A DNA stretch of 40,566 nucleotides, taken from assembly GCA_021846845.1 (NCBI GenBank), contig JAJZWB010000016.1, positions 1 through 40,566 of the forward strand, given 5' to 3'. The DNA is from Actinomycetes bacterium. Its GTDB lineage: Bacteria; Actinomycetota; Thermoleophilia; Solirubrobacterales; Solirubrobacteraceae. Each line of letters begins with the position of its first letter. The first letter of the stretch is position 1. The notes under the pieces were generated by a model that saw only the letters and a list, made by a program, of their open reading frames with translations, searched no databases and had not been told where the DNA came from. This document shows positions 1 to 40,566 of this stretch, one piece after another. The position numbers and the translations under genes were made by a program.

Positions 1-911
1 CCGGTCACGGCGGCGTCGCCGCTCTCTCCAACCGCGACGCACAGGCCGGCCGACGGGCACGAGACGCCCGTCATCGGCTGGAGGGGGTGCAGCCGATCGA
101 TCGCGTCGACCGTCCTCCACGCCGACGGCCCGCCGGTCGGATCCGCGGACACGTAGGCGTTGCCGCTGTCGTCGACCGCGACGCACAGGCCGGCGCTCGG
201 GCAGTCGACCGCACTGGCCGAAAGGGAGGTGGTCGTCGTCCACGCACCGGAGCCGCCGGTCGGGTCGGTCGAGGTGGAGAAGCCGGTCCCGACCGCGACG
301 CACAGGCCGGAGCCCGCGCACGCGACGCCGTTCAGGGAGTTGCCGCCGTCGACCGTCGCCGTCTGCCACGCGCCTGGGCCGCCGGTCGGATCCGTGCTGG
401 TCAGCACGTCGCCGCTGGAATCGACCGCTACGCAGAGCGAGGTGGTCGTGCATGTGACGCCGTTGAGCACGTTCCCGGGGTCGACCACGGTATGGACCCA
501 GGCGCCGGCGCCCCCCGTCGGGTCCGTGGACGCGTAGATCGAGCCGTCGAGACCATCGGTCACCACGCACAGGGAGATCGTCGGACACGAGATCGCGTCC
601 AGGCCGGCATCCGCGAAGCCGGGGTTGACGAGGCTCGTGGTGGTCCACGCGCCGCTGCCGCCGGTCGGGTCGGTGGCCGTCACGACCTCCCCGTAGGCGT
701 CTATCGCGGCGCAGAAGGTCGCGGTCGGGCAGGAGATTCCGTTGAAGGCGCTTCCATGGCCGATCGGCACCGGCGCCGACCAGGAGACCGCTCCGGCATG
801 CGCGGTAGCGGCCGCGAGCGCCCAGACGGCGAACGCGAGCAGCGGGGCGAGCCAAATCGCCCTCGTCCTCCCGGCGAGGAATCCGAAGCCCGTGCGAGCT
901 CGGCCTTGCAC
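1..911 (-). CDS. Secreted CX5C-repeat protein, 3' end outside window
   Basis: A reading frame open from the GTG at 911 to the window edge (about 303 codons, C-terminus missing). It was found by translating the minus strand. The N-terminus has a basic stretch and then a hydrophobic segment ending in A-T-A-H-A, a good signal peptide. The mature part is a run of roughly 40-50 residue repeats. Each holds C-P-(S/T)-x3-C, then (V/A)-A-V/I-D, a G, then a D-P-T-G-G-x-x-A-W block, e.g. CPSAGLCVAVDDSGNAYVS. At least six repeats are visible. Each has two cysteines five residues apart, which fits a disulfide in every repeat of an exported beta-propeller-like protein. The same CX5C-AVD core recurs in the protein at 3282-5255, so the two are paralogous in architecture. 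Function is unknown. The start is not backed by a clear ribosome-binding site. Confidence 0.8.
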   Translation of the reverse strand, partial: MQGRARTGFGFLAGRTRAIWLAPLLAFAVWALAAATAHAGAVSWSAPVPIGHGSAFNGISCPTATFCAAIDAYGEVVTATDPTGGSGAWTTTSLVNPGFADAGLDAISCPTISLCVVTDGLDGSIYASTDPTGGAGAWVHTVVDPGNVLNGVTCTTTSLCVAVDSSGDVLTSTDPTGGPGAWQTATVDGGNSLNGVACAGSGLCVAVGTGFSTSTDPTGGSGAWTTTTSLSASAVDCPSAGLCVAVDDSGNAYVSADPTGGPSAWRTVDAIDRLHPLQPMTGVSCPSAGLCVAVGESGDAAVT

Positions 912-1156
912 AGGCGGGACGATATACCCGACGACGCCCGATCGCCAACGTGCTCGGCGATCGGCGCCGCGGACGAGCCGCGACCCCCCGCGCGAATTCA
1001 GGACGGTGCCGCCGACCGCCAAGCTGTCGCGCCGCGGATTGCGGGTCCAGCACCGGGTTCGCGCCCAGCCCGCGGTCCCGGCGGCCTCGCGGCAGACTCG
1101 CGTGCCGGCCTTGAGATCGAGGCCCGATTCAGCGCCTCGGACCGTGCGACCGACCG

Positions 1157-1714
1157 CTAGAGCGGCGGGACCTGGTTGTTGACCTGCGGTCCGTGGTACA
1201 GGTGGTTGTGGTCCCTGCAGGCGGCCGGGAAGGAGAACCGGACGCTGTCGCTGCGGACGCCGTTATAGCTGGCGAACAGGGTCACCCGGCCGATCGTGCC
1301 GACCCTGCACCCCGGATCGGTGCTGCTCCTCACCCGGACGACGATCTTCATGATGTTCCCGGGCACCCCCCACATCACTGCGTGGTGCGAGTGGTAGACC
1401 AGATGGTGCTCGACGGTCATGATGATCAGGCGGTCGGGGCGATGGCGCACACGGTCGACCTGGCAGAGCGTGCCCGAGACGGTGTTGGCGGCCAGGTCTA
1501 TGTTCCCGTGTCCGCGGGCGTAGCTGCCGGTCGCCCCGGTGATCGGCGCGCCGGTGTGAAATCCCCACGGCGGGATGCCGTAGACGATCGGGATCTGGGA
1601 GCAGTAGTCGACCTGATAGCCGGCGGCGGATCCGGTCATGGCGCCCAGCAGGGCCAGCGGCGCGAGCGCCAGGACGGCGAGCGCGATGCGCGAGTTGACT
1701 GTCTTCCGGCGCAT
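1157..1714 (-). CDS. Small secreted protein of unknown function
   Basis: A 185-residue protein not recognised as any family. I place the start at the ATG at 1714, because the residues MRRKTVNSRIALAVLALA form a basic-hydrophobic signal peptide ending near G-S-A-A-G. A TTG 54 bases further upstream is possible but lies inside a direct repeat. The mature part has four cysteines (in YCSQ, LCQVD, GCRVG and ACRDH), which could form two disulfides. A His-rich middle (E-H-H-L-V-Y-H-S-H-H) is notable and could bind metal, though nothing proves it. It lies between two secreted repeat proteins on the same strand, but gaps of 245 and 135 bases make a shared transcript uncertain. Confidence 0.65.
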   Translation of the reverse strand: MRRKTVNSRIALAVLALAPLALLGAMTGSAAGYQVDYCSQIPIVYGIPPWGFHTGAPITGATGSYARGHGNIDLAANTVSGTLCQVDRVRHRPDRLIIMTVEHHLVYHSHHAVMWGVPGNIMKIVVRVRSSTDPGCRVGTIGRVTLFASYNGVRSDSVRFSFPAACRDHNHLYHGPQVNNQVPPL

Positions 1715-1754
1715 CCGGACGGCCACTATAGAGCCGTCACGCCGAAGCCGGCTC

Positions 1755-1808
1755 CCGGGCCCGCTCAAGCCACCCGCGGGTTGGGCCGGGCCCGCTCAAG
1801 CCACCCGC
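1755..1808. repeat. Direct repeat, two 23-bp copies
   Basis: The 23 bases at 1755-1777 recur exactly at 1786-1808, a 31-bp period. The shared core is gggcccgctcaagccacccg. The pair occupies the short gap between the small secreted protein and the D-serine dehydratase-like gene, where the former's promoter should lie. Spacing close to three helical turns would suit a repeated protein-binding site. A slipped-strand duplication would look the same. Confidence 0.8.
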
Positions 1809-1849
1809 CGGCCAGCCTGTCAGGGCACCGAGGGCTGGGTCGCCTGAGA

Positions 1850-3148
1850 TCAGAAGAAGGTGCGCACCACCGCCGTCACGGTGTAGTCATCGGAGACGAC
1901 GGGGATCGCACGCCACTTGTCGAACGCCGTGCACGGGTGCGAGATCCCGCATCCGAGCCAGTCGCCGACCTGCAGCTCGGCCCCGTCGAGGGCGACGAAC
2001 GCGTGCTGGTCGTTGAGCGCGGTCACACGCGCGCCGCTCAGCGGCTCGATCCCTCCTGGGCGGCGGCACACCCGCTCCGGAGTCGGCAGGCCGAGGTCGT
2101 ACGGGACGTCGCGCTTGCCCAGTCCGACGAGGGCCAATCCCGGCTCCGGCAACGAGAGGACCACGCCCCACGCCTCCAGCGCGGCGCGAAGCCGGCCGCC
2201 GCCCGTCGATCGCCCGTCCAGCGGCGACAGCCGCTGGTAGAAGCCTGAATCATGGGTGACATAGCAGCCGCTGCGCAGCACCAGCCGCGTCGGCCTCCGC
2301 AGCTCCAGGCGACCGAGCCGCTCGACGACCCGGTCGAAGTATGCGCTGCCTCCCGCGGTCACGATCACCTCCGGAAGCTCGTCGAGCATCCCCTCACGCT
2401 CCAGGCGCTTCGCGAGCTCTCCGACGCGGTCGAGCACCGCGTCCACCTCGGCGATCGTCTGTGCCATCGACTCTCGGTCGACGACGCCCTCGTACGCCTC
2501 GATCCCCGCAAGGCGCAGCCCCGGGGTCGCGGCGACCGCACGGGCGACGTCCATCGCCTCCTGCACGCTGCGCGCGCCGGTCCTGCCACCCTGGACGCCC
2601 AGCTCGACGAGCACCCCGAGTTCGCGTACCGGCCGAGCGGGCCGCAGGCCGTCGTGCATGGCGGCGACGGCGGCCTCCGAATCGGCCAGGCAGAGGCAGT
2701 CGAACTCTCGGTGCGCGGCGAGCTCGCGCGCGATCCAGCGCAGGGAGGGCGCGTCGACCACCTGGTTGGCGATCAGGACCCGCTCCACCCCGAAGGCGCG
2801 CATGGCGCGGGCCTGCTGGACGGTGGCCGCGGTGATCGCCCATGCCCCGGCGCGCAGCTGCCGGTCCACGATCTCCGGCGACATCGTCGTCTTGCCGTGG
2901 GGCGCCAGCACTACCCCGTGCCGCGCGCAGAAGCCGCGCATCAGCTCGACGTTGTGCTCCAGCGCGCTCTCCCTGAGCAGGAGCAGGGGCGGCAGGAGGT
3001 CGCCTTGGAGCGCCTTCCACCGCTCCTCGGCGACCGCGCCGCTGGAGACCCCGCGAGCATTGGAGGGGAAGGCCCGGTGGCGCCAGTCCAGCGTCTCTCC
3101 CGGAACCTGGCTCTCGCCCAGCGAGCCGGCGCCCCGACGGTCGCTCAC
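1850..3148 (-). CDS. D-serine dehydratase / D-threonine aldolase-like PLP enzyme
   Basis: A 432-residue fold-type III (alanine-racemase-like) enzyme of the DSD1/D-threonine aldolase family (COG3616). The N-terminal TIM-barrel half has the motif P-H-G-K-T-T with K86 as the expected PLP Schiff-base lysine. The C-terminal beta domain ends with G-I-S-H-P-C-T-A-F-D-K-W. There H404 and C406 match the zinc-binding His/Cys pair of eukaryotic-type D-serine dehydratases. Known family members deaminate D-serine to pyruvate and ammonia or cleave D-threonine; the exact substrate cannot be read from sequence. No signal peptide is seen, so it should be cytoplasmic. The start is a GTG; homologous sequence only begins near residue 15, so a slightly later start is possible. 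It stands alone, with about 130 bases to its upstream neighbour. Confidence 0.85.
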   Translation of the reverse strand: MSDRRGAGSLGESQVPGETLDWRHRAFPSNARGVSSGAVAEERWKALQGDLLPPLLLLRESALEHNVELMRGFCARHGVVLAPHGKTTMSPEIVDRQLRAGAWAITAATVQQARAMRAFGVERVLIANQVVDAPSLRWIARELAAHREFDCLCLADSEAAVAAMHDGLRPARPVRELGVLVELGVQGGRTGARSVQEAMDVARAVAATPGLRLAGIEAYEGVVDRESMAQTIAEVDAVLDRVGELAKRLEREGMLDELPEVIVTAGGSAYFDRVVERLGRLELRRPTRLVLRSGCYVTHDSGFYQRLSPLDGRSTGGGRLRAALEAWGVVLSLPEPGLALVGLGKRDVPYDLGLPTPERVCRRPGGIEPLSGARVTALNDQHAFVALDGAELQVGDWLGCGISHPCTAFDKWRAIPVVSDDYTVTAVVRTFF

Positions 3149-3281
3149 CGCTCATCCCGCCCGTCGTCGGCGGCCTGTCCGAGAGCGCCCGGCGGGAGCA
3201 GCCCGTGCCGCGTTGGGGTGGTCCGGCGGGCGTGTGGTCTGGATTCCGATGCGGTCACGACCGCGTAGTGTCGCAGCGACC

Positions 3282-5255
3282 CTAGCTTGATCCCACCAGG
3301 GCGCGGCCGGCGATGTCGACGGCGACGCACTGGGACATCGAGGAGCAGGACACGCCGAACAACGAGTCCGCCCCCGGGATCCGCGTGAGGCTCCAGCTTC
3401 GCGGGATGGCCGGGTCGCCGCCGATCGCGGCGCCGAGCCCGTCGACCGCGATGCAGAACCCGGCCGACGGGCAGGCGATCGCGTTCAGCGCCCAGGCGCC
3501 GCGGATCCTGACGCTGCGAGCGCCGCGCGGGGAGCGGGGGTCGAACGTCGTGACGTCGTCCTCGCCGACGGCGGTGCAGCTGGAGGCCGTCGGGCACGCG
3601 ATCGCGCTCAGCGCGGCGTCCGCGACGGTCACCTCGACGGGGGAGCCCGGCGAGCGAGGGTCGAAGGTCACCTCGCGACCGTTGTCATCGACCGCCGTGC
3701 ACTGGCGAACGGACGGACAGGCCACCCCGATGAGCGTCGGAGCCCCGCTCACCTGGAATCGGCTCTCGCGCCCCGGCGAGCGCGGGTCGAAGGTCACCGC
3801 GTTCCCGCTCTGGTCGATCGCCGTGCACTGATCGACGGTCGGGCAGGCGATTCCGTCGAGGGTGTTGTCGATCACGCCGGCGAAGCTGTTGACGACCGTC
3901 TGGAACCTGTCCTGCCCAACCTGCAGCACGGACGGCGCCGGTAGGAACGTGAACACCTGGCTGTTGCCGAAGTCGACCCCGGTCTGGCCGGTCGTGGGAT
4001 CGATCGTGGCGCGCGTTCGCCGGCGCGGGGCGCCGGGGTCGAAGGTGACCTCGCGGCCGGCCAGGTCGACCGCGGTGCACTGCGAGGTCGACGGGCAGGC
4101 GAGCGCGTACGGGACCCCGTTGTCGATCGCGATGGGCGAGGCGGCGAGCCGCCGGCGCGGGTTGAACGTCACGGCCGCGCCGGAGGCGTCGACCGCGGTG
4201 CACTGGTGGCCCGAGGGGCAGGCGACGTCGTACAGGACGTTGCCCGTGTCGATCAGCGCCCGGGCCAGGCGTCCGTGGGGTCCGCCGGCGGCCGGGTCGA
4301 AGGTCACCTCGCCGCTGCTGTAGTCGACCGCGGTGCACTGGGACGCGGACGGGCAGGCGATGCTGCGCACGAACCCGGGGTCGATCGCGCGGACCCGTGC
4401 GCCTCTCGGCGAGCGCGGATCGAACGTCACCTCACGACCGGCGAAGTCGACCGCGGCGCACCGGGACGGGGACGCGCACGCGAGCGTCGCCAGACCGGAG
4501 CGGTCGACGGCGACCGGGACGGCGGCGCTCGGCGACACGGGATCGAACGTCAGCACGCGGCCGGATGTGTCGACGGCGACGCATTCGCTCGCCGACGGGC
4601 ACGCGACATCGAACAGCATGTGGCCCGTGTCCAGGACCACGCGTGAGGCTGCTCTCGGCGCGCGGGGGTCGAACGTGACCTCTCCCCCATCCTCGTCCAC
4701 GGCGGCGCACCGCCGAGCGGACGGACACGCGACGGCGAACAGGACATGGCCCGCGTCCACCGCCACGGGACCAGCGCTCCCGGGCGAGCGCGGGTCGAAG
4801 GTGACCTCGTCCCCGTAGTAGTCGACGGCGGTGCACTGACGGGCGGACGGGCACGCGACACCGAACAGCCGGCTGGCGTCGACGGATCGAAGCGTGGCTC
4901 GCCCAGGCCGACGGGGGTCGAAAGTCACCTCGCCGCCGCCCTCGTCGACGGCGGTGCACTGACCGACGGTGGGACACGCGACACCGAACAGAGCGCCGAC
5001 GGTGCCGGGGTCGACGGCCGCGGGAGCGGCCGCGGCGGCCGAGCGAGGGTCGAACGTGACCTCCTGTCCGTTGCCGTCCACCGCGGTGCACTGGGACACG
5101 GCCGGGCACGCCACGCCGAGCAGGGTCTGAATGCCGGTCCTGTCGATCCTCAGCGGCCCGGACGAGGAGGACGCAAGCGCTCGACCGGGCAGGCCCAGCA
5201 GCGCGACCGCCACGCCCACGAGGGCTAGACGGAGCGCCGGCGCACGCGGCTTCAT
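3282..5255 (-). CDS. Secreted protein with 14 CX5C-AVD repeats
   Basis: A 657-residue protein starting at the ATG at 5255, which opens a clear signal peptide (MKPRAPALRLALVGVAVALL, cleavage near A-L-A). The open frame runs 29 codons further up but adds nothing signal-like. The mature chain consists of 14 units of about 43 residues, e.g. GVACPSARQCTAVDYYGDEV followed by T-F-D-P-R-S-P. All 14 keep both cysteines at CX5C spacing, even degenerate ones (CASPSRC, CPTASSC, CSSMSQC). Units 1-9 and 10-14 are separated by a linker of about 55 residues that may hold a decayed unit. Fourteen units would suit two seven-bladed propellers. Function is unknown; an extracellular binding or scaffold role is a guess. 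The partial gene at 1-911 is its closest relative here. Confidence 0.85.
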   Translation of the reverse strand: MKPRAPALRLALVGVAVALLGLPGRALASSSSGPLRIDRTGIQTLLGVACPAVSQCTAVDGNGQEVTFDPRSAAAAAPAAVDPGTVGALFGVACPTVGQCTAVDEGGGEVTFDPRRPGRATLRSVDASRLFGVACPSARQCTAVDYYGDEVTFDPRSPGSAGPVAVDAGHVLFAVACPSARRCAAVDEDGGEVTFDPRAPRAASRVVLDTGHMLFDVACPSASECVAVDTSGRVLTFDPVSPSAAVPVAVDRSGLATLACASPSRCAAVDFAGREVTFDPRSPRGARVRAIDPGFVRSIACPSASQCTAVDYSSGEVTFDPAAGGPHGRLARALIDTGNVLYDVACPSGHQCTAVDASGAAVTFNPRRRLAASPIAIDNGVPYALACPSTSQCTAVDLAGREVTFDPGAPRRRTRATIDPTTGQTGVDFGNSQVFTFLPAPSVLQVGQDRFQTVVNSFAGVIDNTLDGIACPTVDQCTAIDQSGNAVTFDPRSPGRESRFQVSGAPTLIGVACPSVRQCTAVDDNGREVTFDPRSPGSPVEVTVADAALSAIACPTASSCTAVGEDDVTTFDPRSPRGARSVRIRGAWALNAIACPSAGFCIAVDGLGAAIGGDPAIPRSWSLTRIPGADSLFGVSCSSMSQCVAVDIAGRALVGSS

Positions 5256-5351
5256 CGGCCGAGAGCAGCCGGGCCGCATCACCAGCCGAACCGGCCGCCG
5301 CCGCGCGAGCCGCGCCACCAGGCGGTTGACATGTGCGACCACGCGGCAACC

Positions 5352-6686
5352 CTACGCAATCGGATCGCCCTTGTCATCGGATCGCACCGGGCCGTGATCC
5401 GCCGGCGCCCGCGGCCGATCGGATGACTTCCCCGGCGCGCCCGGAGCGGGCGGCGGGGTCGAGCGCAGCAGGGGCACGAGGCGGGCGGCGACGAGAAGCT
5501 CGGCGATCCTCGGCTTGATCGGATGCCCCAGGCGCCGCTCGACCGCCCTGACGCGGTTGACCACGGTGTTCTCGTGCACGCCGAGGCGCCTGGCGGTGGC
5601 GCGCGGGCTGAGGCCCTCCTCCAGGTAGGCGAACAGCGTCCCCGCCAGACGACGAGCCTCGTCGTCGTCGCCCGCCACCGAGCCGAGCTCCGCGCTGACG
5701 AAGGCCCGGGCGCGCTCGAGGTCGGCGCTCGCCAGCGCCGCGACGGCGGTCGTCGCGTAGGAGACGACCGATCCCGCGTGGCGACCGGAGAGCCGCGCGA
5801 CGCGGAGGGCGTCGAGCGCCTGCCGGTGGCTTGCGCGGAAGCCCTGGAGCCCGGCGGCCGGCAGGCCGATCGCCACCAGCGTTGCGGCGAACGACTGGCG
5901 AGACTGCCGCCGGCCCGTCGGCAGCGTGGGGTCGCCACCGTCGACCCAGCCGGCGGCGATCCCCGCGCGCAGCGGGACGATCAACCGGTCACGCCCGCGC
6001 ATCGCGTCCGCGACCGCCGCCGCAGCCCGCTCCAGGCGACCGGGATCGCCCACCCGGCCAGCGGTCGGGCCGGGGTCGCAGACCACGAACGCGGTGTGCG
6101 AGTGCGAGAGGTCGTAGCCGATCTCGGCGCCCGCGGTCGCCGGGTCGCGTTCGTCGCCGGCCAGCAGGGACCGGACGGTCTCTGCCTGCGCGGCGGCGGC
6201 GGTGCGAATCCAGCGGTCCCGTTCCTGAGCCCAGCGGCGGACGAGCCCGCCGTCCAGGGCGCGCACGAACGCGAACGTCGAGGCCGCTGCCTCCTCGACC
6301 GCGGACGCCACGTCCTCGGGATCGTCGAGCACGCCCCTGACGTCGGCGACCCAACGCTCGAAGAACTTCGCATGGCCGATGTGGTAGGCGCGCAGCAGGT
6401 CGTCGATGGGCAGGCCGCGACGGACGAGCTCGCGCGCGAGGGCGGCGGCGGCAGCGGGCGGCTGCACGTCGGTCAGCGACTGCCCGTGGCGGACGCTGTC
6501 GATGAACAGGCGGATGACGCTCGCCGTGCTGTCATAGGTGTCGCGAGCGAGCTCCTCATCGGCGCCGAGCTGAGGCAGCTCGCGGTGGATCGCGGCGGTC
6601 AGCTCGCTCGCCATGCCCTGGACCCAGGCCGGGTCGTCGGCGAAGCGCAGCACCAGCTCCCGTAGCGCGATCCCCATGCCGGGCAT
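5352..6686 (-). CDS. PucR/CdaR-type transcriptional regulator
   Basis: A protein of about 444 residues. The C-terminus carries the PucR helix-turn-helix: L-S-P-R-A-T-A-R-R-L-G-V-H-E-N-T-V-V-N-R, then V-R-A-V-E-R-R-L-G. The central part resembles the GGDEF-like/CdaR region and the N-terminus is helical, as in PucR-family activators of purine, hydantoin or sugar-acid use. The start is uncertain among ATGs at 6689, 6686 and 6677; GGAGG at 6690-6694 is best placed for the first two to four codons. The frame stays open to 7361, but that extension lies antisense to the carboxylase gene and is not coding. It is divergent from the acetone-carboxylase-like pair, which it probably controls. A perfect palindrome directly abuts its ribosome-binding site. 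Confidence 0.85.
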   Translation of the reverse strand: MPGMGIALRELVLRFADDPAWVQGMASELTAAIHRELPQLGADEELARDTYDSTASVIRLFIDSVRHGQSLTDVQPPAAAAALARELVRRGLPIDDLLRAYHIGHAKFFERWVADVRGVLDDPEDVASAVEEAAASTFAFVRALDGGLVRRWAQERDRWIRTAAAAQAETVRSLLAGDERDPATAGAEIGYDLSHSHTAFVVCDPGPTAGRVGDPGRLERAAAAVADAMRGRDRLIVPLRAGIAAGWVDGGDPTLPTGRRQSRQSFAATLVAIGLPAAGLQGFRASHRQALDALRVARLSGRHAGSVVSYATTAVAALASADLERARAFVSAELGSVAGDDDEARRLAGTLFAYLEEGLSPRATARRLGVHENTVVNRVRAVERRLGHPIKPRIAELLVAARLVPLLRSTPPPAPGAPGKSSDRPRAPADHGPVRSDDKGDPIA

Positions 6687-6693
6687 CATCCTC

Positions 6694-6716
6694 CGGTTGT
6701 GGAATGTCCACAACCG
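6694..6716. promoter_or_regulatory. Perfect 23-bp palindrome, candidate PucR operator
   Basis: The arms CGGTTGTGGA and TCCACAACCG are exact reverse complements separated by ATG. The site lies in the divergent region between the PucR-type regulator and the carboxylase beta subunit, one base from the regulator's GGAGG. Binding there would block the regulator's own transcript and could act on the divergent catabolic promoter. That the PucR protein binds it is inferred from position. Confidence 0.7.
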
Positions 6717-6806
6717 CGGGCGCGGCGAGTCTCGATCCGCTCCCTTGGCGTCACCCGGTCGCGGGCGTACGGTCGGCGCAGGCGGCCGAGCAGAGAGGTG
6801 ACGACC

Positions 6807-8945
6807 ATGCACCGCACACCGAGGGTTATGGCGATCGACGCCGGCGGCACGATGACCGACACGTTCGTCGTGGACGAGGCCGGGGGGTTCGTGGTCGGCA
6901 AGGCGCAGACGACGCCGGCGGACGAGTCGATCGGGTTCATGGACTCCGCGCGCGACGCGCTCGCCCAGTGGGACGCGACACCCGAGAGCGCGTTCGGCGG
7001 GATCGCGTCGGGGATCTTCAGCGGCACGGCGATGCTCAACCGGCTGCTGTCCCGCACCGGTCTGAGGATCGGCGTGATCGTCACCGCCGGGCAGGAGGAC
7101 TACCTGCGGATCGAGCGCGCGATCCAGACGTACCTCGGCTTCTCCTACTCCGACAGGCTCCACATCGCCACGCACCACCACAACCCGCCACTGGTCCCGC
7201 GTGAGCGGATGCGGGGCGTTCGCGGACGGATCGACGTTCTCGGCCGTGAGGTGCTGCCGCTGCGCGAGCAGGACGCCCGCGACGCCGCCGCCGAACTGCT
7301 CGACGCAGGCGTCGAGGGGATCGTCATCTGCCTGCTGTTCTCCTACCGCAACCCGGCGCACGAGCGCCGCGTCGGCGAGATCGTCGCCGAGGAGCGGGCG
7401 CTGCGCTCGCTGGATGGCTCGGTGCCGGTGTTCCTCTCATGTGAGCTGTACCCGATGCGCCGCGATCTGCCTCGGCTCAACTGCACCCTGATCGAGGCCT
7501 ACGCAGCCGAGCCGAGCCGCGCCACCCTGCAGGCGGTTCGCGACAGGACCAAGGAGGCTGGCGCGGGATTCGAGCTGCGCGTGATGGCCTCGCACGGCGG
7601 CACGATCTCGATCGAGGCCAGGGAGCTGGCGCGCACGCTGGTCTCGGGTCCGATCGGCGGCGTGGTCGGCGGAGCGGAGCTCGGTCGGCGAACCGGCCAG
7701 CGCAACGTGCTGTGCACGGACATCGGCGGCACCTCGTTCGACATCGCGCTGATCACGGACGGCCGCTACGACATCACCCCGACCCCCGACATCGCCCGGT
7801 TCGTGCTCAACATGCCGCTGGTCCGGATCGACTCGATCGGAGCCGGCACGGGATCCCTCGTGCGCATCAACCCGAACTCCAACCGGCCGGAGCTTGGACC
7901 TGACTCGGCCGGCGCGAGGATCGGCGTCTGCTGGCCCGAGGGGGGAGTCGAGACCGTCTCGGTCACGGACCTCGATCTCGTGCTGGGCCGGGTGAACCCA
8001 GACTACTTCCTGGGCGGGGAGATCAGGCTCGATCCCGAGCGGGCCCGCCACGAGGTCCGGCGGCAGATCGCCGAACCGCTCGGGCTCGACGTGGCGACAG
8101 CCGCGGCGGGCGTGATCGAGCTGTTCGAGCAGACCCTGCGCCACGAGGCGGTGGGCCGGATCCTCGGCAGGGGCTACTCGCCCGCCGACTACGCGCTGCT
8201 GTGCTATGGCGGAGGGGGCCCGCTGCACGTGGCCGGATACACGGCGGGCGTGAGCTATCGGGACGTGCTCGTCCCCGCCTGGGCCGCGGGCTTCTCCGCC
8301 TACGGGTGCGCATGCGCCGACTTCGAGTACCGCTGCGACCAGACGGTCGACATGCCGCTCCTGCCGTCCTTCGACGATGGCGCGCGAGCCTGGATCGGGG
8401 CGACGATCACGGCGGCGTGGCGCGGGCTGGAGCAGCGCGTCGCGGCCGAGTTCGCGAAGTCCGGGGTGGGAGCCGAACGGGTTCGCTTCTCGCGGATCGC
8501 ACGGATGCAGTACTACGGGCAGCTGAACGACATCGAGATCGTCTCACCGAGCGAATCGCTGGAGACGGCGGCCGACGTCGACGCGCTCATCGCCGCGTTC
8601 GAGGATGCCTACGGCAAGGTGTACGCGCGGTCGGCGCGCTCTCCGGAGCTGGGCTACCTGGTCACCCAGGCCGCGGTGCTCGGCACGACCGAGATCGAGA
8701 AGCCCGTGCTCCCCGAACGACCCGAACGGGGCGGCTCGCCACCGCTGAAGGCCACTCGTGACGTGCACTTCGGCGGGTGCTTTCAGGCGACCGACGTGTA
8801 CGAGCTGAGCGACGTGCAGCCGGGCCATCGGATCTCCGGGCCCGCCATCATCGAATCGGTCGCGACCACGTTCGCGATCCCTCCGGGACGGAGCGCGCGC
8901 CTGGATCGGCACGATATCTTCCACCTGAGCTCGGAGGAGGGCTGA
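6807..8945 (+). CDS. Acetone carboxylase-like beta subunit (hydantoinase A/oxoprolinase family)
   Basis: A 712-residue ATP-hydrolysing subunit. The ATG at 6807 follows AGAGGTGA at good spacing. The N-terminal nucleotide-binding motif is D-A-G-G-T-M-T-D-T-F, and the second ASKHA-type motif is T-D-I-G-G-T-S-F-D. Segments such as SGTAMLNRLL, VPAWAAGFSAYGCACADFEY and MQYYGQLNDIEI match remembered acetone carboxylase AcxA much better than N-methylhydantoinase or 5-oxoprolinase. Length is near the usual 717. In the known enzyme this subunit phosphorylates bicarbonate and the ketone enolate using ATP, feeding the alpha subunit that forms acetoacetate. The partner gene begins four bases after its stop. 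The substrate here could be acetone, acetophenone or another ketone. Confidence 0.88.
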   Translation: MHRTPRVMAIDAGGTMTDTFVVDEAGGFVVGKAQTTPADESIGFMDSARDALAQWDATPESAFGGIASGIFSGTAMLNRLLSRTGLRIGVIVTAGQEDYLRIERAIQTYLGFSYSDRLHIATHHHNPPLVPRERMRGVRGRIDVLGREVLPLREQDARDAAAELLDAGVEGIVICLLFSYRNPAHERRVGEIVAEERALRSLDGSVPVFLSCELYPMRRDLPRLNCTLIEAYAAEPSRATLQAVRDRTKEAGAGFELRVMASHGGTISIEARELARTLVSGPIGGVVGGAELGRRTGQRNVLCTDIGGTSFDIALITDGRYDITPTPDIARFVLNMPLVRIDSIGAGTGSLVRINPNSNRPELGPDSAGARIGVCWPEGGVETVSVTDLDLVLGRVNPDYFLGGEIRLDPERARHEVRRQIAEPLGLDVATAAAGVIELFEQTLRHEAVGRILGRGYSPADYALLCYGGGGPLHVAGYTAGVSYRDVLVPAWAAGFSAYGCACADFEYRCDQTVDMPLLPSFDDGARAWIGATITAAWRGLEQRVAAEFAKSGVGAERVRFSRIARMQYYGQLNDIEIVSPSESLETAADVDALIAAFEDAYGKVYARSARSPELGYLVTQAAVLGTTEIEKPVLPERPERGGSPPLKATRDVHFGGCFQATDVYELSDVQPGHRISGPAIIESVATTFAIPPGRSARLDRHDIFHLSSEEG

Positions 8946-8949
8946 GAGC

Positions 8950-11787
8950 ATGGCCATCGTGGACGCCGCCCGCGAGCCGGAGCCTGACGATCGACGACCG
9001 ATCGGCTGGGGCGGGCGCACCCTGCGCGAGATGCTTGAGGAGTCCGAGCGGCTGCTGGAGCAGACGGGCTCCTACCAGGGGCTCGACGGCGAGCTCGCGC
9101 TCAAGGACGAGGACCCGATCGGCTACGAGAAGCTGTTCGCGCGCCTGCGGGGCGGCCTCGTGTCGGCCCGCGAGACGGCGCTGAACATCTCGGCCTCCCC
9201 GATCGTCCGTGAGCTCGGCGAGCTGTGCTTCGCGCTGTACACGCCGGAGGGCGACTCGATCGCGCTCTCGACGGGGATCATCGTCCACGTCCACACGATG
9301 TCGGACGCGATCAAGTTCATGGTCCGCAACGGGTGGGAGCAGAACCCGCGGATCCGGCCCGGTGACATCTTCGCAAACGACGATCCGGTGATCGGTGACG
9401 TCCACAACGCCGACGTGCAGACCTTCGTCCCGATCTTCGACCCGGGCGGGTCGGGTGAGCTGGTCGCCTGGGCGGGCGGTGTCACTCACGTGCTGGACAT
9501 CGGCGCGTCCACCCCCGGGGGGGTTCCCGTCGGACCGACGAACCGGCTGGAGGACGGCATCGACCTGCCGTGCATGAAGATCGGCGAGGGCGACGAGCTC
9601 GCGCAGTGGCACCTGCTGCGCTGCAGCAAGCGCTCCCGCGCGCCGATGTACTACCTGCTGGACGAGCGGACCCGCCTGGCGGGGTGCCACATGGTCAGAG
9701 ACGCGGTCGAGCGGGTGATCCTGGAGGAGGGCCTGGACCGCTTCAAGCAGTTCTCAAGAGAGGTGATCGAGGACGGTCGCCGCACCTTCAAGGCTCGGAT
9801 CCGCGAGATGACGGTCCCGGGCCGCTACCGCGCGGCGACGTTCATGGACGTGACCTTCGCCGACAAGCAGCAGCTGCCGGCCCGGGCGCGGCGCGACTTC
9901 ATGATGCACGGGCCGTTCGAGGTGCGGATCGGCGGCGACGGAGACTACGCGCTCGACCTGGAGGGGACCTCCGCCTGGGGGTGGCACTCGATGAACTGCA
10001 CCCCGTCGGGGATGCAGGGCGCGATCTGGGTGCAGTTCACCCAGACGCTGATCTGCAACGACAAGGTCAACGACGGAGCCTACCTCGCGCTGCAGACGAA
10101 CTTCCCGGAGGGCACGGTCGCCAACCTCGGCGACGCGGAGGGCTCGACGGGGATCGCCTGGGCGTTCCTGCAACCGGCCTTCACCAGCTTCCCCAGGACC
10201 CTGTCACGGGCACTGCAGGCGCGCGGCTTCATCGAGGAGGTGATCGGCTCCTACTCGGTGTCGGGCAACGTCGTGCAGGGAGGGGGCATCGACCAGTACG
10301 GCAATTCGTCGGCGATCATGAACTTCGAGATCGCGGCTCAGGGCATGGGTGCGATGTACGTGCTCGACGGCACCGACACCGCGGCCGCGATGTTCAACCC
10401 TGAGGGCGACGCCGGTGACGTCGAGATGTGGGAGCTGATCTGCCCGATGGTCTACCTGTCACGGCGCCTGAAGCCGAACACCGCGGGACCGGGACGCCAT
10501 CGCGGCGGCGCGAGCTTCGAGTCGCTGCAGATGGTGTCGGGCACGCCGTTCTGGGAGCTGCAGAACCTCGGGACCTCTCGTGTGTTCAGCGCGCAGGGGC
10601 TGTTCGGTGGCTATCCGGGATCGTGCGCCTACGTGCACAACATCAAGCGCAACGACCTCGCCGCGCGCGCCGCTCGGGGAGACGCCTATCCGGTCGCCGA
10701 CGGCGACTTCGACGCGCCCGCGCTGATGGCGATCGACGGCGATCGCACCTACAAGCAGGACAACTTCACGCTGCTGGAGCCGTTCGCCGACGGCGATCTC
10801 TACCTGTCGGTGATGAAGGGAGCGCCGGGGCTCGGCGACCCTCTCCTGCGCCGGCCCGAGGCGGTGGCCGAGGACGTCGCGGCGGGCCTTCTGGTCGCGC
10901 GCTTCGCCGAGTCGATCCACGGTGTCGTGCTGTCGCGGGACGGAGCGGCCGACTCGGAGGCCACCGAGATCAGGCGCGCCGCGCTCCGCGGCGAGCGGCT
11001 TGACCGGTCCTGCCCCGTACGCGAATGGTGGGCCCGGGAGCGCGAGCGCGTGCTGCGCGGCGAGATCATCGAGCCGGTCCGGATCGCCTACGCGGAGTCG
11101 ATGAAGCTGTCGGCGACGTGGGCGGCCGAGTACCGCGGCTTCTGGGACCTGCCTGAGGACTTCCAGTACCAGGCGCCCACGCCGACGGTTAGGGCGGCCG
11201 CGGCGCAGCCGGGGCGGATCACGCCTGAGGAGTCGGCCGACCGCTTCCTGGCCGCCTCCAGGGTGGCTCGCGTCCCCCCGCCGCGCGTCGCGGGTCACCC
11301 GCTTGAGCCCGAGACGCTCGGGGCGCTGCTCGACGAGCGCCTCCCGCGATCCGAGGTGCTCGCGATCCAGTCCGCCTACAAGGACGCCGGCCGGTTCGAC
11401 ACCTGGCTTGAGGTGCTGCAGGCGCGGGTGCCCTATCCGGATCCGATCGTGCTGCCGGCCGGCGAGGGCCTGAACATCGTCCGCCGGCAGGCCGACGGCG
11501 CGCTCGTGATCCGCTGCGACTGCGGGCACGACTTCTGCCGCCCCGAACGCAACTGGAAGCTTGCGGCCGTGATCCGGGTTCGTGGCGACGAGGGCTCGAT
11601 GCTCGAGATCTACCCGCGATTCGCGCACGCCGACCCCGAGTGGATGGAGCTTCGCGAGTTCCTGTGCCCCTCGTGCGCCCGACTGCTGGAGACCGAGGCG
11701 GTCGCGCCCGGATACCCCGTGGTGCACGACTTCCTCCCCGACCTGGAGGGCTTCTACAGCGGCTGGCTGGGGCGCCCCGTGCCCTGA
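8950..11787 (+). CDS. Acetone carboxylase-like alpha-gamma fusion subunit (hydantoinase B family)
   Basis: A 945-residue protein with GAGGAGGG just upstream of the ATG. Residues about 1-760 are an alpha subunit (AcxB/HyuB family), with the conserved stretch F-A-N-D-D-P-V-I-G-D-V-H-N-A-D (about 141-155) expected to lie near the metal site. After a linker, residues about 783-945 match the whole acetone carboxylase gamma subunit (AcxC). They hold C856-D-C858-G-H860-D-F-C863, then C906-P-S-C909, a zinc-binding set, and end in G-F-Y-S-G-W-L-G-R-P-V-P. In characterised enzymes alpha and gamma are separate genes of an (alpha beta gamma)2 complex; here they are one chain. No separate gamma gene is present nearby, so the enzyme probably has two polypeptides. 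The reaction would be ATP-dependent carboxylation of a ketone. Confidence 0.88.
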   Translation: MAIVDAAREPEPDDRRPIGWGGRTLREMLEESERLLEQTGSYQGLDGELALKDEDPIGYEKLFARLRGGLVSARETALNISASPIVRELGELCFALYTPEGDSIALSTGIIVHVHTMSDAIKFMVRNGWEQNPRIRPGDIFANDDPVIGDVHNADVQTFVPIFDPGGSGELVAWAGGVTHVLDIGASTPGGVPVGPTNRLEDGIDLPCMKIGEGDELAQWHLLRCSKRSRAPMYYLLDERTRLAGCHMVRDAVERVILEEGLDRFKQFSREVIEDGRRTFKARIREMTVPGRYRAATFMDVTFADKQQLPARARRDFMMHGPFEVRIGGDGDYALDLEGTSAWGWHSMNCTPSGMQGAIWVQFTQTLICNDKVNDGAYLALQTNFPEGTVANLGDAEGSTGIAWAFLQPAFTSFPRTLSRALQARGFIEEVIGSYSVSGNVVQGGGIDQYGNSSAIMNFEIAAQGMGAMYVLDGTDTAAAMFNPEGDAGDVEMWELICPMVYLSRRLKPNTAGPGRHRGGASFESLQMVSGTPFWELQNLGTSRVFSAQGLFGGYPGSCAYVHNIKRNDLAARAARGDAYPVADGDFDAPALMAIDGDRTYKQDNFTLLEPFADGDLYLSVMKGAPGLGDPLLRRPEAVAEDVAAGLLVARFAESIHGVVLSRDGAADSEATEIRRAALRGERLDRSCPVREWWARERERVLRGEIIEPVRIAYAESMKLSATWAAEYRGFWDLPEDFQYQAPTPTVRAAAAQPGRITPEESADRFLAASRVARVPPPRVAGHPLEPETLGALLDERLPRSEVLAIQSAYKDAGRFDTWLEVLQARVPYPDPIVLPAGEGLNIVRRQADGALVIRCDCGHDFCRPERNWKLAAVIRVRGDEGSMLEIYPRFAHADPEWMELREFLCPSCARLLETEAVAPGYPVVHDFLPDLEGFYSGWLGRPVP

Positions 11788-11881
11788 TCGCAGCCGGCGC
11801 CCGCGGCCGGGGAGCGGGCGCACGTCGTGGGCACCGCGATCCCACCTCCAGCGGTGCTGCCGGCGACGCCGCCATCCCGCC

Positions 11882-11904
11882 GGCGGTACCGTCACGGTAC
11901 CGCC
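11882..11904. terminator. Inverted repeat between convergent genes, possible bidirectional terminator
   Basis: The arms GGCGGTACCG and CGGTACCGCC are exact reverse complements with a three-base TCA loop. A second small GC hairpin (CCCCGCCGGGG) follows at once. The element lies between the convergent ends of the carboxylase fusion gene and the MFS gene. No U-tract is present, as is common in GC-rich actinobacteria, so terminator function rests on position. Confidence 0.5.
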
Positions 11905-11929
11905 ACCCCGCCGGGGGGAAGAGGATCCC

Positions 11930-13465
11930 TCACACCGGCACGGCGGATCCCGCCGGACGGGGCTCGGCCGCGGTGCCTGGGGCCGCCTCCAGGGCCTCCA
12001 CGGCCCCGGCGCGCGAGCCGCCGCGGATCACCAGCAGGGCGACGATGAACGCCCCCGCCGCGATCGCGGCGCCGACCCGGAACGCGTCGTCGTAACCGCT
12101 CACGAGCGCGCGGCCCGCGAGCTGGTGCGCCGCCGGCGAGAGCGCCCTGGTCCCCGCCAGGCTGGCCGCATGGCCGGCGGATCGCAGCACAGTGCGCGTG
12201 GTCGTGGAGGCGATCGTGACGAGCACGGCGATCCCCAGCGACCCGCCGATCTGCTGGCTGGTGGTCAGCAGCGCTGAGGCGAGCCCCGCCTGGCCGGGTG
12301 CAACCGACGCGACCGCGTTGAGCGTCAGTGGGACGAACGACAGGCCCATCCCGAGGCCGATGGCCAGCAGCGGCCCGAGCACCGAGGGGTAGGGGCTCGT
12401 CGCCGAGACCGAGGACAGCCAGAGCAGGCCACCGGCGATCGCGAGCGGGCCCACGGTCATCGGCGGGCGAGTGCCGACCCTGCCGACGAGGCGCGAGACG
12501 ACCTGGCTGACGGTGCCGACCATGAAGGGCACCGGCAGGAAGGCCACCCCTGTCAGGATCGGGCTGTAGCCCCTGACGTCCTGCAGATACTGCGTCACGA
12601 AGAAGATCAGCGCGAGCATCGCCGCGCCGATCAGGAGCATCGTCGCGTAGCCGCCCGCCCGGTTGCGGTCCGCGAGGATCGAGAGACTCATCAGCGGCGA
12701 GGCGCTGCGCTGCTCGATCACCACGAACGCGGCGATCAGCACCATGGCGGCGGCCAGCGCGGCGATCGTGAGCGGATCGGACCAGCCGACATCGGCGGCC
12801 CGGGCCAGGCCGAACACCAGGAGCGCCACACCGCCGGTCACGGACGCCGCGCCGGGCAGGTCCAGGCGCCCCGGCCGGCCGGGTGTGCCGTCGAGCACCA
12901 GCAGCGCGCCTGCGACGACGAGCGCGCCGATCGGGACGTTGACGAACAGCACCCAGCGCCAGGACGCCAGGTCGGTCAGCGCACCGCCGAGCAGCAGGCC
13001 GAGCGCGCCGCCGGCCCCCGACATCGCCGCGTAGACGGCCATCGCCCGGTTGCGCTCCCCGCCCTCGGGAAACGTGGTGGCGACCAGCGAGAGCGCGGTC
13101 GGCGACGCGATCGCGGCGCCGACCCCCTGCAGAGCGCGGGCGGCGATCAGCCAGGCCTGATCGGCGGCCAGCCCACCGGCCAGGGAGGAGAGGGCGAACA
13201 GCGCGACTCCGGCGACGAACATCCGCCGCCGTCCGTAGAGGTCTCCCGACCGGCCGCCCAGGAGCAGCAGCCCGCCGAAGGTCACGACGTACGCCGTGAT
13301 CACCCATTCCAGGCTGCTTGCCGAGCCGAAGCCCAGCGCTCGCTGGATCGACGGCAGGGCGACGTTCACGACGGTGACGTCGAGCATCACCATCAGCTGC
13401 GCGGCGGAGATGATCGCCAGTGCCAGACCTCTGTGGCGGTGGCGTTGCGGGATGCGTTCGTCCAT
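11930..13465 (-). CDS. DHA2-type MFS multidrug efflux transporter (14 TM)
   Basis: A 511-residue membrane protein of the EmrB/QacA type. The ATG at 13465 follows AAGGAGAG at good spacing. Helix 1 carries A-Q-L-M-V-M-L-D-V-T-V-V-N-V-A-L-P, the family's signature D in helix 1. G-R-S-G-D-L-Y-G-R-R-R-M is the motif-A loop between helices 2 and 3. Length and hydrophobicity fit 14 helices. Such proteins expel dyes, antiseptics and antibiotics by proton antiport. It is divergent from a TetR regulator with shared operator-like sites between them, so it is probably repressed until an efflux substrate binds the regulator. The substrate cannot be told. Confidence 0.9.
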   Translation of the reverse strand: MDERIPQRHRHRGLALAIISAAQLMVMLDVTVVNVALPSIQRALGFGSASSLEWVITAYVVTFGGLLLLGGRSGDLYGRRRMFVAGVALFALSSLAGGLAADQAWLIAARALQGVGAAIASPTALSLVATTFPEGGERNRAMAVYAAMSGAGGALGLLLGGALTDLASWRWVLFVNVPIGALVVAGALLVLDGTPGRPGRLDLPGAASVTGGVALLVFGLARAADVGWSDPLTIAALAAAMVLIAAFVVIEQRSASPLMSLSILADRNRAGGYATMLLIGAAMLALIFFVTQYLQDVRGYSPILTGVAFLPVPFMVGTVSQVVSRLVGRVGTRPPMTVGPLAIAGGLLWLSSVSATSPYPSVLGPLLAIGLGMGLSFVPLTLNAVASVAPGQAGLASALLTTSQQIGGSLGIAVLVTIASTTTRTVLRSAGHAASLAGTRALSPAAHQLAGRALVSGYDDAFRVGAAIAAGAFIVALLVIRGGSRAGAVEALEAAPGTAAEPRPAGSAVPV

Positions 13466-13543
13466 GAGCGCTCTCCTTTTTCAAAAAGCGAGTGGTCGTT
13501 CTATTTGGAGCAGCAAGCGTAGCATGCAAAACGAGCGCTCATT
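13466..13543. promoter_or_regulatory. Cluster of TetR operator-like sites
   Basis: AACGAGCGCTCATT at 13530-13543 is a near-perfect palindrome around GAGCGCTC. AGCGAGTGGTCGTT at 13487-13500 matches it at 10 of 14 positions, 43 bp (about four helical turns) away on the same face. The core GAGCGCTC recurs at 13466-13473, over the MFS start codon. All lie in the divergent region between the MFS pump and the TetR gene, where such repressors bind. The link to this TetR is inferred. Confidence 0.6.
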
Positions 13544-13558
13544 CGCTAATCTCGTGCA

Positions 13559-14218
13559 ATGCCGCGCGTATCCGAGGAGCACCTGGAGGCTCGCCGCCGA
13601 CAGATCCTCGAGGCGGCGCGCCGATGCTTCGTCCTCAACGGGTTCCACGCCACCTCCATGCAGGACGTCATCGACGCCGCCGGGCTGTCAACCGGGGCCG
13701 TCTACCGGTACTTCAGCGGCAAGGACGAGCTGATCACGACGATTGCGGGCGAGGGACTCGGCCAGCTCGCCGCCGCGATCGAGCCGGTGCTCGCCGCCGA
13801 GGACCCCCCGCCCCTGGACGAGGTGCTGGCCCTCGTGCTGGAGCGGATCGAGCGCATCCAGGCGGAGCGCCAGCTGGCCGGCCTGGCCGTCCAGGTGTGG
13901 GCCGAGGCCCTGAGGTCCCCGGTCATGCGCGAGTGGTTCCGGGACTCGATCCGCCGGGTGCGCGGCTGGTTCGAGGACCTGCTCGCGATCCACCAGGCGC
14001 GCGGCGCGATCCAGCCCGGCGAGTCGTGCCGGTCCGCGGCGCAGGTGCTCGCCACGCTCGTGCCTGGCTTCCTGGTGCAGCTCGCACTGCTCGACGACGT
14101 CGACGCCGAGGCGTTCCGCGACGGCCTGCGCACCCTCGGGCTCGGGGGCGGCGTCCGTGCGTGGGAAGCGCCCGCGGAACGAGCCGCGGGCGCGGGGGAT
14201 CCGGGCGCAGCGCCGTAG
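13559..14218 (+). CDS. TetR family transcriptional regulator
   Basis: A 219-residue repressor. The N-terminal domain reads R-R-R-Q-I-L-E-A-A-R-R-C-F, then G-F-H-A-T-S-M-Q-D-V-I-D-A-A-G, then S-T-G-A-V-Y-R-Y-F-S-G-K-D-E-L, the classical TetR helix-turn-helix with its Y-R-Y-F recognition helix. The remaining helical domain should bind the inducer; its family resembles TetR_C domains of actinobacterial efflux repressors. It is divergent from the DHA2 pump and likely represses it and itself. The 3' end, including the stop codon, is copied in a 26-bp direct repeat downstream. Confidence 0.9.
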   Translation: MPRVSEEHLEARRRQILEAARRCFVLNGFHATSMQDVIDAAGLSTGAVYRYFSGKDELITTIAGEGLGQLAAAIEPVLAAEDPPPLDEVLALVLERIERIQAERQLAGLAVQVWAEALRSPVMREWFRDSIRRVRGWFEDLLAIHQARGAIQPGESCRSAAQVLATLVPGFLVQLALLDDVDAEAFRDGLRTLGLGGGVRAWEAPAERAAGAGDPGAAP

Positions 14219-14296
14219 GCGGGCACCCGACGCGGACGGCGCCCCGGCTCGCCCCGGCTCGCCGCGGAGCGTAGGCGGGCACCCGACGCGGACGGC
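14215..14296. repeat. 26-bp direct repeat over the TetR stop codon
   Basis: The 26 bases 14215-14240, which include the TetR stop, recur exactly at 14271-14296 (56-bp period). The shared sequence begins gtaggcgggcacccgacgcg. Between them is a short doublet of gccccggctc. This looks like a local tandem duplication of the gene's end into the convergent intergenic gap. Confidence 0.8.
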
Positions 14297-14316
14297 CCCG
14301 CCGCCGAGCGCCGGGC

Positions 14317-16446
14317 TCACGGAGCGGGGGTCGTGCCCGCGATGTGGAGGGCGCCGACGGCGCCCTCCACGGTCGCGGTCGCCCCGGCCGTCGTCCAGCG
14401 GGCCGTCAGCCGGCCCTTGACGACACCGTGAGCGACCGCCGTCAGCGTCGCGACGACGGTCTGCGGCAGGCCCGCCCCGGCATCGCCCGAGAGCCGCACG
14501 CGACCGCTGACGGCCACACCGGGCACCAGCTGGTCACGGTGCAGCGCCAGGACGGTGCCCGACGCGTTGGCGCTGACCGTTCCACCGTGCAGCCCGTGGT
14601 CGACGGTGTAGCCGATCGCGTCGTAGCGCGCGATCGCGTCGCCCGCCGTCGCGACCGCGGCCGCGGCAAGGGCGAGCGCGGGCCGCGCTCGCCCGCTCGC
14701 CGCCGAGGGCGCCAGCGGCGGCTGCGCGGCCAGGCTGGGAGCGTAGACCCCGACGGCGTGGATCGGGGGTATGGCGCCGGCGCAGGACACGTTGAGCGTG
14801 TCGACCGAGCGCGGGTCGGCGACGAACTCGCGAACCAGCTCGGAGCCGCACGCGGTGTCGCCCTCGCCCACGACGTGCGTGGTGTTGGCGAGCTCGACGA
14901 AGCGGCCGTGACCGCCGATCCGCGCCAGCAGATGCGCCGCGACGCTCGGCGGGGTCCAGGTGTCCAGCTCGCCTCCCAGAACGAGCACCGGCATCGAGAC
15001 GGGCAGCCGCGGCGTGCGGCTCACGGGCGGCTGCGAGCGGACCGGGGCGGGCCACCTCAGGCAGGCGCTGTAGGCCTCTGTGTTCTGATCCTGCGCGATC
15101 CACTCCGCTGTCGTGAACGGGCGGAACGTCGACGCAGGGAGCGACCCCTCGGTCCGGGCCAGCTGGGCGGCGCGCCGGGCCGGCGTGGAGCTCATGTCGA
15201 ACAGCTGCGGGTAGTCCACGCAGGCGACGGCCAGGTACAGCTCCACCGAGTAGAGGCCGGCGGGCGCGCCGAAGTAGTCCTCATCGGCGTACAGCCGCTG
15301 GTCGTAGAGGCGAAGCAGCGGCGCGGGGTCATGGTCCTGGAGCAGCGCGCGGGCGGCCGCGTCCACCTCGCGGTAGATCCCGGGGTCGGCGGCGGCGTCG
15401 TTGAGCAGGTCCACCAGTCCGACGACGTTCATGGTGACGCGCGTCAGCGAGCCGCGCTGGCCTGGAACCACGCCGGTGAGCGGACGGCGGCGCAACGCAT
15501 CCGCGAGCGCGCTCAGCCGTGACCACGACGGCCCCCGCGCCGCGGTCGCACAGGCCGGCGACCGGCGGCACACCGCGTCGAAGGCGGCCGGCATGCCCCT
15601 GATCGTGGCCGCATACCACGGGTCCAGCCCGGACGTGGGGTACGCCGAGTCGAGGATCAGACTGCGAACAAGCCGCGGGAAGCGTGATGCGAACACCTGC
15701 GCGAAGAACGAGCCGTATGAGTCGCCGTAGAGGTCGACCGGACCCAGGCGCAGCGCGCCGATCACGGCCGCGAGGTCCTCGGCGGCCGCGACTGAGCCGA
15801 ACATGCCGGAGGCCCGCACCCAGCGGCCGTCTCGGTAGCGCCAGCGGTGGTTCAGCGCCGCTGCGCACGCAGCCACGGTCGCCTGGAACGCGCTCGTGGC
15901 CGTCGAGCCCCTGAAGCGCTGGAGCGCCGGACAGCTCAGCGGGGTCGAGGCTCCCGTGCCGCGGTTGTCGACCGCCAGGAGGTTCATGCGCGACAGCAGC
16001 GGCCCGTACATCACGTCGTAGCCGGCGCGGACCGAGTTGATCGAGCCCAGGCCCGGCCCTCCCTCGACGGGGACCACGGTGCCCGCCGCAGGGCGCCCGT
16101 CGGTGGCCGGGTACCAGCGGTAGGCGATCCCGATCCGCGGTCCGGACCCCGCTGCGGCGCGGTCAAGCGGAACCGAGAGCCGCCCGCAGTACGCCAGCGG
16201 CGCGCGCGCGCATTCGACGAGCGTCTGCGTGCCGACCCGGAGGTCTCTCGGCGGGCTCGCGCCAGGAGCGACCGGCGTGACGGCGGGCGGCTCCGGCGGT
16301 GCCGCGGCGCGCGCGCGAACCTGACCGGCTCGGGTCTGCGATGGCCGGCGGGCGAGCACCCGGTCGATCGCGATCGCCGCCGGCAGCGCGATCGCAAGCC
16401 CGGCCAGCCCCACCAGCCACCGACGCGCGCGGCCTCCGATCGTCAA
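14317..16446 (-). CDS. Membrane-anchored alpha/beta hydrolase, TAP-like family
   Basis: A 709-residue protein. The start is placed at the TTG at 16446, seven bases after AAGGGAG and just before the basic and hydrophobic segment W-L-V-G-L-A-G-L-A-I-A-L-P-A-A-I-A-I. The frame is open 44 codons upstream, without a better start. The catalytic domain shows E-G-G-P-G (oxyanion region), D-N-R-G-T-G-A, and the nucleophile motif G-D-S-Y-G-S (Ser about 243). The C-terminal TAP-like part has G-G-E-L-D (acid) and T-T-H-V-V (His). This triad and layout match Streptomyces tripeptidyl aminopeptidase/SlpD-like exported hydrolases. A further region of about 150 residues at the C-terminus is not recognised. 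A peptidase role is likely but esterase activity cannot be excluded. It is divergent from the large LuxR regulator. Confidence 0.85.
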   Translation of the reverse strand: MTIGGRARRWLVGLAGLAIALPAAIAIDRVLARRPSQTRAGQVRARAAAPPEPPAVTPVAPGASPPRDLRVGTQTLVECARAPLAYCGRLSVPLDRAAAGSGPRIGIAYRWYPATDGRPAAGTVVPVEGGPGLGSINSVRAGYDVMYGPLLSRMNLLAVDNRGTGASTPLSCPALQRFRGSTATSAFQATVAACAAALNHRWRYRDGRWVRASGMFGSVAAAEDLAAVIGALRLGPVDLYGDSYGSFFAQVFASRFPRLVRSLILDSAYPTSGLDPWYAATIRGMPAAFDAVCRRSPACATAARGPSWSRLSALADALRRRPLTGVVPGQRGSLTRVTMNVVGLVDLLNDAAADPGIYREVDAAARALLQDHDPAPLLRLYDQRLYADEDYFGAPAGLYSVELYLAVACVDYPQLFDMSSTPARRAAQLARTEGSLPASTFRPFTTAEWIAQDQNTEAYSACLRWPAPVRSQPPVSRTPRLPVSMPVLVLGGELDTWTPPSVAAHLLARIGGHGRFVELANTTHVVGEGDTACGSELVREFVADPRSVDTLNVSCAGAIPPIHAVGVYAPSLAAQPPLAPSAASGRARPALALAAAAVATAGDAIARYDAIGYTVDHGLHGGTVSANASGTVLALHRDQLVPGVAVSGRVRLSGDAGAGLPQTVVATLTAVAHGVVKGRLTARWTTAGATATVEGAVGALHIAGTTPAP
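14344..14370. repeat. Perfect 27-bp palindrome in the hydrolase 3' end
   Basis: The 13-base arms GTGGAGGGCGCCG and CGGCGCCCTCCAC flank one central A. The palindrome is inside the last 20 codons of the alpha/beta hydrolase gene and encodes V-E-G-A-V-G-A-L. It lies next to the converging TetR gene, so it could act as a hairpin terminator or mRNA 3'-end stabiliser. It may also be chance in GC-rich coding DNA. Confidence 0.6.
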
Positions 16447-16827
16447 CCGGACGCTCCCTTCGCAGATGCCGCTCGATGATCCGTTCCCCCGCGCACCGAG
16501 ATCCTCCCACCCGGTATCCGCCCGTCGGGCAAGAGGAGTGCAAGAAGAGGCTGAGAATCCGCTGGGAGTCGCTGGCACACGTGCCTGGAGCGGTCAGTGC
16601 CGCCGCCGGCCGCGCCGGCCGGCGGCGGCGGCTCGATCGCAGCCAACGCACCGGATCGTACGCCGCTTGCACGACCAGCCGGCCGGCTGTCGTCGATCTC
16701 CGCCGGCAGCCGCACAAGGTCGCAGCGATCGGGAAGTCGTCCATCTCGCCGGGCCCCGGGGCCGTTCCGGACACCTGATGCCAGGGACCGTGGCGCCTCC
16801 GCGAACCGAGCCGGTCAGAATAGGAGC
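16447..16827. other. Divergent intergenic region, 381 bp
   Basis: No credible gene lies here. The region separates the divergent starts of the alpha/beta hydrolase and the large LuxR regulator and must hold both promoters. Its main visible structure is a very strong GC hairpin at 16599-16629. Open frames crossing it on both strands have no family resemblance. Confidence 0.6.
16599..16629. promoter_or_regulatory. Strong GC hairpin in divergent leader
   Basis: The 13-base arms GCCGCCGCCGGCC and GGCCGGCGGCGGC are perfect complements around a five-base loop GCGCC. The site is about 200 bases upstream of the LuxR regulator start and 150 from the hydrolase start. It could be a leader terminator or attenuator on either transcript. 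There is no U-tract. Confidence 0.5.
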
Positions 16828-19800
16828 GTGGCGAGGCGACTCTCCAGCCCCGTGTTCGTCGGCCGCGACGAGCAGCTCAGAGCACTGCGCAAGGCGCTGG
16901 CCGAGGCAGAGGCCGGAGAGCCGAGCGCGGTCTTCATCGCCGGCGAGTCCGGGGTCGGCAAGACGCGGCTGGTGATCGAGTTCGAGCGCCTCGCGCTGGA
17001 GGCCGGAGCGCGCTTCCTGATCGGCGGCTGCGTCGACGTGGGAGGCTCGGAGCTGCCCTACGCGCCGCTGCTGGGAGCGTTGCGGATCCTCGTCGGCGAG
17101 GTCGATCCCGACTCGCTGGAGGAGATCGTCAGCGCGGCCGCCGGGGAGCTGGGCCGGCTGCTGCCGGAGCTGGCGGGCGGCCACGAGACGGCGATCGGCG
17201 ACGCGAGCGCGGGCGGGCCCGACCCGCTCGCGCAGTCCCGGCTGTTCGAGGGACTGCTCGGCCTGCTGGGACGAGCGGGACGCGAGGCGCCGGTCGTGCT
17301 CGTGATCGAGGATCTGCACTGGGCGGATCCGTCGACGCGCGGCTTCCTGTCGTTCCTGCTGCGCAACGTCCGCCGCGAGCGCCTGCTGCTGGTGGCCACC
17401 TACCGCAGCGACGAGCTGCACCGCCGCCACCCGCTGCGGCAGTTCCTGACGGAGGTCGAGCGGCTGCCGACGGTCGAGCGGCTGGCCGTCGCGCCCTTCA
17501 CGCTGGAGGAGCTCGGGGAGCAGTTGACCACGATCCTGGACCGCGCACCGGAGCACGGATTGGCGCAGGAGCTGTTCACGCGCTCGCAGGGCAACGCGTT
17601 CTTCGCCGAGGAGCTGCTGGCCGTCGCGATGGAGGGCGGCACGCTCGGGATCCCGGAGAGCGTTCGCGATGCGGTCGCGATGCGGGTGGAGCGCCTCTCG
17701 CCCGAGGGCAGGTCGGTGGTTCATTGCGCGGCCGTAGCCGGGACGGGCGTCGGGCATCGGCTGCTGGCGGCGATCACGCGACTGGGCGACCAGGCGCTGC
17801 TCGCGCCGCTGCGCGAGGCGATCGAGCACAACGTGCTCGTGCCCGACGTCGCCGGCGCGAGCTACGCGTTCCGGCATGCGCTCCTGCGCGAGGCGCTCTA
17901 CGAGGAGCTGCTGCCCCATGAGCGCGTGACGCTGCACGGCGCGCTCGCTCGGGCGCTGGAGCAGGATCCGAGCCTCGCCGTCGGGCCGCCCGGGGCGGCG
18001 GCGCAGCGCGCGACGCACTGGTCGGCGGCGCAGGAGCCGACGCCCGCGCTCGCGGCCTCCATCCAGGCCGGGATCGAGGACGAGGGCGTCTGGGCCTTCG
18101 CCGAGGCGACGGCCCACTTCGAGCACGCGCTCGAGCTGTGGGAGCGCGTTCCGGCGGAGCAGCGGCCGGAGGGTGTCTCGCAGGTGGATCTGCTCGGCCG
18201 CGCGGCGGAGGCCGCCCACCTGTCGGGCGACAACCGCCGCGCGATGACGCTCGCCCGCAGCCAGCTGGAGAGGCTCGATCCCGACGTGGACGCGGTGGCC
18301 TGCGCCGTCGCGCACGCCCGTCTGGGCCGCTACCTGCTGGCCGAGGAGGGAGCCGCGCTGCAGGCGCTCACCGAGTACAGGGCCGCGGCGGCGCTGCTGC
18401 CCGAGGAGCCGACGGCGATCCGCGCGAGCATCCTCGCGGGAGAGGCCCACATCCTGATGCTGAGGGGCCAGGGCATGGAGGCGCGCGAGCCCTGTGAGGA
18501 GGCGATCCGAATCGCCCGCGCGGTGGACGACGCGAGCGTGGAGTGCGACGCGCTCAACACGCTCGGCGCGATCTTCGTCATGCTCGGGGGCCACGAGCAG
18601 GCGATCGATGTTCTCCAGGGAGCGAAGCGGCTCGCCGAGAAGCTGGGCGCGCTGGAGCAGCTCCGGCGCGCGTACATAAACCTCGGCGAGGCGCTCGACC
18701 AGTCCGGTCGGTTGGACGAGGCGGCCGAGCTGGCGAGCGAGGGCTGGGAGCGCCTGCGCCAGCGGCTCGGCGGCTCCGCGGTGTTCCTGGCCGCCGAGGC
18801 CGGGTCTCGGTTCATGCGCCTCGGCCGCTGGCAGACCGCCGACAATCTGCTCGGCGACGCGATCGGGGTCGCACGGCCGAACCCGTTCAGAGGGATGGTG
18901 CTGGCGGTGACGGTCGAGCTCGCGGCGCTCCGCGGCGAGCTTGATCGAGCCGAGGAGCATCTGCGGGAGGCGACCGCGCTGATCCCGATGCACACCGACT
19001 GGACGATCGTCCACGCGCGGGCAGCGACCGCGCTCGCCATGGCACGGGGCGAGTTCGAAGCGATCCGGGCGCTGCTGGACCCGGACACGCTGACCGTCGA
19101 GAACGGCTACTCCGTGTTCGCGATACCGATGCTCGCGAGCGCGATCGCTGCCGAGGCCGAGCTCGCGCAGCGGGCGCGCGCGCTCGGCGACCAGGCCGCC
19201 GAACGGGAGGCGGTCTCGAGGGTGGACGCGCTCGCGCGCCATGTTCGCTCGCTCTCGGGCCCGGAGACCTGGCCGCTCGGTGGCGCACCCGCCCAGACCC
19301 TGCTGGAGATCGAGCTGTGCGAGCTCGAGCGCGGGCGCGCCGGTGGCGAGACTCAGTCCGAGCGGTGGCGCGCGCTCGCCGCCGGCTGGGCGCAGCTGGG
19401 CCATCCGTTCCCCACGGCCTACGCTCGCCTGCGCGAGGCCGAGGCCGCGCTCGCCGAGCGGCAGCCGCGCGCGCGCGTCGCCGAGGCCCTGGAGGTGGCG
19501 CGGACGACCGCCAGGAAGCTCGGTGCAGCGCCGCTGGCGGAGCAGGTGGAGCTGCTCGCGCGGCGCGCTCGGGTGCGCGCCGGCGAGGACACGCCGCGTG
19601 AAGGCGGAGGCGAGAGCCTGGGCCTGACCGACCGGGAGCTCGACGTGCTGCAGCTCCTCGTGACCGGGCGGACGAACCGTGAGATCGGCGAGACGCTCTA
19701 CATGAGCCCCAAGACCGCCAGCGTCCACGTCTCCCGGATCCTGGCGAAGCTCGACGTCCGGACCCGTACCGAGGCCGCCGGGGCCGCCTACCGGCTGGGT

Positions 19801-19836
19801 CTGCTCGATTCCCCCGGGCCCGGGGTCGCCAGCTGA
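16828..19836 (+). CDS. Large ATP-binding LuxR family regulator (LAL/MalT-like)
   Basis: About 1,002 residues from the GTG at 16828, which opens V-A-R-R-L-S-S-P-V-F-V-G-R-D-E-Q, the usual start of this family. The 77 codons upstream are out of family and overlap the promoter region. The AAA_16-type ATPase has Walker A G-E-S-G-V-G-K-T (about 39-46) and Walker B V-L-V-I-E-D-L-H-W-A-D. A long TPR-like helical middle follows. The C-terminal LuxR helix-turn-helix has L-T-D-R-E-L-D-V-L-Q-L-L and T-N-R-E-I-G-E-T-L-Y-M-S-P-K-T. Such regulators switch on ATP and an inducer bound by the helical part. The divergent hydrolase is a plausible target. Confidence 0.9.
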   Translation: MARRLSSPVFVGRDEQLRALRKALAEAEAGEPSAVFIAGESGVGKTRLVIEFERLALEAGARFLIGGCVDVGGSELPYAPLLGALRILVGEVDPDSLEEIVSAAAGELGRLLPELAGGHETAIGDASAGGPDPLAQSRLFEGLLGLLGRAGREAPVVLVIEDLHWADPSTRGFLSFLLRNVRRERLLLVATYRSDELHRRHPLRQFLTEVERLPTVERLAVAPFTLEELGEQLTTILDRAPEHGLAQELFTRSQGNAFFAEELLAVAMEGGTLGIPESVRDAVAMRVERLSPEGRSVVHCAAVAGTGVGHRLLAAITRLGDQALLAPLREAIEHNVLVPDVAGASYAFRHALLREALYEELLPHERVTLHGALARALEQDPSLAVGPPGAAAQRATHWSAAQEPTPALAASIQAGIEDEGVWAFAEATAHFEHALELWERVPAEQRPEGVSQVDLLGRAAEAAHLSGDNRRAMTLARSQLERLDPDVDAVACAVAHARLGRYLLAEEGAALQALTEYRAAAALLPEEPTAIRASILAGEAHILMLRGQGMEAREPCEEAIRIARAVDDASVECDALNTLGAIFVMLGGHEQAIDVLQGAKRLAEKLGALEQLRRAYINLGEALDQSGRLDEAAELASEGWERLRQRLGGSAVFLAAEAGSRFMRLGRWQTADNLLGDAIGVARPNPFRGMVLAVTVELAALRGELDRAEEHLREATALIPMHTDWTIVHARAATALAMARGEFEAIRALLDPDTLTVENGYSVFAIPMLASAIAAEAELAQRARALGDQAAEREAVSRVDALARHVRSLSGPETWPLGGAPAQTLLEIELCELERGRAGGETQSERWRALAAGWAQLGHPFPTAYARLREAEAALAERQPRARVAEALEVARTTARKLGAAPLAEQVELLARRARVRAGEDTPREGGGESLGLTDRELDVLQLLVTGRTNREIGETLYMSPKTASVHVSRILAKLDVRTRTEAAGAAYRLGLLDSPGPGVAS

Positions 19837-19931
19837 GGGCAGCGCGGGGGGCCGGCTGGCGTTCCCCCGGTCGGCCGGACGGCGGAGTGCCGGCGTGTAC
19901 GCTGAGCACCGACTCACGGGAGGCTGCCGCC

Positions 19932-19943
19932 ATGCGGAAACTG
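19932..19943 (+). pseudogene. Signal-peptide gene cut off after four codons by the insertion element
   Basis: GGGAGG at 19918-19923, eight bases of spacer and ATG at 19932 make a textbook translation start. It reads M-R-K-L, then runs into the left terminal repeat of the insertion element, continues A-L-S-A-L-M and hits TAG at 19962. The basic start resembles a signal peptide. I could not find the rest of the gene past the right end of the element, so the remainder seems lost or unrecognisable. Confidence 0.45.
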
Positions 19944-21394
19944 GCTCTCTCGGCATTGATGTAGGTGAAGGTCGGGCTCATGCGTGTGATTCGTGGGGTG
20001 GCGCGAGGGTGATCGGTCCGCAGGTCAGCATCACGAGCGCGAGCGCGGCGTTGGCGCTGTGGAATCCGTAGGCGCGGCGGGTGATCAGGCGGACCTTGTT
20101 GTTCAGCGCTTCGGTGCGGCCTTGGTTGATCCCGAGCCGGATCGCGTGGAGGATCCCGTCGCGATGGCGTCGGATAGTGCCGGCGAGCGTGACGAACGGC
20201 CGGAGGCGACTGCGGGTCGCCTTGGAGATGAACCGGTCGATCAGGATCGTGACGTCGGCGAGGGTCAGGCCCGGAGCGAAGATCCCGCGCAAGGCCTCTT
20301 TGAGGGTGTAGCCGCGCCAGACCTCCCCGCCGGCGTTCCGCAGGCGCCGAAGCGTTCGGGCCTGGTCCTCGTTGAGGTTCGGCGGGGCTTTGAGCAGCGA
20401 CCAGCGGGCGTCCTTGAACCGGCGGGCTGCCTGCGGGTCACCGGACTGGCGCAGCTCGTTCCAGTAGCCGCGGCGAACATCATCGAGTGCCCGGTTGCCC
20501 AGCGCGCAGACGTGGAACGGGTCGATCGCGATCGTGGCCTGCGGGGCGTGCTCGCGGGCGCTCTTGGCGTAACCGGGTCCCATGTCGAGCGAGATCACTT
20601 CGATCGCCTGCGAGCGCGAGCGGCCGATCTCTTTGAAGAACCGGTTCGCTGTGGCGGCATCGCGACCTTCGTGGCCCCACACGATCTGCCCTCGGAGATG
20701 ATCGGCGACGAGGGTGAGGCAGCGGTGCTGCTTGCGCCAGGACACCTCGTCGATCCCGATCTCGAACAGGTTCTCGAGCCGGTCTGGGTCGAGCTCATCG
20801 CCGGTGACCCGCTCGATGATCCGCCCGACTGTCGCCCAGTCGACCCTGACCATCCGGCGGATCGTCGTCTTGTCAGTCCGGGTGGCCAGCCATGCGACCA
20901 GCTGCTCGAAGTCCCGGGTGAACCGGCTGCCCGGCCGGGCGAACGGGACGCCCTCGACCCGGACGCCATGCCGCGGGCACCGAAGGCGACGAAGCCGGGC
21001 GCGGAGCTCCAGCCGCCACGTGCCCAGGTCCAGGTGGCGCCAGACCGACTCGACCTGCTGACGGTTATGGCGATGCGCGGTCGAGTAGCCGCAGACCGGG
21101 CAGAGCAGCCGGCGGCGGCGCAACGCGAGCGTCACGACCACCCGATCCGTATCGAACTGAACGCCGCGCACCCATACCCCGGGCAGGCGCAGCAGGCGCG
21201 AGAATCCCGCGTTGACGCGCATCGTCGTCCTCCTGGTGAGCTGGTGTCCTTCGAACAGCCAGCAGCTTGCCGCTCCAGGGCGACATGCGCGTCTCCAAGC
21301 CCGTCAACGACTTCCAGCACGCCGCTCAGCCGACAAAAGTCCCGCTCAGACGGCGAATCAGTCGATCCCACGACCTACATCGATGCAGGGAGCC
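19943..21394. mobile_element. ISL3-family insertion sequence
   Basis: A single transposase gene lies between imperfect terminal inverted repeats. The left end reads GGCTCTCTCGGCATTGATGT from 19943. The right end, read on the minus strand from 21394, is GGCTCCCTGCATCGATGTAG. Both share GGCTC and GATGTAGGT, with a two-base indel between. The total of about 1.45 kb and a GGCTC-type end are normal for ISL3. No exact 8-bp target duplication is visible (cggaaact on the left, cctgaaat on the right; 5 of 8 agree at best), so the copy may be old or rearranged. Confidence 0.75.
19978..21222 (-). CDS. ISL3-family transposase
   Basis: A 414-residue full-length DDE transposase. The N-terminal zinc finger is C-P-V-C-G-Y (about 41-46) with a later C-P-R-H-G-V. 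The catalytic region includes G-I-D-E-V-S-W, then A-I-D-P-F-H-V, and the glutamate in G-R-T-E-A-L-N-N-K, followed by Y-G-F near the end. These match ISL3 (transposase_12) proteins. The frame is intact, so the element may still be mobile if its ends are functional. It is transcribed opposite to the gene it interrupted. Confidence 0.92.
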   Translation of the reverse strand: MRVNAGFSRLLRLPGVWVRGVQFDTDRVVVTLALRRRRLLCPVCGYSTAHRHNRQQVESVWRHLDLGTWRLELRARLRRLRCPRHGVRVEGVPFARPGSRFTRDFEQLVAWLATRTDKTTIRRMVRVDWATVGRIIERVTGDELDPDRLENLFEIGIDEVSWRKQHRCLTLVADHLRGQIVWGHEGRDAATANRFFKEIGRSRSQAIEVISLDMGPGYAKSAREHAPQATIAIDPFHVCALGNRALDDVRRGYWNELRQSGDPQAARRFKDARWSLLKAPPNLNEDQARTLRRLRNAGGEVWRGYTLKEALRGIFAPGLTLADVTILIDRFISKATRSRLRPFVTLAGTIRRHRDGILHAIRLGINQGRTEALNNKVRLITRRAYGFHSANAALALVMLTCGPITLAPPHESHA

Positions 21395-21519
21395 CCTGAA
21401 ATTCCCCATCCTGGCCGGGTGCGAGCTGACGCGCAGGGTTGCGGCAGCAGCGCAGGCCCGTGGGGCAGGACGTGCGCGCGGCGCGACTGGTCGGTGCGGA
21501 CGGGGGTTCGGACCCGGGC

Positions 21520-22563
21520 TCAGCGGGGCTTCGCGAGAGCCCACGCGATGGCCTCCCCGCGCGAGGCGACCCCAAGCGTTCGGTAGATGTGCTCCAGATG
21601 CTTGCGAACCGTGCCCTCGCGCATCCCGAGCTCGTGGGCGATCTGCTCGTTGCGCTTGCCGCGCGCGAGCAGCCGCAGCACCTGGGCCTCACGCTCGGTG
21701 AGCCCGAGCCGCCGCAGAGCGTCCAGTGTCGGCGCCGAGGTGCGCTGCTCCTCCAGCAGCATCGCCCTCCAGGGCGATCGCCCGCCGTCTGGCAGATGTT
21801 GGATCACCAGACGGCCACGGGACCCGTCGATCCGCAGCGGAGCGCACTCCTCGGCGAGCCAGTCCATCAACTTCGCGGGCGGACGCCGCGCGCCGTCGGG
21901 ACTCCACCCCAGGTAGGCGGCGAGCAGCTCGAGCGCGTACTCGCCGGCGTGCGTGATCCGACCTACCCGGTCGACCTGAACGATCGCCAGACCACGCTCC
22001 TCGTATCCGTCCGCCGCGCTGCGCAGGACCTGTGTCAGCCGCTCGCGCTCGCGCACGTCCTGATACGCACGGGCCAGATGTGGGCGCACCAGTTCCAGCA
22101 CGTCCCGGTCGCGACCGGTGAACGTGCGTCGGGGGCGGCTCAGCACGATCGCGACCAGCACCTCGCCCGGGAGCCCGAGAACGATCTGATCCTCGATCCC
22201 GATGTGGCGGTATACCTCCTGGTAGAGCTCAAGGCGGTGGAAGTCGCGCGCCGAGATGATCTCCGACAACCGGCGCGTCCGAAGGTCCCCGCGGCTCCGA
22301 GGTCCCGCGACAGGGTGCTGACGGATCAGCGCTGCGAGGCGGCCCTCCCCGCCGGGGATGCCATAGTCGGGCGGGTCCGTGATCACCAGGGCGGTGCCGC
22401 GAGCCGGGTCGATCTCGTTGAGGCCGAGCGCGTCGTACGGGACGAGCGCCCGCAGCCGTGGCGTGACCTCGTGGATGAATGACGGCAGGTCAGGGGCGGC
22501 TCTGGCCTCAAGCGTGAGCTCCAGAACCGCTCGCACGTCCCCGGCGCCAAGCGTTGCTCCCAT
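21520..22563 (-). CDS. LuxR-type helix-turn-helix regulator with sensor-like N-terminus
   Basis: A 347-residue protein. The C-terminal 60 residues are a LuxR/GerE domain: L-G-L-T-E-R-E-A-Q-V-L-R-L-L-A-R-G, then N-E-Q-I-A-H-E-L-G-M-R-E-G-T-V-R-K-H-L. The first 160 residues look GAF-like (P-Y-D-A-L-G-L-N-E-I-D, F-T-G-R-D-R-D-V-L) and the next 70 PAS-like. This layout is common in actinobacterial orphan regulators that bind a small ligand. There is no receiver domain, so no two-component partner is expected. It lies directly downstream, in transcription sense, of the large secreted protein (46-base gap) and could share its transcript. Its target is unknown. Confidence 0.88.
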   Translation of the reverse strand: MGATLGAGDVRAVLELTLEARAAPDLPSFIHEVTPRLRALVPYDALGLNEIDPARGTALVITDPPDYGIPGGEGRLAALIRQHPVAGPRSRGDLRTRRLSEIISARDFHRLELYQEVYRHIGIEDQIVLGLPGEVLVAIVLSRPRRTFTGRDRDVLELVRPHLARAYQDVRERERLTQVLRSAADGYEERGLAIVQVDRVGRITHAGEYALELLAAYLGWSPDGARRPPAKLMDWLAEECAPLRIDGSRGRLVIQHLPDGGRSPWRAMLLEEQRTSAPTLDALRRLGLTEREAQVLRLLARGKRNEQIAHELGMREGTVRKHLEHIYRTLGVASRGEAIAWALAKPR

Positions 22564-22609
22564 CTCTGGTCGTCTCAGTTGGCACGGAAGACTAGGGGCT
22601 CATCGGCGG

Positions 22610-25600
22610 TCAGTCCACCTTGATCTTCGCGGCCCGCCCGGCCTGTCCGTTTGGGTCGACCGCCTGGACGGCGATCGTGACATGGTGGCGCCCGCCCACC
22701 TTCACCTTCGCCGACGTGCCGGTGGTCTGCGCCACGGTGGCGCTCTGTCCGGTCCCGACCGTCACGATGTACGAACTGGCGCCGCACACCGGCGCCCAGT
22801 GCAGCGTCTCCCTGGACCCGGCACGGCGGGCGCGAACCCGGCCGACCTGGCCGGTGCCGTTCGGCGCTTGGAACCGCGCGACGACGAGCCGGGCCCGTGG
22901 AGTTCCCTGCTGCAGCACGAGCGCCACGACCTGTTGGCTGCCATCTCCGTAGCGGGGCGCGAAAGCGCGGCGTCCGCGGGGGGCTGTAGTCGTGAGGAGT
23001 GCCTCGTCGCCGCCGTGGCCGCTCGCGTAGAAGCTCACGCGCTGGCCCGGCTCGGTACGGTCGCGCCAGTTGAGAACGCGCCGGCACCCGTCTGGCGTCA
23101 CTCGCGCCGACACGTCGACCGGTGCGAGCCGCCGCGCGAACTGCACGCCGACGACGGCGGCCGAGCCGGCCAGGGGCGTGACGGCGTAGCGCCCGTGCCT
23201 CGGATGTGTGAGCAGTAGGTAGGTCGTGTGGTCGTCGGGATTCATCACGAGCCCGGCGCCCGCGGCGATGTCGTATGGCGACGCTGAGGTGACGCTCAGC
23301 GACAGCCCGCCGGGACCGGTAACGCGCACCTGCGGCGCCGCGCCGATGCCGCGGATCGCCACCTCGGAGACGTTCGAGCCGGCGCTGAGCGCGAACACGC
23401 TCGAGGATGCGGACGCGGTGGCGAGCTCATGGCTCTTCCTGCTGCTCGCGCCCAGCGGCCCGCTGTTGCAGCCGCCGACGTGCCACTGCCCGTCGAAGTA
23501 GGCGCCCGCCGTCCCGAGCTTGTTCGAAGTCGCGCAGAACGCCGCCCCGTCCGCGTTCATCGCGAACCGCGCGTCCGCCACCAGGTTCCAGACGTTCATC
23601 CTGCCGTCGATCTGCATCAGCCAGTCACCGAGGAACGTGTCGCCCGTGGTCGGCAGGCTGAGGCTGCCGCTCCCCTGGATCGAGGCGGGGAAGCCGATCC
23701 GGAGCACCTGGTTCAAGTTGAAGCCGGCGGTGCCCTGTAGGAGAAGACCGTCGTGGCTCAGCTTCATCGCGCCGTGGATCAGGGTTGCGTTCACCACCCT
23801 GAAGTCAGTCGTCCCGGTGAAGGAGAACGGGTCGAAGGTGAACGTCCCGCTGCCGTCGAGCGAGGCCACCTCCTGGAACCACAGAAAGTCGCTCTTGAAG
23901 CGGGGCAGGAAGGTGAAGCCGACGCTGCCGCCGAGCGTGAAGGCGCCCGTCGGGCTGGTCGGATCAATGCCGCCGATGAAGCCCGCGCGCTGCCAGAACA
24001 GGCCGGGCGTGCCGTTGATGTATCGGTTGATGTTGTTGACGTGGACGCTCAGGCTGGTCAGACCCGGGATCCGCCAGGTGCTGCCGAGAACCGACACCGT
24101 CGTCAGCCACCTGAAGCCCAGATCGACGCTGACCAGCGTCTTGCCGAGGAACCCGGCGAGCGGTTCGACCCACACCTTCGCGGCGGCCGACGGCGAGTTG
24201 TGGACGACGAGCAGCGCAGTGGCGTGGAATCCGCCCTGGGCGAGCATCCACGCGAAGCCGAGGCGTGCCAGCTCGACCGTCCCGAGGGCGGGCGCCCCCG
24301 CCTCGCGGACGAACTTGCCGGTCCGGGTGTTGATCCCGTAGGCGGCCGACGGCGAGAAGCTCCCGTCGATCTCGCTGACGCCGTCCCTGTTCTCCGCCGT
24401 GATCTTCGCCCGCAGAGCGATGGGATAGGAGATCCGTGATCCGCCGCTTGCCGTGGGCACCTTCCACAGTCCGTTGATCGGGTCCAGGAACGCGTTGCTC
24501 TGGGTCGGGAAGCTGAGCTGCGCCTGGAGGGTCGTCTGGCCGGGAGCGAAGTCGAGCTCGACCGCCGGCGCGTGGGCCGGGAAGCCGAAGATCGTCGAGC
24601 TGCCACCGCCGAGCGCGGCGAGGAAGCCGCCGGCCTTCACGGCGAACGTCCCGGGCGTCGCCCACGGCGTGCTCAGCGCGAAGGTGTGCTGCTCGGCGGT
24701 GAACGGGAAGCTCAGGTGCAGTCCCCCGGGAACGAAGAAGGCCATCCAACCGCCGCCCCAGCCGGGCGCCGACAGCGACATCTTCACGTCGGCGCCGTCG
24801 ACAGCCTTGGTCTGCGTGTTGAACACGACCGGCTCGGTCTTGTCGTTGGCCGAGGCGTAGTCCACCCCGTCCATTCTGAATTGCCCGATCGCCTTCCACG
24901 TTCCGGCCGAGAGATCGACGGGCTCAAAGCACCCGACGGCGATCATCGAGGTGTGGAAGTCCAGCGTCGGCTGGCAGTCCACGGTGAAGTTCGCGGTCCG
25001 ATCCTGGTCCATGTTCACACTGCACGTCCCCGCCGCGGCCTGACAGTCGGCGCTCGCGACCGCCGTCGGCTTGTATGTCGGATCCGGCGTGACCGTATAC
25101 GTGCCCTGCTGCGTGACGCTGACGCTGTAGTTGCCGTTCTGATCGGTTTGCACCGTGCTCGTGCCGCCCGGGCCGGTGACGGTGACGTTCATTCCCTGCA
25201 CCGGATCGGGCTTGCCGGACGACTGGTCGCTGTTCGCGAATGTCACCTGCCCGGTCAGCTGCAGCGCGCCGTAGGTGAACTTGGCAATCGACGGCGGCCC
25301 CCCCGGCGCAACGTCGACGGTGCACGTCGAGCCATCCGGGGATGTCGTGCCCGAGCAGGCGGTCACGTGGTAGTGGCCGCCGGGTTGCTGGCCAGGGGGC
25401 GTGCCGCTAGGGGTCACGGCGTACGCGCTCGCGCTCACGCTCGCGCTGAAGCTCCCGTCGCTGAGCGTCGTCGTCGTGACCGGCGCACCGCCGCCGGTCG
25501 GGGTCATCGTCACCGTCACGCCCTGCAGCGGCGACTTGTCGTCGGGGCCGAGCACCGTGCCGGTGATCGTTCCCGGCGCCGGCGGCGGCGCGAAGCTGGG

Positions 25601-26527
25601 GTTCGCCGCGGTTGTGTCGGTGCCGGAGATCAGCGTCTGGGTGCCACCGCCGGCTGGGGTCGTGTAGACGCTGGTGGCGCCGGTGTTCGTCGAGGTCTCG
25701 TAGGCGATCAGCTTGCCGTCGAAGGACCACTGGGGGTCGGCCAGCGTGGCGCCCGTGCCGGTCGGGTCCGCGGTCACCATCTGCGTGCCGACGAAGATTC
25801 CGGTCGAGCACGTGATGCCGTTGCACCGCGAGCCGGCGGCAGCGAACGTCGAGCCGTCCGGTGAGCCCGCGACCCCGTTGAGCCAGACGATCCCCGAGGT
25901 GCTCTGCTCGGTGCCGGACACCATGCTGGCGTTGCCTCCGGCCGCCGGCACCTGCCACAGCGCGAGTCCCAGCCCGCCGTCGTAGATGATGGTGCCGTTC
26001 CCCAGCCAGCCCGGATTCTCCGCCGAGTAGCAGTCGGCCTGATAATTGGGGTTCGTGGGCTGGCTCTGGCAGCCCAGATTGGAACCGGAGGTGTTGAAGT
26101 CGACCAGCGTGATCGGCGATCCCTGCCCATTGGCGTTCATCACTGCGACGGCATTGGCGTAGGGCTGGTAGACGACCTTCGTACCATCGGGCGAGATCCG
26201 CGGCTCGCAGCCCTGCGCGATCGGCGTGAGATTCGAGCCATCCGCGTTCATCACGTAGATCTGGCCGACGCCAGAGAAGGCGCTGCAGGGAGCCGAGTCC
26301 GCGGTGAAAGCGACCTTCGCCCCGTTCGCCGACCAGGACGACCAGAACCCGCCCGGGAAAAAGGAATGCGGGTTGGAGCCGTCGAGGTTCGCCGTCCACA
26401 GCCCGGCCGGGCTCTGCTGGGAGTCATACATGACCAGCGGCTGCAGGCCCGTGGCGGCACGTGCCGGACCTGGAGCCACAGCCATCAACCAGAGGACGAG
26501 AAGCGCAGATGCGAGCCGGAAGCGCAC
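22610..26527 (-). CDS. Large secreted multidomain protein (TolB-like propeller, carboxypeptidase-regulatory-like and Fn3-like domains)
   Basis: About 1,305 residues from the GTG at 26527, which begins V-R-F-R-L-A-S-A-L-L-V-L-W-L-M-A-V-A, a signal peptide ending in P-A-R-A-A. The first 300 residues are a TolB/WD40-like propeller with repeats such as I-Y-V-M-N-A-D-G-S-N and R-I-S-P-D-G-T-K-V-V-Y. Two carboxypeptidase-regulatory-like sandwiches follow, starting at G-T-I-T-G-T-V and Q-L-T-G-Q-V-T. A long middle of about 600 residues is not recognised. The C-terminus has Fn3-like segments (L-H-W-A-P-V-C-G-A-S-S-Y-I-V-T-V). No LPXTG or C-terminal membrane segment is seen, so it is probably released or non-covalently bound. 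Role is unknown; adhesion or polymer binding is possible. Confidence 0.8.
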   Translation of the reverse strand: MRFRLASALLVLWLMAVAPGPARAATGLQPLVMYDSQQSPAGLWTANLDGSNPHSFFPGGFWSSWSANGAKVAFTADSAPCSAFSGVGQIYVMNADGSNLTPIAQGCEPRISPDGTKVVYQPYANAVAVMNANGQGSPITLVDFNTSGSNLGCQSQPTNPNYQADCYSAENPGWLGNGTIIYDGGLGLALWQVPAAGGNASMVSGTEQSTSGIVWLNGVAGSPDGSTFAAAGSRCNGITCSTGIFVGTQMVTADPTGTGATLADPQWSFDGKLIAYETSTNTGATSVYTTPAGGGTQTLISGTDTTAANPSFAPPPAPGTITGTVLGPDDKSPLQGVTVTMTPTGGGAPVTTTTLSDGSFSASVSASAYAVTPSGTPPGQQPGGHYHVTACSGTTSPDGSTCTVDVAPGGPPSIAKFTYGALQLTGQVTFANSDQSSGKPDPVQGMNVTVTGPGGTSTVQTDQNGNYSVSVTQQGTYTVTPDPTYKPTAVASADCQAAAGTCSVNMDQDRTANFTVDCQPTLDFHTSMIAVGCFEPVDLSAGTWKAIGQFRMDGVDYASANDKTEPVVFNTQTKAVDGADVKMSLSAPGWGGGWMAFFVPGGLHLSFPFTAEQHTFALSTPWATPGTFAVKAGGFLAALGGGSSTIFGFPAHAPAVELDFAPGQTTLQAQLSFPTQSNAFLDPINGLWKVPTASGGSRISYPIALRAKITAENRDGVSEIDGSFSPSAAYGINTRTGKFVREAGAPALGTVELARLGFAWMLAQGGFHATALLVVHNSPSAAAKVWVEPLAGFLGKTLVSVDLGFRWLTTVSVLGSTWRIPGLTSLSVHVNNINRYINGTPGLFWQRAGFIGGIDPTSPTGAFTLGGSVGFTFLPRFKSDFLWFQEVASLDGSGTFTFDPFSFTGTTDFRVVNATLIHGAMKLSHDGLLLQGTAGFNLNQVLRIGFPASIQGSGSLSLPTTGDTFLGDWLMQIDGRMNVWNLVADARFAMNADGAAFCATSNKLGTAGAYFDGQWHVGGCNSGPLGASSRKSHELATASASSSVFALSAGSNVSEVAIRGIGAAPQVRVTGPGGLSLSVTSASPYDIAAGAGLVMNPDDHTTYLLLTHPRHGRYAVTPLAGSAAVVGVQFARRLAPVDVSARVTPDGCRRVLNWRDRTEPGQRVSFYASGHGGDEALLTTTAPRGRRAFAPRYGDGSQQVVALVLQQGTPRARLVVARFQAPNGTGQVGRVRARRAGSRETLHWAPVCGASSYIVTVGTGQSATVAQTTGTSAKVKVGGRHHVTIAVQAVDPNGQAGRAAKIKVD

Positions 26528-26713
26528 CGCAGCGACCCTAAGCGGCGTCGTGCTGACGGGCAATACGCAAAAGCGCGTACCGGCGTTGGTCAGCGCAGGC
26601 GCCGGCAGCGAGCCGACGACCGGACCGAAGGACCCGCTTCCTGTCCGCTCAGACCATGCCTCGCGGCGCACGGGGCCAGACACCTAGGCTGGGAGGAACG
26701 CGAGAACAGCCCG

Positions 26714-26734
26714 ATCGGATCAGATTTATCCGAT
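26714..26734. promoter_or_regulatory. Inverted repeat upstream of antitoxin gene
   Basis: ATCGGAT at 26714-26720 and ATCCGAT at 26728-26734 are exact complements around a seven-base AT-rich spacer, 12 bases before the antitoxin start. It overlaps the likely promoter (gatttat, an unusually AT-rich stretch here). Antitoxins of this type normally repress their own operon through such sites. Confidence 0.6.
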
Positions 26735-26746
26735 AGGCTCACGCGT

Positions 26747-27004
26747 GTGACCCGAATGACCGCAACCGACGCCGCCAGAAGCTTCTCCGATGTACTCAAC
26801 AGAGTCGCCGACGGAGAAGAGATCGAAATCACACGCAGCGGCGCGTCTGTAGCCGTGATCTCCCCGCCCAAGGGCAAGCTGATATCAGCAGCCCGCTTCC
26901 GCGAGTTGATCGCCGCAGCGCCGATGCCTGACGCCGGGTTCGTCGGCGACGTTGAGGACATCAGGAAGTCCATCGCGGCGCCCGAGGATCCGTGGCCGTC
27001 CTGA
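26747..27004 (+). CDS. Phd/YefM-type antitoxin
   Basis: An 85-residue protein from GTG 26747 (ATG 26756 is an equal choice). The first 50 residues, M-T-A-T-D-A-A-R-S-F-S-D-V-L-N-R-V, then E-E-I-E-I-T-R-S-G-A-S-V-A-V-I-S, are the Phd/YefM DNA-binding fold. The C-terminal tail (F-V-G-D-V-E-D-I-R-K-S-I) should wrap the toxin. It overlaps the PIN toxin gene by 13 bases, the usual coupled order of antitoxin then toxin, and has an inverted repeat upstream for autoregulation. Confidence 0.88.
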   Translation: MTRMTATDAARSFSDVLNRVADGEEIEITRSGASVAVISPPKGKLISAARFRELIAAAPMPDAGFVGDVEDIRKSIAAPEDPWPS

Positions 27005-27393
27005 TCGACACCGGACTGCTGGTCGACCGTGAGCGTGGCGTAGCCAACCCGCAGGTTGATGCCGCCATCGGTGAGGAGGACCGTGCGATCAGCGTGATCA
27101 CCGTCAGCGAACTCCTGCACGGCGTCCACCGGGCGCAGGGCGCGCAGCGCGCGCGTCGCAGCGCATTCGTCGAGCATCTGCTTGCCGGGATGCGGGCGCT
27201 TGAGATCACCGAGCAGGTCGCTCGCGCTCACGCCGACATCTGGGCCCAACTCGCCGCCGCCGGCGTAGTGATCGGCGCGCACGACCTTTGGATCGCCGCA
27301 ACCGCGCTGGCTCACGGAATGGGCCTAGCCACCGGCAACACCCGCGAGTTCAGACGGGTCCCCGGACTCCGACTCATCAAGGCACCCGGTTAG
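26992..27393 (+). CDS. VapC-type PIN-domain toxin
   Basis: A 133-residue PIN ribonuclease starting at GTG 26992, inside the end of the antitoxin gene. The acidic metal-binding residues are in place: D6 (V-L-I-D-T-G), E40 (V-S-E-L-L-H-G) and D98 (A-H-D-L-W-I-A-A). The C-terminal T-G-N-T-R-E-F-R-R-V-P-G-L matches the T-x-N-x-x-D/E-F motif. Free toxin would cleave tRNA or other RNA; the exact target cannot be predicted. The frame is intact, so the pair is probably functional. Confidence 0.9.
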   Translation: MAVLIDTGLLVDRERGVANPQVDAAIGEEDRAISVITVSELLHGVHRAQGAQRARRSAFVEHLLAGMRALEITEQVARAHADIWAQLAAAGVVIGAHDLWIAATALAHGMGLATGNTREFRRVPGLRLIKAPG

Positions 27394-27675
27394 TGAAACG
27401 CGACTTCCGCGCGCCCGGGCCTTCTCCTGCTGGCAGACGTCGCCCAAGCGTCTCCCATCCGCCTGGAAGACTGTTGTCGGACCGGATCGTCTGGAGGGCG
27501 CATCCCGGCCCTGGTCGATCCGCCTGGCCGCCGTCAGCTCGGGCGTAACGACAAGGTCGCATTCCGCTGAGCGACTGCCCTGCCAGTCCAATATCTCGGC
27601 CCTGTCACGACGGCGCGCACGACAGACTGACGATCGAATCCGTCGGTCGGTGGCCGCCGGGAGCCCGCGATCGGC
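27394..27675. other. Gene-free stretch after the toxin-antitoxin pair
   Basis: These 282 bases hold no frame with recognisable protein features on either strand. They probably are decayed mobile-element DNA, judging by the transposase relic just to the right, but no similarity could be named. Confidence 0.4.
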
Positions 27676-27888
27676 TTAGCTCCTGTACCTGCGAGCGAGG
27701 CGCAACATCGCCGTGCGGCGGTCGGGCGCTCCTGCGGCGAATGCCGCTCTCCTGCCGGCTTTCCCGCCCTCACTCCAGATCTCAGCGACCCATCCATCGG
27801 CACGCTTCTCGATCTCGGCGTACTCGCAATGCCTGGCCGCCGTGTCGGTCAGGTGGCGATACGGGGAATCTCGGAAACGAGTGGGCAA
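27676..27888 (-). CDS. Possible small protein, unknown
   Basis: Up to 70 residues from a TTG at 27888; the start is not secure. The sequence E-Y-A-E-I-E-K-R-A-D-G-W-V-A-E-I-W, then A-A-F-A-A-G-A-P-D-R-R-T-A-M-L-R-L has a believable beta-hairpin plus helix pattern. Its 5' part overlaps the transposase relic in another frame. It may be a real small gene, or the tail of a lost one. Confidence 0.3.
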   Translation of the reverse strand: MPTRFRDSPYRHLTDTAARHCEYAEIEKRADGWVAEIWSEGGKAGRRAAFAAGAPDRRTAMLRLARRYRS

Positions 27889-28052
27889 TGCCTCGACACC
27901 CGCACGCGGACTGCCTGAAGCTGCGCGATCTGTCTGGTGTGCCAGTAGCCCGCGTCCACCAGGATCGTCCGTGGCCGTCGGTCGATGCCCGCGCGCTCGA
28001 GCTCACAGACGGTGGTGGTGACCATCGGCGCGAGCTGCCCGAAGTCCGGTGA
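27849..28052 (-). pseudogene. Transposase fragment (IS1182-like)
   Basis: A 67-codon piece without a start. It contains D-F-G-Q-L-A-P-M-V and R-P-R-T-I-L-V-D-A-G-Y-W-H-T-R-Q-I, typical of the central catalytic region of IS1182-like DDE transposases. Both flanks of the original gene are gone. It marks former insertion activity in this accessory patch. Confidence 0.6.
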
Positions 28053-28100
28053 CCGATGACGTAAGCAGCCTTGACAATGTCGTCTGTCCCCTTTACACAT

Positions 28101-28736
28101 ATGGAGTCTCGCTCGACCGTTCAGCTCGACCGTGAGGTCATGGCTCTGATGCTGTCGACGAACGTGGAGCTGGTGGCTGATGTGCTGCGAGCCGACGCGC
28201 AGTCCGACGAGCAGCTGATGTGGGCGATCGCCGCGACCCGCACCCTGCACACGCTCGTCGAGGAAACCCTGCACGGACTGGTTGAGCAGGCTCGCGCCGC
28301 CGGCCATACGTGGGCTGAGATCGGGGAACTGCTGCACGTCAGTCGTCAGGCGGCGTTTCAGCGCTTCGGCGGCGAACCTCACGGTGCTGCCGGCGACGCA
28401 AGGGGCGCAAGGGCAGTGGACTGGGCGGTCGAGCACGCCCTTGCGGTGCTCCAGGCGTTCCTTGACGGCCGCTTTGAGGACGCGCGCGCGAGCTTCGGTG
28501 AGCGGATGTTGGACGCGGTCTCGCTTGAACTGCTTGCCGAGGTGCGTGAGAAGGTGCGTCGTGACGCCGGCGAGGTCCAGGCGCTGGGTGTCCCACGGGT
28601 GTCGGTGCGGGACGGCTATACCGCCGTCGACATCCCCGTCGCCCTCGAGCGCGCCGATGGGATCGGCAGCGTCGTGATCGATGCGGACCGGCAGGTTGCG
28701 GGCTTCCTGGTACGCCCGACGGAGTCGCTCGCGTGA
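28101..28736 (+). CDS. DUF3887-like protein with N-terminal helix-turn-helix-like region
   Basis: About 211 residues from ATG 28101; starts at 28071 (TTG), 28077 and 28140 are also in frame. TTGACA at 28071 with TACACA 17 bases later resembles a promoter. If that is real, transcription would begin after 28101 and the ATG at 28140 would be the true start. The N-terminal half is helical, with A-G-H-T-W-A-E-I-G-E-L-L-H-V-S-R-Q-A-A-F-Q-R-F resembling a DNA-binding helix pair. The C-terminal half (F-L-D-G-R-F-E-D-A-R-A-S-F, later I-P-V-A-L-E-R-A-D-G) resembles DUF3887. Function is unknown; a regulator with a sensing domain is possible. Confidence 0.75.
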   Translation: MESRSTVQLDREVMALMLSTNVELVADVLRADAQSDEQLMWAIAATRTLHTLVEETLHGLVEQARAAGHTWAEIGELLHVSRQAAFQRFGGEPHGAAGDARGARAVDWAVEHALAVLQAFLDGRFEDARASFGERMLDAVSLELLAEVREKVRRDAGEVQALGVPRVSVRDGYTAVDIPVALERADGIGSVVIDADRQVAGFLVRPTESLA

Positions 28737-28861
28737 ACGGCCGTCCTTGCGCTCGGCGCGGTCGCCCTGATGGGGGCCCGAGTCCGGCGACGTCCGGGAT
28801 CCCGTAAAGCACGTGGAGTGACGGCCCGGTTCGGGCCGCGATCGACCCCTGCGATGCCAGT

Positions 28862-29119
28862 ATGCACGTATGCGTCGCACGAACCATCTCGCTTCCTGAT
28901 GAGCTCGCCGAGGCACTCGATCGCGAGGCTCGCCGGCGCGCCGTCCCGGTGTCCGCCGTCGCGCGAGACGCGCTGGCCAATCACCTCGGCTTTGGGACAG
29001 CTGAGGATCACCGCGAGCTGCCGTTCGCCGCAGTCGTGCGGAGCGGCGAACTGACCACCGCACGCGACATGGAGAAGCTGAGCGGAAGGGAGTGGAACAC
29101 GCGTGCTCGCAGTCGTTGA
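28862..29119 (+). CDS. Ribbon-helix-helix antitoxin (VapB-like), partner toxin broken
   Basis: An 85-residue protein. Its N-terminal A-R-T-I-S-L-P-D-E-L-A-E-A-L-D-R-E-A-R-R, then V-S-A-V-A-R-D-A-L, is a ribbon-helix-helix DNA-binding domain. The C-terminal half ends in D-M-E-K-L-S-G-R-E-W, the usual toxin-neutralising tail of VapB antitoxins. Its last 17 bases overlap the start of the PIN toxin pseudogene in the normal operon arrangement. With the toxin dead, the antitoxin is an orphan that may persist by chance or by regulating or neutralising something else. Confidence 0.85.
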   Translation: MHVCVARTISLPDELAEALDREARRRAVPVSAVARDALANHLGFGTAEDHRELPFAAVVRSGELTTARDMEKLSGREWNTRARSR

Positions 29120-29499
29120 CGCCGGGCCGCTGCCGCTGACGCCGACGACATCGACCACCAGCGGTCCGTCGACACCCTCTCCCGCGGTGATCTCAGGCTC
29201 GTGGTCCCTGCTCTCGCGAGCGCCGAGGCGACCTGCCTCGTCGGTCGACGCCTCGGCGCGGCGGCTGAAGCCGAATTCCTCCGCGGTCTCGTGACCCTCG
29301 ATGTCGAGGCACCGACATCGCAAGACCTGGAACGGATCGCCGACCTCGTGGAGCGGTACGCCGACTTTCCGCTCGGCGGGACTGACGCGTCCGCGATAGC
29401 GCTCGCGGAGCGACTCGGCGCCGACAACGGTGATCACCCTCGATCGCCGCCATTTCGGGTCCGTCGCGCCACTGCGACACGTTCGAGATCCTCCCCTAG
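29103..29499 (+). pseudogene. VapC-like PIN toxin broken by three frameshifts
   Basis: The gene starts at GTG 29103 with V-L-A-V-V-D-A-G-P-L. It then continues in another frame near 29131 as D-A-D-D-I-D-H-Q-R-S-V-D-T-L and P-A-L-A-S-A-E-A-T-C-L-V-G, up to G-G-T-D-A-S-A-I-A-L-A-E-R-L-G-A-D. It returns to the first frame near 29430 with V-I-T-L-D-R-R-H-F-G-S-V and finishes in a third frame near 29470 with H-C-D-T-F-E-I-L-P-stop. The pieces together cover an entire PIN domain with its acidic residues. Three independent indels make sequencing error unlikely as the sole cause. Confidence 0.8.
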
Positions 29500-29812
29500 C
29501 CACCCACATCCCTGACCTTCGGCCGTACCGGCGGCATCGACGCGCCTGCCTTGGAGCCGGGATCAGACCCAGCCACGCGACCACGGCGGCCGACACTGCC
29601 GCATCATCGCCGCAGGAGCCATCGGGCGGCCGGTGCTTCGCTTACCACACGGCACGCCGGGCGTCCTCTCGTCGGCAGACGCGCCCAGTCGGCGGCGCTG
29701 TCGCGGACATCGGAGCCAGGCGCACCCCGGGCCTTGGGAGGAATTGGGGGCAGGTTCGGCCCGGTCCGCCGGGCCGGAAATCAGAAAGCCCCGCAGCGCG
29801 TGACTTTCCGAG
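29500..29812. other. Gene-free stretch next to tRNA-Lys
   Basis: No convincing gene on either strand. Open frames here continue the third-frame debris of the PIN pseudogene or read antisense. The stretch abuts the 3' end of the tRNA gene, the usual landing point of integrative elements, but no copy of the tRNA 3' end was found in the window to define an attachment site. Confidence 0.5.
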
Positions 29813-29885
29813 TGGGCCGTGGAGGGATCGAACCTCCGACCTTGGGATTAAGAGTCCCCTGCTCTACCAGCTGAGCTAACGGCCC
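29813..29885 (-). tRNA. tRNA-Lys (anticodon CUU)
   Basis: A 73-base cloverleaf on the minus strand. The acceptor stem is GGGCCGT with ACGGCCC plus discriminator A. The D stem is GCTC/GAGC, the anticodon loop CTCTTAA (anticodon CTT, reading AAG), and the T arm GGAGG-TTCGATC-CCTCC. The top anticodon-stem pair is a G-A mismatch. CCA is not encoded. Its 3' end faces the accessory patch. Confidence 0.95.
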
Positions 29886-29949
29886 GAGGGGCCGATGTTA
29901 CCCAGCGGAGGCGGAATCGGCCGCCGCGAGCGACCGCGGGCACCCGCGA

Positions 29950-30609
29950 TCAGCAGGACTGCGCCAGGGCGGGGGTGGTCTTGGCGGAGTCGATCAGCCC
30001 GGTGACCTGCTTGCGCGTCGAGGCGGGCACCATCGACTCGGCCTTGGCGGCCGCCAGGTCGCCCTTGCGCGTCTGGCCGGCAGCATAGGCGGAGATCGCC
30101 AGGCACTCGAAGCCCTTGACCGAGCCGGGGCTCGCAAGGGTCGCCGTCTCCCAGGCGGCGGCCTCGTTGGCGTACTGGGCGAGCACGCCGTAGGCGTTGG
30201 CGGCGAGGATCGCGTAGTTGCCGCTCGGGGTCCTGGTGAGCTGCACGTAGTGCTGCCACGCCGAGCCGACCTGCGCCAGCTCGCGCTTCCCGGCGGGCGT
30301 GTAGGAGTTGGTCGCGGTGTCGAAGCCGTTGCTGGAGGCGTTCTGGTAGTGGGCCTGGAGCAGGTTCCCCCAGGCCGCAGCGCTGGCGGGGCTCTTCTTG
30401 ACCTGGGCCTCGGCCGAGCGAACCTGCTGGCTGAGGACCTGGCCCTGGTTGTTGGAGCCGCTCCCGGTGAGGCCGTTGAGCAAACCACCGAACCCGTTGC
30501 CGGTGCCGACGCCGAACAGGATCAGGCCCCCGCCCATCAGGACCGCGAGCCCGAGGTACACGGCCTGGACGGTGCGCCTACGGCCGCGGCTGCGCAGGTC
30601 GAAGAGCAC
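29950..30609 (-). CDS. Membrane-anchored helical (TPR-like) protein linked to tatC
   Basis: A 219-residue protein starting at GTG 30609, three bases after the tatC stop, so translation is probably coupled. The N-terminus is basic (R-S-R-G-R-R-R-T-V) and followed by one membrane helix (Y-L-G-L-A-V-L-M-G-G-G-L-I-L-F-G-V). The exported part is mostly helical, with spacing like TPR repeats (A-W-G-N-L-L-Q-A-H-Y-Q-N and W-Q-H-Y-V-Q-L-T). It is not a known Tat component. Its position suggests a helper role in export or envelope assembly, but that is inference. The tRNA-Lys gene follows at the 3' side. Confidence 0.8.
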   Translation of the reverse strand: MLFDLRSRGRRRTVQAVYLGLAVLMGGGLILFGVGTGNGFGGLLNGLTGSGSNNQGQVLSQQVRSAEAQVKKSPASAAAWGNLLQAHYQNASSNGFDTATNSYTPAGKRELAQVGSAWQHYVQLTRTPSGNYAILAANAYGVLAQYANEAAAWETATLASPGSVKGFECLAISAYAAGQTRKGDLAAAKAESMVPASTRKQVTGLIDSAKTTPALAQSC

Positions 30610-30612
30610 GGC

Positions 30613-31596
30613 CTAGTCTGCCCCGACGGGCGGGTCGACCAGACGGAGCTCGGCGGCGGCGCGCCTGGCGTCCCGGCGATCGGCGAACTTGAGCAAGACG
30701 ATGCTGGCGATGAATAGGATCACGAGCGGGAGCGTCTCCAGGCCGGTCGTGACCGGGTCCGCTCCCGGCATCGCGGCGGCTATCACCGCGATGATGACCG
30801 TAGCGTAGCGCCAGTGCCTGGTGAGGGTGCGACCGTCGATCACGCCCAGCGCGCGCAAGCCCAGCAGCGCCAGCGGGAGCTGGAAGGCGAGGCCGACCGC
30901 CCCCATCGTCATGACCTCGAAGGAGTAGAGCGGCCTGGCCTGGACGAGGTTGTTGAACTCGCTGGAGTTGTAGCCCTGGAGGAAGCGGACCGCCGCCGGG
31001 AGCACCACCATGTAGGTGAACACGACCCCCGAGATGAACAGCGCCGGCGCCGCCAGCACCGCCGGCCGAGCGACCCTGCGCTCGTCGGGGCTGAGAGCGG
31101 GGACGACGAATGCGTAGATCTCGTACAGAAGCACCGGCAGGGCGAGCAGAACCGCGGCATAGAAGGAGACCGTGACCGTGGTGGTGAACGGCTCCCCGAC
31201 GCCGATCGTGATCGGCACGTTGCTCGGCTGGGTCTGCGGAAGCGCCCTCGCGCCCGCGTCCAGCTGCTGGCCGGCGGCCGCGACCAGCGCCGCGAACGGA
31301 GCCGGAACCCCTGGAACGCGCGAGGCGGCCGAGAGCAGGCCGGCCGCGTTCTCGATGTGATGCGCCGCGGAGACCGAGTCCCGCGTCAGGCCGCCGAGAT
31401 GGTTGGCGGGCGCCGCCGCGACATCCGCGATCGGCCTGTTCAGCGCGTTGAGGAGGAGATGGTTCTGCCAGAAGCACAGGCCGAACGCGACGACGAGCGC
31501 CGCAAGGCACACGAACAGGCGCGACCGCAGCTCATCGAGGTGATCGACGACGCTCAGGCGTTCGTCGTGGCCGATCGGCCGGAGCACCCTCGACAT
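30613..31596 (-). CDS. tatC: Sec-independent protein translocase TatC
   Basis: A 327-residue multi-spanning protein; it binds twin-arginine signal peptides and, with TatA, transports folded proteins. The N-terminal motif S-V-V-D-H-L-D-E-L-R-S-R-L-F precedes helix 1. Later come L-Y-E-I-Y-A-F-V-V-P-A-L, the conserved F/Y-E-x-Y-x-F-x-x-P-G-L-type segment, and E-R-R. It is longer than the usual 250 residues because the first external loop, between helices 1 and 2, carries about 60-70 extra residues (roughly 45-110) rich in Ala and Leu. It lies 21 bases after tatA and upstream of a coupled membrane protein. The Rieske protein in this window has a twin-arginine motif and is a likely client. Confidence 0.93.
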   Translation of the reverse strand: MSRVLRPIGHDERLSVVDHLDELRSRLFVCLAALVVAFGLCFWQNHLLLNALNRPIADVAAAPANHLGGLTRDSVSAAHHIENAAGLLSAASRVPGVPAPFAALVAAAGQQLDAGARALPQTQPSNVPITIGVGEPFTTTVTVSFYAAVLLALPVLLYEIYAFVVPALSPDERRVARPAVLAAPALFISGVVFTYMVVLPAAVRFLQGYNSSEFNNLVQARPLYSFEVMTMGAVGLAFQLPLALLGLRALGVIDGRTLTRHWRYATVIIAVIAAAMPGADPVTTGLETLPLVILFIASIVLLKFADRRDARRAAAELRLVDPPVGAD

Positions 31597-31617
31597 CGGT
31601 CGCCCCTGGCCGGCGGA

Positions 31618-32250
31618 TCAGGCGCGCGGCTCGGTCCCCGGGGCGCCCGGCGCCCCGGAGGCCGGACGGGCCCCCACCGGCTGGACCTGCTGGGGATCGG
31701 GAGCCTGGGGCTGCACGTACTGGGGCGCGACACCGGCCTGCCCGGGCTGCGGCGCGGTCGCCGGTGGCGGGTGGTGGGGCGGGACGTGCTGCTGAGCGGG
31801 CGCCGGAGCGGCGTACTGCTGCGGCTGCGCGTGCTGCTGAGCGACCGCCGGCTGCGCGTACTGCGGCGCCGGCGGCGCGTACTGCTGGGGGGGCGCCGGA
31901 GCGGCGTACTGCTGCGGCTGGGCGTACTGCTGAGCGGGTGCCGGAGCGGCGTACTGCTGTGGCTGGGCGTACTGCGGGGCGGGTGCCGGAGCGGCGTACT
32001 GCTGCGGCTGGGCGTACTGCGGGGCGGGCGCCGACTGCGCCGCGGCCTGCTGGGTCACGGCGGGCGCGACCGGAGCCTGCGACAGGGAGGGAGCGTCGGA
32101 CTCGGGCTTGGACTCACCCGTGATCCCCTCCTTGAACTCGCGCATGCCCTGACCGAGACCCTTCCCGATGCCCGGCAGGCGCTTGGGCCCCATGATCAGA
32201 AGCACGATGATCAGGACGACGATTGCATCAACGGCGGGATTGCGGAACAT
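31618..32250 (-). CDS. tatA: TatA with long repetitive Gln/Pro/Tyr tail
   Basis: A 210-residue protein; usual TatA is 60-90. The ATG follows GGAGAGG. Residues 1-20 form the membrane helix (V-D-A-I-V-V-L-I-I-V-L-L-I-M). G-P-K-R-L-P-G-I-G-K-G-L-G is the hinge and amphipathic helix, and M-R-E-F-K-E-G-I closes the Tat core. From about residue 75 a 15-residue unit, QYAQPQQYAAPAPAP, repeats three to five times, and the rest is Pro/Gln/Ala-rich. The single tatA before tatC, with no separate tatB, is common in Gram-positives. The tail is cytoplasmic by topology and its role is unknown. Confidence 0.92.
   Translation of the reverse strand: MFRNPAVDAIVVLIIVLLIMGPKRLPGIGKGLGQGMREFKEGITGESKPESDAPSLSQAPVAPAVTQQAAAQSAPAPQYAQPQQYAAPAPAPQYAQPQQYAAPAPAQQYAQPQQYAAPAPPQQYAPPAPQYAQPAVAQQHAQPQQYAAPAPAQQHVPPHHPPPATAPQPGQAGVAPQYVQPQAPDPQQVQPVGARPASGAPGAPGTEPRA
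31795..32019. repeat. 45-bp tandem repeats encoding the TatA tail
   Basis: Units of 45 bases (15 codons) read on the minus strand as Q-Y-A-Q-P-Q-Q-Y-A-A-P-A-P-A, with gcgtactgctgcggctgggc recurring on the plus strand. The copies are nearly identical at the DNA level, so copy number may vary between strains. Confidence 0.85.
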
Positions 32251-32374
32251 GCTCTGGCCTCTCCAGCTGTGGGACGACCAAGCCTACCGACCTGGGGGCC
32301 TCAGGCAAAGCGAACATGCGACGAACGTCACTCAAGAGCCCCTGCGAGGCGCCGATATAGCTGAGCGAGCAGAG

Positions 32375-32761
32375 ATGAACCGCCGCCCCGACCGTCACAC
32401 GATCCGCCGCATCCTCCTCCCCTCCGGGCGGGCGATCGAGGTGGTTCGCTTCTACCCGGCGCAGGGAGAGACCGGACTGCACGTCTGTCCGAGCTGCGGT
32501 TCGGACCTCGTGCAGCCGGTGGAGTGGGCCGAGGCGCCGCGGGGGTTCTGGGAGCTGCTCCTGCGCTGCCCCAACTGCTTCTGGACCGACGACGGCGTCT
32601 TCGACCAGGAGCAGGTCGACGCGCTGGAGGAGCGCCTCGACGCCGGCCTGACCGAGATGCTCGCCGATCTCCGCCGCCTCACCCAGGCGAACATGAGCCA
32701 GGAGATCGAGCGGTTCGCCGCCGCGCTCAACGCCGACCTGATCCTGCCCGAGGACTTCTGA
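32375..32761 (+). CDS. Zinc-ribbon protein of unknown function
   Basis: A 128-residue protein from ATG 32375, divergent from tatA by 124 bases. C38-P-S-C41-G and C65-P-N-C68 form a zinc ribbon. The region after it is helical and acidic (E-Q-V-D-A-L-E-E-R-L-D-A-G-L and later A-D-L-R-R-L-T-Q), with no membrane segment. This looks like a conserved actinobacterial hypothetical. A nucleic-acid or protein-binding role is possible but nothing specific can be said. The frame is open upstream, but those codons overlap tatA. Confidence 0.8.
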   Translation: MNRRPDRHTIRRILLPSGRAIEVVRFYPAQGETGLHVCPSCGSDLVQPVEWAEAPRGFWELLLRCPNCFWTDDGVFDQEQVDALEERLDAGLTEMLADLRRLTQANMSQEIERFAAALNADLILPEDF

Positions 32762-32849
32762 CGCTCCGGGGTCCGGGTCCCGAGCGACCCCGCCGGCCGG
32801 ACGCGGTCCGATCCGGAGCCGTGCCGACCGACCGACCGCCGCGAGCGGC

Positions 32850-33821
32850 TCAGGAGTAGCGTTCCACCACCCCGTCGGCGATCAGCTCCAGTGCGGCGCG
32901 CTGACGCGCGGGGAGCGTCGGAAGCTCGGCCTTGGCGTCGGCGACCAGGGTGAGCGCGCGGGAGCGCACCTCCTCAAGCGCTCCGGTGGCGGCTATCCGC
33001 GCGCACACCGCCGCCGCGTCACCAGGCGTCGCGATCGAGCGGAGATCCAGCTGCCGGAGCCGCTCGTCACGCTCGCGGGCGACGATCAGCGGCAGGTTGA
33101 CGGTGCCGTCGAGCAGGTCCGCCCCGCGGGGCTTGCCGGTGCGCTCGGGGGGACCGGACACGTCGAGCACGTCATCGAGCAGCTGGAAGGCCAGGCCGAT
33201 CCGCTCGCCGAACGCGGCGAGCCGCGCGGCGTCGCCGTCGCCCTCGAGCGCCCCGAGCTCGCACGCGGCCGCGAACAGGACCGCGGTCTTCAGGCGGCAG
33301 CGCTCGATGCAGCGCGCCTCCGAGACGGCGCGCCACGCGTCCGCCCGCTGCATCAGCTCGCCCGCCGCGAGCCGGCGGCTCGCGCGCGCCAGGATGCGCA
33401 CGGCGGCGACGGACCTCGATCCGACCAGCTCGGCGAACGCGCGTGAGAACAGGAGATCCCCGGTCGCGGTGGCGGCGAGGCGGCCGCCCGCGGCGACGAC
33501 GGTGGGGCGCCCGCGCCGCAGGGGCGACCCGTCCAGCACGTCATCGTGGACCAGGGTCGCGGAGTGCACCAGCTCGATCGCGACCGCGGCGCGCAGCATC
33601 GCATCTGACTCCGGCGGCGGCGCGCCGGCGGACAGGAAGACCAGCAGCGGCCGCAGCCGCTTCCCGCCCGCGGCTATCGTCTCGCCGGCGTGCCTCGCGA
33701 GGCCGTCCCCATGCCCCGTCGCCAGCTCCCCGAGCCGCCGCTCGAGGCGGGTCATCAGCCGGGCGGCGCCATCGCCACCAGCCTCGACGACGGCCCGGAC
33801 GGTGTCGGTCGCCGTGCTCAC
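32850..33821 (-). CDS. Long-chain polyprenyl diphosphate synthase
   Basis: A 323-residue trans-prenyltransferase. The first aspartate motif is D93-D-V-L-D97 and the second D216-D-V-L-D220, with G-K-R-L-R-P near residue 54 for diphosphate binding. Position -5 before the first motif is Ala88. A small residue there, in place of an aromatic one, allows long products (C30-C40), suiting the menaquinone tail. It is the last gene of the respiratory/heme array, 13 bases after the menaquinone methyltransferase, which supports that role. No separate small subunit of the HepS type is seen here. Confidence 0.9.
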   Translation of the reverse strand: MSTATDTVRAVVEAGGDGAARLMTRLERRLGELATGHGDGLARHAGETIAAGGKRLRPLLVFLSAGAPPPESDAMLRAAVAIELVHSATLVHDDVLDGSPLRRGRPTVVAAGGRLAATATGDLLFSRAFAELVGSRSVAAVRILARASRRLAAGELMQRADAWRAVSEARCIERCRLKTAVLFAAACELGALEGDGDAARLAAFGERIGLAFQLLDDVLDVSGPPERTGKPRGADLLDGTVNLPLIVARERDERLRQLDLRSIATPGDAAAVCARIAATGALEEVRSRALTLVADAKAELPTLPARQRAALELIADGVVERYS

Positions 33822-33834
33822 CCGACCGCGCCGC

Positions 33835-34575
33835 TCACCCTCTGACCTCGCCCACGTGCACTGCGATGATCCCGCCGGCCGTCACGATCCATCGGATTCT
33901 CTCAAGGCCGGCCCGCCACATGGCCTCGGCCAGGACCGGCGGCTGCGGGAAGCGGCGCACGGAGCTGGGCAGGTAGCTGTAGGCGGCCGCGTCGCCCGCC
34001 AGGCGGCCGAGCATCGGCACGATGCGGTCAAACCAGGCATCGAGGAAGGTCGAGAGCGGCGGCCCGGTGGGGGTCGTTATCTCCAGGACGACCACGCGCC
34101 CGCCAGGCGCGACGACGCGTGCCATCTCGGCCAGCCCGCGCTGAAGGTCGGCGAAGTTGCGCGCGCCGAAGCCGACGGTCGCGGCGGCGAACTCGCCATC
34201 TGCGTAGGGCAGCGCGAGCGCGTTGGCGGGTTCGAAGCTGACCGGGACGTCCGATGGGACCGAGCCGCGCTCGCGCGCGGCCTGCAGCTTGGCGCCCGCC
34301 AGCTCCAGCATCCCCTCGGAGAAGTCGGCGGCCACGACCGCCCCACCCGGCGCGACGCGACGGGCGAGCTCCAGCGCCAGGTCGCCGGTCCCGGTCGCCA
34401 CGTCCAGGACCCGGTCTCCGGGCCTCACCGCCGCAAGATCGGCCGCGCGTGCGCGCCAGCGGTGATGCAGGCCGGCGGTCATGACCGCATTCATGCGGTC
34501 ATAGACCCCGGCGATGCGATCGAACATTGCCCGGACCTGCGGCTCCGGAAGGGTGCCGGGAGCGGTCGCGCTCAT
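33835..34575 (-). CDS. menG: Demethylmenaquinone methyltransferase
   Basis: A 246-residue class I SAM methyltransferase of the UbiE/MenG family. The ATG at 34575 follows GTGAGG at good spacing; the longer open frame overlaps the neighbouring cytochrome gene. M-F-D-R-I-A-G-V-Y-D-R-M-N is the family's N-terminal signature, V-L-D-V-A-T-G-T-G-D-L-A the SAM-binding loop, and G-F-G-A-R-N the ubiE motif. It adds the last methyl group to form menaquinone. The bc complex genes just upstream and polyprenyl synthase downstream point to menaquinone rather than ubiquinone. Confidence 0.93.
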   Translation of the reverse strand: MSATAPGTLPEPQVRAMFDRIAGVYDRMNAVMTAGLHHRWRARAADLAAVRPGDRVLDVATGTGDLALELARRVAPGGAVVAADFSEGMLELAGAKLQAARERGSVPSDVPVSFEPANALALPYADGEFAAATVGFGARNFADLQRGLAEMARVVAPGGRVVVLEITTPTGPPLSTFLDAWFDRIVPMLGRLAGDAAAYSYLPSSVRRFPQPPVLAEAMWRAGLERIRWIVTAGGIIAVHVGEVRG

Positions 34576-34610
34576 CTCGCGCCTCACGGTCCCAGATTCC
34601 GCTCCCGGCG

Positions 34611-35348
34611 CTACTGGAGCTCGCCGAGGAAGTTGATCAGGTCGTAGAACTGACGCGGGTTCTGCTTGGCGAGCGCCGCGAACGAGGGCATCGGCGCCGT
34701 CGGGTTGCGCAGCGTGGACGCGATCGCCTCCGGGCGGAGGATGCGTCCGATGTGCGTCAGCGGCGGCCCGGGACCGTCGTTGCCGTTGTTGCCGAGAACG
34801 TGGCACGCGAGGCAGCCGGAGTTTCCGACGACCAGCGCGCCGGCCCGGAAGATCGCCTTCTGCTGGGCGGTCAGAGACGCCGGAGGCTGCAGGTCGACGG
34901 TGTTCGGCGAACCCGTGTTGGCGCCGGTGTAGGTCAGGAAGGCCATCGCGAAGATCGTGGTCAGCCCAGCGGCGAGCGCGACCGGCCGCCGCTCGATCCG
35001 GCGCTCCGGGCTGCGGTCGTAGAACGGCAGCAGGAACAGCAGGATCATGCAGATCGTCGGCACGCCGATCGTGGCGAGGTCCGTGAACTTGGGGATGTTG
35101 CGCATCACCCGGAGGACCTCGAACAGGAAGTAGAAGTACCAGTCCGGCCGCGGCACGTAGGTGGTCGTGGTCGGGTCGGCCTTCGGGCCGAGCTCGGCGC
35201 CGAACATCGCCGCCAGGAAGATGATCACGATCATCACCACGACCGCCATGACGGAGTCCTTGGCGACCGCGTAGGGGAAGAACGGCTTCCCCTGGTTCTT
35301 CAGGATCGAGTATTCGCGGAGGTATGCCTCCTTCTCGGCCTGGTTCAT
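34611..35348 (-). CDS. qcrC: Menaquinol:cytochrome c reductase subunit IV-cytochrome c fusion
   Basis: A 245-residue protein. Residues 1-140 match cytochrome b6f subunit IV with three membrane helices. The Qo-site motif is P68-D-W-Y71, the PDWY form typical of menaquinol complexes, where ubiquinol or plastoquinol enzymes have PEWY. The C-terminal part is an exported cytochrome c with C179-L-A-C182-H183 and a probable axial ligand M220 (A-P-M-P-S-F). This fusion is the Bacillus QcrC arrangement. It accepts electrons from the Rieske protein and passes them towards the oxidase. It sits 28 bases after qcrB. Confidence 0.93.
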   Translation of the reverse strand: MNQAEKEAYLREYSILKNQGKPFFPYAVAKDSVMAVVVMIVIIFLAAMFGAELGPKADPTTTTYVPRPDWYFYFLFEVLRVMRNIPKFTDLATIGVPTICMILLFLLPFYDRSPERRIERRPVALAAGLTTIFAMAFLTYTGANTGSPNTVDLQPPASLTAQQKAIFRAGALVVGNSGCLACHVLGNNGNDGPGPPLTHIGRILRPEAIASTLRNPTAPMPSFAALAKQNPRQFYDLINFLGELQ

Positions 35349-35376
35349 CGCACGCGTTGGTTGGTCGTCATCGTCA

Positions 35377-36186
35377 TCACAACGTGGTCTGGCGCAGCTC
35401 GGGCTCCTCCTGGGCCTTGATCCAGGGCGGGGCGGAGATGCCCAGCTTGGAGACCAGGTAGAGGTGAGCGCCGATCAGGGCGGCGATCAGCCCCGGTATC
35501 AGCATCATGTGAATCGCGTAGAAGCGGGACAGCGTCGTGGCTCCGAACTCGGGCCCGGCGCGGAGGAAGTCAGACAGGTACGGACCGAGGAACGGACCCG
35601 TGCCGTTGATGTTCACGCCGACGATCGTGGCCCAGTAGGAGCGCTGGTCGAAGGGCAGCAGGTAGCCGGTGAAGCCCATCGCCATCGTGAGAATCAGCAG
35701 CACGACGCCGATGATCCACGTGAGCTCCCGCGGGTACTTGTAGGCGCCGAAGAAGAACACGCGCGCCATGTGCATGAAGATCAGGATGATCATCACCGAC
35801 GCACCCCACTTGTGCATCGCGCGCACGAGCTGGCCGAGGAACGCCTGGTCGGTCAGGTAGCGCACCGACTCGTACGCGCCGCCGGCGGCGTCCGGCCGGT
35901 AGTACATCGCCAGGAAGACCCCGGTGACCGCCTGGTTGAGGAAGGCGAACATCGTCGCCGAGCCCAGGGTGTAGAACCAGTTGATCCCGCGCGGGACCTT
36001 GCGGAACATCATCCAGCGGATCCCGCCCGACAGCGAGGTCCGCTCGTCGATCCAGTCGACGACCGAGATTCCCGCATCGGCGGCGACCTCGATCGGGGTG
36101 GTGGCCTGCTTCTCGTCTGGCTCGCCGGGACGGCGCGGCGCGGGCCGCAGCGCCTTGGGCAGAGGCGGTGAGGGCAACTTTGGCAT
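35377..36186 (-). CDS. qcrB: Cytochrome b6-like subunit of menaquinol:cytochrome c reductase
   Basis: A 269-residue protein with four membrane helices. Heme ligands are H125 and H139 (14 apart) in helix B, and H226 and H241 (15 apart) in helix D. The 15 spacing is the b6-type pattern. G-Y-L-L-P-F-D-Q and K-Y-P-R-E-L-T-W are conserved quinone-site segments. At the place of the cysteine that covalently holds the extra c-type heme in b6 and Bacillus QcrB (F-Y-C-L-G), this protein has T73 (F-Y-T-L-G). The extra heme, if present, would not be anchored there. An extra N-terminal Pro-rich stretch of about 35 residues is soluble. Its ATG overlaps the qcrA stop by one base. Confidence 0.93.
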   Translation of the reverse strand: MPKLPSPPLPKALRPAPRRPGEPDEKQATTPIEVAADAGISVVDWIDERTSLSGGIRWMMFRKVPRGINWFYTLGSATMFAFLNQAVTGVFLAMYYRPDAAGGAYESVRYLTDQAFLGQLVRAMHKWGASVMIILIFMHMARVFFFGAYKYPRELTWIIGVVLLILTMAMGFTGYLLPFDQRSYWATIVGVNINGTGPFLGPYLSDFLRAGPEFGATTLSRFYAIHMMLIPGLIAALIGAHLYLVSKLGISAPPWIKAQEEPELRQTTL

Positions 36187-36869
36187 CAGCGACTGGTGAG
36201 CGACGCGGTATCGAAACGCGGGGGATAAAGGTACTGGCCGATGCCGTCGAGCGGCTGGCCGGGATCACGCGGGGAGAACCGCTGCAGCTCGGAGTTGACC
36301 GAGTATCGAGGCCCCAGCTCCACCAGGCCGGTGGAGGTGTTGTAGCGCGTGTAGAAGCGATCCAGCGGGCGCACGGGCGGACCGCCCACGACCATCCCAC
36401 GGAAGTCGTAGACGCCGCCGTGGCACGGGCAGATGAAGCGCTCCGCGGCGGCGACGAAGCGGACGGGGCAGCCGAGGTGCATGCAGCGCGAGGAGAGAGC
36501 CACCCAGTGGTTGTACTGGTCCAGCGGCTCGGTGTCGATCGCGGGGTCCCGCTTGCGCACGTAGGCGATCGAGTTCCCGGCCTCGCCGATGCCCTGGACG
36601 ATCTGGATCACCTTCGTCGTGTAGGTGGTATCGGTGAAGTCCTCCGGCGGGCCGATCGGCTGCCAGCTCCAGGGCAGGCGGCTGAACAGCGGCCCGATCG
36701 CGAACCCGAGCGCCGGCAGCGTGAACGCCATCGCGGCGACGGCGCCGGCGCCGTGCGTGACCCCGGTCATGAACCGCCTGCGAGTGACGGTCTCGCCCTC
36801 GAACGCTCCCGGCATCTGCCGGTCGAGCGTGTACTTGGACTTGCTTCCCTCTTTGTGTCGATCTGCCAC
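36186..36869 (-). CDS. qcrA: Rieske iron-sulfur subunit with twin-arginine signal anchor
   Basis: A 227-residue protein. T-R-R-R-F-M-T-G (about 29-36) is a twin-arginine motif leading into one membrane helix, so export in folded form by Tat is expected. The 2Fe-2S cluster is bound by C129-x-H131 and C147-x-x-H150. C134 and C149 would form the stabilising disulfide (C-M-H-L-G-C and C-P-C-H-G-G). One helix, unlike the three of canonical actinobacterial QcrA, is the Bacillus/b6f style. It is the first of three bc-complex genes and passes electrons from menaquinol to cytochrome c. Confidence 0.93.
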   Translation of the reverse strand: MADRHKEGSKSKYTLDRQMPGAFEGETVTRRRFMTGVTHGAGAVAAMAFTLPALGFAIGPLFSRLPWSWQPIGPPEDFTDTTYTTKVIQIVQGIGEAGNSIAYVRKRDPAIDTEPLDQYNHWVALSSRCMHLGCPVRFVAAAERFICPCHGGVYDFRGMVVGGPPVRPLDRFYTRYNTSTGLVELGPRYSVNSELQRFSPRDPGQPLDGIGQYLYPPRFDTASLTSR

Positions 36870-36892
36870 TTTGGTCTGTTCCTCAACGGCGG

Positions 36893-37584
36893 CTAAGCCG
36901 CGTCCAACGGTCCGGTAAGCCTACAGCCAACCGGCGCTTCGAGGTCCGCTCCCCCACCGACGGTCCGATCGCGAACGGCCAGCAGCGCGGCGCGCGCGCG
37001 TTCGTCCCCGGCCCGGGCCAGCCGCTTGGCGGCCTCCAGCTCGGGCCCGCCGCCCCAGCCGATGGCCGCCGCGCCCGCCTCCCACACCGCGGACGCGAGC
37101 GCCAGGTCACGCTCCGCCTGCGCCTGGGCGACGAGTGAGATCACGTCTGCCAGCTCGGCCACCGCGTCCAGATCGCCGAGCTCGGCGAGCCGCGAGAGCC
37201 CCAGCGCGTAGAGGCGATCGCCGAGCAGGAGCGCCAGATCGGGCTCGTCGCAGCGGACGACCCGCGGCGCGCCGTAGTGCAGCAGCGATCCCTCCAGGAT
37301 CATCTCCAGCAGCAGCTCGTAGTCGTCGCGGCGGGCCGCCGCGCGCGGTCCGGAGGCCGCCAGGGCCGGCGCGGACGCGCCCGGAGGGGCCCCCTCGCCG
37401 GTCACGGCCTCGGACGCGCCCGGTGGCCTCCCCTCGCCGGCCGCGGCGGCGGACGCGCCGGGAGGCCCTCCCTCGCCGCTCTCGGCCGCGGCCGTAGCGC
37501 GCGGGTCGGTCACGGGCCCGGCCGCGAGCGCGTCGGCCAGGGCGCCGCCCTCCTGCGCGAGCGCCCTGCGCAGCGCCTCGAGCC

Positions 37585-37588
<4 letters not shown>
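36893..37588 (-). CDS. Unknown helical protein between hemL and qcrA
   Basis: A 231-residue protein. Its GTG start overlaps the hemL stop as GTGA. Residues 37-75 are three copies of a 13-residue unit (G-E-G-x-P-P-G-A-S). The rest, from about 88, is helical: L-L-L-G-D-R-L-Y-A-L-G-L-S-R-L-A-E-L-G-D, then V-A-E-L-A-D-V-I-S-L-V-A-Q-A-Q-A-E. That pattern recalls the G-D-x-L-x-A-x-A segment of polyprenyl synthases, but no D-D-x-x-D motif is present. A non-catalytic synthase-like partner is one idea; I do not recognise the family with confidence. The qcrA start is 23 bases downstream. Confidence 0.7.
37364..37480. repeat. Three imperfect 39-bp tandem repeats
   Basis: The 13-residue units G-E-G-G-P-P-G-A-S, G-E-G-R-P-P-G-A-S and G-E-G-A-P-P-G-A-S, each followed by four variable residues, repeat in frame within the unknown 231-residue protein. 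This is a flexible Pro/Gly/Ala linker likely made by slippage. Confidence 0.75.
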
Positions 37589-38870
<1,282 letters not shown>

Positions 38871-38874
<4 letters not shown>

Positions 38875-40001
38875 ACGCCCGCGTGCTCGCGCTCCCAGGC
38901 CCGGTGCGCGTCGGTGAAGTAGAGCAGGCGGATCTTCTTGAACTCGGTCGACGAGTAGAGCGTCGCGCGCTCCGCGATCCCGGTATCGGCGGCGATCGAG
39001 TCAAGGATCGCGTCGCACTCCTCCTTGGAGCGCCCGTGGGCCATCGTGAAGACCGAGTACGGCCAGTCCGGGTAGGTCGGGCGCTGATAGCAGTGGGAGA
39101 TGCCGCGGAACGCCGCCATCCGCATCCCGACCTCCAGGACCCGGTCCTCGGGCACCCGCCAGACCCCCATCCCATTGGCGGAGAAGCCCGCCCTGCGGTG
39201 GAACAGGATCGCGGCGACGCGGCGCAGCAGGCTGCGCTGGACCATCCGCTCCAGGTGGGCCAGCAAGCTCTCCTGGGAGATCCCCAGCTCGGCCGCGGCG
39301 GGCGCGTAGGGCTCCGGGATCACCGGCATGTCGCCCTGGAGCGCGCGGATCACAGCGTGATCGAAGTCGTCGTGGGGCTGAGGCTCGGTCTCGGCCGGCG
39401 GCACCGCCTCGGCGGTGCGCCGGGCGAGCGAGCTCGTGTCGCCCTCCATCTCCAGGTCCATCCTGATCTTGAACAGCCTCAGCGTCGGCAGCTGGCGCAC
39501 GGACTCAGCGCCGGCCTCCCGCGCCAGGACCTCCAGCGTGCCCTCGAGCCCGAGCGGCGACCCGGGCTCGGTCGCGATCGTGAACCACATGTTGAACTCG
39601 TGGTTGCGCAGGTAGTTGTGGGAGACGCCCGGGTGCGCGTTGATCACGCTCGCCGCCCGCCAGGGGTGCTCGGGATCGACCTTGGCGGCCACCAGCATCG
39701 AGCTGTAGCCGAGGGCGCGCGTGTCGAAGATCGGCGTGACCTGGCGGATGATCCGATCGTCGAGCAGGCGCTGCACGCGGACGATCGCCTCCTGCTCGGC
39801 GATCCCCGCCTTGGCGGCGACATGCTGGTAGGGCCGGCGCGCGATCGGGAACGAGCCCTGCATGAGGTTCAGCAGCCGGCGGTCGAGGTCCGTCAGCTCG
39901 ACGGCCGCCCCGTGAGCGCGGCTGCGCAGCTTCGGCCCGTGCTGTCCGCCGGCGCGGGCAGGCCGGCCGGCGTTGGTGTGGGTGGTGTCTATTGCAGCCA
40001 T
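38871..40001 (-). CDS. Siroheme decarboxylase, AhbA-AhbB fusion
   Basis: A 376-residue protein with two Lrp/AsnC-like halves. The first half has F-P-I-A-R-R-P-Y, then [14 protein letters not shown] and [10 protein letters not shown], matching AhbA. The second half has V-I-P-E-P-Y, then [16 protein letters not shown] and [12 protein letters not shown], matching AhbB. The two are normally separate subunits that remove two carboxyls from siroheme in the alternative heme (or heme d1) pathway; here one gene encodes both. Many databases call such proteins AsnC regulators, but the motifs are those of the enzyme. It overlaps hemB and hemL, which fits a tetrapyrrole role. Confidence 0.85.
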
Positions 40002-40566
40002 CGAGCGGCGTCCTTGGCGTGGTAGGTGATGATCATGTCGGCCCCGGCACGGCGGATGGAGGTGAGCGCCTCCAGAACCGCCGCTCGCTCGTCAAGATAA
40101 CCGGCCGCGGCCGCCGCCTTCAGCATCGAGTACTCCCCGCTGACGTTGTAGGCCGCGACCGGCAGCGAGGTCTCGTGCTTGATCCTGCGCACCACGTCGA
40201 GGTACGGGAGCGCCGGCTTGACGATCAGGATGTCCGCGCCCTCGTCGACGTCGAGCCGCGCCTCCCGCACTGCCTCGTCGCCGTTCGCCGGGTCCATCTG
40301 GTAGCCGCGACGGTCCCCGAACGCGGGCGCCGAGTCGGCCGCGACCCGGAAAGGCCCGTAGAAGGCGGATGCGAACTTCGCCGCGTAGGACATGATCGGC
40401 TTCTCGGCCAGGCCCTCCTCGTCGAGCGCGGCGCGAATCGCGCCCACCCGCCCATCCATCATGTCGCTGGGCGCGACCATGTCGGCGCCGGCGCGCGCCT
40501 GCGAGACGGCCGTGCGAGCCAGCAGCCGGAGGGTCGCGTCGTTGTCGACGATGGGCCCGGCGGGAC
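39989..40566 (-). CDS. hemB: Delta-aminolevulinic acid dehydratase, 5' end outside window
   Basis: The C-terminal 192 codons of porphobilinogen synthase. It joins two 5-aminolevulinates. Visible are [23 protein letters not shown] (first active-site lysine), [11 protein letters not shown] (Schiff-base lysine), and [10 protein letters not shown]. The gene ends A-R-W-L-Q-stop and overlaps the start of the siroheme decarboxylase by 13 bases. It is the most upstream visible gene of the array. Confidence 0.95.

What the first reader, a model, noticed from the sequence alone, without database searches (positions are those of the whole stretch)
3282..5255. Fourteen-unit secreted repeat protein with a cysteine pair in every unit
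All 14 units keep CX5C followed by A-V-D and T-F-D-P. This would give up to 14 disulfides and the count fits two seven-bladed propellers. I do not recognise it as WD40, RCC1, Kelch or YVTN.
Basis: partly seen in the sequence, partly recalled or inferred. Interest (0 to 1): 0.6.

Follow-up and report, generated by a model that had tools for sequence, protein, structure and literature searches.

The report
Secreted double propeller with disulfide staples
The gene encodes a secreted protein made of two seven-bladed beta-propeller discs, each blade very probably held by its own disulfide bond; it belongs to a large, uncatalogued family in soil actinobacteria that is related to a known kind of propeller (the Ycf48/Asp-box type), so it is a new variant rather than a new kind.

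Summary
The gene is 3285-5255 (-): 657 aa, a signal peptide, then 14 units that all keep CX5C. "AVD" is exact in 12 of 14 and "TFDP" in 11 of 14, and a 42-residue insert between units 9 and 10 was missed. The fold interpretation also holds. AlphaFold2 of units 1-7 gives a closed seven-bladed propeller (pLDDT 84, pTM 0.85), matching solved seven-bladed propellers at Z about 33. Relatives carry mainly 7 or 14 cysteine pairs (53 of 79 arrays). Of 1526 cysteines only 14 lack a partner, and a cysteine-blind search found no unit with just one. The pair joins the first two strands of each blade. It is not an isolated oddity: this genome has about ten more copies. Relatives with seven CX5C units plus canonical Asp-boxes pass the Pfam cut-off for PSII_BNR (Ycf48) and match Ycf48 structures, so the unit is a divergent, cysteine-stapled Ycf48/Asp-box blade. 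The window protein itself fails that cut-off and lacks the Asp-box. Best reading: an exported, disulfide-hardened, non-enzymatic binding scaffold. Fold and pairing are well supported; bond formation, ligand and role are inferred. New variant of a known kind.

The parts
3285..5255 (-). gene for the 657-aa secreted 14-unit protein (stop codon 3282-3284)
5172..5255 (-). signal peptide, residues 1-28, cleavage placed by eye after ALA
   Evidence: sequence; 61 of 66 complete family members have such a hydrophobic stretch before the first unit, against 78 of 462 control frames
4272..5171 (-). first seven-bladed propeller: closing strand plus units 1-7
   Evidence: AlphaFold2 pLDDT 84.4, pTM 0.85, seven repeats of the blade strands; PDB matches
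3285..4271 (-). second seven-bladed propeller: units 8-14, with the insert
   Evidence: 46% identical to the first half in alignment A2; profile of 7-unit domains matches it over 9-300 of 303 positions; not folded separately
3876..4001 (-). 42-residue insert between units 9 and 10, absent from close paralogues and without cysteine
   Evidence: alignment A1
3..1022 (-). second, truncated gene of the same family in the window: signal peptide and six units; the seventh unit and C-terminal domain lie on contig C51, whose end overlaps the window start by 64 bases with one mismatch

Best explanation
The gene encodes an exported protein of two tandem seven-bladed beta-propellers. Each 41-45-residue unit supplies strands A, B, C and D of the blades. 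In each blade a disulfide joins strand A (innermost) to strand B across the A-B hairpin, giving seven disulfides per disc and 14 in all. The N-terminal strand closes the ring with the last, three-stranded unit. The unit is a derived Ycf48/Asp-box (BNR) blade in which a phenylalanine/glycine pair at the same spacing is replaced by a cysteine pair. The cysteines are oxidised on export (the genome has a VKOR). The most likely job is a rigid, non-enzymatic binding or adhesion scaffold outside the cell, built in many paralogous versions. Shown by computation: repeat anatomy, family, counting in sevens, predicted fold, cysteine pairing pattern, link to Ycf48/Asp-box. Inferred: disulfide formation, position of the bonds on one face around the channel, ligand binding.
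For: Fold: AlphaFold2 on units 1-7 with five rows gives pLDDT 84.4, pTM 0.85 and seven repeats of the blade strands, the last blade A-B-C closed by an N-terminal strand. Foldseek: 1967 matches at E<=0.001, including Ycf48 5ojr_D (E 1.6e-12, TM 0.73). VIA-align: Z 33.4 over 281 residues, rmsd 2.4, against a WD40 domain. Count: complete frames carry mainly 7 (26) or 14 (19) units; cysteine pairs per array are 7 in 34 and 14 in 19 of 79. Pairing: 1526 cysteines, 14 unpaired; spacing X5 in 691 of 756 pairs. A cysteine-blind model found no unit with only one cysteine; the single cysteine-free unit above score 4 reads VSFANALRGFAVGEGGEI, a plain Ycf48-type blade. Both cysteines lie in the two strands of one hairpin, residues 22 and 28 in strands 17-24 and 27-32. 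Link: L136, from the same taxonomic family, has seven CX5C units with Asp-boxes such as TSDGGRTW, passes PSII_BNR (44 bits, cut-off 27), matches Ycf48 structure 8am5 (4.4e-7) and the window protein by BLASTP (2e-11); L071 and L073 likewise. Export: signal peptide, VKOR. Relatives add Ig, InlB-B-like and PASTA domains, which suits a surface role.
Against: Only the first half was folded; the second half has an insert. The alignment behind the model is shallow (five rows) and partly self-derived. No ligand, partner or conserved gene neighbourhood was found. The genome is a 219-contig draft.
Confidence: 0.75

Rival explanations
1. The 14 units form one 14-bladed ring instead of two seven-bladed propellers.
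For: The chain runs from unit 7 into unit 8 without a linker, and identity shows no peak at a lag of seven units.
Against: Single relatives with exactly seven pairs are the commonest class; the seven-unit half alone closes in the model with pTM 0.85. Natural propellers known so far have 4 to 12 blades (abstract of PMC8458387).
Confidence: 0.04
2. The cysteine pairs are metal ligands or redox-active thiols, not structural disulfides.
For: 28 cysteines in a strictly conserved spacing could bind metal; a zinc-finger and a heavy-metal model score on the whole protein.
Against: Those model hits have no stretch that passes on its own, so they come from summing 14 weak matches. The unit profile has no further conserved Cys or His. 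The protein is exported from a cell with VKOR. Where a whole pair is missing, a plain hydrophobic blade replaces it.
Confidence: 0.07
3. The protein is an extracellular enzyme, for example a glycosidase, as other tandem Asp-box propellers (GH74) are.
For: Asp-box propellers are often glycoside hydrolases and GH74 is a tandem of two seven-bladed propellers (PMC2716378).
Against: No glycosidase or other enzyme model matches the window protein. Its conserved positions repeat in every unit and read as structural. Where an enzyme is present in relatives it is a separate phosphoesterase domain beside the propellers.
Confidence: 0.1

Closest known systems
Ycf48 (PSII_BNR, PF14870), photosystem II assembly factor, solved as 2xbg, 5ojr, 8am5
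   Same: Seven blades; strand-by-strand unit layout; linked through L136, L071, L073 and L122, which carry CX5C units and pass the PF14870 cut-off
   Different: The window protein has a cysteine pair where the Ycf48-type blade has F and G, lacks the Asp-box, has two propellers in tandem, and does not score against PF14870. A photosystem role is not expected in this organism (inference).
Asp-box (BNR) propellers, including GH74 hydrolases and sortilin/Vps10 (PMC2716378)
   Same: [quoted passage not shown] GH74 is a tandem of seven-bladed propellers
   Different: The C-D turn here reads TFDPRSPG without the conserved G-x-T-W; no enzyme model matches
PfCyRPA of Plasmodium falciparum (PMC5349852)
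   Same: Non-enzymatic exported propeller of sialidase-like fold in which five disulfides each sit inside one blade
   Different: Six blades, eukaryotic, one blade lacks a disulfide; no sequence link tested
WRAP and other highly repetitive propellers (PMC9218822; 7bie, 7big)
   Same: 14 blades that fold as two seven-bladed propellers
   Different: WRAP is a recent amplification with near-identical blades; here blades are divergent and no WD40 model matches

Membership tests
Seven-bladed beta-propeller fold | seven blades in a closed ring | tested here: met
   AlphaFold2 model of units 1-7, Foldseek and VIA-align matches, unit counts of 7 and 14 in relatives
PSII_BNR / Ycf48 (PF14870) | score above Pfam's curated cut-off | tested here: not met
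   window protein not listed at E<=1; own-genome search finds no match over the cut-off. Relatives L136, L071, L073, L122 do pass
Asp-box (BNR) propellers | S-x-D-x-G-x-T-W in the C-D hairpin of several blades | tested here: not met
   window units read TFDPRSPG at this place, without G-x-T-W; canonical in L136, e.g. TSDGGRTW
WD40, RCC1, Kelch, YVTN/NHL | match to the Pfam or NCBIfam model | tested here: not met
   no such model at E<=1; a profile of 43 seven-unit domains matches Pizza designs (3.6e-7) and the PknD propeller (0.0028), which may reflect the shared period
Tachylectin-like propellers (PF14517) | score above Pfam's curated cut-off | tested here: not met
   window protein not listed; only relatives match, below cut-off, e.g. 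14.2 and 18 of 29.8 bits
Exported disulfide-bonded propellers (as PfCyRPA) | a disulfide bond inside individual blades | not testable with these tools
   paired conservation and hairpin position fit; the bond itself was not observed

The most novel reading that the evidence does not exclude
A large, uncatalogued family of exported propellers across Actinomycetota in which a complete ring of intrablade disulfides hardens the inner strands, so that secreted recognition discs diversify in their loops while the frame stays locked; the rings could also act as a redox-controlled switch.
Probability: 0.3. Interest if true: 0.5.

Novelty: new variant of a known kind. Interest (0 to 1): 0.35.

Why it matters
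It would add an abundant, unannotated family of actinobacterial exported proteins to the map of propellers, show how a Ycf48/Asp-box blade was rebuilt for life outside the cell by swapping one hydrophobic/glycine contact for a disulfide, and give naturally stapled repeat scaffolds.

Tried and rejected
AlphaFold2 on the whole protein without an alignment failed (pLDDT 35). PDB search with the single window sequence found nothing. The best Pfam scores of the window protein (IRF-2BP zinc finger, PCA1 HMA, VP17 barrel) were rejected: no stretch passes on its own, and 14 weak repeats add up. Plasmids, phages and viral contigs: no relative found. A whole-propeller duplication was tested by identity at a lag of seven units and not seen. 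The (no, yes) cells in the cysteine-blind table are alignment end effects: the printed units carry both cysteines. Loci from the genome search were not used for structure prediction because they are not on that tool's list. No paper describing this family was found.

Full report
What is there. The gene at 3285-5255 on the minus strand encodes 657 residues from ATG 5255. A signal peptide (residues 1-28) is followed by 14 units, each with CX5C; all 28 cysteines of the exported part are in these pairs. The units are 41-45 residues long. Between units 9 and 10 there is a 42-residue insert (window 3876-4001) that the paralogues L009, L010 and L011 lack, although they too have 14 units.

It is a family. 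In the window's own genome (a draft of 3.7 Mb in 219 contigs), tblastn finds 20 matches at E<=0.001, in about ten other genes. A second member lies in the window itself (3-1022, minus). It runs off the window, but contig C51 overlaps the window start by 64 bases with one mismatch and supplies the seventh unit. The one named relative is a Solirubrobacterales MAG (L016, 14 units). Relatives occur in 40 of 399 genomes of the class, and profile matches with CX5C units also occur in other parts of the phylum. Plasmid, phage and viral collections gave none.

Seven is the counting unit. With a profile of the unit, complete frames fall mainly at 7 (26 frames) and 14 (19 frames) units; one has about 21. 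Counting cysteine pairs directly gives 7 in 34 and 14 in 19 of 79 arrays. Many of the remaining counts are one away from these, and some arrays are cut by contig ends. The sequences are related to each other, so these are not independent draws, but the arrays come from several genera and families. A ring fold with seven blades explains the clustering; an open repeat rod would not.

Fold. A model of the window protein without an alignment failed. Units 1-7 with the second half, the two halves of L016 and the window's other member as alignment gave pLDDT 84.4 and pTM 0.85: strands A, B, C (and D where assigned) seven times, with the last blade lacking D and a short N-terminal strand in its place. 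Foldseek and VIA-align match seven-bladed propellers from end to end (Z about 33, rmsd 2.2-2.8). The same logic would close the second disc: D of unit 7 serves the last, three-stranded unit 14. That second step is inference; the second half was not folded.

Cysteines. Of 1526 cysteines in 79 arrays 14 have no partner, and 691 of 756 pairs are X5. A profile trained with the cysteines blanked out found no unit with just one of the two. The only cysteine-free unit above score 4, in L122, reads LHGVSFANALRGFAVGEGGEIISF, a plain Ycf48-type blade in which F and G stand at the two cysteine positions with the same spacing. One search also shows a unit in L121 that lacks both. This joint presence or absence is what a disulfide predicts. 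In the model both cysteines are in the strands of one hairpin, A and B. From general knowledge of propellers, A is the innermost strand, so the seven bonds would ring the central channel on one face; this was not measured. The protein is exported and the genome has VKOR.

What it is related to. The window protein matches no Pfam or NCBIfam propeller model. Relatives bridge the gap. L136, from the same taxonomic family, has seven CX5C units with canonical Asp-boxes (TSDGGRTW), a signal-peptide-like stretch, 44 bits against PSII_BNR (cut-off 27), a phmmer match to Ycf48 structure 8am5 at 4.4e-7, and a BLASTP match to the window protein at 2e-11. L071 and L073, caught by the unit profile at 3e-61 and 8e-41, score 81 and 97 bits against PSII_BNR and carry a phosphoesterase domain; L071 matches 2xbg at 1e-7. 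[quoted passage not shown] The window protein is therefore best called a divergent, cysteine-stapled relative of the Ycf48/Asp-box propellers. It is not a member of PF14870 by that family's own cut-off.

Function. No enzyme model matches; relatives add Ig-like, InlB-B-like and PASTA domains; no conserved neighbourhood was seen. Neighbours here are a D-serine dehydratase-like enzyme, a PucR-type regulator and a hydantoinase/acetone-carboxylase-like pair, with no evident link; the scan for promoters and terminators found nothing. The most probable role is an extracellular binding or adhesion scaffold in many versions. I put the fold at about 0.93, structural disulfides at about 0.85, and a non-enzymatic binding role at about 0.6.

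Novelty. Blades each holding a disulfide are known (PfCyRPA, PMC5349852), 14 blades as two propellers are known (WRAP, PMC9218822), and the blade type is known. The combination in a large bacterial family that most Pfam and NCBIfam models miss is a new variant. No paper describing it was found in the held library, which is not the whole literature.

Noticed in passing
G000 contig C29 (L014, L074): An open frame of 10275 codons in the same genome contains a seven-unit propeller of this family among long low-complexity stretches; a giant surface protein candidate.
   Followed up: no
window 1-64: The window start (contig C44) overlaps the end of contig C51 by 64 bases with one mismatch, so the two contigs are very probably neighbours.
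   Followed up: yes
window 8950-11787 (+): Hydantoinase_B domain fused to an acetone carboxylase gamma-subunit domain in one 945-aa frame, beside a Hydantoinase_A gene and a PucR-type regulator.
   Followed up: partly
L071:636-4457 and L073:494-4264: Relatives in which a phosphoesterase (PF04185) domain precedes about 14 CX5C propeller units.
   Followed up: partly
window 3876-4001 (-): 42-residue insert between blades 9 and 10, with one stretch (VDFGNSQVFTFLP) that resembles a degenerate unit without cysteines; origin unexplained.
   Followed up: partly
L051, L065, L120 and L052: Some genomes hold two members side by side (L051, L065, L120), and in L052 a TGA separates two runs of units, so local duplication and decay may be going on.
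   Followed up: no
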